Source of the DNA: Sipunculus nudus
Lineage: Eukaryota > Annelida > Sipuncula > Golfingiida > Sipunculidae
Direction: 5' to 3'
Assembly: GCA_026874595.1 (NCBI GenBank)
Contig: CM049309.1
Coordinates: 67,066,926-67,130,925, forward strand
DNA length: 64,000 nt
This document shows, one piece after another, positions 1 to 64,000 of this stretch (position 1 is the stretch's first letter; each line of letters starts with the position of its first letter). The position numbers were made by a program, and so were the translations under genes. The notes under the pieces were generated by a model, which searched no databases, was not told the origin of the DNA, and saw only the letters and a list, made by a program, of their open reading frames with translations.

Positions 1-162
1 ATGATTTTAAGTCAATTTAAGAACATTCTTATTTAACAAACCCAATTTTGAAATTATTTCTTCTAATATGGTTATGAAGAACAAAAATCAAACTGTAATC
101 GTGTACTAAAGGGTTTACTTTTTGATTTCCACTTTAAATTATTATACAAACTAGAAATATGC

Positions 163-440
163 ATTCTCATGAATGCAGGCCTCTACCAGGTAGGCGGTCC
201 TTAATGTGGGTATTCTGCAACCCGTGTTTTCATTCATTTATTGACCCATATTCCCAGGTCACGGCAACAGAAGTTCCCTAACAAGTATTTGCATTCACTT
301 ATTCGACCCATATTCCAATGTTCAAACGTGCATATGTGACTGCACATTCCTGGAACACTGAATATCCCTGGATCCGGATCATGAGCCGGACCGACACCAG
401 ATTCTAATCAATTCTTCATTGGCCCATTCCTGAGGTAAAA
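163..440 (-). repeat. Dispersed repeat, family A, copy 1
   Basis: The minus strand matches the plus strand of 40300-40560. Shared words include GAATGGGCCAATGAAGAAT, GGATCATGATCCG-like sequence, the AACACGGGTT region and a GAGGCYTGCATTC end. Fragments of this type are common in mollusc-like genomes, which is background knowledge; here the direct evidence is the cross-match. Confidence 0.75.
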
Positions 441-1886
441 GGTAAAACCAGTATCTCACTGGGCTGCGACTATTTGCGACTAGTTGGAGATACAAAATTA
501 CAAGAAAACAAACGAATTAGGGACAAGTTTCACTTGGAATAAAACAGAATTGGTACTTACGGAATATGCACGAAATTGGGCCAAATTTCACCTTTAGTTC
601 ACATAAATGTCGTGCGACTGTTGCATGACTTTCGCGTGACATTTGAGCAATAAAATTGCGACAGTCGTACGACGTGTGTATCTTGTGGACCCGGTGTACG
701 GTAACCTTTCTGAAAAGGCTACACCTGACATCGTGAATTGTTATAACACAATTAGGTTTCGAAATATTCGGGCTTCTCTGCTAAAAAGCGTTATAAATGG
801 GTGTTTGTGTTTATCATAGAATAACCATCGATCGAAGCAGTAGATCTGTATACTTCATGTATCATGTTCGTAGGCCTGTATGTATGGCCCACTACACTAG
901 AATGTATATCGAGGATAGGATAATTGACTAATTAACATCACAATTTTAATCAAAATATTTTTTTCTTCCAACAGTAACGAATTAAGAGAAAACCCTGAGC
1001 TTAACATCAGGAAAACATTCCCCACGTAGTTGACAATAAAGACGACAGGTGTTCTTGTGTTTACCAGGGAGCGCGCCGTTAATAATTTACCCGTTCAGAG
1101 TAAAGCTTAAAGAGAATGGTTTTCATGCGTGTTGATGGTTAGCCGTGAATACACGACTCAATAGGCATTTAAATTGGGCTGGTAAGCTTGGGGCGTGATA
1201 CAAGCAATTCGGGGGAATGTGCTGCGACGGTCATCCATCCTGTTGCATGGATAAACAGCGGATTATCTTAACATGAGGCTTCAGATGATAAATTAACACA
1301 AAAGAATACATGTGAACTCACAAACTAAAATGATAATCAGACTCTATTGTAGCGAGGCATTTCCTGTATCGTGTACAAATTGGCTGTTGTACTGTAAGCA
1401 AGCCATGTTTGTATTCAAGCGGTCAGAAAATCTACAAACAAGGGATTTACCAATAAGCTGAGTTAAAAAACGAAAATTTTCTCGTTCATGGTAGGTATTA
1501 TTAGAAAGTATATTGAAAGAGCTGACGATTTGCCTGGTTTGTGTCTAGTGACAGCGTACTTTCAGGTCACGAGGCACTGTCAAAAATGACAAAAATATTT
1601 GCATCCTCATAGTGCCTTACACGGTGGTCATCGATGTGAAGGCACTCTGATGCTAGTGCGCTGGTCATTAGCGCCAGATCGGCCCTCTGACATTACCCTG
1701 CCAGAAGGCTACCGAGTCGTGTTTGTCACAGCTAGCTGGTCGTAGACTCTAATGTCATAGGGCCGAAATGGCACTGAGTGGTGGTTTGTCACAGAAATGT
1801 CGTTGTATACGTTCTGGTGACGTTGCATGGGGCGGCACCCATTGGTTTGTTATAAGTTTAAGCTGTGCAGATGCACGCTCCGTTTT

Positions 1887-3207
1887 TAGCTCAGCTGACT
1901 AAAAGTCATCTCAGCTGTAGGGATCACTCTTTGTCCAGCGTCCGTCCGTCCGTCGTGCCGTCCGTCCGTTAACCAGGCACAAATCGTAACCGCTGGACCT
2001 GGAAGCTTCTCTCTTAACATGCTTGGAGGTCCATGAAAAATTTCCTTGGAAACCTGAAATTAGGTTTCTGTTACCCATATCCTCCGAGCTATGAGGCTCA
2101 GAAACACCCTTCACCCCCACCCCCAACCCCCCCAAAAAAACTAAAAACATGAGACAAAAACTCTAGTATCTGAACAACTAGTGCATTGATGCCATCATTC
2201 TTTGCATACAAATTCATCTTGGTGAGTTACATCCGTCTGTGCAGACTGGTGGCGTCACCTGGACTTTTTCCAAATTTTAACGCATTTTATCTTTATGTTT
2301 GAGACCTTCGAAGTTGTGGTCATCTATTAACAGGGGACAAATCGTAACCATTGGGCCTGGAATCTTCTATTTTTTCATCCCGGGAGATCCATAAAAATTG
2401 TCCATTTTAACCTGAAATTAGGTCTCTGTTACCAATATCCTCCGAGCTATTGGGCTCCGAAGTACCCCCATGAAAAACAAAACAAAAAATAATATAAACG
2501 CTCCAGCATCTGTACAACTAATGCATTGATCACCATGATTCTTTAAATGCATATTCATCATGAAGTGTTTCATCAGTTCTTGCAGACTGGTGGCGCCACC
2601 TGTTTTTTTAGAATTTTAAGCCATTTTTTTCTCTTTTTTGAGACCTTTAAAGATGCAGTCATCAATTAACAGGGCACAAATCATAACCACTGGACCCAGA
2701 ATCTTTTTACTTGAAATCCAGGGAGGTCAATGAAAAATCTCCTTGAAAACCTGTAATATGGTCTCTGTTTCCAATATTCTTTGAGTTATGGAGCTTATAA
2801 ATACTCCCCCCCCCCCCCCCGAATTATTGAAAATTTGATACCAAAGCAGGGCACATATCATAAACACTGGTTCTAAAATCTTCTAACTCATAATCCAGGG
2901 AGGTCCATGAAAAGTCTCCTTGGAAACCTGAAATAAGGTCACTGTTACTCATATTCTCCGAGCTATAGGGCTTATAAGCATCCCCCCCTCCCCGAATAAT
3001 TGAAAATTTGATACCAAAGAAGGGCACAAATCATAACCATTAGATCCAGAATCTTCTCACTTTACATCCTGAGAGTTCCACAAAAGTTCTCCCCAAAAAA
3101 CTGAAATTGGGTCCCTGTGATCTATATTCTCAGAGTTTCGTGGTATGTTTAATACACACAAATTGCCAGATTCATCAGAAAAGGCTGGTTGGATTGTCAT
3201 CAGATGA
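1887..3207 (+). repeat. Left arm of large inverted repeat, five internal units
   Basis: Starts with TTTAGCTCAGCTGACTAAAA and GTCCGTCCGTCCGTC, a terminus like those of abundant mollusc repeats. Then come units each beginning with GGCACAAATC(G/A)TAACC at about 1975, 2334, 2673, 2847 and 3020, i.e. spacing near 350 and then near 173 bases. The inner end (3152-3207) is about 90% identical to the reverse complement of 4988-5045. It includes the GACTGGTGGCGCCACCTG motif. No transposase seen. Confidence 0.8.
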
Positions 3208-4987
3208 CTATCGGTTCTTTATATCTGAAGTGCAAGGCTCTGAGCGATCTCCAATTTGTGCACACGGTGATAAATTATTTCAAATAAATGTAGTAAATAT
3301 TTCTTATTTCTAGTAATACGTTAAGTATAAAAAAGTGTGCATTATGTAGGTAAATGAAGTATTTTAAGACAACAACGGGGAATGCAATTTTAGTCAATGT
3401 CAACTTATTAGTAAGGAAAATCTATCAAATTACCATATTACTGCAAACTGCATAAATATCTACAAGTGTGCTGATACTGTCATACACAATCACCACACTA
3501 CATAGAAAGCATATATTCCAGGGTAGGGCCTCGTATAGTGAATGTCGGAGTTTTAGGTCCCCGGTTGGAATCCCGTCGATGTCTTGATGGTATAATGGTG
3601 ATATCTCGCCAGAAACCGAGAGATTCCCTCTAATGTCTTCAAGACAGGTAATGACTTCTTTCTAATAACATACCGTCTTCCTCGTAGGGATAACCTCACT
3701 CTCATTTAAAAAGAAAGTTATACAACAGGCCTAAATTTATCCTTTAACTAAAAAGAAAGCGTAGCATACAACATAAGGTTATGAGCCTCTAAATATGTAC
3801 TGACTCTGTCTTCATGCAAGCAAAGAGTCTGAAAACTGCACCATCACCTCATTGAATCTTTAATCTATACACCTGACATATGTGAGCTCTTTAACTGGTG
3901 TGTATCCTGCCATACACGCATTCAGTCTGTAATAAAACCTATAAAGAAATAACATTAATTTTACCTGAACTGTACAACTAGTTATAATAACTAATATAAG
4001 CCACTCTCCATAGTTCGGGGTGGCGGCATTCGGTTGGGGTGGGTGGAAACAGAAGACAGAGGAAACCGCCGACCCAAAAGGGCCTTTTCGACCCACAATG
4101 GAGAGAGCCGAGCGTTTTTCCACTCGCCTGTCCTTTTCATTACATTAAAAGCGACATTGGGTTAAAATAATTCAAATTAACATATATATTTAATTTCATC
4201 ACAGTATTCAACAAATAAGTTTTACCGTTCGATCTGCTGGTTAAAAAAAGACAATTTTAGTACAGTGTTAATACCAACAAAACCAGAATTCAATCACAGA
4301 TTCATTTTACTAACTTGAAACCTTTATAAATGAATTTCATGACCCCAAGAACATAGACACATTGCACTTGCAATACATTATAAAACAAATATAACCGGAT
4401 GTATTGGTATTTTATAATTCGGCGCTAATAAACCTCAATAAATTGAATTTTTCAGCCCCAAAAATTGTGCTTGCAATGCTTTTTAGGTTGATTATAACTC
4501 AAATTAATGACATTTTTTCATCTGGGGGCCATCTTGGATTTTGGACAAGATAATTATTTTCAGCTTGGTCCTTTATCTAAAATTCATCATTAAGTTCCAA
4601 AGAACACTTTTACCAACATTCATGCTACTTTTTGCACAATTCTTCCAAATCTGGGAGCTTAACCGCTGGACTATAAGGAAATCAAAATTGCAAATAAGTT
4701 TGAAAACATATTACATGATATGCCTTTGTTCTTTATTCGATATCCTTATTTCAAAAAGCAGTTACATTAAAAACAAAGAATCATTTGTTTATTTGTTTGA
4801 TAATTTTAAATTGAAAGTTCAAGTAGAAGGAAAGATGACAGATATGCATTAAAACAAGTGACCCGTGGGTCATGACGCTCAGCCGACTGACATGTTGATA
4901 ATATGTCCTCGCACAGAAAACCAGTTAAGATAGGTGGAATCATTGTTCATGCATATTAGCTTAAGTTCATCAAGACCCATAAGCACA
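3208..4987. other. Spacer between inverted-repeat arms
   Basis: 1.78 kb of AT-rich sequence without a recognisable gene. At 4853-4890 it carries ACAAGTGACCCGTGGGTCAT followed by GACGCTCAGCC, similar to 45556-45588, probably the other terminus of the same repeat family in reverse orientation. Confidence 0.6.
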
Positions 4988-6060
4988 ACAAATCTGATGA
5001 CAATCCAACCAGCCTTTCATGAGGAATCTGGCAATTTGTGTGTTTTTCGCATTATTTCTGGGGTGCTCAAACATGTCCCAAATCTCTGAGAATATTGGTC
5101 ACTGTGACCCATTTTCAGGTTTCTGGGGAGAACTTTTGAGAATCTCTCAGTATGTCAAGTTAGAAGATTCTTGGCCCCAGGGTTATGATTTGTGCCCTAC
5201 TTTGGTATCAAATTTTCAATTATTCTGGGGGGTACTTCTGAGCCTCATAGCTCGGACAATATGGAAACAGAGGCCTAATTTCAGGTTTCCAAGGAGACTT
5301 TTCATGGGCCTCTCAGCATGTCAAGAAAAAAGATTCTAGGTCGAGTCATTACGATTTGTGCACTATTATCAGATGACGGTCTTTTAAGGTCTCAAAAATA
5401 GAGAAAAAAAATCGTCAAAAATAAAAAAATACAGGTGATGCCACCAGTCGGCAAAAAACTGATGTAACACCCCATGATCAATATCCATGCAAAGAATCAT
5501 GGTGATCAATTCATTAGTTGTTCAGATACTTGAGCTTTTGTATCAAATTTTTCATTATTCTGGGGGGTACTTCGGAGCCCCACAGTTTGTAGAATATGGG
5601 TAACAGAGACCTAATTCTAGGTTTTCAAGGATACTTTTCATGGACCTATCGGGATGTCAAGTCAGAAGATTCCAGGTTCAGCGGTTATGATTTGTGCCCT
5701 GTTAACAGATGACGGCATCTTTTAAGGTCTCAAAATATAGAAAAAAATTGTAAAAAAAAATAAAAAACAGGTGGCGCCACCATTCTGCAGAAACTGATGA
5801 AACACTCCATGAATAATATCCATGCAAAGAATCATGGTGATCAATGCTTTAGTTGTTCAGATACTTTGGCTTTTGTATCAATTTTTTCATTATTCCGGGG
5901 GTAACAGAGACCAAATTCCAGGTTTCCAAGACGACTTTTCATGGACCTCTCTGGATGTAAAGTGAGAAAAGATTCCAGGTTCAGTGGTAACGATTTGTGC
6001 CCTGTAAACAGATGACAGCATCTTTTGAGGTCTCAAAAATAGAGAATAAAAATCGTAAAA
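4988..6060 (-). repeat. Right arm of large inverted repeat, four internal units
   Basis: The reverse complement of the left-arm family: GGTTATGATTTGTGCCC-type unit ends at about 5185, 5355, 5692 and 5993, and ACCAGTCGGC.AAAACTGATG segments. It has no copy of the TTTAGCTCAGCTG terminus, so it is truncated at its outer end. Confidence 0.8.
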
Positions 6061-8380
6061 AAAAAAAATACATTTTCTGAGGAATTCAAGATATGTGTAT
6101 ATGTTATTGTAATAAATATTTTAAAGCATAACTGAACCAAGGTAATTTGACGATGTTAAGGCCTTTAACGAAAGGAGAAATGCAACGGATCACCACTGCA
6201 TGGAGTGGATCATTTTGATCATCAGGGAATCTCAATTAATTTTGCGAAACTGACGAGAACAATGGACCCCGACTCTTCGGGTCCGAGATTTTATTAACAA
6301 TCAAAATTTCTAAAATGTATATGGTACGGTCCGCTGAATAAATCCTACTGATGATGGCGATGTAGCTCGTGAAGACTGCACTAGAGCTAAATAGAAAAAC
6401 AATGAATTTTAAATTATGTGAAGGCAATTTGCATATTTTATTTCCAATTGGCTCAGAAAATATACACAATCAGTTCAAAATGGTGCATAAATTGACACAA
6501 GCAAAATAAATCCATCCAATAGATATTATGTATAATAATTAATATGATATATACATGGTACCCGAAATGAACCATAGAGTGGACAAAATGACTAGATCAC
6601 CACTTCCAACACTTATATAAGTTAAAGATACCGTCAACAGTTTAAAAGCACACCAGTGGTCAATCTTTCATATATACATGCACCCCATGTTCGGCCAGCC
6701 TGGCCACGGTTAAACACGGCAAGGGTATATTTGGCTTGAAACACTACCTGAACCCAAAGTTAGTGTAAAAAGCGGGGTCCGTAACAAACATGGATATAGC
6801 GACTTGTGCATTGTTTGTCTGGGGTTAATGTCATAATATGTATATATATTCACCAATATAATCAATACACCATATAAATTTCTATGTTCATAAGTTTAAC
6901 ACAAGTGTTGCATGGTAGTGCTATCCCCAGTTTTTCCCGGATGTGAACCTGCGAACGCCAAAAAGCCGGGATACTTTTCTAAAATGAAAACCATCCACAG
7001 CTGACGATTTTTTTCAGCAGGTCGAGAGTCCCGGAAGTCAACTTGTAATCCATATTCCAAGGCCACGCCTCTCGATCGTAGGCCCAGGAAGGGGTATAAG
7101 AACATACTTGCAGATGAGAAGTAACACTTTTACATATTCAGTTAACAAGATTATACCATCAAAAAGAGAATAGTTTTTAACAAACGTAATTTTGTAATAC
7201 CGCTATGAATACCTGACAGTTGCACTTGCGGCAGTATTGCACAAAGGCCTGACTTTGACTAAGCAGATGTATACAGCAATAAACAGTATATATATCATTA
7301 ACAATACATATTGCATTGGTTCTCAAGGACTAGATATAGAGAGATCGAATGTCAGGAGATCATATAAAATTTCATTATACGTGTATATATAGAATTTCTC
7401 TACACTTGTATAACATATTCATTCTAAGGTAAATGCGGAATGTAAAAGAAACTGTGCACTTAAACATGCAATATAAAATGGCAAGTAGAGAACCTGTTTT
7501 TCTTTTAAAGAAAATGTGATGAAATGGAATGAATATGGCAGAGTGAAACCTTTGGTCAGTATCTAAATGGAATTGTACACAGGAATGGCTTAAATTATTC
7601 TTAAGTTTGCTGCAAACAAAAGAATGTATTATTATAAGCAATGAATATACATTTTGTCTAGAATGTTTTCACAACAGGTTTTTCATTATCATCCTGCTGT
7701 TGCGATAATATTAACAAACTGATTAATTATCATAATGTGTATGCGTAAGCGTCTGTGTTGCAACTTGTTTACACAGTGTGCTGGCCCCATTTGGTAAAAT
7801 GTCACACATACGTTCAAATGTTTCAAGTTGCTCACAAGTATTTTAAAAGAATTATTGTGGTTTGAGCTAAACCTCCAATTGACCTATAGCAACATCAGTA
7901 CCATCCCCCCATCCCCGACCTACACCCTAGTGGCGCGACCACCAAAAAATTAAGGTCATCAGTTTCGGTCCATTTTTAGATTTTATAATATGTTTAACAC
8001 CAGCCCTTCACACTTGGTGACCTCATGGTGGCCAAGTTGGTCGAGTTTTGCTGTACAACCTGGCATAATAAATCTTGAAATGTTCTCAAATACCTGATAC
8101 GTGCAATGATACAGATCATTAAATATATATTCCGCCTTTCATGTCACAATACGCGGTAACATCGTGTATATTATATTATTTGTTTAAGTGCATATACATA
8201 GATATTATATATTTGCAGAGAGTTTCGGGTATAGCAGAAGGCACCGATGAAATTCAGCTCACAACAGTTAATTAGTCCTAATTAGTCCTAATTAGTCATT
8301 AAGCAAATTGCATCCCTTCACTCATATACTGATGAGATTCTGATAGATGATAAATTTGACTAGATACACAATAAATCATG

Positions 8381-8386
8381 TTTATA
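8381..8386 (-). promoter_or_regulatory. Candidate poly(A) signal (TATAAA variant)
   Basis: On the minus strand a TATAAA hexamer lies about 113 bases past the stop codon and is followed within 10-25 bases by a U/GU-rich stretch (TTTATTGTGT). I found no canonical AATAAA on the minus strand in the first kilobase downstream, so this variant is the nearest candidate. TATAAA is also common by chance in AT-rich DNA. Confidence 0.25.
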
Positions 8387-8498
8387 TTCTCCGCTTCTGT
8401 GCTGAGGGAGCCGATGCTGTGTAACACAATATATGACTGAAGGCTTTACATGTTAGGCTCATCACCGCAATAGTGATTTATGCTGCCACCAGATGTCG

Positions 8499-8665
8499 CT
8501 AGTTCTGCTGCAGTAGCAGTTGCTCTAGTTCGTCCGCTGACCGGTAGAGGAAGGCTGCGGACTCTCTATATCCCGCAATCAGCTGCTTAATGGTGGCTAC
8601 CTCGCTTGGATTCAGTTGACTCTTGGATGATTGCTGGTTCTTCTTCATGCTTAGATCTGTTGGTC
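8499..8665 (-). CDS. NOL4: NOL4 exon e9 (C-terminal exon, stop TAG)
   Basis: 167 bases: two bases complete Gly, then 54 codons and a stop. The acceptor is TTATTCATTCTTCAG|GACC. The peptide is PTDLSMKKN, a short Ser/Gln linker, then [20 protein letters not shown] and [18 protein letters not shown]. Vertebrate NOL4/NOL4L ends [24 protein letters not shown], so the stop position is conserved to the residue. The tail is a predicted amphipathic, coiled-coil-like helix. PTDLS fits the PxDLS consensus bound by CtBP corepressors; that function is inference. Confidence 0.97.
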
Positions 8666-10579
8666 CTGAAGAATGAATAAAAATCAATTGAATAGTATTG
8701 TTCATCTTTCTTCCGGCAGAGGTCAGAGTAATCGACTGTACGCTCTGTACCATGATGTTGTAACGTCTTATATTTAACTGAGAGCTTCCTGAATCTGATG
8801 GCGGGCAACAGGGCCATTATGGGACTATAAATCTGCTATGTTTGAAGCTGAGCATAATTGGATACATAATTATCTGTACAATATATGGTTCTATCAATAT
8901 AATAGGTGAAAATTAAAACACTACTAATTTTAAGTGACTTCTGCATTGGGAACACGGTTTGGCGTATTTACTAAAATAATGTATAATTTAAGAAAACGAA
9001 GAGTTTGAGAGAAACTCTTACGTATCAGTATCAGTGTGATGGTCGTGGGCTTTCTTGCACCCTTATTTGTGTATGTGTCTGTGTCCGTTTTTTTTTTTCA
9101 TTTACATTAGCTGCGGTTTGGCGATAGTTGTCTTTAGCCATGTGTGCTTGGTGTGCATCAAGATGTGCGTGTGTGTATATTGCGGGTACCTACCGTTCTG
9201 TATGGGGTTGGTCAGTGGTGTTTGTTATGTGTATATTTTGCGGGTACCTCCTGTTCTGTATGGGGTTGGTCAGTGGTGTTTGTTAGGTGTATATTTTGCG
9301 GGTACCTAATTTTCTGTATGGGGTTGGTCAGTGGTGTGTGTAGTGTTTGTATTTTGCGGGTACCTACCGTTCTGTATGGGGTTGGTTAGTGGTGTGTGTT
9401 GTGTGTGTATTTTGCGGGTACCCACCGTTCTGTATGGGGTTGGTTAGTGGTGTGTGTTGTGTGTGTATTTTGCGGGTACCCACCGTTCTGTATGGGGTTA
9501 GTTAGTGGTGTGTGTTGTGTGTATATTTTGCAGGTACCTAATTTTCTGTATGGGGTTGGTCAGTGGTGTGTGTAGTGTTTGTATTTTGCGGGTACCTACC
9601 GTTCTGTATGGGGCTGGTCAGTGGTTTGTGTTGTGCGTGTATTTTGCGGGTACCCACCGTTCTGTATGGGGTTGGTTAGTGGTGTGTGTTGTGTGTGTAT
9701 TTTGCGGGTACCTACCGTTCTGTATTGGGTTGGTCAGTGGTGTGTGTTGAATCACGCCAGGGTGGTGGTGTGCTGGGTGCTGGTAACCAGGGAAGCCAGG
9801 GCGAAACAGCCCGTTACCATTGCTGAAGAACGGCGACGGCAGCTCGTGTGGCGGGCGGAAGGCGTGGGGAGGATTATGGCGGATGAAGTCCCCTGGCAGC
9901 GCCGTCTGTCGGTCGTGGTGCGGCGTGACCGGCGCCGGGCTTTGGCGGGCTGTCTGACCAGACGATTGACTTGGCGCGCTCTGCGACTGACTCGGGGGCG
10001 TGGCAGATGTTGACGTCTGTGCGACAGTTGAAGTTGCAAGCGAGTTATTCACATTCATAGCCGCCTGTAAACCAACAGACACTTACAGTTAAATTACTTG
10101 TCTGTTTGTTTTTCTTAAAATTTGTGGGATCACGTTTATTTTTACAAAAAAGTAAGTGTCGCCCCTATTATTATTACAAACGGCATGCTGGTTATGCAAT
10201 TGTGCCAATTTAATGATGATGTAATTATTTATTATCCACTTTAAACGGGAAATAGAGTAATGATGGTAGCGCCCTTCCGAGATTTCTAAAACAAAATTAT
10301 ATTTATAATGGATTATATTAAAATCAAAAGTTCACCTACAGGTAAAGGCTCGAGCCCCATCCTCATCCTTTTAGCATTGTTACTTTCATTTTCACACGCC
10401 TGCGCAAGAATTCCCTCCGCGGCTGCTGACGTCAGGTGTGGAGGCGTGGGCCGCATCTAACAAAGACAAAAGTCGAACATGGTTCAACTGATGATCAATC
10501 AAAGTTAAACCAATAAGAACCCAGCTTCATAATATGATTGATTAAACCAATAAGTAAGCAACACTGATATATTTTACAA

Positions 10580-10641
<62 letters not shown>

Positions 10642-13600
10642 TAAATCTTATCATAAAATGTACATAGTATCTCACTGTAATAATTCTATATTTGATTCCA
10701 CGCAAATATTTATATTAATAAATAGTATATATGGTCAAAATATTTACTGCTCCATCTTGATGTATGCGGGTAATAATATGCAACTTACAAAAAGTAATAA
10801 TAAGTTGTTTTCTCAATCATCATTTATCATACAAACTACATATTTACCGATTCCCATCCGTTTTGGTCCTTCGTTCGTCTCATTCGGCGACAAGATTTGA
10901 GGTAGGTTCGGATTCTTTTTCGGGCACGTTCGTGAAACTCCGGAAACTGTCGGTCACATGCCTCAAGGATGGCCTGTATCTTGTCTTTAGGTTGTTTTGA
11001 TATAGGCACCATGCGGTCTAAATTTTCATCCACAAACAAACGCACAAACATCTACAAAGAGAAAAGGGTTGAAATATAAGAAACAAGATTTTCTATTAAT
11101 TATTAAATGTTAATTGTATTCATGCATATCCTCAAATAAAATCCGTTAAAACGCTCTTAAATTAGGAACGGTGAGCCAGAATTGTATCAACTCCATGTTG
11201 CGGGCATTTTATAATTTGCCTCCGCTTATATGAGGTGTCTCCGGATATATAATTGTTCAGGATATATCCCAAATCCATGCAGGATTATTCAGGTTCATGA
11301 GGACGCACACAACTTTATAATTGATTAAACTGCTATCCATATTTTATCAGTAATTTGTAAAATCAGTAATTTGATTGTAATATTATTTAGGCTGGCATCA
11401 TTTGTCAGGAATTCACTATTTCACGTAATATTTAAATTATTTAAATATAATAAAGAAAAACGTATTATATATATTATAAACAAATTTAACTATCATGCAT
11501 TGAATAAACATGAAATTTGATAAAACAATAAACATTTGATATCATGTTTCGTCTTGTTTCCCCTATATAATTTAAAAAAATTAACAATTTCAGCGGAAAA
11601 AGGAGCCCAATAAACATTCATTGTATATTTCTTGTTACACCAACTCACATTGAAGGCTTTAAGTCTCTCTGGATCAAAGTCTTGTCCCATTGGTATTCTC
11701 TCATCATCTTCATCATCATTATCATTATCATCCTCATCGTCCTTTTCCTTTTCACCACCTTCACTAGTCTTTGTTGTGCAACTCTGTAATATCGCGGTAA
11801 ATCCTATATGTCTCCAGGCAGGCCATATTACTAGCCAGGTAAGCCATATTACTATCTAGGTAAGCCATATTACTATCCATGTAACCAATATTACTATCCA
11901 GGAAAGCAATATTACTATCCAGGTAAACCATATCACTATCCAGGTAAGCAATATTACTATCCAGGTATGCCCTATTACTACCCAGGTAAGCCATATTACT
12001 CTCCAGATAATCTATATTACTAACCAGGTAAGCAATATTACTATCCAGGTAAACCATATCACTATCCAGGTAAGCAATATTACTATCCAGGTATGCCCTA
12101 TTACTATCCAGGTATGCCATATTACCATCCAGGTATGCCCTCTTACTGAGCAAGTAAGCCAATACACTGTCCGGATAAGCTCTGTTAGTATCCTTGCAAC
12201 ATCCTGTGTCATATTCTGAAAGCCCACATTATACTTGCAAAATGTGAATGTAAAAGTACCCTTGCTGACTGCTGTTGTACATTTCAATTGTTATCAATAT
12301 GCACCCTGCTTCCATAACAGATCTGTATATATCGTGTTCATCATTACAAATGTATAATGTGCAACAGTTTGTGTTGCAGAGAAAATTAGTTCCCTGTCAA
12401 TGCACGGCATGCAATCAGCCTATACTCGTCTAGGTTCAAGGTACGGTTATAACTTACATAACATATTCTTAGGTGAGATTAACAAACCATGTTTCCATAA
12501 TTTTATATTCACTTCTATCAAGTAATTTATTGTCATAATAACTATTAAACATAAATAGAACCGTAAATATCAGTCATTACACTGTCTTAGTGAATATTAA
12601 GATCACTCACATCTACGCTCATCTCGTCACTAGCCCGTCTTTTTCTCTCCGGGTGTCCTCGATTTTCCTCCCGTTTTTCACATACTGCAAGTTCCGCGGG
12701 CGCAGACTCGGGCACGTTCTGAACTTCCGGTACTTTTACTTCCTCCTCAGCTGGTGCTACATCACTGACAACTCCGCCATTTCCGTTTACTACAGGCATA
12801 TCTTCTGCAAAAGAAAAAGAAACAACAGGTTCAATATTGTTATATGAGCCTCACTAGGCCTATATCACGCAGTAAAGAATACTTTCAACCACCAGTTGAA
12901 CTGAGAACTTGGCTTCTGTTATACAATTTAACATTCTAATAACGTTGCAACGACCTTTGTGTTGCATCACGCGCTGACTATGGGTGTATTCCCTATACGC
13001 ATGCTGGCGGAAACCTTCCCGTTACACGTCGCCCATCTATTAAAGCCCACGTGTTCGTGTATTATTTACATGACTACAAGGAGATTCTGAAGTGGTCGTC
13101 ACTGGAGATTATGAAACCACGGACGAAATCAGCTCCTAGTTTTACGAGGTTTCGATCACAGCATGACACACAAAAGATAACGAACTAAACCCTACCGGAG
13201 CAACCCAGCCTGGGGCCATACTTAAAACAAAATGACGACCACCTGAAGGAACGCTTGTCATGAAGCCTGTCAAATGCTGCACGTGAAGCCATGGCGACTG
13301 ATGAAGTTGCGTTTATGGGCAGAACAAGAGTAAGCAAGCATCCTAAATATCAATAAAGCACCCCTCTCCGCCACAGAGCGCATCAGTTAAGCCGCAGGGT
13401 ATGAGAATGGTAATTAGGACAGGGTGTGCGCGTAGAACGACCCTGAAGCCTTTGCGCAGGTTTTCCTTGTCTCCGATGATGAAAAGACAGCACGGGTCCT
13501 TTGCCTTTCAATGTGTCACCTGTCAGAACGATCAAAAAAACTCATAATGGATTTCTGTCTTCGAACACTATTGTCAATAACACGTTTACATGTGCTCACT

Positions 13601-16509
13601 CATAATCTAACCACTGGAAAAAAGATACATTCAGTGACCGAAACCAATGTTACTTAAAATTCCGACCGCAAGGATAAACGGTTTCCAAAAAATATATTAT
13701 CAGTTGCTATATCTAATATGTTAAAACAGGCGTGTACTCGAATCATTCTTGTTAGGGTATTAGTTGTCCTTTACCATGACTGAGACGGGCTTCAACTCAG
13801 TCATGTACGGTACATAAGGAAAATCATCTGCAGCAAGACCATCAGCCAGGGTTGCACATGCATAAAGAAAGAAAGAAAAAAATATTCTGAACCGTTTAGA
13901 CTAAATATTTTATTTTGAAGGAAATATCCAATGGGATATATGACATTATGGTGGCTAAAAAAATCTTCATATAACGCAGTATTATGGTAATTACCTGGAA
14001 TATCAGACATGTCTAGAGTCTTAACTAGTCACATAAATTGCTAACCCCCATATACATGGGTTCTCCGTTCACGTGTACAACGATGGAAGATTCAAGGAAG
14101 TTTCAAAGTGTACACTCAAGTAGTGTGTTTTATGATATTTAAAAAGACCATATTTGAAATTTTGCGTGTATTATGTGCAGACACCAAAAAAATTGTTATA
14201 TCGGTCATTCCATTCCTAGTTTGCGTGAGTGCCTGCAGATAGATCACTGGTTTACTCGTTCACGACTTTTTATGGATGTAACTTGTGTATAAGGAATATT
14301 AACTCCTGATCACGACAAGGGTAATAATATATTAGTATTTGTGTACATGTGCAAAAGATGTCAAGCTTGTCATTAACGTGATCTCTTAAAGGTATATAGG
14401 GTAAAGACACCCACTGTAAACTCGTAATTCTGGCGCATTTATCTAACATATAGCATTCTTTTTACAGATTATGCACGCATTTTTTAGTACACACATTTTG
14501 TAGTACACAGGTCGACCACCAATATTATTTACAGTTCACTGAATTTCATTTACAGTATATACGATAAATAACTGAATAAAGTAATTTATGATCACTAACG
14601 CTTGCACACGGTTTTAAAAGTAAATGAAAAGATACATTAAATATTTCTTACTGTATATGACGTACACTCTTCTGTTGCTATACCAAAATACAAGTCCGAT
14701 AATATTGCTTCAGTGCACGATTTTATTTCAAATTACGATGAAAGCGAACGAAACATAATAACATTTATTTCAAACATAATCTATCCAATTTTAAGTTTTT
14801 AAGAAGATTTCTCAAATTACTTAAAATTTTCAGATTTAAAAGTATATTTATATGACACCTATGGATTTCTTAAGGTCGTACCAACCTGCTGGTTTATCAA
14901 TAAATCAAAGCAGGAAATAAGAAGGCCAATTTTCTCAAACGTTACAATACCTGTCACATGATCTTGGAAAGGCTGTCCGAATACTTGTCTCCAACAAAAT
15001 TAATTATAGATTTTAAGCTCCAAGCTAGCCCTAACTAATCAAGTCACTGGCGTGCAGTCAGTTCAAGGTCTCTTCGAAAGTCTCTAGATTGCAATGGATA
15101 TTTTCAAAGCGCATGTGGTAATGAGATTAAAAATACGAAACCAAGCTGTGAAAGTGACACTAGAAAATTAGCGTGACAGGAGAGCGGTGCCACGAATCTT
15201 AGCCATAACGTGGCTGACGGCTGGCTTGTAACAATCATTCGTTTGACCTGAGGTCGCATCAAGGGGAGCTGATGTTTGGCGGATCAATGGAAAGCGCTGG
15301 ATACCCGTTGACGCTCCCGAAAGGTAGCCCACTGCGTCTCTGAATCGATAGTGCGATCATAAACAGGACTGGGAAAGCAGGCGACAACTTCACCGCCACC
15401 ACGCCAATAAGACTGCGAGCGAGCAGACGCGAGTCTGCAGTTTTCACCATGCGCCCAAATCGAGAAGCCATGCACTGGCAGCGGCCGCTTGTCGCCGCAG
15501 ATAAACCTATTAGGCTCTGATAAGAGATTAGTGGACAGAAGAACAGTAGCGAGCCGAGGGCCATCCGGCATGCTGCTGCTGTTGCCAGACTGGCCCAGCA
15601 CGGCATTCACTCCTTCATCAGCCCCCTCCAAGCCTCAGCCATCTATTGATTTTCATCTACTGCCAGACTTAAGTGTTTACCTGGGCGATCGCAGGTCATC
15701 TTTGCCGGACAGCTTCGATACTCTCCAGTCTTGTTCAGCAAGGCCAGAACCTTCCCGGTACCGCACTGAATTCATGGATGCTGCTCTTTGCTCTTACTTC
15801 TTGCCAAATGTTCCAACCCACTTCTGGTGGGGGATGGGGACTGGGTACAGGTTCACAAAGCTCTGAGTTGACAAAGGGTCTCACCTGATGACCCTACAGC
15901 GTTCACCTTTGTAGCCGCGTCTTTTGTTCCTCTGCCCCCTGGGTCGGTGTACGTGCGTTGCACCTGGCAACACCATCAGTCCGGGGCACTCTGATTGGAC
16001 AGTGACCCGTGCCCCTTAGATAGGACCTTCTCACCTCCTCCCGTAACACGCGCGCCCTTTGTGGGCGGAACTTGTCCCGATGGCCTCACCTCCACCGCGG
16101 TGATGAGCCGACCCGGCTATTATGGTCTGCTTACACATGTTGTCACAAATGTCATCACAGATTGACACGGACATATGGATAAACGACTTCTTGTTAACCG
16201 TCCACTTGTTTGATCTTTTGACATGTAAAGGTACACCTAATCTGCCACTCCCGAGGTTAAGTAAATACATGGACAAAAAAGACCCTGCCGCGTGTTCCTG
16301 ATCAATTAGCCGCTTGGACATTCATCGTGTGCGTTGCCATAGGAACTGTTGGCACTCAATGCAGTTCTTATATCGTAAACTTAAGGGTGTAACAGGTCTT
16401 TCCCGTCAGCAGTTATCTGAACCTTTCTATGTGAAGGGTGTGTCCACGATAATATAAATTAACTTGCACAAATATACTAAATTAAGCCTAAATTAGCACC
16501 CCTTAGCCC

Positions 16510-16567
<58 letters not shown>

Positions 16568-19500
16568 AGAGAGAGAGAGAGAGAGAGAAATGGATGCAAG
16601 TATATACATTTATAATTATAAGACTTTACAAAGAATATTTACAGATGTAATAACTATAATAAGTACAATCGAAATAAAATATTCTTATTTTGTTCAGCTG
16701 ATAAGTATACGTGCATGATTTCTTTACATAAATATGAAAAAGAATGTGTCATACCGTTATTATTTTCTTTGGGAATGGAAGGCGCGACTTCTCCCGTACC
16801 CACAGAGGGGACGCTGCGGTCTCGGCTACTCTCGCTTTCTCCACTGGACATGCTCTCCTAAAATAAAAGAAGTCAAGATAATTAACAACCAAAAATAATT
16901 TTACGAGCAACCTTACACACAAACATCATACCGTGATATTAACTTTGTTCCGCACAATTTCTTTAGCTGAGAGTCCCGAGTGCTTTAAGTTTTCCTCAAC
17001 TGAGAAGCAATGATCCGCTATTGTTTTCCTTTATAGAGAATCCACTAATACGTTAAATGGCCCTTAACGGGGAATTCGCGCCACGTTTTGCTTAAAAATT
17101 TCTTGTATCTGTCCGTTTTTAGTTGTTCATGACGATAACATCCTTTAAATGCCGTCAGTCAACAAGCGACGGCATTAAAACACCAGATTACCTGAAACAG
17201 GTGTGGAGGCAAGGGGGAGAGCCGATATGCCTGAAGGGAGAAGCGATGGAGACACAGGGAGACCCGTAGCAGGCAAACCAAGCATCGTTCGCAGACAACT
17301 TGGGAGAAGCGTGGTGCCGCAGTACGGGCGAGGCGACAGGGCTGGTGAATCTACATTGAAGGGCGGGCCCCGGTCGGTCGGCTTCTTTATGACATGGTGG
17401 TTGAATGCTGCGCTCAGGTAGCGCCAGGCTCAGCCGGGCCCTGTTGGTGTGTGTATAGGTACACCCGCGTGATGACAAAACCAATCAATAGAAGCTTTTC
17501 TTGGCTTTGCGGATGGCGGCCAAACCGTGGCCCCGTTCCTCGCTTACAGGCACCGCGGCTCTCCCTCCGTTAAAGACGTCGTCCACGTCACCTTGAGGAA
17601 AAGCTCAGATGCCACGGTGCTTAATATTCCCAGCATTATATCCAGCTTCAGACCAGCAAGAGGTAGCCGTCACCCCACACAGTCCATGCAGCGTGCCACG
17701 CGCCCCCACAGCCTGTCACAGACGCCGGATCAGTTCCGGTTTTTCTTCCCGTTAACCTTAGCTTCCATGCACCCATTCGTCATTGCTAGATACAGGAAAG
17801 CGAAACTACGCCCGCCACCTGTATTTACGGGAACTGATCGTCAGCGGAACACCATAATTCCTGACCTGGCATTTTGGTTCAGACAATTTAAGCTTCGTTA
17901 TGAGGTTTACTTTTTGTATGGGTTAATGTTAAACATGATAACGATACTAGCTATCAGCATAATGTTCTCCTGTACCTCAATAACAAGGATGTGCCGGCTT
18001 ATGGTCAGGCAGCATACGGATTCGCTGACTTCATTTTCACTCAATGCAGGGTAGGCACACGATTTATCGTTTTTTCTTGGTTATCCAGCCATAGTAAGGT
18101 CTCGCGTCGGGCGGGGTGGGGGTGGGGGTGGGGGGGGGGGGGGGCTGGTAGTTGTAGCAACAGGTGTTTTTTTTTTAATTTTCCTCCATCCACAGAAAAA
18201 AAAAGTATGCAACCCCCAGATTTTGATCACTCAGGATTAACCATGTAATGATATAAAAACTAATACTGATATATGGGCTCGTGTTTAGAGCAACAGGTGT
18301 TTCTTTTTATTTCCTCTCTCTCCACAGAAAAAAATCAAATGAATTTTCCCAATTTGAATCAAACAGGATGAACCATGTTTTCATATGAAACCACCACGTG
18401 CATGCAAACGCTACAGAACTGGTATGGCAATATATTCACTTTTATCTTTCATTGCATCTAATGTTATCCAATATAAAGAGAGCTTTTGAAATAGACAGTA
18501 GAACAGGTAACGGCCGGACTCAATGTTTTTTTTTATACAGGTTCACATTTGTTTTTCTCGACACAACAGTGGTGTTTACATTTCTAATTTTAAAAATCCA
18601 AATATTGTACTTGTTGCATATAAAATAAACATGTTACGTGAGGTTTGCAAAATATATATATACAGTGACCCCCTAAAATTGTCTCGAGACAAACATCACT
18701 GTTGTCTGCAACTGAAGTAAATATCGAATAGTCTAGTGATGTTTTGCTTCAACTTCCATTTTTTATGTTTCCCATGAGGCGAATCAAAGGCGCCGACATA
18801 TCTATTTCCCTCATTGTGGTTCAGCATATCATTACTGATCAGAGTCTGCCTGATAACAGCTGTGCTCATTGTAAGCTGGCTGTAACTGCGGGATTAATCC
18901 TCATTTCCTCTGTGTTTATCACACTGATACATTGTCATTTTTTCTTTAAACATCATGCTTTGACCTTTCCCTTAGTTTTTATACAAATGACATTTTTTTC
19001 TTCACGTATGCCATCGCAGATGATATCATTGTGTGCTATCAGACAATTAGCCGTATCCATTTTGGGCATTACTTTTGTGATGAACATATCCACACTGAAC
19101 TGTGTCGACGTTCTTTAATATTATTGCTTCCGCCAAGAGGGTATGCGTATCCCGTTGTTGTAAGTGTTTGTGTGCGAGTGTGTTTGTGTGTGTGTGTGTT
19201 TGTTTGTTAACAACATAACTCACGCAATCATGTACCTGAAATATTCAGGGCTTTTCGTGAATAGGCAGAGGAAGAATCGATTAGATTTTAATGTGGATCC
19301 GTCTCATGATCCGATAGTAGGAAGGACTTCCAGGAAAATATTCACAAATGTATAGAGTCACTCATATTATATGTGCGAATGAACCTGGGAATATGTGTCG
19401 AATAAGTGAATGTAAAAATGAGTTTGGGGGAACTTCAGCATCAAAGAACCTTGGAATATGCCAAGATAGAATCGATTAGATTTTGGTGTGGACGTCCCAT

Positions 19501-22500
19501 GATCCGATAGTAGGAAGGACTTCCAGGAATATTCACAAAAGCAGATAGTCACTCATATGAGAATGAACCTGGGAGTATGTGCAACCACTTATTGACAGAC
19601 CCGCTTAGAATTAGATGCAACCTTGTGATTATAGGCTCTAAAAATTGCGTTGGATACCAGTCTATATATTTCTTGTTTACAGTCAATCACAAATTGACAA
19701 CAATTCTTTGCGGGGCTACCGGCCTTGTGTTTTCTCATATAAACAAGTGACTGGCAAGCATTCTTTACTGGTTTAGCGCTCAGAAAAAGGTAGGGGAATT
19801 TTTATAATTTATTGAAAAAAGTTTAAGCCAATATGTGCACCAACAGGGATTCGAGCGCCTGTGTTATAATGAAGTTGTATGTATGTATAAAATCCCATAA
19901 CTGAATGACGTCTCTATGTAGGATCCCATGGTTATTATGAAGTTGTCTGCATGTAAAAATATATCATATCTAAGGAAGAGATCTCTGCATGGTCTATTTA
20001 TATTTACCAGTGTTTGTTCTTATTCGTTGGCACAGATTTCTTTTAAACAAAATAAAAATGCAATAGAAGAAAGAACAGTAGTTGGCAAACCGGTAAACAA
20101 CCACTGTATATGATGGGTATACCAATGTCTTGAGACCACCTCTACTCATAACTCTATACTAATATAACTCTTACTTAAGCGTAATTAAATAATTCTTAAT
20201 AATAATTAATTTAATTATCACTAATACTCTAGTTTGCTCCATCATACTGTATATGAATATGATTACTGATTTAAAATTAAATGTGTGTATGTCACTCTAA
20301 TGTGCCCATCAGTTTACCCGTATACAAGATGTATTGATCTTCAAACATGTGCGACAAGCCAGGCTTTCTATGGCATCTAACCACTCCTTTAACAGACCAT
20401 GCATGCTATGAATGCACAATCTGAATTCTGATGGGCAAACAGATCTCAAAATTCTGTTTCCTGAATGGGCAAACTAATGACTGAGTTCCCATATCGTTGC
20501 CTAGCTGTATCGTTACAATTCAGTCTATCTACTCAAACAAGGGTTTAAGTTTATAAACACATGCAAAAGGTTGTTGAATGACTAAAGTAGCATTGATACC
20601 CATAATGATATACTGGATGTAACAAGGAATGCTCCATACACCAGGGTTTAGTGTTTGAAACCGGCCCATACATTACCTGGTTTCTTTTTTATTTCTGCGG
20701 AGAAGGTTATGTTTCCACCCGTGTCCATTGGTTTGTTTGTTTGTATATGATAACCGATTTGATTCCCATGCATAAAACGGTTTTTTTTTAAGGGTTGGGA
20801 CTTGAACTAGGGAAGACTCCATGAGCGATCAATATTTGGTACTTTTCTTATTAAAAGTTCAGGTTCAAATTCATTAAGGATGTTTTACTTTTTCGGGGAT
20901 ATGCGCTCTAAGGAGAGCCATTATGAGCGCCGTTCTAATGATTTGTTTTTGTTTGTGTTCAATTATATTTAGTTGTCTATGCACATAATATTATACTTTA
21001 CTTTTGAATCAAAGTGGAGAAATGAAAATAAATTGAGAGGAAAATGTACCATAAAGAACCCAACACCATGGGTTCTATACAAAGACACTTTCAATATTCC
21101 CCACTCGGTCCACTGTAACCTCGAGGGGTTCCTTACAGGTTCCAAAAAGGACCCTGTAACCAAGGTTCTTATATAAATTACTTAAAAGGCTCCCCATGCA
21201 CTCTATCAGCTGCGAAGAATCATTTTGGGTTCTATCTGCAAAGTTTTTTTTTCTCTTTAGATTTTTTTTACCAGTACAAGGATAGGGTTAAGACCCCTTC
21301 ATACTTCACACTCCGTAACCCCTAGCCCTGAGAACCAACCTCCTACAAACACGTACTCTCATATATACAGAATTTTGCCTTTTGCTTTGCCGTTAAGCAA
21401 CATGTGATTCTTTCCCTGTAAGACAGTTAATAGCAGCGCAGCATCATAGCATCATATGACGACGATGAGCTCTAAACGTGTGTCCCCTAATATCGTGGTT
21501 ATCGTACAATGATCTCTCAGTATGCTGTTATAAATAACAATAACCATGCCCCAGTATCCTGCATAACCTGAGCCCACTGACGTGTTTTTATACACGGAGC
21601 TCTGTTACATGTTATGTTTCTATGTATGCCATTCGTCTGTAATAATAAGTTATAATAATAATAATGTAAGTCTTTCAAAATAATATCAAATGTATCAGAA
21701 GCAGATTCACATGCAGGGGGGTCTTTGGTGTCCAGACCAGCCCCCTTTTTTTGCAAACTTTTTTAAAAGGAGTTCAGACCAATTTTTGCGGCCTGGAATC
21801 CTCTTTTTTCCAGAACTCGGGAAATGACCTTTAATTTCAGCTTTGTCATAACTTCTCCTGGGTCCGACCCCTCCTTTTCCTAAATCCTGGATCCGCCCCT
21901 GTATATGTTATTGCTTTGTATTCCGGCCCAACCCGCAACCCTTTCAATAAAATCTTATAATTTATATGAAACACCCAAGATAGTTACAAGCCCAAAAGCC
22001 AGAATTAAATTTTCAAATTCTGAACTGAGAGACTGTTACCAACTTTTACCCTAACAACATGCCAAGCTGATTATGAACAACAGAAAAGCAAAAGGTAAAA
22101 TGGCGTGAGGGCTAAATAGAAGTATTATTTGTACAGTGTTTGAATAATATGCTGCATATAATCATTTGAGAAAAATTGAAAAAATTTTACGAGGGCGATA
22201 AATAAAAGATAAAACTCGTGCATGTCACTGAAATAAAAGGGACGGACGCCGGACGGAAAGTCAGCACCGCCAAGGACAGGATAAGTATACTCATGTATAA
22301 TGCCCTAATGAAGAATAAGTACATATAGTGCCCGAGGGCAAGCCTGGTAGCTAACACGGAGGGTGTCTGTTGATCTGATGCTAGAACAATACATGCCGTT
22401 ATAACAATGATGCACCATTGAAACATATCGTCATGTTTAATGGAGTGCTTGAAAAAGCGTTGTCACGAAGTTAATAAAACAGTATAGCCGCCCATTAGGG

Positions 22501-22642
22501 CATATTATACACTGATAGTCAGTGGCAAGTTGAGATTAATTGTCTGAATTATATTTAACTGGGAAGTGCTGCTAACCATCCATTTTTGGCAATCATTTAA
22601 ATACAGGGCTGACAGCAAAGAGAATTATATAGGATTATACAG

Positions 22643-22706
<64 letters not shown>

Positions 22707-25700
22707 CATGCGTGTGTCATGTCATGATACAGAGAATACCTATATCAATCTTTAATTTTAACATCGTTTAAAGGATAAAAGTACTTTATTATTAAAATAT
22801 ATTTCACATTCATCTTATAAATGTGAAAAACCAGCGTATACTTAAAAAAAGAAAATATACATAGGCCTACATTATAATAAATTAAATAGGGCGTATTATT
22901 AATTTTGAAAGGAAGAGTCTCAATGATTGGAGGATGGACATCATGCGAGGTGCCTGTGTGATTTTTAATGTTTAACACATATATAAAAATCCCTGGATGC
23001 TAATCAAAACCTTCGAAATTTGGTCCCCGTTTCCTTTTCAATCAGGCTTTGAAAACACCTTCCTTCAGCATTCAGAAAAAAAGTTCCCTCGAAAACACAT
23101 TGACAGCTGTGAGAGGAACGGTTATTAATTAAGAACATTTCTTTTATAATATCGAGCAATATTCCGGGAGCTCTCTTCCTAACAACTCTTCTTCCTTTTT
23201 TTTCTTTAATAAGTACCCCACAGTGGCATTATTATGTAACACTTGCATGTTTATATATGAAACATGAAACATCCTTTAGGAAGGAAACCCCATGCCCAAT
23301 GCGTCTTTGTAACAATATTTTCTGTGAAGGCGAATTAAACGTATTACCACGTGGCTTTGTTTGTGCATGATTAAGGCCCCGCAGAGTTAATAGAGGCAAG
23401 ATGTGATTGGCTGCTTAAAGTGGGACGTCATGTGCTTGATTAAGAACTTAAGAAAACTTTTAATCGACCTCCTTGTTAATCTGTCCTGAAAATCTGCAAC
23501 CGATAGGCCAAGAGAAACAATGTGGTATTTCAGATCGAGATGTTTTGGCCCTACCTTGTTTGGCTATTAACTATTCAAACTGCGGCTTAAAGTCAAGCAT
23601 GAAAACGAACCTTCAACCTTCATGTTAGCTTCAGGCCAGTAACGCAAAAAAATAAAATTTAAACTGTGTTTTTAACTGGTTTTCAGCTCCTAAGAAAGAG
23701 CGGTTACTATGTAAAGTTTGGTCAGATCTAACCAAACAATATATTCAGCATTCAGCGTGAGGACGTGCGATGCAGTTGTGTTGACTCCGTTGGGACATGA
23801 ATCGTACTTTGTTAAGTATGTTCAGTATGTTTGAAAAATTTTGGCACATACTCTAAAGAAAATCAGATAATTGGTATCTCCATTAGCTCTTATTTACGAC
23901 CTGGCAGGGCTTAAGAGGGTCTATTATTAAGCGATGTCATGGGGACCTATGAGGGAACCCCAATATATTTTTTCAAGTAATTTGCATAGACCCCCCCCCC
24001 CTTATTTTTGCATAAGTTCAATCAGGGGGAAACTCGCCCACACAGACTGTTGGACTCTATTCCTATATGAATTGGGGCTGAATGTTCGGGCAACCTTCAA
24101 GGTAGATAAGTGCAAATATAGAAAAAAAATATATAAAACCACCTAAGCTCGATCGATACACAATGTGCATTTGGTTGAACAAGTTCTCATACACTTGCAT
24201 TATATGGATGATGATAATAGGAGTAACATTACATCTGTTTGGCCTCATTGTGTCACCTCGCGAGACTTTTTGCGGCCATGCACGTGATTCCAGTTTCAGG
24301 TTCCTATTGATTAAATTTACTTTCGTGAGATCTGTAGCTCCATGCATGGTTATACTAATTAAAGCATACCAAAGCGGGACCGGGGGGGGGGGGGGTGTCG
24401 AGGAGGCTTGCATGTTAATCAGCAACAGTTTAAAAAAATACCCATAAATTACAGAATGCATTGAGCTAAATACCGTAACGCAATTGCAAAGTTAAATACG
24501 ATAAAGTGGTAGTTCATGGCCTGTATAGGTGGCGCTGTCTATATATTGCCTGAAGATGAAGGACACTGATGAATGTCCACAGGAAACACGATTTTAGGTC
24601 TTGATCCCTCTCATAAAATGCCGGGGTACAGGCCTGCATAAAAATGTCATGAAACTGGTGAATATTCATGAGATTCGACCGCCATGGCACCTCTACACGT
24701 TGGAAGAGAAATGAACAAGCTCTGCAGGTGTCGATGCAGGCTTGGACCTTGACCTTCACTTGTGAAACTGGCTTTGATGTTGAACATGCGCGTAATTCTA
24801 AATCGTTAGGCCTGAGATTGTTAAAGTATGCATGCAGATTAGTGTAGGTCTAATACAAAATTGTTGGTGCTAAAAAGCTCCTTATGTCACCTCTGAATTG
24901 TATTACAGACAGTAATTTGCTGCGGATATCTTTAGTTGTCTTACTCTAGCTTTATATATTTAGCCGGGATTACCTATAGATTCACGCCGAAATCGATGTT
25001 CTCATATAAATTTCAAACATTATGTTTAAGGAAGATCTCCACAAAAACGTCTGTATAAGATCAAAGTGTATCGGTCTCATGTTGATTTGGGTTTAAGTTC
25101 AACGACATAAAGTTGAACATGCAGGATTTAAAATTTATTCTAAGAAGTACGGTGCAATATAAACCGTCCCTTTGAAAATAGCTCCAATATCACCTATAAT
25201 ATAAGTTCATGATTATACCAATCACTACAAAAATAAAATAAAAAACTGAAATTCAGAATCTAGGATTTTAAATAAGACACCATATCTATTCAACAGGCGA
25301 TATCCAGCTTCAGATTTAACCTTTAAATTCGATATCTGAAACTTCACGTGATCATTGAAATTAAATTATAAAAAAAGCATATAACTCAAGTCGCCTGAAA
25401 TAAAAGGTAACTCAGAAATGCTAAATGTAAAAGAATATCACAGTCAACATTCCTAGCATTATAAATTATAAAATATGACTCTTACAGTTTGTATTACACA
25501 TTCGAGGAATCTTTGCTATAGGAGGGAGGGGATATTTTTACTGCTGGCGGTCAGAGAACGGTTATGGGATATAAAAAATTTGTCAAAGTTATGTTACTAA
25601 TAGCGAGTTTTCTCTTTTAAATATCCCTATCAAATATTAAATATTATCACCGGCCATGGTGACGTTCAGAATTAACGTAATGACCAAATTACGGATTTCC

Positions 25701-28700
25701 TCAAATTTAAATATTAATATTTACGTTACTTATCCTACTTAAACTAAAGAAATGCAAATCTGTTTAAATGACGTGATAAATCCAAGGTAAAAACGATACC
25801 GGAAGGACCCTTCAATCTATATTCTGTTTTTACCAACCTGTCATCAAGGAAAGGATAAAAAGATTTTATAAAACATAAAATGCACTGGAAAGCAGGGACA
25901 ATAACCAACTGTACAATATGTCATGATAATAAACAAACGCCTTAAGAGTTATCTTGGATATACAGTTAATTTAAAATCTATGAAATTTGATTCTATCAAA
26001 CTTGTACAGGTAACATTAAAAAACTGCATGATATTTAATGCAGGTTCACGCTATTTATAAATTTTAAATTTTTAAGAAACCTTAAGAAAAAATGATCCAC
26101 ATATGACCATAAAAATTTAAAATGAAAGTCAATTATTTCATTGAGCTCCCATATATAATCAAGTTTAATTTTCAAAAAGAATTGTGACCCTTCTAGGCAA
26201 TAAAATATCACCATAAAGCAACAGGTGACTTAGGGATGATGGAAAATTAAAAGTAATCGTCATAGAGAGATATGCAGTTCCTCTTGAAATAGGAAAAAAT
26301 CAACCTTATGTTAAAGATGAATAAAAGAAAATATTAAAAATAATTAGAATTATACTGATGGATGGTTAAATTCAAAGAGAAGTATATAATGGATTGTAAC
26401 AGATTACCTTTGAGATAATGCCACAATTCCATGAAATGCTGTCTTTTCGTTTAACCGTATTACCAATCAGCGTGCGGCAGTAATTTTAATACTTATCTGA
26501 AACAGGCGGGAATAATAGAGAGGAACGACTTAATAACGGAACAAATTTACCTGTTGAGCCTTTCTTTTAACATCCGACGTGGAAAGAAACGCTCAGCGGT
26601 ACATTGAAGCTAGTACGCGCGGATGGCTTGCCCCCCATCCGTATCTCTGGGACTTGGAGCCGCTTTATGAGTTCCGCCCAGATTTCCCTGCGCTCAGGTA
26701 CACCAGGCCCCACCCCACCGCCCCATCCCCTTTGTTCCCGAAGCCTGTTGGAGACGAGGCGGCACTAGCTTGCCCCGTCTACGCACGGTGTATGACCCCA
26801 TGCGATCAATACTGCCTCTGCAACAGCTGTACACTGAAATGGGGGCACCCCGGCTCCCGTGACAATATGTACAGTGCGCCCATCAAATTAGTCATCCCGG
26901 CCAGACATGCCGCAATTCGTTCTACAAGCTGCATATTCTCTTTTTATTACGTGCACAATACATTCAATAACATATAGCATCCATACTGTACCAGCTCTCT
27001 CACTGGATCAGCGCTTTGCAGCTACGAGCAATGAAGCACGAATCTTTAAGCATGAGCAGCGCAATGACGCACTTTATTTGTCACAGCCGAATACAGCAGG
27101 GGACACTCTGCGGTGCCGGTTCACCCACCTGTAGCCACTCCAACTCTCATTAATTGACACCCTATATCAAAGTGGTCAATATAACTTACCGTGAACTCGG
27201 CGCTGCTAACTTGCCGTAGAAGCGTGAGCCCCTCTCACAAACACCGCCTTGAAAAGCGCACCTGTGATCGATGACGTGTACGAGGTACCCCTCCGACAAT
27301 TAAATTTCTAGGAACAGTCAGCCTGGCTGGTGAGCTGCAGCGCCAATATCAGTGTATCGCTGTGATCTAACAAGATATTCACGGAGCGCAACCCGTGACT
27401 ATTACATTGGTCCTGTGTCCACATGAGAGATTAAGTTTAAGGAGTCGAGGCTCAGCTGAATTGTTCACTGGAAGAACCTCGCGCTACACTTGCAAGGACA
27501 GTGAGCCGCCATTTTGGCTACCCTTACTCTGCTGACAATAAACCTGGCACCGACGTGTGCCACCCAGCCTCCCTCCGCTCTCACCGATCGATAGTTGGCC
27601 AACGTGGGCCCAAATTAGCGGGCAAAATGTCCGCCTAAATCTATACTACCTGTCAGCCGCCGGCCCGCCAGCACCTCTGTAGCAACCATATGCGTACCTG
27701 TGTCGCACGCACCCGGTGCCGAGCCGCGTGAACTATCACTGATGCACACAAAGCTCTTTTAGCTTGTTCCTCCTGCTGCCAGAATGAAACATCTAAATTC
27801 TACTTTTCTATGAAGCTGGTTGTGTCCTTGTGGTCAGTGTGGTGACTACCTAGACAAACGGTCTTTGAGTGTCCAGTCAATTTAAGCAGCAGCCTCTCCC
27901 TGTTACGCCCCTCGTACCGCCGGCAACAGGCCTATACCTAAGCAGTGTTACACAAAATTGATCAAAGCTCACAGATAAGTCAGCCTGCTTGCCTGCGCCT
28001 CGTATCGACAACTGGCAAAAATGTGGCACCCTTGATAAATAAAGATGAAATAATATTCAATAAAAGGACGCCAGCTTGCACGGCTGACGGCCAATTATCC
28101 AAATACTGAAGAGGCAAGGCGGTCTACCCCTGACGCATGCGTTCCGCCGTTGATAATGGGCTGAGCGCGGTGATGAGAGGTGTTCCACCGCGGGAGGGGC
28201 TCGTACGGACCCGCTTACAGCCTTCAGGCGCTACCAGTGACTTCCTTGATGTGCCGATTTAGCAGAATCGGCCCCATAAACGCCAGCAATACTCGGCTTT
28301 TTCCCTCAACAAAAAGAAGACTCGAGCACTCAGGCTAACTGGGCTGAATTCGGCTTTTACTGGCTCAGGAACGGGAAGCCATTTGCTGCAGCCAGTGCGC
28401 ATGAAACACCCTCCGCACCGCCGTGCCCAGAAATCTCATCAGCGACAGGGGTAAAAAACAAAACTAGCTGACACTCATTAACAAATAGGCAACGGGTGGC
28501 CCGATTACATCAGCCTGCAGCGTGAAGTAGCCGTGCATATCCTGATCATTGTTAGCAGAACGCTTCAGTTTACTTTAATCCAGTCCTTTCCATAAACCAA
28601 CGCATAAAACACGACGGGAAAGTTGTCCGCAGTCCCAGAGTCTTCTTGGGATTAGTTATTTTTTTTCCCGCGGAAAGTGTGTGTGGGGGGGGGGGGATAA

Positions 28701-29365
28701 AACATAAGAGAAAGAAATGATACGATTTCTGCACAGCTTGTAAACAGCGTGCGGTACCAGTTCGACTAACTGCATGTGATGTCGCCGAAAGAGTTTGAAA
28801 ATGAAAGTAAATATTCATGTGGTCCCCCATTTCGCTTGCTATTTGCAGTATACACTTGCGCTGTATGTTATGCTCGTTTTTTTTATTTGTCGTCAAAATG
28901 TGCCAACCTCAGCATACTCATAGTCTTGGTACGTTGAATAATCTCAGTGGTCTGCTGGAAACTATTAATATTAGCAGTTTTGTTGGAGACCGACTTTTTT
29001 TTATACAGCCCCGCATAAATGAGTTCTTTAAGCGTTCTGTTACTCTGTATAATAAATATACATATATATCTGTTTAATTCTATCTGTCTCTCTGTTTCTG
29101 TCAGTCTCTCTTTTTACACTACGCAACACGTGCCCTCGTCCTTGTTCTGCATTAAATCGTCTACAAAAATTTAACTTAACTTATACAATACAACGAGCAG
29201 GTGACGATAAATTAAGAACGTTCTGTTACCTGCTCATTTACCTATTTAATTACACAAAAAATGAAAGAATAATACTAATTAGCTTGTTCATTTCTTCTTT
29301 CAGTGCTGCATCTATGATATAGACATGTATAGCACGCCTATATACTGAACACAAACATGAACATA

Positions 29366-29418
<53 letters not shown>

Positions 29419-32400
29419 TTGTCAATCAATATTTAATCAAATTCATTTTAATTGAAAAAAATCATTATTTTAATGACTTGTCTTTTCGTTAACTTTTCAT
29501 GCAAGGATTTACTCGCTTTACAAAATGTATTGTCAAGAACTAATTGCAGAAATAGGCTGTCTTTATTGTAAGGTAATTAGATACTTTTAATTCGAAGAAA
29601 CGCTTATAACTGCACAGGAACGACACAGATAAAAGAGAAAAAAATAAGAAATATGCATACTTCATACATTAGTGTACCAGAAATGATTCAAATAATTCAG
29701 TAAAATTTGGGCTGCTTATATTCTGAAAAGTTCATGCAACGTTCAGCTGCGAATACCCTAAAGTACATTTGCATATACCGAAAGATAAAATTAATATTTA
29801 TGCCCTGAAACATAACAGCAACTTGCAATATAAAATAGTGCGCATCCTGATATGAGAATATGGCGTGGATGATCAAAAAAAGACGCTGGGAGTATTGGAT
29901 TTAATAAGAAAATCTGCCATCAGAGACGCCGCCTGCAGTATCCCGAGACAATGGCAATACCATCTCAAATATGCCCCCCGATTCTGATGCTTATATATAT
30001 ATAGTTTATATAAATAAAGTCTTCCGTGCAAGATAAACCTGTCCACGATCTTTGGTCATGCATTTTTTCCATAACAACCAATCCACAATTTCTTGAGAGA
30101 TCTAAAGTTTCGTTTGCTTTTCAAAATGGGCCAACTTAAGGACATAGTCATGTTAATTGCCACCATCCCATTTTAAACTATTTGAAAAGGATTCTATAGA
30201 GATGTTGAGTTACAGCGAAAACCTAATTTGTCTTCGGCGGCGGCACAGCCATGATGACACCATATAGTATCCCGGACTTTTAGTCTGTGGATGAATAACC
30301 AGACTGACCTTAAAATCTCAACATGTCTTTAAGTTGGCAGCCTTTTGTATAGCTTATAAACTTTTCAACATCTATTTAGTTTCTTTCGTCTCATATGATT
30401 TTTTTATTATGAACACTGCGGAAAACCTGTGGTAAATACAGAAAATGGAGCATTATTATGTAATAGGCCTCCTGAATACAAGATATTTATGGAATGTAGG
30501 AGAACTGGCAGTGATCATACCTCAGTGGTTTGATGATATTTCAGTTAAAGTGCCCTAAATGCCCTTCTAACCGATATTTTAAGAACGGACGTTTGATGCC
30601 TGGTCCGTTAGACTGTGTCTCACCACTAATAGGGTCACCATTTGAAACCTGCCATGCATTGACGCTGGTATGTGTCACAAGAGCAAGAAGGTATGATCAC
30701 AGATTCTAGACAGAAAACACAGATTTTTATATCTTGTCTCGCCAAGAGGAATGCAGTTATTTCGTAACAGTGATCCACAGGTATCGTCTCTTGCTGTTTT
30801 TTTTAAATGTTTGCCTCTTTGCGCGACGGCCATAATATTCAATGATGACCGGTTTCGAGATCAAATGTGCAGGGCCTTGGTCTCTGAGGTCCTGCATGGG
30901 CTCAGCCTAATTTTGCTCTCGATCTGGAATACTTCTCTGGAACTTGAGACCAAGCAGAAATCCAAGTTTTATAATGTATGCACCATCCAATGCATACATG
31001 TCTGATTTTGTTTTATTTATTTGGGTTTTTTTTTTCTAAACAAAGTAGATCATAAGTCCATACTGCTTGCTTGTTTGTCTGTTGATATGGTAACAATATG
31101 GGACCAACTGCTGATGAAGGGTCCACTGATATGTTTGAAAACGCTGACTCCGGTAGCTTGCTGTTATTAGTTGCTTAAAACCATTTATAACTTTACAATT
31201 TTCAAAAGTGTTACAATTTCAAATGAAAATGAATGTGACTTATACCATTAGAATGAGCTCTGTAGCAGGTTTGGTTTAAAATGGTATAATACTTTATGGG
31301 TATAATATGCATATGAAACAACTTTTGGATTTATTTTTAATTAAAAATGTTTTACCATGCAGGGATGCTACCTTATAGGAGTTGATGACAGTTGGATAAC
31401 CTTGGATCAGGGGCGAATTAAGGGGAGCGCTAAAAATAGGGAAAAAAATCTGCTTTATCCGAAAAGCTCGCACAAATTTGCGTTTTGCGCCGTTTTCTTC
31501 CTTACTTCTGCAGAAGCTATTTATGTATAACGTCTTTTGGTAGTCGCCGCACACTTGTTCACCAGGAGCAAGGTGTCCCCCCCCCCCTGCTAATGCCCAT
31601 TGTCCTCCCCTGCGGATGACCATATGGTCTCGAGATCTCGGTCTTGGTCTCGGAACCAATGCATGTGGCCTCGGTTTCGGTCTCGGAACCCATGGTTCTC
31701 TCTTAGCGACATCGATAATAATGTTTTTGTCAATCGCTGCCATGAAAGAAAAAGTATTAGGCAGTCGCAGGTGTTTATCGGATGTACATAATCACTGAAG
31801 TACATGAATGCGTTAACCTCCAGCAAAAGAGGAAGTACATTATTACATTGATCTTGATCACTAAAGTACATGAATTTATAAACCTTGGTCACCGAAGTAT
31901 ATTAATTAACATATTTATCATGAACTTCGAAGCACTCCTTGAAGAAAAAAATCTCAGATAGTCACTGAAACACTTGTAGATATGGATCATGACCAATGAA
32001 ATACAGAGGTTATTAAACTTGATCAGTACAGCATATGATTATTGAAGCACATTACAGTTGAACCAAAAAGTTTAAAGTCTATTATATATAAGCTTCATGG
32101 TTGAACAGTGTGGCTGAATAACAAGGATATATCAACATATAACAGGAAAGCTAGACCCGTCTCCAGAATATATTAAACTTTCCTTCTCGCACTAGATCTG
32201 GGACTTTGGCTAAGTGACCTTTGGGATTAGGGAGGCAAAATTCCTCTGACGCTACTGACCTTATACAGATTGACCCACCACATTAACCAAGGCCAACTAC
32301 CGTCTGAGTAAGCCAGGACATGCTGAAGGCCGAACACCCTTCCTGTATCGATCGTTGCACTCACATTGCCATTTTAATGAAAGGGTCCACGGAGGCCTCC

Positions 32401-35400
32401 CAGTGGCATTGGGGCAAGAAAGGAGATTTGGACATTGACACCTGGAGCCCATCAAATGTTTTGTTTGGGTACCTTCCCAGGCTCATACCTCTTTCATTTA
32501 AAACCATTCCAAAACCAAACCAAAAATTGTTTTGAATTCACGATAGATCCCATTGAGTATATATATCATTTTAAACCTGGCACAGTGTTCCTTCTAATGG
32601 TTTGCGTATGGATACAATTTATATTTTCCTTTTTATTGTAAAAAAATTCAATTTTCATTAATTGATAAAGTACATTACAAACCACAAAACCCTTTTTTAA
32701 TTCAGTTTTCTAAACATTAAACTACAGAATAAATTATCACAGGGAGTATACATTATTTTAAAACTGGTACGTTGTTCTTTCTGGTAGTATATACATATTT
32801 CAAACTTCTATTTCATCTTCACATGAATTTGTAACATTTTAAAATTTAAGAGAAATGTAAAAGGTACACTATTTTAAGCACCCTGTAACAGTAAGTCACT
32901 TTTAATGGACAAATATTAAAATATTGATGATATCTCAAAACCTTTTTCCTCTATCATGTTTCTATCTACTCTTAAACTGAAATTTTAAATTTTGATTCGA
33001 TAAAATATTTACAATCTCATTCCCAACAAGAAACAGACGCAGTAGAGGAAAATGAAAATCATATATTGTCATGAAGTTGAAAGAATTAAGAATAATTATA
33101 AAACCTTTTTCACCTGTCCCTATAAAAAGGTATTACATAACTAGATGTGTGTGTACTCGTACAACTACCCAGTACCCCCGCTTTGATCCCCAAAGTCACG
33201 TTTCCCGAACATGCTGTGCCCAATGTAACGCTTCAGTAAAACGGGTGTATCTGGTAAGTTGCTGACTAAGGCTGTTCCTTTAATAGCCACTGATTTTAAC
33301 ACAAGTTAACAGTGATCCAAAATTTATAGGGTGGCCCTTGAGTGTTTCCTTAACCTACACAAAGTTTCATCAAGATTTGTTCATAACTTTTTGCGTAAAG
33401 TTGCTAAAAGACTAACTAACAGACAAACCAAGGGAAAACATACTAACCTTCCTATTGGAAATATAATTAAGAAGAAATGGTCCTAACCTGGGACATGTTT
33501 AACCTGTTATCTTGTCCCCATTTATAAAGATAGATGTGTACTGCATATGGTCAGGCAAAGGATTATATGCAAACGGCTCATGCAGCAATTAGGCGTCCAT
33601 TCTTTTGTATTATAGAACACATGCTGTCGGTATGAAGGTAGTTGAAATTTCGGGCAGTTGGTCTACAAGTTTCTCAGTATATATACAACACCTACTAATT
33701 ATCAATATAATTGTGGTAGGCCGATACAGAAGGTTTTCATAGCACAGGTTCTTAAGTGTCAGATTGTCTCCTGTTTTTTTAAGCCATGCATGTTTTTTTA
33801 GTTATGCAGTTGTACCCTAGATGACAGCAATATACATTCAGTAAGGCCCGGATAAATGTATCTGTAATGAGCCGGTCAAGTAATGCAAATGGCGCCACCT
33901 ATTTCCGCCCATCTGAAATAAGGACACTTCACAGCGAATAAGCAGTGTTCCCTATACAACGTATAACCTCTATGTGCCCCTTTGAATGGTCGCGTGACCG
34001 TCTTATTGGTGCATGACGTAGGCATGGCGATTTGCCTTGTACACTTGCGAGAGCAAGACCCAACGACCAGGTACTTCAAATCATTGACATCAGCGGTTAA
34101 TTATTTTTAAAAATCGTGTTTACGTTTTATTTAACAATTTTTAGGTGCAAAAAGAAAGCGCCTACTTCCTTAATGGTGTTTTTCTTCTTGACAAACTCCC
34201 TCTTTGCTCAACGATCGTCACGTGGTTTGCGACGAGCGACATATGCGACTGTTCCCTTGAAAGTAGGCTGTTTTAAATTCAGTCCATGCTCACTAAAAGT
34301 CAGTATGCAGTGCTCCGGGTGTCTCAGGCTGGGGTCGCCTCTATAAAAATGCAGCGATGGCGCCTTTAAGGTGCGACAGTCTATTTACTTCTTTTCGGGT
34401 AGTATTTTATAGCTAGGAAAAACAGTGAAAAAGGCAAAACCTGCGTGGCTACAATATTAAATTTGAACGAGTAAAAAAGAAATCTTTTAGCTCAGCTATT
34501 TTATGCTAATCCCTTTGTAGCATCACTGAGACGTGATTTTTATATATAAAAAGTCTGATGCGTGACTTAAGTTCATGTCATGTAGTGCCTTATCTGATTT
34601 GTTTCTTTACGTTGTTGAAGTATAATCGTTGGTAAATAACGATTAATGTACGAACAAAACTTAACATTGGGACGTCTTGGCAAATAAAAATGAACCATTT
34701 ATATTTATAAATAGGAGTTGACATAAAAGGATTAACATATCATTTTTTTACAATATAAATGTAACTTGCGAGGTATTCCTGAGTGATATTTTCTCAATTG
34801 CAGGAAATGCATATAATCAGACAAACTGGAGACCACACGGCCCAACTGAGAAATAGGGATCTTGGCTTGCCGAACTGCACATACAGGAAACTGTACATGC
34901 TTTAATATAGTTATAAAACCATGAGATATGTGAAGTTAATATTGTTAATTTGTAACGTTAAATAAAGCAAATATATTTAGCGGTCGTAATAACCCTCCCA
35001 TAATCGAGAGGGAAGTTTCATTCTGCCGCAGCTCCAGTGTCTACAGTTCCATAAATGCACTTTCTTCAAAATATGACCTTAACCTTTGATTCTGAATGGC
35101 AGTATGTGGTATAATAATGTTTCTAAAAGCAGACAAGGTGTCCATAAAAGACAATCCGAGCCAAAAATAATGTTGAGTTATAATGTAGTTGTCGGCGAAA
35201 ATAAACTATGAAGGTAACAATATTGAACATTAGGTCAAAGTTATCATATCAGGTGCAATTCTGTCGTGAATGACTATTAGTCCGTTCAAAGGTCGGTTTC
35301 GAAAATCTGCCGAATGGAGACTAAGTGAAAACACGGACAAAAGAAATAAAAATTCGTATCGACGGTTTAGCACTTCGGGAGATCACCACACGACCGTAAG

Positions 35401-38400
35401 AGGCTTAATGGTTTCCATTTCTTTACTAGTCATTTAAGATTCATGGCGTTCTCTACTAGAATGTAACAGTATATCTGTAAAACTTTCGTTCTGAAGCACG
35501 TTCTCTATCCCTATAAACAGTAGAACCGGGCGAGATCAAGAAATCACGGACACAGCGTCGTGCGCCGATTGCAAATTTTCGCGCATGCGCAATGTTGTAC
35601 CTCTGGTCACGCGGTCTTGTTACAGAAAACAGAAAAAATAACCAAAACAATATGTACAACAGGTGATTAAGAGACACAGCCTGTAAGCCGGGATAGTTTT
35701 GCTGGTTAACTTTGGTATTAAGCTAAAAGGATCCTAAACTGAAGGTGATACACATTGTAGCAACTAATAGACTAGCGGCCAACCTTCTAAAAGAGGCTTA
35801 GAAATAGGTGTAACCCCAACCGGAGGTATAACAAAACACAACCTGCATTTTACAAGAGGTTCTCACCTCCTTTTTCTGGAAAAATTCGGTTGTGGTTTAA
35901 GAAAAGTGTTGTTTGGTATATATGTTTACTGGCCTTTTTCCATGTCAACCTTGAACTTTTAGGTAAAGTACTTATTTTCACTCAATTTCTTATTTCTCAC
36001 TCAAAAATAATGATTAGAAACTTCACTACAGTTTGTACCTAATAAAGATCCCCATATGACTACCTACAATTTCGTTTTTGTTTCATCTTTCTATGTGCAA
36101 AATCAACAGTTATGCTTTTTTCTTTAAAATTAGGCATGGCCTTAAACATTTCAGTGGTCACCATGGAAACTGGATAAAAAAGTAGGGAAAAAATTTCTGA
36201 AAATACAACCTATTTCTTCATGAAGAGGAATAGCATACCCCATCAAGGAAAAGTAGGCTGTGTATTGCTATATAATCGGTTGGGGTATGACCCCATAAAC
36301 CACCTCTCTGCCGCAGGTCTATAAGTACTTTTACGTACTATATCAAATCAAAACAAAGATACCCCGTCCGGCACCTACAACCAATTAAAACACGACCAAC
36401 ATTACAGTCCTTGTCTAACAGTTTATAACGTATCATGTATGCCTCACATTAACAAACAAAAGAACAATTAATTCCGGATTAATTTCATCGAGCATTGAAC
36501 TGAAGCGATGGCTTAAGATAGTAGATACAGGTGACAAGCAGGAAAAAAATTATCATATAGATGCTCTCATATTCTTTATATTATCCATATGGGTTCCCTT
36601 TTTTAAGTAACCTGCCGAGAGAGCAACCTACGAGCGCTGATCAAAACATAACCTCTTTTTTTTAAAGCCAGCTATTCACTTACCTTTTCTGTAGAATTTA
36701 TGTGTTTTCTGGCTAAGTCTGCGTTCATTTTAATGCATTGTATGTAATTCCTGCAAAGAAAGGTTCTCATAACGCAGATGTATGATCTAGTTTATCTATA
36801 ATTGGTTAGTAAACACAGTCAGTGTGCCAATCTTGACAAATAGAAACAAACATGTAGCCAAAAAATGAAAGTTTACTGTACTCATAGTTGCAAAACACCA
36901 TTTGCAAAACTCGGGTTCGTCTGACTTGCCGCCATGCATATGTCCTTTGTTGAATGTGGTTGGTTTATATTGTCGGGCACCCCACATGTTACAAACACGT
37001 GGGTATAAGCAAAATGAACAGTCTGAGGCAATGGGATCTGCGTTCTCTGCATGGCCTAATTTCATAATAGGTTCATAGGATTATCCACAGTTTTATATAG
37101 ACGTCAGATATCGAAACGGATCCCTTTAAAGACGAGAGAGTCTCCTTGCCTGCTTGGTCGAGGCGGTCCAAATGTCATAAGTTTAATGATTTAATGACCG
37201 ACTTTATGTAGGCCGACTTTTTTTTTAAAACTGCTTTCCTTGTAAGTGTGTTTTCAAGATTACTGGTGATGGAAATATGGCTACCGGGGAATCTGAGCAG
37301 ATGAGGGGGCATTCGATCCGTGTATCCAAATATGCCAGACAAAACATTCCCAGACATGCAAAAATAAATACTTGCGTATATGAATGACGCTTATCTATAG
37401 CGCTTAATCCATATTCAACCTCGGATTATCAGTTGGGTGCACGGGCCCGGAGGTAATGCTATAAGCGGGATGATTTCAAAAGCCGTAGATATGAACAGGT
37501 TGATATTAACATAGATATGCCACATCGCCCCCTTTCTCCGTGATCCGTGTAGCGGAGACCCCGCCCGCAGACTTGGCCCATGCAGCGTAATAAAACCTCG
37601 TGCCGGCTTCTGAGCGTACATAATTCGGCCTGATACCGTTCTTTGGGTGCCGCGTCTCCGGCAACGCGTCACATTCAGTTGTAATATCCCTGCGCGGGAC
37701 AAATAGCAGACAGCAAGCAGGTGCGACTGATTGATTGACAAATATATAACGCGCTCCCAGTAGCTGCTCGGCAGATCAGCCTGCTTGTAGTCCTGCTAAG
37801 TTGTATCTGTAAGGTATGGCGAGTCGTCAGGCTCACACACACACACACACAGACACACACACACACACATATATATGGTTTTAACGGGATTATGTCGTTA
37901 TGTGTATATGTGTTATGTGTTTAGTAATAATAAGAATAATAATTCATAATAATTTAATTACAACATAGCGCAAACACACATAGGGTTTATCTTAATTTGT
38001 TTGTCTTTTATTTACTTAACTTGATCTGGTGCAAAAGACACATTTAAGTTGTTACATTTTATAAGATAATAGCCAATAAACAAAATATTACATTCTTATA
38101 GTAATTGGTACCTCCGCCCACAACGGAAGGATAAACCAGTGCTAGCTCTTGCTCGACCGAATGCCACTCAAATATCCTCTGCCTTTGCAGTCGAATAAAT
38201 CTATATAATCTTAACTACCGGCGCTTACAGCGTGACCCTGGCAACCGTGTACGCATTATTGGCCGGCGCAGGTGAAATGCCATTATGGCGTAACACCTGG
38301 ACGATGGAATAAACCCTGCAGGAGCCAAAGACCAAAATTATTAACAGCACATTTAGTAAAACTCAAAATATCTGTGACAGCAATGGTTAGAGATTCCAGT

Positions 38401-41335
38401 GTGCTGAACATGAATCGATACGCTTTTTCATTTGTTTATGTGTATATGCATTCTGATTTTTAACGCAGGTACATATGTACTATCTAATGTGTTGTAAAGT
38501 TATATATATATATATATACATTTAAAACTATATTAAGTTAAAACCAGTCCGTTCCACCAAGGGATTTATACTGAATATTGGCGTTTTTTTTTTTAATCTG
38601 GCTTATGCATAAAAAATTAGCTTCATTGAAACAATGAGGAATAGGAATATAATTAACTATAGACTGAAACCATAACAATACCAAGCAAACTATTTTAGAA
38701 GCGTGATGATATCAGTATATGAGGAACTGTCTATTTTTCACACCACAGATGCAGGTTAAAGTTACTGGAAACATGCACAAGGAGCTGCACTCAGTATCTG
38801 GTGATTGGTTTTGTTGTCTCATAAATATTACTTAAAGTCACAGAACTGTCCAGGAGTCTGTCTGCAGTCTGTTTCAGATTTTCCTAAATATTCCCTAAAC
38901 TGTTGCTTAGTGACCACTTAACATGCATGTGTATTTTCTGCAAGCTAAAACATATTCTCCGTCATGTGGTATATTTAAATTTAAATTGATATTTCACAGC
39001 CATTCACGGTTCAAAACATTCCAGTTTCACTATTATACAGTCCTAAAAAGTACTTTTATTATTTGCCTATCTGTAATGTGAAGCTTTTTATAGGTAAAAC
39101 TTAAAAAAAATTGCATACATATTTGTATATTTAAATACCATGTAAATCATAATTTTGAGAGTTAACACACCAAAGATAAAAAAATCTGGAGGCCTTACTT
39201 ATAATGTGATATGATGCCAAGAGATTTATACTCTAGGTGTTACAGGTATGTGTTTTATTAACTGTTTTTTTGTGTCGATTAACTTAAATTCATTAAAAAA
39301 AATTAATAATTGCATATACTGTTCAATCAACCAGTATAAAAAAACTGCCCATAGACCAAACTTTTGGAGCACATTCTCTGCCTTTCAGAATGCGTAGACG
39401 TCATAGGATCCTGCACCAGATTAGCGCCATTTCTACCCTGTCACAATAGAGAGTCTATCCGACCAGCTTACTTGCTGTCAGAGTGCCGTTTGATCCTTCG
39501 ATCAGCAAGGAACGCACTTTTCAAGTAGGCTTACCAGTCCAATTATCAGTGCCTACTGAGTCAGGATGTCATGGCTAGCACCAGATGTTATAAAATATTA
39601 AGGAAAAACTGAAACAGTGCTTGCACATGCATGTTCATTGGACAGTTCTTAGACCTAAAAATGAAATCAAAGCGAGGCTGAAATATTGGAGACGCCATTT
39701 CACTTGGCCACAAGGCCGAAAAGATATAAAGCTGGTTCACATCATGACGTTTTTCATCTCATATATGGGCTTTTAGTCTTTCAGTTCCTACTCTGCTGCC
39801 GTTTCAAACTGAGCGATAATATTTAAGTTCTAGAGAATAATCATCAAATAAGTCTTCAGCCACTGGTATAACAGTTTATGGCCTGTCGTGAGCAAGGTTT
39901 ACAGTTTGCACGGTGGAATGATTGATACGCTTTATTTCTATTAATAATAAACTATCCAAATAAAAGAAGCCTATTTAATTAATACCTTGTGTGTATATGC
40001 GGGATACTGTTCATGTCATTAGTAAGCATATATGGCGGTGGCGGCAATTTACAACAGGCGCCCCCATGCGGAGTTAATAGTATCTAGCGGACTTCAACCA
40101 GGCATGTCTGCATCTGGTCATGTGTCCATACACCCAACGGAAATAATCGCCCTCAGGCAGTTCCCTGTCAATGACACTAAATCATTGCCTCCACCGGAGG
40201 GGGGTGGGGGGGGGGGGGGTAGGGGGGGGGGGTGGGGGGGGTAGGGGGGGGGGGGTTATGTGTTCATCTCCGTTGGAGTGTATTTGTGTTTTTGTGTGAT
40301 TGTTCACAATATAACTCACGCAATCATGAACGGAATCTCATTAAATTGTCAGGGCATTTCCGAAATGGGCCAATGAAGAATCGACTAGATTTTGGTGTCG
40401 ATCCGGAACATGATCCGAATTCAGGAACGTCATCAAAGAATATTCACAAATATACTCTCACTTATGCACGAATGAACCTTCGAATATACGCCGGATAAGT
40501 GAAAGCAAACACGGGTTGGGGATCATCCCACACTACAAACTCCCCACATGGCGGAGGCTTGCATTCATTAGAAGGCAGATTTCTAATGGTATATGCATAA
40601 GACAAATATGATTTACAGTTGATAAGGTTCCATCTCCACAAAAAGAGCATGAATTTGCTCGTCATGTTACGCTCTGCATGTTCTTGCAACCTCATTCACT
40701 TTTTTTTGTATTTTGATAAACAGTATACTTATAAAAAAACAGTGCGATAAGACCAACTTAATTCACAATATGTCTGATTAGACAGGTCATTTATAACCTA
40801 TGTGAATGCGTTCAGTTCATTTACGGAATTTACAAGGCATCAGCCAATCAGCAGCTATTAAATGTTTAACCAATTTGATTACTTTATTACACTGGAACAT
40901 ACGGATATTATTTTTTTAGTACAAATTTATTCCAGGCCTAAGATTTTCATCGTAAAATATCATTTTTTAAAAATTAATCTTAATCTCGAAAAATAATGTT
41001 ATACAGGTGGATAGGTTAGGTGAAACTAACTATAATTGTCTTTGAATAATTTATTAGTATACTTCTTAATTTCATGATACTCTATTCCATTATGTTAATT
41101 CGAATATTAGGGTTATATATAATATATAAATATATGGTTAGGATGGCCTGACAACTATAGAAATAGAATATCATCAGGAATTTATTGAATAGTACAAATA
41201 CATACCTAAAGTATTCAGTATTTGAGGACATGCATTGGATTTTCACTGTTTAGGTTGTTAGGTAACACATTGTATATTCGGTATAAGGTATAACATTTAT
41301 ATAGGGAATATACAGTATATATACTATATTCGGAA

Positions 41336-41389
<54 letters not shown>

Positions 41390-43761
41390 TTTATTCGGAA
41401 TAAGGTGTATATATTATATTCCGAATAAGGGATATAAACTGTATTCGGAATTAGGTATATATAATATATTCAGTATAAACTATATGCATGTATACACTAT
41501 AAACAGTATAAGGTATATATACTCATTTTTGGAAAAGGCATATTTACTGCATGTTTGAAATTATTTGTAAGAGCCGAAAGTGTCAGGTTAGCATTCAGGT
41601 GTGCTGATACCAGTAGAGTTACCTTCATCATTTACAGATCTCTGCGCTTCATGGAACATGTTGGCTCAGACTGAGCGCCCGGTCTTCGGTCGGAACAAAT
41701 CTACCGTTAAGCAGCTGTATACATTGAATGCCATGACAATCTACATCTGTCGTCACTGAACACGAGCGGAGCCCGTGTATATCCGGGCCACAATTAGCCT
41801 AGAGGTAAAAGGACTGTCCCGGATCACCTGGCGAGAAGCACCTGTTAGGTGGAAGTTAGCCATATGCACAGCAAATACTAAGGCGAAGAACCCGTTCTTA
41901 TTGTAGAGTCAAGAATTGTATGATTACATGATGAAGCAAATGCTTCCCAAATTTGATATATACTATTTTCGAAAATTGATATAATTTGATATTTGCCTTG
42001 CGCTTCTTGGAATCATTCTATGCTAATTCTCTATCCTATAATAGTCATGACAGTGCCTTTTTATGTCGATAGAGCTGCTCTAAAAGGAAAGATGGTGGCG
42101 CCCTCTGTAGGGTAAGGATGAATTAAATATACTTTAAAATGGTATGTCCTTACAAAGCCTTTGGATATAAGTTTTTATATGGGGGTTATCCCAATTCATT
42201 AATATAGTTAAGAAATATTAGCAAACCTCTAACGGTTTTTCGATATTTCATCATTTTCCCCTTGAGGTGCTGGCGAGGACAAAACCACGAAGGAAGCATA
42301 ACCTCCAACACTATGACCACCATAAGCAGGAATAAAGAAGTATATCATGAAATAAATGAATGAAATCGAGACACGATGTTTATGAAAACAACTAATATAC
42401 AAACAAAGTTTTGGATAAGGTAATAATTATTATTGGAGAAAACTGTATTTGAGTTCCCTGTTGCATACTGGAGGTCATGGAGCAGGCTGTAGTATTACAG
42501 ATGAAGTAAAAACATATTACATTCATAATTTTTGACAAATTTCATCTAACAGTACAATTAGTAGATAACAGTGGTGTGCCGTTTAATCGATTATATCGGT
42601 GATTGGTCGTTTTCCTTCAAAATCCATTAAATCGATTGCATTTTAGCATAACTGATTAAAAACGATTATGTTTGCACATGCAAAGAATGTAATCATCGGA
42701 GATATACGAACACAAAGTAACGAACAGCTTTAAAACGAAACCTTGCGCAGCCAACAATTGTTCATCGGCAAGTCGGCCTTGGATGCGGGTGGATTGATGG
42801 TTTCATTTTGAGTACCGATGTAGCCTACATGTCTATTTACTGGAGTCAATATTATAGGTACTAGTATACAGCAGATCTTAAAGTAATATAGAAAGTACAT
42901 AAAGGACGTGACACAAAGTAGCGAACAGCATTAAAACTGGACCTTGTGCGGTGAACAAGTTTCGACAACCTGGCCATAACCTTGACCTTTCAGCATTATA
43001 TACAAATCAGACTTAATTTATTTGGTCAAAATTTCAGGTAAAAATTCGATAAAGCAAACTTCACGTAATTATAGAAGGTACATAAAATGATCGATTAATA
43101 ATCGATCATCGGTCGTTCTATTTCTTCTAATCATCGAACATGATTTGACAACCAATTCCACTACTTCCTATTATGTTTTTAGCTATACATTTATACCAAA
43201 GTCATTGTGCATGCACCATCACCAGGAAGCCAAATTCTGGGACAGGTATAGCATAAATCCTTATTTTTATTGATATGTTGGGTATGAGGGTTAAATGACA
43301 ATAATCTCATTTTTAAAAACACCCAGGCAGCGCAAAACTCGGCCAGTGCCACAGGTTAACCATCACACTAAGATGTTAGTAACACATTCTGTCGGTAGAT
43401 GTCAGCACCTGAGAATACAAACCCAACAAATACACCGGCAGGCAGATGGACACCCAAACAATCAACTTTAATGAAAACATGTCCTCTTCATCCATTGATG
43501 ATGAGGAGATATCGTTTATGTTTAAAAACCAGAGCAAAGAAAGATTGTGCCCTACAAAACAGTTTTTTTTATTCCAGTGTAGTATAAGAGACCCAGGTTT
43601 CGTCTGCTGGCCAACAGACAGACACGGATCTGTTTATATTCTCCATATAAAACAAGATGCAGTCACAGTTGGAAATGCCAAATATAGTGATGTGTCTTTT
43701 TATTAGCACTATATATAGGAATATATGTGCAACTTGTTAGTTATGTTTATGGTACATTTCA

Positions 43762-43810
<49 letters not shown>

Positions 43811-46800
43811 CACAGTGGAACCCCGGGGACAAACGATTAAACTACGTCACTAATTCAAGCGGGATGAATACGACAACGAATCTTTGTACAGAAAGACTTT
43901 AAAAAGCAGAATGTACTCTTTCCTCATAGAACCAGAGCTACCATGATGTGAGCCATGGGAATTTAATGTGTTTAATATGATTCCGTGGACATAGATATGG
44001 TCTACAAAGTAGGCATGGAACGCTTGCACGGCTAGTCCGTGGACAAATATATAGACTACGCGCTTGTGAATAAAGTGTATTTTATTAAAATGTGTTGTGT
44101 ATAAACGATTACATAAATGGAAATTGGTTGCCAAACAGGTACACAAGTATCTCTGTAGCGTAAACTGGACAATAACTGAAGTAAAAACATCCGTGTTTTG
44201 AAAAGTCTTAGCGGGGTTTCGCGATAATTGGTGCTAAGTAATGTTATAGTAATTGCATCAAATTACTTACCTCCCTGCTGCACTGGCTGCTTGGCAACAT
44301 GGACGCAAAGTTGTCTGACCACTGTCTGCTCTTTGCCAGATAGGCCGTTGTCAGCGGCAACGGGAAGTCGTCTGTTCCGTGGACATTGGTCAGAGACAGG
44401 CCGTGTTCAAGGGCGTTGTGCATGCGCTTCTGACAGTCCGTGCATGACATCAGAAAGCGCGTAACTGCCTCACGTGGAAGGTAGGCGTAAGTATCTGCTA
44501 CCTGCATTAAAGGGAAAATAAAATAGTCCTCAGTGCAGCGCATACCAGCGCCAAAGAAAATACAGTCCTACTGAATCCGGACCCTTTATCTGGATCCGAA
44601 CAAAAAAATTAACGCGGCCCTCCCTGACCCATTTCTCGCAGTGCTTCGCAGAGTTTCGGTTTTATACTTTTAACTTGATCCCGCTTACAGATAAAGTACC
44701 CATAAACAAAAACGTTGCAGATGTAAAATAACCTTGTTGGAGAAAATGGTCTATATAACGGTGTTCCGCGCCAGGATGAGGTCTTTTATACATCGACAGA
44801 AACCCCACAGAACTCAGACGACAGACATATGCGTCCATGCCCGGTTTCTCTTTAGATTGCATCCACGATTTATATTAATCAAATATTCATTGCTGCAAGG
44901 CCGGTCGAATAGTACCGATTTTCATCATCAGCTATCGTGCACGGATGAACACGGATGTACCGACAGACAGAATGATCGTGCATCAACGTCTGCATGATCA
45001 GCTTAAAACTTGTTAATAAAAAAAATCAATGTTAATCAAATTTCCCTTTCTTTAAAATGTACCTCTGTACATGTTATTTCATAATAAAAGCCATTTTTTT
45101 TTATTTGCATATATTGGGTGCACAAACAAGCAAATAACTCTAAATCAATTCGGGATGGTTATTCTGTTTATAAAGAATTATATATATCTTTGTATGACAA
45201 TCAATATTTATAATTCTAATGTATCGTATATTTTACATGACAGCTCTGTAATACTGCATATTAACCTCTTTTTAAACTAGGTACGCTGCACAGAGGGACA
45301 TGTGGTATTTTGACTGCGCCACCAGTCCTGTATAGATATATTTTGGACAGATAAATAAATAATTCATTTTATTGTTTTCTCTTTACTTTGTACAGGAATA
45401 CCCTGTCCGAATGTCTGTCGTGAGTCATCTGTCAATTGTAATATTTCAATATTTATCCACAGTAACCAGTGTAAACCTGTTTGGAGAGGTGAGGTGTGTG
45501 TGTGTGAATGTGAGGGGGGGGAGGTTAATATGTTTTTATATAGAAAGGTTATTTTAAACAAGGGACCCATGGGTCGAGGCGCTCAGCTGTTATATATGAT
45601 CATAATATATTATTTGGAAGAAGGGTAGAGAAATGCTAGTTTTGTGTGGTAATATAAGATGCATTATGAGATGACGGTGTTAAACGTAAGTTATGTAAGA
45701 TTTGGATTAAATCCTGGAATAGAAGGAAGAGGGTTGATGTCATTTATATTATTTACATTTGGAAATGGAGTGCTATTGTCACACAAGTTTTGACTTGGCC
45801 TGATGCTGCAAGTATACACCATTTTGTCAGTTTTTATCCTGTAAATTTTATCTCATGAATATTAATTCAGTTTCAGTCATACAAAATTGCTGAGAATCCA
45901 GAATATAAAAATGTCACAAATTTAGATAATAATCATAGGTACCTGGTTTTAAGGCGTTCATTTATATACAAAATTAAAAATATTATATTTATTTTAGGAT
46001 ACTTTCACATCAATCTACACACTAAACAAAGCAGAGTCTTATGACAATTATTAATATCATAACCATCATAACGAGAAATTAACAAAATCTGATTTTTTTT
46101 ATCACATTAGAAAATTTTTATTTTTAATACATGTATCAGAAAAAAAATGAAAGTTATATCAGCTATGAAACTAATACATGTGTAAAAAATAATAAGTGAA
46201 TTAAACAAGGAGCAAACTAGAGATGGGTATGTTTAATTGTTTAACTAAAATAAAGGGATCAGTAATTTAAATTTGATTATATACATAGTATCATGTGACA
46301 GCTGACACAGCCATGAGTCTTAATGTCATAGTCAACCATATTGACATCTTCAATAAGTACTTGTTTGAATAATATTTTAAATGTTTTACATATTTTATTT
46401 TTTTCTAATTTTTGCAATAAATACGAATTTACAAACTGAAACAATCGGAAAAAGACCTGAAAATTTGGTCAATTTAACTGCATCCTTCTCTTTCATTGAT
46501 TTGCTTCATATAATACCTAATAGTAAAGAACAATTTTATTTAATCATTTTTTTTTTCATTATTAAAATTGAAATGAATAATAACCAAGGGTGACTACATG
46601 CATGGTGTCATTTGGAATATATCTTGGGCCATCCACACAAGATCCACACAACATCAATTATTATATTACAAGGTAATTAGCTGTTAATCATTAACTTTTA
46701 AATTCTTTTTCCATTAAATGTTCTTATACAGTTGTTTTTATAAACCAATAAAAGTTAATTCCCTTATTGTTTATTGTTATGTTGTTGACCAACTACTAGA

Positions 46801-47580
46801 GGATGGGGGTTCGACACCTGGGACCAGCTGTGGCGAGCCAAAAACTGGCTGGCTGTCGAGTATTCCCCGCTTGAAGCGGGAATAATTAGCCTGAAAGGTC
46901 AACAAGGGTGACATGCAGGTGACTGACGGGGGCCTTTAGTATAGCCTAGGTGTAAGTATGAAATGGTCTTATAAAAGCTTTAATAAAAGCTACAGTTTTT
47001 GACCAATTCTTTTCAAATTGAGTGGGTGATACGAAAATTAAATCAACAATGCTTACAGGAAAAAAAGTGCCATGCCCAAAGTTTGGCAAAATTTTATGTA
47101 CTGATTTTATATTTATGCTCATAACTTGTATTGCTAATTAAGTTATATCCCTGAAAAAGTCTCTTGCTTCAACATTTCTCATGTTAAGTAAGTAAATATC
47201 TTTCCTGATTTTTTACAAACTGCATTATTTTCGGGCCCATTACTTCAAGAAATAAACCTAATTTCTGGTATGTACATAGAAACAATATAGAGAAATATTT
47301 TCTTTTATTAAATATGGTTGAAACAAATCAGTGGTTTGATATTAGGAAGTATACAGTATACGGATAAAGTCGCCAATGATTATCTTTGGAAAGGAAAAAG
47401 AACTGGTCGATTTTACGAGCGGATATAACTAGGTAGACCTACCGCCCTGTACGTTCGCTTCTGACCAGCATGTTTGCCGCCCCGTCCGTCCATTTCAACA
47501 TGTACATTGTATATGATGTTAAAGAAATCCTCCACAATTGCCACCCGCTTGTATTCTCGCTCTCCATGTACTTGACTCCC
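8499..47580 (-). CDS. NOL4: NOL4-family (nucleolar protein 4 / NOL4-like) gene, nine coding exons, 5' end missing
   Basis: Joined exons, 5' to 3': 47580-47443, 44501-44271, 16857-16755, 12804-12611, 11783-11649, 11051-10848, 10456-10340, 10064-9716, 8665-8499. All junctions are GT/AG, phases agree at each one (two split codons give Glu and Gly), and the total is about 545 codons. The order of conserved blocks follows vertebrate NOL4/NOL4[21 protein letters not shown], an acidic run, [60 protein letters not shown] and the ESAAF...[14 protein letters not shown] tail. Human NOL4 and NOL4L are nuclear/nucleolar proteins of poorly defined biochemistry; this looks like their single invertebrate co-ortholog (inference). 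The N-terminal exon(s) carrying the vertebrate KFWVKSKGF-type region were not found, so the gene starts upstream of 47580 and probably outside the window. Confidence 0.95.
8666..9715 (-). other. NOL4 intron e8-e9, largely minisatellite
   Basis: An intron of 1050 bases, phase 1. More than half (9170-9715) is the 58-bp tandem array. The remainder holds AT-rich sequence with no other recognisable feature. The acceptor has a clear pyrimidine-rich tract. Confidence 0.85.
9170..9749. repeat. 58-bp minisatellite spanning the e8 donor splice site (10 units)
   Basis: Ten units, each exactly 58 bases with no indels. The anchor word GCGGGTACC (GCAGGTACC in one unit) begins at 9182, 9240, 9298, 9356, 9414, 9472, 9530, 9588, 9646 and 9704. 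Read on the gene strand, a unit contains ACACCACTGACCAACC, then CAGAACG|GTAGGT and a CA-rich stretch. The unit at highest coordinates holds the end of exon e8 and its donor. Donor sequence is GTAGGT or GTGGGT in seven units (exon-end equivalents 9716, 9658, 9600, 9484, 9426, 9368, 9194). It is destroyed in three (9542, 9310, 9252). Shared variants recur every four units, giving a 232-base higher-order period. Confidence 0.97.
9716..10064 (-). CDS. NOL4: NOL4 exon e8 (Ser/Thr/Pro/His-rich), 3' end inside a minisatellite
   Basis: 349 bases: 116 codons plus one base (G). The acceptor is GTTGGTTTACAG|GCGGC and the donor CAGAACG|GTAGGT. The peptide opens [15 protein letters not shown], passes through a Ser/Gln/Pro-rich tract, then [13 protein letters not shown] and a Gly/Pro/His segment ([11 protein letters not shown]), and ends [11 protein letters not shown]. 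In vertebrates this position is also poorly conserved, low-complexity and just before [10 protein letters not shown] and CpG content is clearly higher than in flanking introns. The last ~34 bases of the exon, together with its donor, are one unit of the 58-bp tandem array at 9170-9749. The split G joins GA of e9 to restore the conserved Gly. Confidence 0.92.
10065..10339 (-). other. NOL4 intron e7-e8
   Basis: A short 275-base AT-rich intron, phase 0, with GTAGGT donor and TTTACAG acceptor. Nothing else recognised in it. Confidence 0.85.
10340..10456 (-). CDS. NOL4: NOL4 exon e7 ([10 protein letters not shown] block)
   Basis: 39 codons, phase 0 to 0, too short to stand out as an open frame but unmistakable by homology. 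The acceptor is GTCTTTGTTAG|ATGCG and the donor TTACCT|GTAGGT. The peptide begins [20 protein letters not shown] and continues with CENES and AKRMRM. Human NOL4L has [23 protein letters not shown] and AKRMRL in the same order, and NOL4 has RPIPSHLTSAVAESILASA. It therefore resembles NOL4L slightly more here. The last seven residues (GLEPLP and neighbours) are lineage-specific. A perfect TGACGTCA octamer at 10427-10434 falls within the Leu-Thr-Ser codons. Confidence 0.95.
10457..10847 (-). other. NOL4 intron e6-e7 with TA microsatellite
   Basis: 391 bases, phase 0. It contains a (TA)n run at 10583-10638. Donor GTAAAT, acceptor TTTGTTAG. Confidence 0.85.
10583..10638. repeat. (TA)n microsatellite
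   Basis: About 28 uninterrupted TA dinucleotides inside the e6-e7 intron. Confidence 0.98.
10848..11051 (-). CDS. NOL4: NOL4 exon e6 (core conserved domain)
   Basis: 68 codons, phase 0 to 0. The acceptor is TCTCTTTGTAG|ATGTT and the donor GAATCG|GTAAAT. This is the most conserved exon: [19 protein letters not shown], then [14 protein letters not shown] and [18 protein letters not shown], almost residue for residue as in vertebrate NOL4/NOL4L ([34 protein letters not shown]). The basic stretch of about 18 residues is a probable nuclear or nucleolar targeting and nucleic-acid-contact surface. The last codons (TKDQNGWES) differ from vertebrates. The exon begins with a Met codon, but that Met is internal in the family (LKAFN|MFVRLF), so it is not the start. 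Confidence 0.97.
11052..11648 (-). other. NOL4 intron e5-e6
   Basis: 597 bases of very AT-rich sequence, phase 0, GTGAGT donor and TTTGTAG acceptor. No further feature seen. Confidence 0.85.
11649..11783 (-). CDS. NOL4: NOL4 exon e5 (acidic tract and ERLKAFN)
   Basis: 45 codons, phase 0 to 0. The acceptor is ATATTACAG|AGTTG, about 30 bases from the 21-bp minisatellite; the donor TTCAAT|GTGAGT is good. The exon encodes about 17 acidic residues in a run ([15 protein letters not shown]), then [14 protein letters not shown]. Human NOL4 and NOL4L have a similar Asp/Glu/His-rich stretch directly before ERLKAFN, and human NOL4L has DPERLKAFN exactly. The codons for the acidic run (GAT/GAC/AAT/GAA) form an imperfect trinucleotide repeat that could vary in length between individuals. 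Confidence 0.95.
11784..12610 (-). other. NOL4 intron e4-e5, nearly half minisatellite
   Basis: 827 bases, phase 0. The 21-bp array fills about 390 bases and ends roughly 30 bases before the acceptor, where a branch point and pyrimidine tract would normally sit; the tract here is poor (ATTTACCGCGATATTACAG). Confidence 0.85.
11812..12198. repeat. 21-bp minisatellite (about 18 units)
   Basis: The plus-strand unit is close to CCAGGTAAGCAATATTACTA plus one base. Nearly all units are 21 bases, so both strands keep a seven-residue periodicity; the minus strand reads repeated YLDSN-type heptads for 132 codons without a stop. Variants such as AAACCATATCAC recur 126 bases apart (11925 and 12051), showing a six-unit higher-order repeat. 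Many units carry CAGGTAAG, the metazoan 5' splice consensus, on the plus strand, which is antisense to the gene. The minus-strand open frame enters exon e5 in the wrong frame, so I treat it as non-coding. Confidence 0.95.
12611..12804 (-). CDS. NOL4: NOL4 exon e4 (linker with basic NLS-like motif)
   Basis: 194 bases: two bases complete the Glu codon split with e3, then 64 codons to phase 0. The acceptor is TTTCTTTTGCAG|AAGAT and the donor GTAGAT|GTGAGT is good. The peptide is a low-complexity linker rich in Val, Pro, Glu and Ala (about residues 1-45 of the exon), followed by [21 protein letters not shown] within it looks like a monopartite nuclear localisation signal overlapping a basophilic kinase site (RRAS); both are readings of motif only. 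No clear vertebrate alignment. It is placed in the gene by phase and by neighbours e3 and e5. Confidence 0.82.
15240..16320. other. GC-rich block in NOL4 intron, no gene recognised
   Basis: About 1.1 kb with clearly higher GC and CpG content than its surroundings. Frames on both strands stay open by composition. It lies a few hundred bases downstream of exon e3 on the gene strand and could be an intragenic CpG-type regulatory region; nothing in it was recognised. Confidence 0.4.
16513..16588. repeat. Compound (TA)n(GA)n microsatellite
   Basis: (TA)n at 16513-16562 continues into (GA)n at 16566-16588. Its organisation matches the (CT)n(TA)n tract at 61337-61417 in reverse orientation. Confidence 0.97.
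16755..16857 (-). CDS. NOL4: NOL4 exon e3 (Ser/Glu-rich, possible alternative start)
   Basis: 103 bases: 34 codons plus the first base of a split codon. The acceptor is TTTTATTTTAG|GAGAGC; the donor ACG|GTATGA is weaker than the others. The peptide starts [16 protein letters not shown] and ends PSIPKENN; the split base G joins AA of e4 to give Glu. Sequence identity to vertebrates is low, but in vertebrate NOL4 the region after the [11 protein letters not shown] block is also acidic and Ser-rich, and NOL4L and short NOL4 isoforms begin there at a MSDST... methionine. The MSSGES methionine, third codon here, could serve the same role. Its support is phase, splice sites and position; homology alone would not identify it. 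Confidence 0.8.
17160..17900. promoter_or_regulatory. GC-rich island just upstream of exon e3 (candidate alternative promoter)
   Basis: A roughly 740-base GC/CpG-enriched block 300-1000 bases upstream of e3 on the gene strand. The position suits a promoter for a short isoform starting at MSSGES in e3. It also happens to contain a 175-codon open frame on the plus strand (17527-18054) that resembles no protein I know. The evidence is composition and position only. Confidence 0.3.
18100..18144 (+). repeat. G-rich tract
   Basis: Runs of four to fourteen G separated by single T or C residues; potential G-quadruplex on the plus strand. Confidence 0.9.
19150..19605 (+). repeat. Dispersed repeat, family A, copy 2, internally duplicated
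   Basis: Begins with a GTGT-rich lead-in and AACTCACGCAATCATG (shared with 40310). It then carries two tandem copies about 194 bases apart of a block with GAATCGATTAGATTTT, GATCCGATAGTAGGAAGGAC and GAATGAACCTGGGA. No coding capacity. Confidence 0.75.
20690..20945 (+). repeat. Dispersed repeat fragment, probably family A
   Basis: Contains a GTTTGTTTGTTTGT stretch near its left end and GGATATGCGCTCTAAGGAG...GAGCGCCGTTCTAAT near its right end, the pattern typical of the two ends of this repeat type. The middle is diverged and the assignment is tentative. Confidence 0.4.
22645..22701. repeat. (TA)n microsatellite
   Basis: About 28 TA dinucleotides in the large intron. Confidence 0.97.
26570..28560. 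promoter_or_regulatory. GC/CpG-rich island in the large intron, candidate alternative promoter
   Basis: Nearly 2 kb of sequence much richer in G, C and CpG than its neighbours, with sharp edges. It contains a YY1-type site, GCCGCCATTTTGG at 27505-27517, a motif typical of core-promoter neighbourhoods. Open frames here (for instance 26579-26977 plus) match nothing I recognise. It lies between e2 and e3, where a promoter for a short NOL4 form would be expected. Composition and motif evidence only. Confidence 0.35.
29369..29414. repeat. (TA)n microsatellite
   Basis: About 23 TA dinucleotides. Confidence 0.97.
31620..31700. repeat. Short imperfect tandem repeat (36-base period)
   Basis: GGTCTCGGAACC recurs 36 bases apart with a similar CTCGGT-rich context; the minus strand reads [17 protein letters not shown]. 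Two units only, no evidence of coding. Confidence 0.6.
31785..32060. repeat. Degenerate tandem repeat, about 35-70 bases
   Basis: Words of the form (A/G)TCACTGAAGTACATGAAT recur at about 31792, 31857, 31889, 31961, 31990 and 32035 with heavy divergence. Probably an old array. Confidence 0.4.
37833..37870. repeat. (CA)n microsatellite
   Basis: CA dinucleotides with one G interruption, running into a short TA tract. Confidence 0.95.
40198..40256 (+). repeat. Poly-G cluster, potential G-quadruplex
   Basis: Five or more G-runs of 6-14 bases separated by T or TA. Abuts repeat copy at 40255-40560. Confidence 0.9.
40255..40560 (+). repeat. Dispersed repeat, family A, copy 3
   Basis: The least degraded copy in the window: AACTCACGCAATCATGAACG, GAATGGGCCAATGAAGAATC, GATTTTGGTGTCGATCCGG, AATATTCACAAATATACTC and ATGGCGGAGGCTTGCATTC in order. 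It follows directly on the poly-G cluster at 40198-40256. Confidence 0.75.
41340..41389. repeat. (TA)n microsatellite inside a TATTCGGAAT-rich stretch
   Basis: TA run flanked by repeated words such as TATATTCGGAATGATA, TTATTCGGAATAAGGTGTAT and GTATTCGGAATTAGGTATAT (41270-41470), a diverged short tandem array around the microsatellite. Confidence 0.85.
43764..43810. repeat. (ATT)n microsatellite
   Basis: About 15 ATT triplets about 460 bases beyond e2 in the large intron. Confidence 0.97.
44271..44501 (-). CDS. NOL4: NOL4 exon e2 ([11 protein letters not shown] block)
   Basis: 77 codons, phase 0 to 0. The acceptor is CTTTAATGCAG|GTAGC and the donor GGGAG|GTAAGT is a full consensus. Residues 1-27 of the exon contain [17 protein letters not shown] and then CQKRM, nearly identical to vertebrate NOL4 ([23 protein letters not shown]), including two cysteines three positions apart. 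The remainder has the [13 protein letters not shown] segment, matching the vertebrate YNMPITMAYMK segment, and then diverges to end in [10 protein letters not shown]. The plus strand is also open across much of the exon, but only the minus frame shows family conservation and flanking splice sites. Confidence 0.95.
44502..47442 (-). other. NOL4 intron e1-e2
   Basis: 2941 bases, phase 0, donor GTAGGT and acceptor TTTAATGCAG. AT-rich; holds the repeat terminus at 45556 and nothing else supported. Confidence 0.85.
45556..45600 (+). repeat. Repeat terminus like that at 4853
   Basis: ACAAGGGACCCATGGGTCGA then GGCGCTCAGCTG matches the arrangement at 4853-4890. Short and isolated. Confidence 0.5.
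47443..47580 (-). CDS. NOL4: NOL4 exon e1 (first recognised coding exon)
   Basis: 46 codons, phase 0 at both ends. The acceptor is a pyrimidine tract ending TTTTTCAG|GGGAG and the donor is GGCG|GTAGGT. It encodes [19 protein letters not shown], a short Gly/Arg loop (MDGRGG) and [11 protein letters not shown]. In human NOL4 the matching stretch reads RRVAVVEDFFDIIYSMHVE, then [11 protein letters not shown] a few residues later, so both the alignment and the exon end agree. The first ten residues ([10 protein letters not shown]) are not conserved. The exon starts in mid-protein and has no credible initiator Met, so at least one upstream coding exon must exist. Next exon e2 begins about 2.9 kb downstream on the minus strand. 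Confidence 0.95.
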
Positions 47581-49532
47581 CTGAAAAAGAAGAATAAAAA
47601 ATATTAAATTTGTTATTGGTTAGTCATATAAGGAAAGGAAATATGGGGGCAATAAGTATCAATTTTGTCTAAGGCGATCATATAATGCGATTAAACAGTC
47701 CTCGCTAGCTATCTGACACACATATACACAGACACGCACCAAAGCTAATACAGCCTTATTCGGCTCACACCTTTCTATTCACCATGTGAAGTACCAAAAG
47801 AGTTCATTAGACAAGTGAATAATTAAGATCTGCTGAGTGTGTTCAAACAAAAGTTCACTGACGATGTGTGCACCGTCAGTTAATCAAAATACACTCTTTG
47901 CATTACATTACAGTACTCCCTACTATTACCCCTTCCTCTTAACCGCATTTTTCTTTAGCAGGGTTTGCTGGGCATTGCTACAAGGTAGTTGGCACAGGGC
48001 CAAGAAAGTTACAACCAACAACAATGTGTAGTACTGTGTGTTTCAAATTTGGTTAAATACCCCTAGAGGCGAATTCGAGTAGCATCCTTTGCCAAAGAAA
48101 TCAGTGTGATAAGTTGTAAACCGAATGTACCATGATCGCCAGAACAGCGATAAACGTCACTTTTTCGAAGTAAAAACACCAGGGATTAATTTACCCACTT
48201 CACTTACTTGGGCTAAATAAGGACACATAAACAATTTAGAAACAAAACAAAAAAAACTTGTAAAATGTATGCCAGGTAGCCATTGTTCAGATTCATGGAC
48301 GTTCACACCACTAGCCAGTATTTCCGGCACATTTATGACGCATGTACGACCGGAAAATCAAGTGCACTCTTTATATCATTCTCCACACAGAAGGTCCATC
48401 TATTAACATCCTATCAACGCCTCAATAGATTTCTGACCCTGTGCGGCGTATGCCTTCACGTTAATAAAATTAACACTCCAAAGTGATAATGGTTTTAAAT
48501 TTGATGCCACATCGAAAATATACCTTAGGTATGCTCCGGTTGTGGAGGGTTATGGAAGTATATTGTATCTTTAACAATAATTTCCCCTGAGGAAAGTTCT
48601 GAAGTAAATTTAGATTATGATTGAACCTAGCTGTCTCATGAGTGTAGTGAGAAAACTACTACTATTAATAGAGCGGAATAGATAAAATTTTCTAATATGA
48701 AATGTAGACATTGAATTGCTTGTAGTGCCATCTGTCGGTGGATATTTAAATTAATTTAACCTCCGGCGTTATTTGTAACGTTCTGGTAATATTCATACAG
48801 ACCTGTACATTCAGTGCATGCACATTTAGGTTTTCATTAATCCACAGATAATTGTACTGACGTTGCCTGCGACGAAATATTGAATTTTAACTCTTTATAG
48901 ACTGAAATATATCAAAACCATGACGGATTGACCTTTTTAACTGGTTTATTAAATTTTAATGACTGAAGTTCGTCGTTTTAATGAGAGGGGCGGCTTTTTA
49001 GGAAGGGGTGCTCCCCTTCCGACCTAAAAATTTGAGAAATGGGAGAAATAGAAGAATTTGCGTTTAGTCTCTATTTCCGGCACACCTGCTCACTTGAACC
49101 AAGGTGCTTCGGATTGCATCATGGGCAATACACTGAAAAAGGGTACTCAAACACCATACGAGCCTTAGAGTACCATATATATTATATACATGTATAAAAT
49201 TTATGTTTGCCTTTGATATCGTCAGATATCTCAAGTTGTATGTATAAGAATACACATGTCCCAGGAGCAATTAAATATATGTATTTCGTTTGTATACTTA
49301 AATTTTTTTTTTTTTATTTCATCATCCGTACACAGGTCGAGGCAAAATGATGTCAGAAACTAAATTGTCTTCCCTAAAAAATTCTGTAATTTATTCATAA
49401 AATTAATCCTTATTAAGATCAAAACAAAATAAAGTAACATTTTGCTTTGATGAATAAATATTTAAAACACTGACTAGAGGGAGCGGAGAAATTGATATCC
49501 CCCCCCCTTACACTACATATACACACAAATAC

Positions 49533-49574
49533 AAACTTACACCTGCTGATCAATTAACTATATATATATATCAC
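49533..49574 (-). repeat. TA-associated repeat terminus, copy 1
   Basis: AAACTTACACCTGCTGATCA...TTAAC followed by a TA run; its reverse complement matches 61557-61582 at 25 of 26 positions. Confidence 0.7.
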
Positions 49575-50689
49575 AAGTCATGGTTTTTGTTTAAAATAAA
49601 GTAGCCTTTTTTCATAATATTACTTGGAGAGATGCACTCCAGCAACTGCTTCTTTGACTGCAGCGACGTCTATAGTCAAAAGCAGAAACTAACAGAGAGA
49701 CACTGCGGATTGAGCGGAAGACGAATCACTCATTCTTTGAACAGGTATCTCTAACCAAAAAGTCCGTACCTCTACCAACTTGTTAAACAGACCCCGCTGT
49801 CTGAATAGTACCAGACAACCTACTCCATCAGGTGCGAAACTGTCATTAGGTATCGAATTATGTCAAATTTTCATTAGAAATGCATGTATTGCATTGAAGA
49901 CCCCAGCATCGTATAAGCTCTGGTAGGAACAGACAAAGTGAATCCGGATCAAAATCTGGATTCAGATTTGGACACCAGTTGGTGCCCATTAATTTTGATG
50001 ATTTTCTCTCAGGCTTAAATATGAACGTTTTGACAAAAATGTTGTAAAGAGGCTAAAGGCTAAATATAAGATAAAATATCTCATGACAAATATATCACTG
50101 CTATTTAACGATCATCTGGTTCCTATATCCTGTTGCTAGGTATCATGGTGTCTCTAATGGATTCCCAGTCTCACTTCATAGGTTACTACTTGCCATATGT
50201 ATAATATTGCGAAATACAACCTTTCAACCCGGATATATTTTCTGTCCCTGTCGACCCCGATCGAGGCTCCTTTCCAGGGGTCACTCAACGAAGTTGGGAT
50301 ATGGGCCAGCTATACATAAATGCATCCTACTTCATGCTTAATCCCTCTGGTAAATCCTTGAAAAATTTAATGATTTTTCAAAGCAATGCAAGTTCTGGAT
50401 TTTAGCATTTTTTTTAAATTTCCTGAGAACACATTCTATTTCAAAAACCAAGAGGAACCAAGTCAATTTATGTGTTACCAAAGTTCTCATTTACAAATGA
50501 TACTTTAATATGCATAAGAATGATGAATGAAAGAGAAAGGAATGTGAGAGGATCAGACGATTTTAAAGCAAAAGGAAAACCCTGGAAGTTCCATCTGTGT
50601 GTCGTGGAAAAAAAAAATTATGAACATCTTGAAATGAAATACAATGACTGCTGAAAATCTGAGATCTGGGTTATACGGGAGGGAATACG

Positions 50690-51520
50690 GTTAAAGGAGG
50701 TAGGAATTACAAGGAATAAATTGTTGTATACAGAAAACGGAAAAGGTCTGAAATTCGTTGATGTTCAGAAGGAAGAATCGAACAAGGAGTTATTAGAAAC
50801 GCATTGTTGTACAAATGAAAAAAGGAAAGGGTTTTAACAAATCAATTGCTGCACAGAAGATCAATACATTCTTGTAGGGAAGAAAGGGCAGCAAGGAATT
50901 TATTGTTGTACAAAAAATAAGGTATTATTAGACATTCGTTATCGTACAGAAAAAAAAAGGAAATGAGTTAAATGAAATTAATTGTTGTACGGAAAAGACA
51001 GGTATTATATATACACATTTCTTGTATAGAAGAAAAAGATAAAGAAGTTATAAGAAATTTATATCAGTAGGGAAGAAACAAAAAAGAAAAATGAGATCGA
51101 GCTTACAAAAAATTCATTGTTTGAGAGAAAAACGAAAAGGAATAATCATTCGCTTCAATGTTGTAGGTAAGAAAAGGGAAAACGAGACCATCACACAATC
51201 AAACGCGTGTATTTATAGGAGACAAAGTATACGAAGGATTTATCAGTTCCTTAATGATGAACAGGAACAAAAGGAGAACATAATGCTGTGTGATGAACAG
51301 TATTGTATAGAAATAAAAAACATGAAACATGGAACATCAGATGCCTTGTGACGAACTGGAGCAAAAGGAGAACAAACGTCTGTGTGACCGAAAGTATTGT
51401 ATAGAACTAGAAAACATGAAACATTTATCATTTACCAGTGATGAACAGGGGCAAAAAAAGAACGTACAGCTCTATGACAAACAGAATAAAAAACATGAAA
51501 ATTTATCAGTTGCCCAGTGA
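50690..51520 (+). repeat. Degenerate purine-rich tandem array
   Basis: The first part (50690-51190) repeats variants of ATTGTTGTACAGAAAA followed by AAGGAA and GTTATTAGAAA at irregular 60-90-base spacing. The second part (about 51253-51540) has a clearer period near 90 bases: GATGAACAGGAACAAAAGGA-like words at 51254, 51349, 51439 and 51519. Strong A/G strand asymmetry. Short Lys/Glu/Asn-rich open frames result, interrupted by stops. Confidence 0.6.
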
Positions 51521-52774
51521 TGAACAGCAGTGAAAGAAGAACATACGGGTATAGCTATGTGAGGATCAGGGTTATATAGAAATGTAAAAAAAAGGAAACA
51601 TTTATTGAAAATTCATCCGCCGTTGTAAGGAAAAAGCGGATACGTGGTTATTTAAATTCTGCTATTGTATAGAAAAGATGGAAAGAATGTTAGAGAAGAT
51701 AAAATATCACGGTAACAATATGGCGCAAAAGAGAAAATGCAGTTTATGCGAAATTTGCACGTTGAACATAAGACCTTTAGTATTAAAGATAAGAGGTAAT
51801 AAGACGTTTATTAACAGATATTTCGGAATTCAATTGTCCGGTATCGGTATTGTTCAGAAGAGAGTCCTTGTATACAGAAGAAAAGGAAGCCTATAGAATT
51901 TTTAGATAGTCATCCGGCTCAAACCATACACAAGCTGAGACAGAAACTTAATCAATGAGCAAGCACAGATAGGACTGGCCTGATCAAAGTAAGCATCAGT
52001 AAGAGAAGACCTTGTCACATGGATAACCTGACCTGCGGGGATTGGAATGACCAGGTTGAAGTGGGGGTCTGGTGTTCCTTCCTGGGGCCCCGGGCGCAGG
52101 TTCCTACACCGTAATGGACCACCCTGCAGGCTTGGCTGTAAACAGCAGGCCAACTACCAACTTTTCGTAACGTGTATGGATCAAGTCCCAATTAATGGAA
52201 TGGCAAATTGACAGGCATTGGATGCGCCCCCGAAGAGAAGCCTTCACTCGCTGTCCAGGTCGACGATGCTCTTTTTGATGGCTGCTCAAGGCCTGTTGAG
52301 AAAAGGGACTGCAACACGCATGGGAGGCGTGCAGCAAAGATCCAGCTCCCAGCCGCCAATAACAATAACAGACACGCAAACTTTACAGTCGAAACAGCAA
52401 GCTTTGTTTGACTACAATTTGTGCAAATCAACTAAGGCTTCACCTGGACGTACTGATTAACAAAAAGAGTAACCTCCGTTATCCGTATTCAAATGTCACA
52501 AAGGATGGCAAAGGCTGCTAATCTTGAGTTTGATATTTTTCTTGTAAAAACACCATTATTTACAAGACTTACGGTCGAAGCTATGGGGATGTAATTGCCT
52601 ACATATGAAGTAATATAAATACACGCAGGAAAGAAAATAATACTTTCTACCCTAAACGTGTCCTAACTTACGTTAATTGAAATAAAGCAAACCTGGCAAA
52701 AATACAAGTTAATTTGTTTCCTCCCCGTATTTTCCTCAGCATAATCGAAAATAATTGAAAATTTTCAAGTTTAC

Positions 52775-52912
52775 CTGCAAATACTGATCTACCAAATTAA
52801 TTTTCCGTTCACGGCACTCGGTAGGAATTTGCAGGGGCTCATGATAGAAGATGGCGGCCCAGTTAAAGATATCTTTGGTTCCTTTCAGTATAATGTAGGG
52901 AATTGATTCTAA
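52775..52912 (-). CDS. Candidate unrecognised exon upstream of NOL4 e1
   Basis: 46 codons, open in one minus-strand frame, bounded by a possible acceptor (AAAAATAG|TTAG) and a good donor (TTGCAG|GTAAAC). The peptide looks protein-like (begins LESIPYIILKGTKDIFNW, then AAIFYHEPLQIP and INLVDQYLQ), and phase 0 would splice in frame to e1. It does not match the vertebrate NOL4 N-terminus as I know it, and the pyrimidine tract is weak. It could be a lineage-specific NOL4 exon, an exon of another gene, or chance. On the opposite strand the same stretch contains AAGATGGCGGCC, a YY1-like sequence. Confidence 0.3.
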
Positions 52913-54652
52913 CTATTTTTGTCAAATAGTCATAGAAACTGATTTGTCTGCAGACCTCTTCCCTGGATCCAATATATACACAGCTAGTGGTTTCATCTTT
53001 CGTGAAGGTTTGGGCGGGGTTGTGGTCATCTGGTGACCACCTATGGTCAAGCCGATTAGCCTCTGTTGGAAGTCGCCTCTGGACCCTGGTTTCATTAACG
53101 TGAGTGTAAAATTCACAGATTGTTCTGGATTACATTATCCTCCACTCTCATGTTGGACTTATTAGTAAATTAGGGGTGAGACTTTACAAAGCCGTGCAAT
53201 GTGTCTAAAGATACGATCCTTTGAGACCTGGTGAGTAAATGAGCTTGATTCAATATATCACGGGCTAAAAGAGAGGTCCCGCTTGATGAAAGGTGTAACT
53301 ATCCTAATCAAGAGTTACTTGACCACAAAACAAAGGCTATACCACCGGCCTCCACACATTTCCGTATGACGCGCGCCGTTGCTGCCGGCCTCCACAGGAG
53401 CTACCTGACGCCATAATTAGCGAGACTGGGATGTTTGGTAACTCGCCGCAGACGACAAAGCGTCCGTGCAGTGCTCGTGTGTGTGCCAGCATTGTAATTC
53501 TTTGTCTTTCTGTTGTCCTCCCAGCCTCGCGGGGTGGGGCCACATCGTGAAGTAATCCGAGGTCCATGAAGGAGAATTAATGACAGGGATGCGCTCCTCT
53601 GCGTGATTCCCCAGGTAACAGCTTATTGACAGCGTGACCTTGGTTTGTGCTAACTTTAGGCACGCCCTGTTTGTTCACTGGACCTTCCATGAAAAGAAAA
53701 TGACATCGCTTGTTAAGGAGCAAAGTATAACCAGCGCAGGAATGTGGAAAATTCTCAGAAATACTTCCTAAGAATTGCTGGGACGGGTTAACCACGGTAG
53801 AGTTGGTTTTTAATCAGACATACCTGGCAAGCCTTGTACTACCTGCAGCCTCCCATATAGGATAACACCCTAACAATGTGAGCTTTGGGCATACTGAAAA
53901 CGTATGAACTATAGAGGAAATGTCCCAAATTTTCCACTCAGATATTTTTTATATAAATTTTTAAGACATGGTTCTTATTCACTTAATTCAGTGTTTTTAA
54001 TCAGCATATTTTAAGAAATTCTTTTTGAAAATATATTTTGAAATATATTTTCATGAAATAGAAAATACAAAAATAACAAAATACATAGCCCAGTTTTAAT
54101 ACATTTACATTAATATTTTTTATCTATATTAAAAACTAATTGTCCATATATATGTACCCCTCCAGTACGAGGACAATTTTTAAAATATGCAATATGAAGA
54201 GGATATTTTGAGGCACCTTAAACAAAAGATTGAGGATTTTCTGTTATTCAACTACTATTTTATATACATGTTTTTGAATAATGTATTCAATTTTAGAAGG
54301 TTGGGGTTAACGTGTGGCCGGCTTTAATATTTACACTTCTTCAAAATTAGGGTAAAAACTGGAGAAACCAAACATTCAATAGTTTGTAACATGTTGATGC
54401 CAATGTACGTTTATAACTTGCAAAATGACATTTTTTTAATGTAGTTTGTCGTGGTAAAACAATTGATATGTTTAAGTCGTATGTCAGACTTTGAATTTTA
54501 CCGGTTTCTGTAGACTAGACAGCGCACAGGACTCGGACAGCAAAGCACAGAGCGTGTAGGAAAAGTGATATTTTTCATGGTCGACCGAGCCCAAACTGAG
54601 CTTTGTAGGCTAACGGGAAGGCCGTGCCTCAATTACAGACGAATGCGCTTAA

Positions 54653-54706
54653 GGGGAGGGGGGGGGGGGGGGGTGGGGAGGAAAGGGGGAGGGGGATTGG
54701 GGAGGA
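54653..54706 (+). repeat. Poly-G cluster
   Basis: A G-run of about 17 and several shorter runs separated by T, A or AGG; quadruplex potential. Confidence 0.9.
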
Positions 54707-54948
54707 GATTCCTCGGTGCTATGACCCAGCAGAGTGTGATAACAGAAAGACTCTCAGTATATTAAGATGCAATCTCAATGGAGTAAATCACACAGCTGTT
54801 CTTTATCCTCAACTTTAGAATTCGGAAAGTAAAAACACAATAATTTTATTGCTAGGGAATAAAAAAGATCTAAAAAATCTGAAAAATGAAAATTAATTAC
54901 AAATAAATGGGAAAAGAACACGATAAAATGAGAGATGTTTCAGCTCAA

Positions 54949-54987
54949 CCGGGGGGGGGGGGGAGCCGCGGGCGCCCCCCCCCCCCC
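54949..54987. repeat. G-run/C-run inverted repeat
   Basis: About 12 G, then AGCCGCGGGCG, then about 12 C: a self-complementary G/C hairpin. Confidence 0.8.
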
Positions 54988-57900
54988 TCTGGATCCGCCA
55001 ATGCGCCAGAGGTTGTTTCGCATCAGTTACATTTCAAGAAAAAAAAAACAATTTTTTTTACATTTCACATGCGCAAGTGAACAAAATATAAATTATAATA
55101 CCGAGGATTATGGAATTTGCGTTGAAACAATTTTAATTCAACATATTTGAACGGAGTGCGTTACCATCTTAACTACATTTATACCAACGCCCCTAGTGTA
55201 TGTAGAAGATCCAGAGCAGTGTGGGTACAGGACGTCCATACCTACAGTACCTAACTGCAGAGTTATACTCCAGTTAGCCCGATTCTGCGTAGTGTACCTC
55301 AATGGCTGGGTATTTAAAACCATGTTATGCTTCGAGACGTCTGCTTGCCGAAATATAGGCCAGGACAGGAAAACAACGGGAGCAAAATAACGCTGGACAC
55401 GAAACAGTCACAAGGTTCAGATAGTATGCTCCATGGACAGGGGAAATTTCTTTGGAAGCAATATGGGAGTTCTAAGGCACACTACATAACATCCTCCACC
55501 ACATGAAAGAAATACCAAGGCAACACATATCCGGTGCTCTGGAACGAAAACAGAAAGAACGGTTCTTTGAGGAATACTCAGAACTTTCCCCAACTGCAAG
55601 ACTGTGAAAGAGTTAATTATATGTAATATATGGGAAGGTATAACACAGGCTCAGGCAAAGGTTATTCTGATCACAGCACAAACATGAAGGCTAAAATCTG
55701 GCGTAGCTGGGCTTATGGACGTAAAATAGACTTATAATGAACACAAATAAATTTTCTTAATGTTGGTCGCTCTCTTGATTTATCTTTCGCCCCACTTAGC
55801 GCGCCTGGTGCAAATTTATCTTCTACTGTGTATAGGCGTAATGAACGAATTCTCGGTATATACTTTTATGTTTCCAGGAGAGAACAATGTATTTCAGGTA
55901 TACTTAATATGCCTATAGTGAAGGTATGGGCATCTTTATGTGTACTGAGACCCAATATCGAAAGATGGCAGAATCTGCACAGCGTAATTGAAAAGAAGGT
56001 ATCTTTCTAACGTGCCTTACGCTGTCTGAAAAGCCTGAAATACGATCAGACCGTATGTGGCTTTATGAACTTTGTTCTATTTGGTATGCTTGCATTTTTC
56101 GTGACAGATTCATGTTATACCTTTCTGTACTGGTCATGAAAAGACCGACCTGGAAAACTTGGTAAAATACCCCGGATATTTGATGAATATCTGGCCTGAT
56201 ACAAACATGCATTCCACGGGTTATACCAATTACACCTGTGATGTGGTTACCAATTGTAGAGACTGGACATACGCTTCAGTATTGAATTTTGTACATTCAA
56301 ACGTGTTAGGAAATGTGCTGGGTGCTATTTTTAAGAGCAAAAGACAGGGAAACTGCTTTGACAAACGAATAATATGAAACACATAAAAAACTTCTACCGA
56401 CACGCATAACGTCATCATGTCAGTACATGTTGTGGACACAGTTACTTTTTTTTTTGTCTACATTCACTTTAGATATTACAGATTTCCTCAAATGTGCATT
56501 TTGAGGAAAGACGGGAAAGGTAATTCATGTATGTCATTTTACGTGGTTTCTACAAGTAACTCCATGTATTCAAGTTTCATGGATAAAACGTTTTTGGTTC
56601 CATATATGATGTTTCACGGTTTCAACAAAACATTCTTATAAGAAAAAGTTTAGGTTTATAGATTTTTAAATAAAGCTAAAATGCATCATTTTACCAAATT
56701 GTATAGATAGCGATCAAGCCGCCATTCATAAGAAAAGGGTTCAAGTTTACAAACAACTGATAAACATAACGGAGAAATCAATCACAAAGAGTTGAAACAG
56801 TAAGAAACTATACATTTGGTAATGTCTAAACATTTCATTGTTCTATGCAAAAACATTGGACTTTTACAAACTTTTATCTGAATAACCAACCTCTCGATGA
56901 ACCGCTGCCTTTGTAATAAGTTTATGTTTTTCTTTTAATTCTTCTGACTATTACTTGGGACGCAGGTGAGCCACTTTATTGATTGCTATGCCGGCTGTAA
57001 GCTTCTTGGATAGTTGGCTTGGTCCGATCAATGGTGCTTTACCTCTTAGGTATATGTAATCGACTTGAGTCTACTGAAAATAGAAGAAAGGTGCCTGCTG
57101 GGCTTCCTAGATGCCACGGGTGTGAAATTTGACATCCGAAGCACAGATATCACAAAATGGAGGGAGTAGGACACATTTTAATACGTGACACCTCCCTTTC
57201 CACCTGCTTTAGGTGATACAATGAAAAAAAATCACTTTGCACGGCATTCCGAAAAAAGTCAACCAGCTGCTGCTTCGGGAGGATGAAGAGATCATTAAGG
57301 CAATCTGGCATCTATCTCAAGATGACCGGTAAAATAAGGATTAGATAAGGACAAGGACTGGAAAAGAAATTAAGCGTCAGATTAAAAAGGTTTTTTTTAT
57401 TTCGCAGAAATGCGTCCCTATAGTCAGTGTCATAGATACCTTACGAAACATATAACATATTCAAGAGGAAAGTGGTGGCATCTACATACGTCTGCGGGCA
57501 GCTACGCTTTCACAGACCTTGATCCCTAGAGCCGCTCTGGTGTCGTTTTCATGAATAATGAATAATGCATTTCATCCAATCAAATGACTCGAGTAAGCTT
57601 GTTTTACGCGGCTGCCCGAGCACGTTTAGTGCTATTTCTAGACCAAACGGTTTGCATTGCCGGAAGGGCCTCGAGAATTTTACCAATCAAAATAAAGCCA
57701 TTTGTAAACGTGTTCTTGTACAGACGGCGTGTGAACAGTGTATTGTTAACATTTTTTGGATGGATTTGATTGGCAGTTTTGATTTCGGCCCAACACTTAC
57801 AGGCTTGTTCATTTTTCATGAAACATAGACCAGAGCGATCAGCGGGATCACGGTCTGTGAAAATGTAGGGTTGGCAGTATGAAGATGAGTGAGTGTTGAA

Positions 57901-60439
57901 CCAATCATGAGAACCCTCCTGAAGCGATGTCGAACTACGTCGGACCGACAACACTTCAAGCTCGATCCGGGCCTGTCATAGAAAAGTTCATTCCGAAAAC
58001 AGGGTAACAAGTTCACTTCAGGAAAACTCTGCCCAATATTAATCGGCCAATCTTAACAGTATAAACAGAAATATATAAGTACATTTGTATTATAAATAAT
58101 AAGGGGATTTCTTGTAATACATTTAATGATTATGCAATTTTTGTTGAAGTGATTTTTGTGTCTGTCTTTAATGTAATTTCCTATCTGCGTACAAAATAAC
58201 AACAAATTCATATGTTTGAATATGCACCGGATGATTTTTTTTTCGATGCAGATGGAACATTAATTTTGGCGAGAAGCTCTCTCTACTGACACCGGGAGAA
58301 GTGTATAAACCGCTTCTCATCCTCGACACCGGGCCTCTGATTTGGAAGCCTGAGCCGGAATGGGGATAACCATTTCACGGCCAGAAAATTAACCAGGCGA
58401 TCTGCTTAATTAAAGTTGCATAACAATAATGCTAGGCGTTGTCCACAAATGTCTTACAATTGGTCTGGGAATTTTTAGGTGACAACTTACCTGTAGACCA
58501 TGAAATGTCAAAAAAATGACGAAAACATTTGCATGCTCATAGAGCCTCATAGTGCAGCCCGTCATGTAAAAGATGTTAAGATGTTACCTCCATGTTTGTG
58601 TGACCTACTTTCTCATAGTCGGCTGCATAAATTAGAGTACTTTCGTGACATTATCCAATCACCAGCTGTCGAATGTCCTTGTTTTTGCATATGAGTACCA
58701 TCAGTGGGCTTGTTTATTTTATTTTAAATAATTCCCCGGAATATAAATTATTTTAATTATTAAAACCTGAAACATGTTATTTTACTTGTTCACAATAGGG
58801 TTCGTACCAAAGGTGTCACTTGAAATTTAACTTTTTGCAATGAACTTTCTGGTAGAAAAAAAAATCATTTAAAACAAATCGTCATGGTTTGGTGACTAAG
58901 AGTGTTCAACGATTACTCAAAATGTTGTGAAAGGATTTTCACTGAATTTTGACAAATTGGCCTTGATGTAAGAAAACATATGAATCACTTTATTCAAAAT
59001 CTGATCCCCAGAGCTATGTTATTTTCTAGGTAACATATGACAATTAGTCTTTGGTAATAATTTCATATTATGTCATATCCAAAGAAAATACTTAAACTTT
59101 GACAGCAGCAGAGAGCCATTTTATGCAAAAGTGTCTTTTCATGCATGTGTGGTTAGTAAAAAAAATACCTGAAGTTAATAATAATAGCCATTTGATGAAC
59201 TGGATTGGGTAAACGCTGGTAATTGAACGCTGGGCAGCAGTTCTTTTTATCCCATTCAAGATAACATGAACCGGGCCAGTCCCCTTAACGCCATTTAGGG
59301 AGACATTTTGTGACAGGGCCGTCTGAGTCAGCTTCCACCGGCGCCCAAACCATATTCACCAGTTGCGCATGTTGTTTTTGAGTGAAGATCGTCAAATCGA
59401 TATATACGGTGCGAGTTACCTCGATGAGTGATTTCACTGCGCATTGCCTTGGCGCGGATGTTTCATAATTATTTACATCTGCTAATCGGATACGTATCAC
59501 ATATATACCCAGCAGCTCAGCACCGTAGGCCTATGTGAAATGTTTAATTTTCTGTTCCTTACGTGCGTAAACACGTTATTTAAGTTTGAAAAAGAAAGCC
59601 TTCTTTCAACCGTTGATTATTTTTCGAATTGACTACAACATGCTGATTTTGTGATGTGTGGTTCCATGAATTGCTTGTGGTGAAAATAGTCTAGCGCAAT
59701 TCTTAGTTTTCGTTTTGAAAATACCTCATTTATAATTATAGCACGCTTATTTACATTATATGGACTTGCGATGCCTTGAAGTTAAAAATATATCCAATGT
59801 AAAAGAAAGAGAAAGTTGTTACAATTTTCGATTTCAGATTAAGGTGTGGTTTTAGTGGTCTTTATTTAAATTTCTGTGTAAAGAACATAACTTTAAAGTC
59901 CACAAAAGAAATTGCTCATTATAAGCTCGGATCTATTTGATGTTTTAAATTCAGATTATTTTAGCTCACCGCAGAATCCATATATTTAATCGGATAAGGA
60001 TTAATTACAGAACGAACTGATAACGGAAATTATATATGCACATCGAATAATATATGAACATGCAAAATTCTATTCAAGGTATATAAGAATTTTATATCTT
60101 GGATTAAATCATCATTGTGTTGACTATTTTGCTCATTAGTAACCATATATATAGACTCACATAATGTCTAGCTTGAGCAAGATAAACATTTTAAATTTTG
60201 ATGATCATAAATAAGAATGAGTTGGGAAAATTCTGTAAAATGCGACGGTTAGTATCCTGGAAATAACTCGCAGTGCATCTGCTTTGATTTTTCAACCGCT
60301 CACAGTAGTCAGAAAATGCCTGCCTCCTGTGAATACCCTGCCGTAACTTTAATAGCATTTAAACGACGTTCTATACTGTTTTGCAATGTAGAACTGACTG
60401 AACTCATTTAAACTGTTTACCGAAATGCACTAGCAAAAC

Positions 60440-60441
<2 letters not shown>

Positions 60442-60490
<49 letters not shown>
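60442..60490. repeat. (TA)n microsatellite
   Basis: About 24 TA dinucleotides, immediately left of the hairpin at 60505-60552. Confidence 0.97.
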
Positions 60491-60492
<2 letters not shown>

Positions 60493-60504
60493 TTATATGG
60501 GATA

Positions 60505-60552
60505 TTGGTCTTTCACCTCGAAGAGCACCAGTATTAGACTGTAAAAGACCAA
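60505..60552. repeat. TA-associated hairpin element, copy 1
   Basis: Arms TTGGTCTTT (60505-60513) and AAAGACCAA (60544-60552) are perfectly complementary. GGTCTTTCAC is shared with 61621-61630. Confidence 0.7.
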
Positions 60553-60579
60553 TAGACCCCCAGGCCTGTTATCATGACA

Positions 60580-61075
60580 ATATCCAAATCGCAAGAAAAA
60601 CGCGGGGCGATTCCGGCCGGGACAATGAAGTGTTCATAATGACTCTTGTCAGGGCAAGACAAAAACATCACAACTTGGCTGCAGGCCGGCTGGGCGGGGT
60701 TGCTACGCAACAGGTGGATGACGCTAGACGCAGAAAAGATTTGCGCCAAGACCAGGAAAATTGGACTTTAATCGGAGGAGCATACAGTAGCACGCTCCTG
60801 GAAAACATATGCTCCTGGGATGTAGGCTTTTGGGCGTGGCTGCACTAATTGGGCGGTTAATGCCATCGCATGCCGGGCGCCTGATTGTACACTGATGCCT
60901 TTCGCCTGGGTCTGTCTTTAACTTATACAAGTCTCCGTTACCTTGGATCGCTGACTCCTCGGGCTTAAATACCGCAGAAAGTGACACTGACTTGAGTCGC
61001 ATGAGTCGGGCAAGCATACGGACCCCCACATACTTCCGCGGATCGTGGGGGGGGGGGGGGGGGGGGGGGGGGCCT
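60580..61075. other. GC-rich block with X-box-like palindrome and poly-G
   Basis: Higher GC than surroundings. It includes GTTGCTACGCAAC at 60699-60711 (RFX X-box-like) overlapping an E-box CAGGTG, and a G-run of about 26 at 61047-61072. A regulatory role is possible; no exon seen. Confidence 0.35.
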
Positions 61076-61335
61076 GGCCCTCTTTCGAATTGACTTCCTG
61101 GATTCGATGACGTAGTACTGTCATTTTCCTTATTAAAAAGGGAAGCCGGCCAACTCGTTGCTGTCAGCCAGCGCGATGAATTCGAAATAACCCAACTGCC
61201 ACAAACGATTTATCCCTCAGTTCTGCGTTTTTCTACATCCTCTACATTTCTCATCCATGAATTCTAAATACAGAGTCGCAAGGAAATGTACATGCATGTT
61301 CGTATTTTATTATATTCATTAGGCTTATACAGGCT

Positions 61336-61336
<1 letters not shown>

Positions 61337-61417
<81 letters not shown>
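61337..61417. repeat. Compound (CT)n(TA)n microsatellite
   Basis: (CT)n at 61337-61368 continues into (TA)n to 61417, mirroring 16513-16588. Confidence 0.97.
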
Positions 61418-61421
<4 letters not shown>

Positions 61422-61428
61422 TATATAT

Positions 61429-61471
61429 ATAACTCTGAAGAAAACCACATGTTGTTTTTCTTCAGAGTTAT
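61429..61471. repeat. Perfect 16-bp inverted repeat (hairpin)
   Basis: ATAACTCTGAAGAAAA (61429-61444) pairs perfectly with TTTTCTTCAGAGTTAT (61456-61471) around an 11-base loop, directly after the TA tract. Confidence 0.9.
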
Positions 61472-61556
61472 ACCGCTCTGGCCTAGTCTGTAGGCCATAG
61501 AGCACTTTACATCTGAGGGTAACACTACCTTATATATACATATATATATATATATA

Positions 61557-61582
61557 GTTAATTGATCAGCAGGTGTTAGTTT
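61557..61582 (+). repeat. TA-associated repeat terminus, copy 2
   Basis: GTTAATTGATCAGCAGGTGT...TTT directly after a TA run; matches the complement of 49533-49558. Confidence 0.7.
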
Positions 61583-61620
61583 ACAGGCGTTCTACTGTAT
61601 ATATATATATATGTAATTGT

Positions 61621-61652
61621 GGTCTTTCACTTGGATTGGACTGTTAAAGACC
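61621..61652. repeat. TA-associated hairpin element, copy 2
   Basis: GGTCTTTCAC and GTTAAAGACC form an imperfect hairpin; the element again sits beside a short TA run, as at 60505. Confidence 0.65.
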
Positions 61653-63134
61653 AAAAAAGAATGTAAACTTGCATATTAGACTTAAGTAATGCTTAGATGT
61701 CCATTATAAGGGCATTTGTCTAAATGATTCCCATTCAATTATATTAGGTAAACAGAAAATACAGTGTTATCTCCTTGAAATAGAACAGTATCTGCTAAAC
61801 TTTAGTTCGAAAACGTGCAACGAGAGCGAAAAATAAAGAAAATATAACCTGGGCGTCATGCTCTACTATCATGAATCAAGATGGCCATTATCAGTAAAAC
61901 AACTTAATTATTGTTGATTTATGACAACTGCGTTTTTCGCTCATGTGCAGTATCGTACCTTCGGTCAAGCAGCCATGTTACCGTATAATGAACAGAATGT
62001 GGTTTGTATTTACCGACACACACAACCATAAAACAGGTACATGTATATAGAAACAGGTGTAAATGCGACACTGGGTGGTTTTCAGCTAAAATGAACGGAT
62101 AGTTGAACATAATATACACACGTGGCACGCAAATATGTACCTTTACATTTATGTAAACATGACACTTGACAACACGTCATCACGACGGTGTCATCCTTTT
62201 CTATTGAAAAAATATAACATGACCCATCACCCGCTGTGTATGCCCAGTCTTTAGCAACATTGACAACAAAGGGTCTTAGACCATCGCCATGTGGATGGCT
62301 TCATTTGTAAGGCTCGATGAAGATGTAAATATGTTCGTAATTTTGACAGCGCCTCATGGCCTACAGGAATACTCAAAATAGACCAGACCAAACGTTAGAT
62401 GTGTGTTTACTTTCTAGCAAAAACCTAGCAACACCTAAAAATATTCTGTTTTAACTCAACATATTGGTAAATCCCCTGTATGCTTCATTAATTTCTGTAG
62501 GCCCAACTAGGGTTACTGGACGCTAGCCAGCTTGTACGCACCACAGTAATTGGGTTGTTACCATGGAGAGTTTGACTTACACTTTGTTTGTGAGCTCACA
62601 CGTATTCATTTGTGTTGATTCATCGCTCGTGACCAAATATTATGTTTACCGCGATACTGATGCAATAGGATGGATGGCTTTTGCAGTGCGTTCCCGCGTA
62701 TGACTAGTGTCACGGCTCCAGTGCAGACTTACCAGCCTACTGAGTCGTATATTTCTGGCTAATGCATTACTGGCCTGCGCATTCATCCATAATTGTGCTA
62801 GTTCTTGTCTACGTTGACGGTTTTTATTAATTTTTTTTTGTCTGAGTTCGAGATAATAACATGTTATTAAAATATCGTTTCGAATAATTTAAATATCGTA
62901 TTTATTATAATATAGTCTATATACAGGAGTCTTGGAGAAACCCAATTGTGTGTCCGCTCAGGTTTAGAGATAGTTGATTTAGAAAATTCACTTGTTTAAA
63001 GTTTCCAGTTATCTATTTTTATCATTGAACACCGATTGATTGGGTATCAGCCTATCCAATCTCGGATTATCTCAATATTCATACACGTCACGTTATATAA
63101 CACATGTAAATCACAGGTGGCGAAACCAGGAGCG

Positions 63135-63154
63135 CCCCCCCCCCCCCCCCCCCC
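63135..63154. repeat. Poly-C run
   Basis: About 19 consecutive C residues. Confidence 0.9.
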
Positions 63155-63748
63155 AGGAATGATATAAAACATAATTAGTATTTTTTTACTTTGAACCTCG
63201 ATAACATTATTATTACTCTCTGATTAGCCAATTCCGGATATTTTAATATTGCAGACCATATTTAAGTTAAAGTAAATCTTGGTCTACTATGCACTTAGAC
63301 GGCATCTTTTCGAGCCATTAGAAACAAAAATCCTGCTGGGGGAGGAGAGTGTACGTAAGATATAATACATATATCTTTTACAATTAAAGAAATTCCCTTT
63401 TTGGATGGGCCTGCAAGTTACAATCCTTCAGTCTTTATACGCTACATTCGCTCTATATCTCCTTCCACTTAAATGCTGCTTGGCAATTTTCCGGTATTAG
63501 CCTCCAGGGAGCTGGCACAGAGCCAAGCATTTGCAGACCATTGAGAACGGGTCTACACATTTTGCAGAGTATGTTATCGCATCTTAGTTTGAAACAAGCG
63601 TTAATATTGGAAATAGTGGTTACGTGGATGAAATTATAAAACGAATGAAGCGTACCACTCCGTGCCCCGTACACATTCATGTTAATCATTATTAACTATT
63701 ATTTTAGTCATGTTATCATTATTACTTTTAAATGAAGAAGTTTCTCTA

Positions 63749-63753
63749 ATATA

Positions 63754-63802
<49 letters not shown>
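63749..63802. repeat. (TA)n microsatellite
   Basis: TA run with one TG interruption near its start. Confidence 0.97.
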
Positions 63803-63808
<6 letters not shown>

Positions 63809-64000
63809 TTTTGCATATGTGACTAGTCTGTTAATTGGTATTTGTGTATATTGTCTAATATTGGTAGCTATATTATGACCCATCGTCTCACGCTTTTACG
63901 TTCGTGTGTCCATTAAACAAAGCCAACTGTCCGTTGTCCAGTCACGACCTACCCCTGTCTGGACCCTTCCATACCGCCCTATTCTGGAGCGGCCAGGTCG

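Follow-up and report, generated by a model that had tools for sequence, protein, structure and literature searches.

A 58-bp minisatellite across an exon-intron border of NOL4 in Sipunculus nudus belongs to a recurrent class of exon-boundary arrays

NOL4 lies on the minus strand at the low end of the 64-kb window, the window being the whole stretch of Sipunculus nudus DNA that was analysed (64,000 nucleotides). The gene is named by its exon e7 (10848..11051), which matches the Pfam domain HTH_NOL4_2nd with an E value of 9.6e-35 in a profile search, while exons e5 (12611..12804) and e6 (11649..11783) were placed by splice signals and frame. Exon e8 (9716..10064, 349 nt) has an acceptor, TTTACAG, at its high end and a donor, ACG/GTAGGT, at its low end, and the frame is open through e7, e8 and e9. 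The coding part of e9, the last exon (8499..8665), was delimited by its open frame, and its C terminus reads LLLQQN before the stop. The final base of e8 is 9716, in phase 1; since joining it to the e9 acceptor at 8665 leaves the frame open through to the stop, the donor at 9716 is, by frame, the authentic e8 donor. Between these exon borders, the e8-e9 intron (8666..9715) measures 1050 bp, 52% of which is minisatellite array. No second copy of the e8-e9 peptide was found in the 1.43-Gb, 153-contig assembly (the next matches had E values of 0.46 and 0.85), and a paralog was therefore rejected as the source of the array.

Two other repeats of the window were recorded. At 11813-12161, a 21-bp minisatellite of 16.6 copies, with the plus-strand unit TCCAGGTAAGCCATATTACTA, contains a perfect donor-like CAG/GTAAG on the strand opposite to NOL4; its end lies some 30 bases upstream of the e6 acceptor, and several frames are open through it on both strands. 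At 2671-3135, a tandem repeat with a period near 175 bp has the text 'AGGGCACAAATC..AAC.ACTGGA' in common, by eye, with arrays of period 336-338 in two pieces sampled elsewhere (L004 and L009), with which it probably forms a dispersed repeat family.

The array in the e8-e9 intron begins within e8. Tandem Repeats Finder, with a reporting threshold of score 50, places it at 9169-9749 with a period of 58, 10.0 copies, 90% matches, 0 indels and a score of 924. Cut in register into minus-strand 58-mers (9170..9749), it gives units 0 to 9, descending from 9749 to 9170. Unit 0 (9692..9749) consists of the authentic 34-nt exon tail (columns 1-34) followed by the donor within the first 24 intron bases (columns 35-58), and units 1-9 (9170..9691) are intronic copies, six of which have an intact GT. 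The initial annotation had described about ten copies of the e8 donor in a minisatellite, seven with the donor intact, and both statements are confirmed: there are ten 58-base units of 34 exon and 24 intron bases, and GT is kept at all seven positions that had been named (9716, 9658, 9600, 9484, 9426, 9368 and 9194). It is replaced by TT at 9542 and 9310 and by GG at 9252. The HTH_NOL4_2nd domain in e7 and the open e8-e9 frame likewise uphold the claim that the array crosses the true NOL4 donor. Beyond unit 9, the next 58 bases are unrelated to the array (39 of 58 mismatched with the consensus). The edge units carry private bases, at column 24 in unit 0, which is one mismatch away from the consensus, and in common to units 8 and 9. 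The array is thus a 'mirage', an exon-boundary minisatellite whose unit holds the authentic exon-intron border, and in which many units, but not all, keep the GT.

Comparison of the units is informative about the growth of the array. Units four places apart are on average the most alike (54.2 of 58 positions, against 49.3 to 52.3 at other lags), units 1-3 being identical to units 5-7 at 57, 55 and 56 of 58 positions, so that a multi-unit block of four units was probably copied. Homogenisation within the array, one of the two explanations first offered for its intact donors, is borne out by this block copy. The array probably originated in a tandem duplication spanning the e8 5' splice site, and, judging from its units, then lengthened and homogenised through unequal exchange or slippage of unit blocks.

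Exon-boundary minisatellites are a known kind. Two reports on amphioxus (PMC3087553, PMC3902484) describe mirages in Adh3, the globin genes BflGb6 and BflGb9, PGBD5 and troponin C. Like the NOL4 array, these are tandem repeats of an exon-intron boundary, with a splice signal in many units; they also undergo concerted evolution inside the array, which the NOL4 units may share. They occur at 5' or 3' splice sites, as do the donor and acceptor arrays of Sipunculus nudus described below, and intron gain from mirages has been proposed for the amphioxus globins; an earlier paper cited on amphioxus mirages is that of Canestro et al. (2002). Splicing and length polymorphism were tested in amphioxus, whereas the NOL4 array is known from the sequence of one assembly; moreover, the published mirages are those of lancelets, and this one belongs to Sipunculus nudus. 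In humans, the CBS gene carries a 31-bp VNTR, c.1444_1467+7(16_21), which is length-polymorphic in people (PMC2630376). Its unit, summed from the HGVS name, comprises the last 24 exon bases and 7 intron bases in 16-21 copies, and so resembles the NOL4 unit (34 + 24) in composition; it differs in being shorter and in its known polymorphism. Internal tandem repeats at exon-intron boundaries are also described, in PMC2812944, for human genes in segmental duplications, where they can alter splicing or form introns; unlike the NOL4 array, they belong to young primate paralogs, with 27 intron modifications retained after manual inspection. A genome-wide census of mirages, or mirages by that name outside lancelets, were not found in the literature covered, a result of little weight given that most subscription papers fell outside it. 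The initial annotation called the NOL4 arrangement unusual; this holds in part only, the architecture having been published for amphioxus and CBS and recurring in the same genome. What is new is the genomic context, namely the recurrence across genes.

To count such arrays, we used a search pattern of three perfect CAGGTAAG donors at spacings of 22-51 bases, and grouped the matches listed into arrays by hand. The slice counted, 323 Mb in all, covers contigs C1, C2 and C3 together with the initial 16 Mb of C4. It was cut at the last of the donor arrays listed, and the donor gains slightly from this choice. Among the matches listed, it contains 22 CAGGTAAG donor arrays, 5 arrays of the reversed motif and 10 arrays of the acceptor motif TTTGCAGG; on the whole contigs C1-C3, the corresponding counts among the matches listed are 21, 3 and 10. 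Extrapolated to the whole genome, 22 arrays in 323 Mb correspond to about 97 arrays of this narrow, short-period CAGGTAAG pattern, not all of them at exons.

Exons were sought at 20 of the 22 donor arrays (L026-L045), that is, all except those at C3:96.48M and C3:97.09M. An apparent coding exon ends at the array start in 14 of the 20, as judged by eye together with an acceptor, an open frame and a donor. Twelve of these emerged at first look (L028, L030, L031, L032, L034, L035, L036, L037, L042, L043, L044 and L045), L036 being assigned by eye after the exon filter had missed it, and two others, L027 and L033, both without Pfam support, were added by eye after a check ahead of the true array starts. 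In the remaining six (L026, L029, L038, L039, L040 and L041), no convincing exon was seen within the fetched pieces; L029, L040 and L041 have weak candidates, and L038 consists of array over its full length. L026 (C1:2.779-2.788M) is a 33-bp perfect-donor array some 9 kb long, and no exon was seen in the piece taken from it.

Homology supports the exon at the array in 7 of the 20 cases. Pfam matches were obtained for Vps54 at L044 (E 9.1e-12), FancD2 at L032 (E 8.7e-7) and DOCK at L031 (E 1e-4, below Pfam's cut-off), and the exon at L042 matches the PDB sequence of XPD (E 3.6e-7). The other three match Nup155 (L045, E 2.2e-4), ABCC2 (L036, E 9e-9) and the PH domain of SKAP55 (L035, E 9.6e-4). 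The match reaches the final residue before the donor in six of the seven, and ends five residues short of it at L031. The exons at L027, L028, L030, L033, L034, L037 and L042 had no match in Pfam, and those at L030, L031 and L034 none among PDB sequences; the 16-residue peptides of L043 and of the acceptor array L046 fell under the length minimum of the homology search. At L027, a 44-bp donor array at C1:3.296M without a Pfam match, the preceding exon resembles what we take to be the end of an SLC22-type transporter. The NOL4 array is a member of a recurrent class in the Sipunculus nudus genome, shown at several genes.

Arrays of the acceptor motif were sampled in the same way (20 fetched TTTGCAGG arrays, L046-L065). 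Two of the 20 are followed, after their last unit, by an exon with homology, to the PDB sequences of USP39 (L050, E 1.2e-15) and of a natriuretic peptide receptor (L062, E 4.1e-6). By eye only, over 300 bases, L046, L059 and perhaps L065 look coding as well. The exon at L059 has RIMS2 as its best PDB match, at an E value of only 0.1, and no Pfam match was obtained for the exons at L050, L059, L062 and L065. The idea that arrays are rare at 3' splice sites is not supported, with 10 acceptor arrays listed in 323 Mb and two ending at homology-backed exons.

It may be asked whether minisatellites originate preferentially at splice junctions, for instance because of transcription, R-loops or biased repair, an idea that is compatible with the explanation favoured below for NOL4, and that we regard as unlikely. 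On its side, the 22 donor arrays listed against 5 of the reversed motif (binomial P 0.0045 for 22 of 27) exceed what the single motifs differ by, CAGGTAAG being just 1.25 times commoner than its reverse (46,239 against 37,054). Controls are few, however, and the second of the two weakens the case: AGCATGGA, compared by count alone, yields 9 arrays, or 7 once two pairs that are probably duplicates are combined, where the donor yields 19, up to C3:95.8M and among the matches listed. For other donor forms, motif counts alone give 9 arrays of AAGGTAAG, including a low-complexity one, among the matches listed on C1 and on the part of C2 that ends at 65.6 Mb, and 6 of CAGGTGAG among the matches listed up to C1:16.6M. 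Enrichment was not gauged from raw triple-motif matches, since a single long array can account for most of them. They amount to 376 + 387 for CAGGTAAG (reversed, 123 + 53), 280 + 464 for AAGGTAAG (reversed, 56 + 56), 262 + 126 for the long-period CAGGTAAGT (reversed, 86 + 24) and 248 + 70 for the acceptor TTTGCAGG (reversed, 30 + 61), but CAGGTGAG (639 + 631) stands barely above its reversed control (805 + 233), and the control AGCATGGA (232 + 471; reversed, 85 + 499) has a raw count near that of the donor. Judged by the two control motifs, donor arrays may be in excess by two- to four-fold, with raw counts disagreeing among motifs; given the 9 AGCATGGA arrays against 19 of the donor, and a raw count near the donor's, the real excess could be no more than about two-fold.

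The overall abundance of minisatellites also argues against preferred seeding. The Sipunculus nudus assembly, at 1.43 Gb, is larger than the amphioxus genome, of roughly 0.5 Gb. Counting arrays with a period of at least 15 and at least 5 copies, minisatellites make up 11.9% of the bases in twenty 10-kb pieces of C4 taken at 3-Mb steps (L002-L021; 200 kb in all), or 7.3% without the one piece that is all array, and 1.5% of the 64-kb window. That piece, L010, is filled over its whole 10 kb by a 35-bp array. With a load of about 12% on C4, many junctions would be struck by chance. Lastly, the proportion of exon sequence in the unit does not depart clearly from uniformity (Kolmogorov-Smirnov P 0.056 for 13 arrays and 0.26 for 8 arrays); a bias of the units toward exon sequence, striking in the edges given by Tandem Repeats Finder, was dropped after these tests. 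The edge finder is itself noisy: it put L032 at 2 exon bases, where Tandem Repeats Finder suggests about 28.

What would the seven intact donors do in NOL4? Only the first, at 9716, is predicted to give the full C terminus. The second, at 9658, would shift the frame of e9, and all donors from 9600 on would bring in a stop ending at nt 447, with the first base of e8 as nt 1. The predicted distance from this stop to the junction is 18 nt for the donor at 9600 and at least 134 nt for the next intact donors. In many animals, a stop that far ahead of a junction marks the transcript for decay. As unit 0 keeps the exon end and its donor, and the further copies all lie downstream within the intron, splicing at the first donor is most likely. 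We consider it likely, on the whole, that the array is a mirage born of a tandem duplication at the e8 5' splice site and homogenised in blocks, in which splicing uses the first donor and leaves the six other intact donors as mostly silent by-products. Such transcripts as arise from downstream donors are predicted to lose the NOL4 C terminus. The NOL4 array is probably splice-neutral, and is one of a population of exon-boundary arrays, shown for several genes, in a minisatellite-rich genome.

Alternatively, the ladder of donors may be in use, yielding full-length, frameshifted and truncated, e9-less NOL4 together with targets of decay, so that array length would tune the dose of NOL4. The seven donors are nearly equal in how strongly they are predicted to pair with the U1 5' end (-8.5 kcal/mol where the donor is GTAGGT, -8.1 where it is GTGGGT), so that their 9-mers hardly rank them and none favours the first. 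A precedent may exist in the human IFI6/G1P3 (6-16) minisatellite, the unit of which is reportedly 12 bp. The title of its description (Turri et al. 1995, cited in PMC2572611 and PMC3618361) speaks of multiple splice donor sites; as in NOL4, a minisatellite supplies many donors to one transcript, and on this precedent several NOL4 donors may be used. The title, however, gives several donors to the IFI6 transcript, whereas the NOL4 donors beyond the first are predicted to lose the C terminus. Functional splice variants of NOL4 do exist in mouse, but all three of them contain the C-terminal coiled coil (PMC5343783), and since downstream donors would lose the C terminus encoded by e9 here, a regulated ladder is less likely. 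The donor columns of the extra units are, moreover, without conservation, and amphioxus mirages reportedly leave splicing undisturbed (PMC3087553, PMC3902484). A ladder in use thus appears quite improbable.

Purifying selection, which had been proposed alongside homogenisation, could also maintain the extra donors, perhaps as backup sites. GT is indeed kept by six of the nine extra units, but use of any extra donor is predicted to break the protein, and variation within these units is greatest at donor columns -2 to +3: of the 33 minority cells, 11 fall there, the highest count among the 58 circular windows of five columns, which average 2.8. When the window is widened to nine columns, the whole donor, 7 of 58 windows reach 11 minority cells, so that the excess is modest. 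Given that the donor-column window was picked after inspection of the data, and that the minority cells reflect few events, we limit the claim to this: no constraint on the extra donors was seen in the minority cells of the nine extra units over the 58 circular windows. The proposal of purifying selection is rejected, and we hold such maintenance to be very improbable. An assembly artefact or a collapse of haplotypes is most improbable of all, for, even if tandem arrays are hard to assemble and a draft genome contained one misassembled amphioxus mirage (PMC3087553), the exact 58-bp period with unit-specific variants, the single place in the 153-contig assembly and the same architecture at independent genes of the assembly all speak against it.

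As one of several such arrays in this genome, the NOL4 array is possibly a good natural system for studying the choice between identical splice sites. A broader proposition, which we put forward tentatively and would lean somewhat against, is that splice junctions are recurrent and over-represented seeds of minisatellites in this genome, with about 100 arrays for one perfect, short-period donor motif alone, not all of them at exons, so that many conserved genes would have ladders of near-identical donors and some would have acceptor ladders. If true, Sipunculus nudus would provide a natural experiment, on the scale of a whole genome, in how splice sites are chosen and whether mirages lead to intron gain. 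Choice among identical donors is usually studied with few reporters; with about a hundred donor ladders, many of them in conserved genes, ordinary RNA-seq would measure how that choice varies with exon length, spacing and copy number; the same data would test whether mirages feed intron gain.
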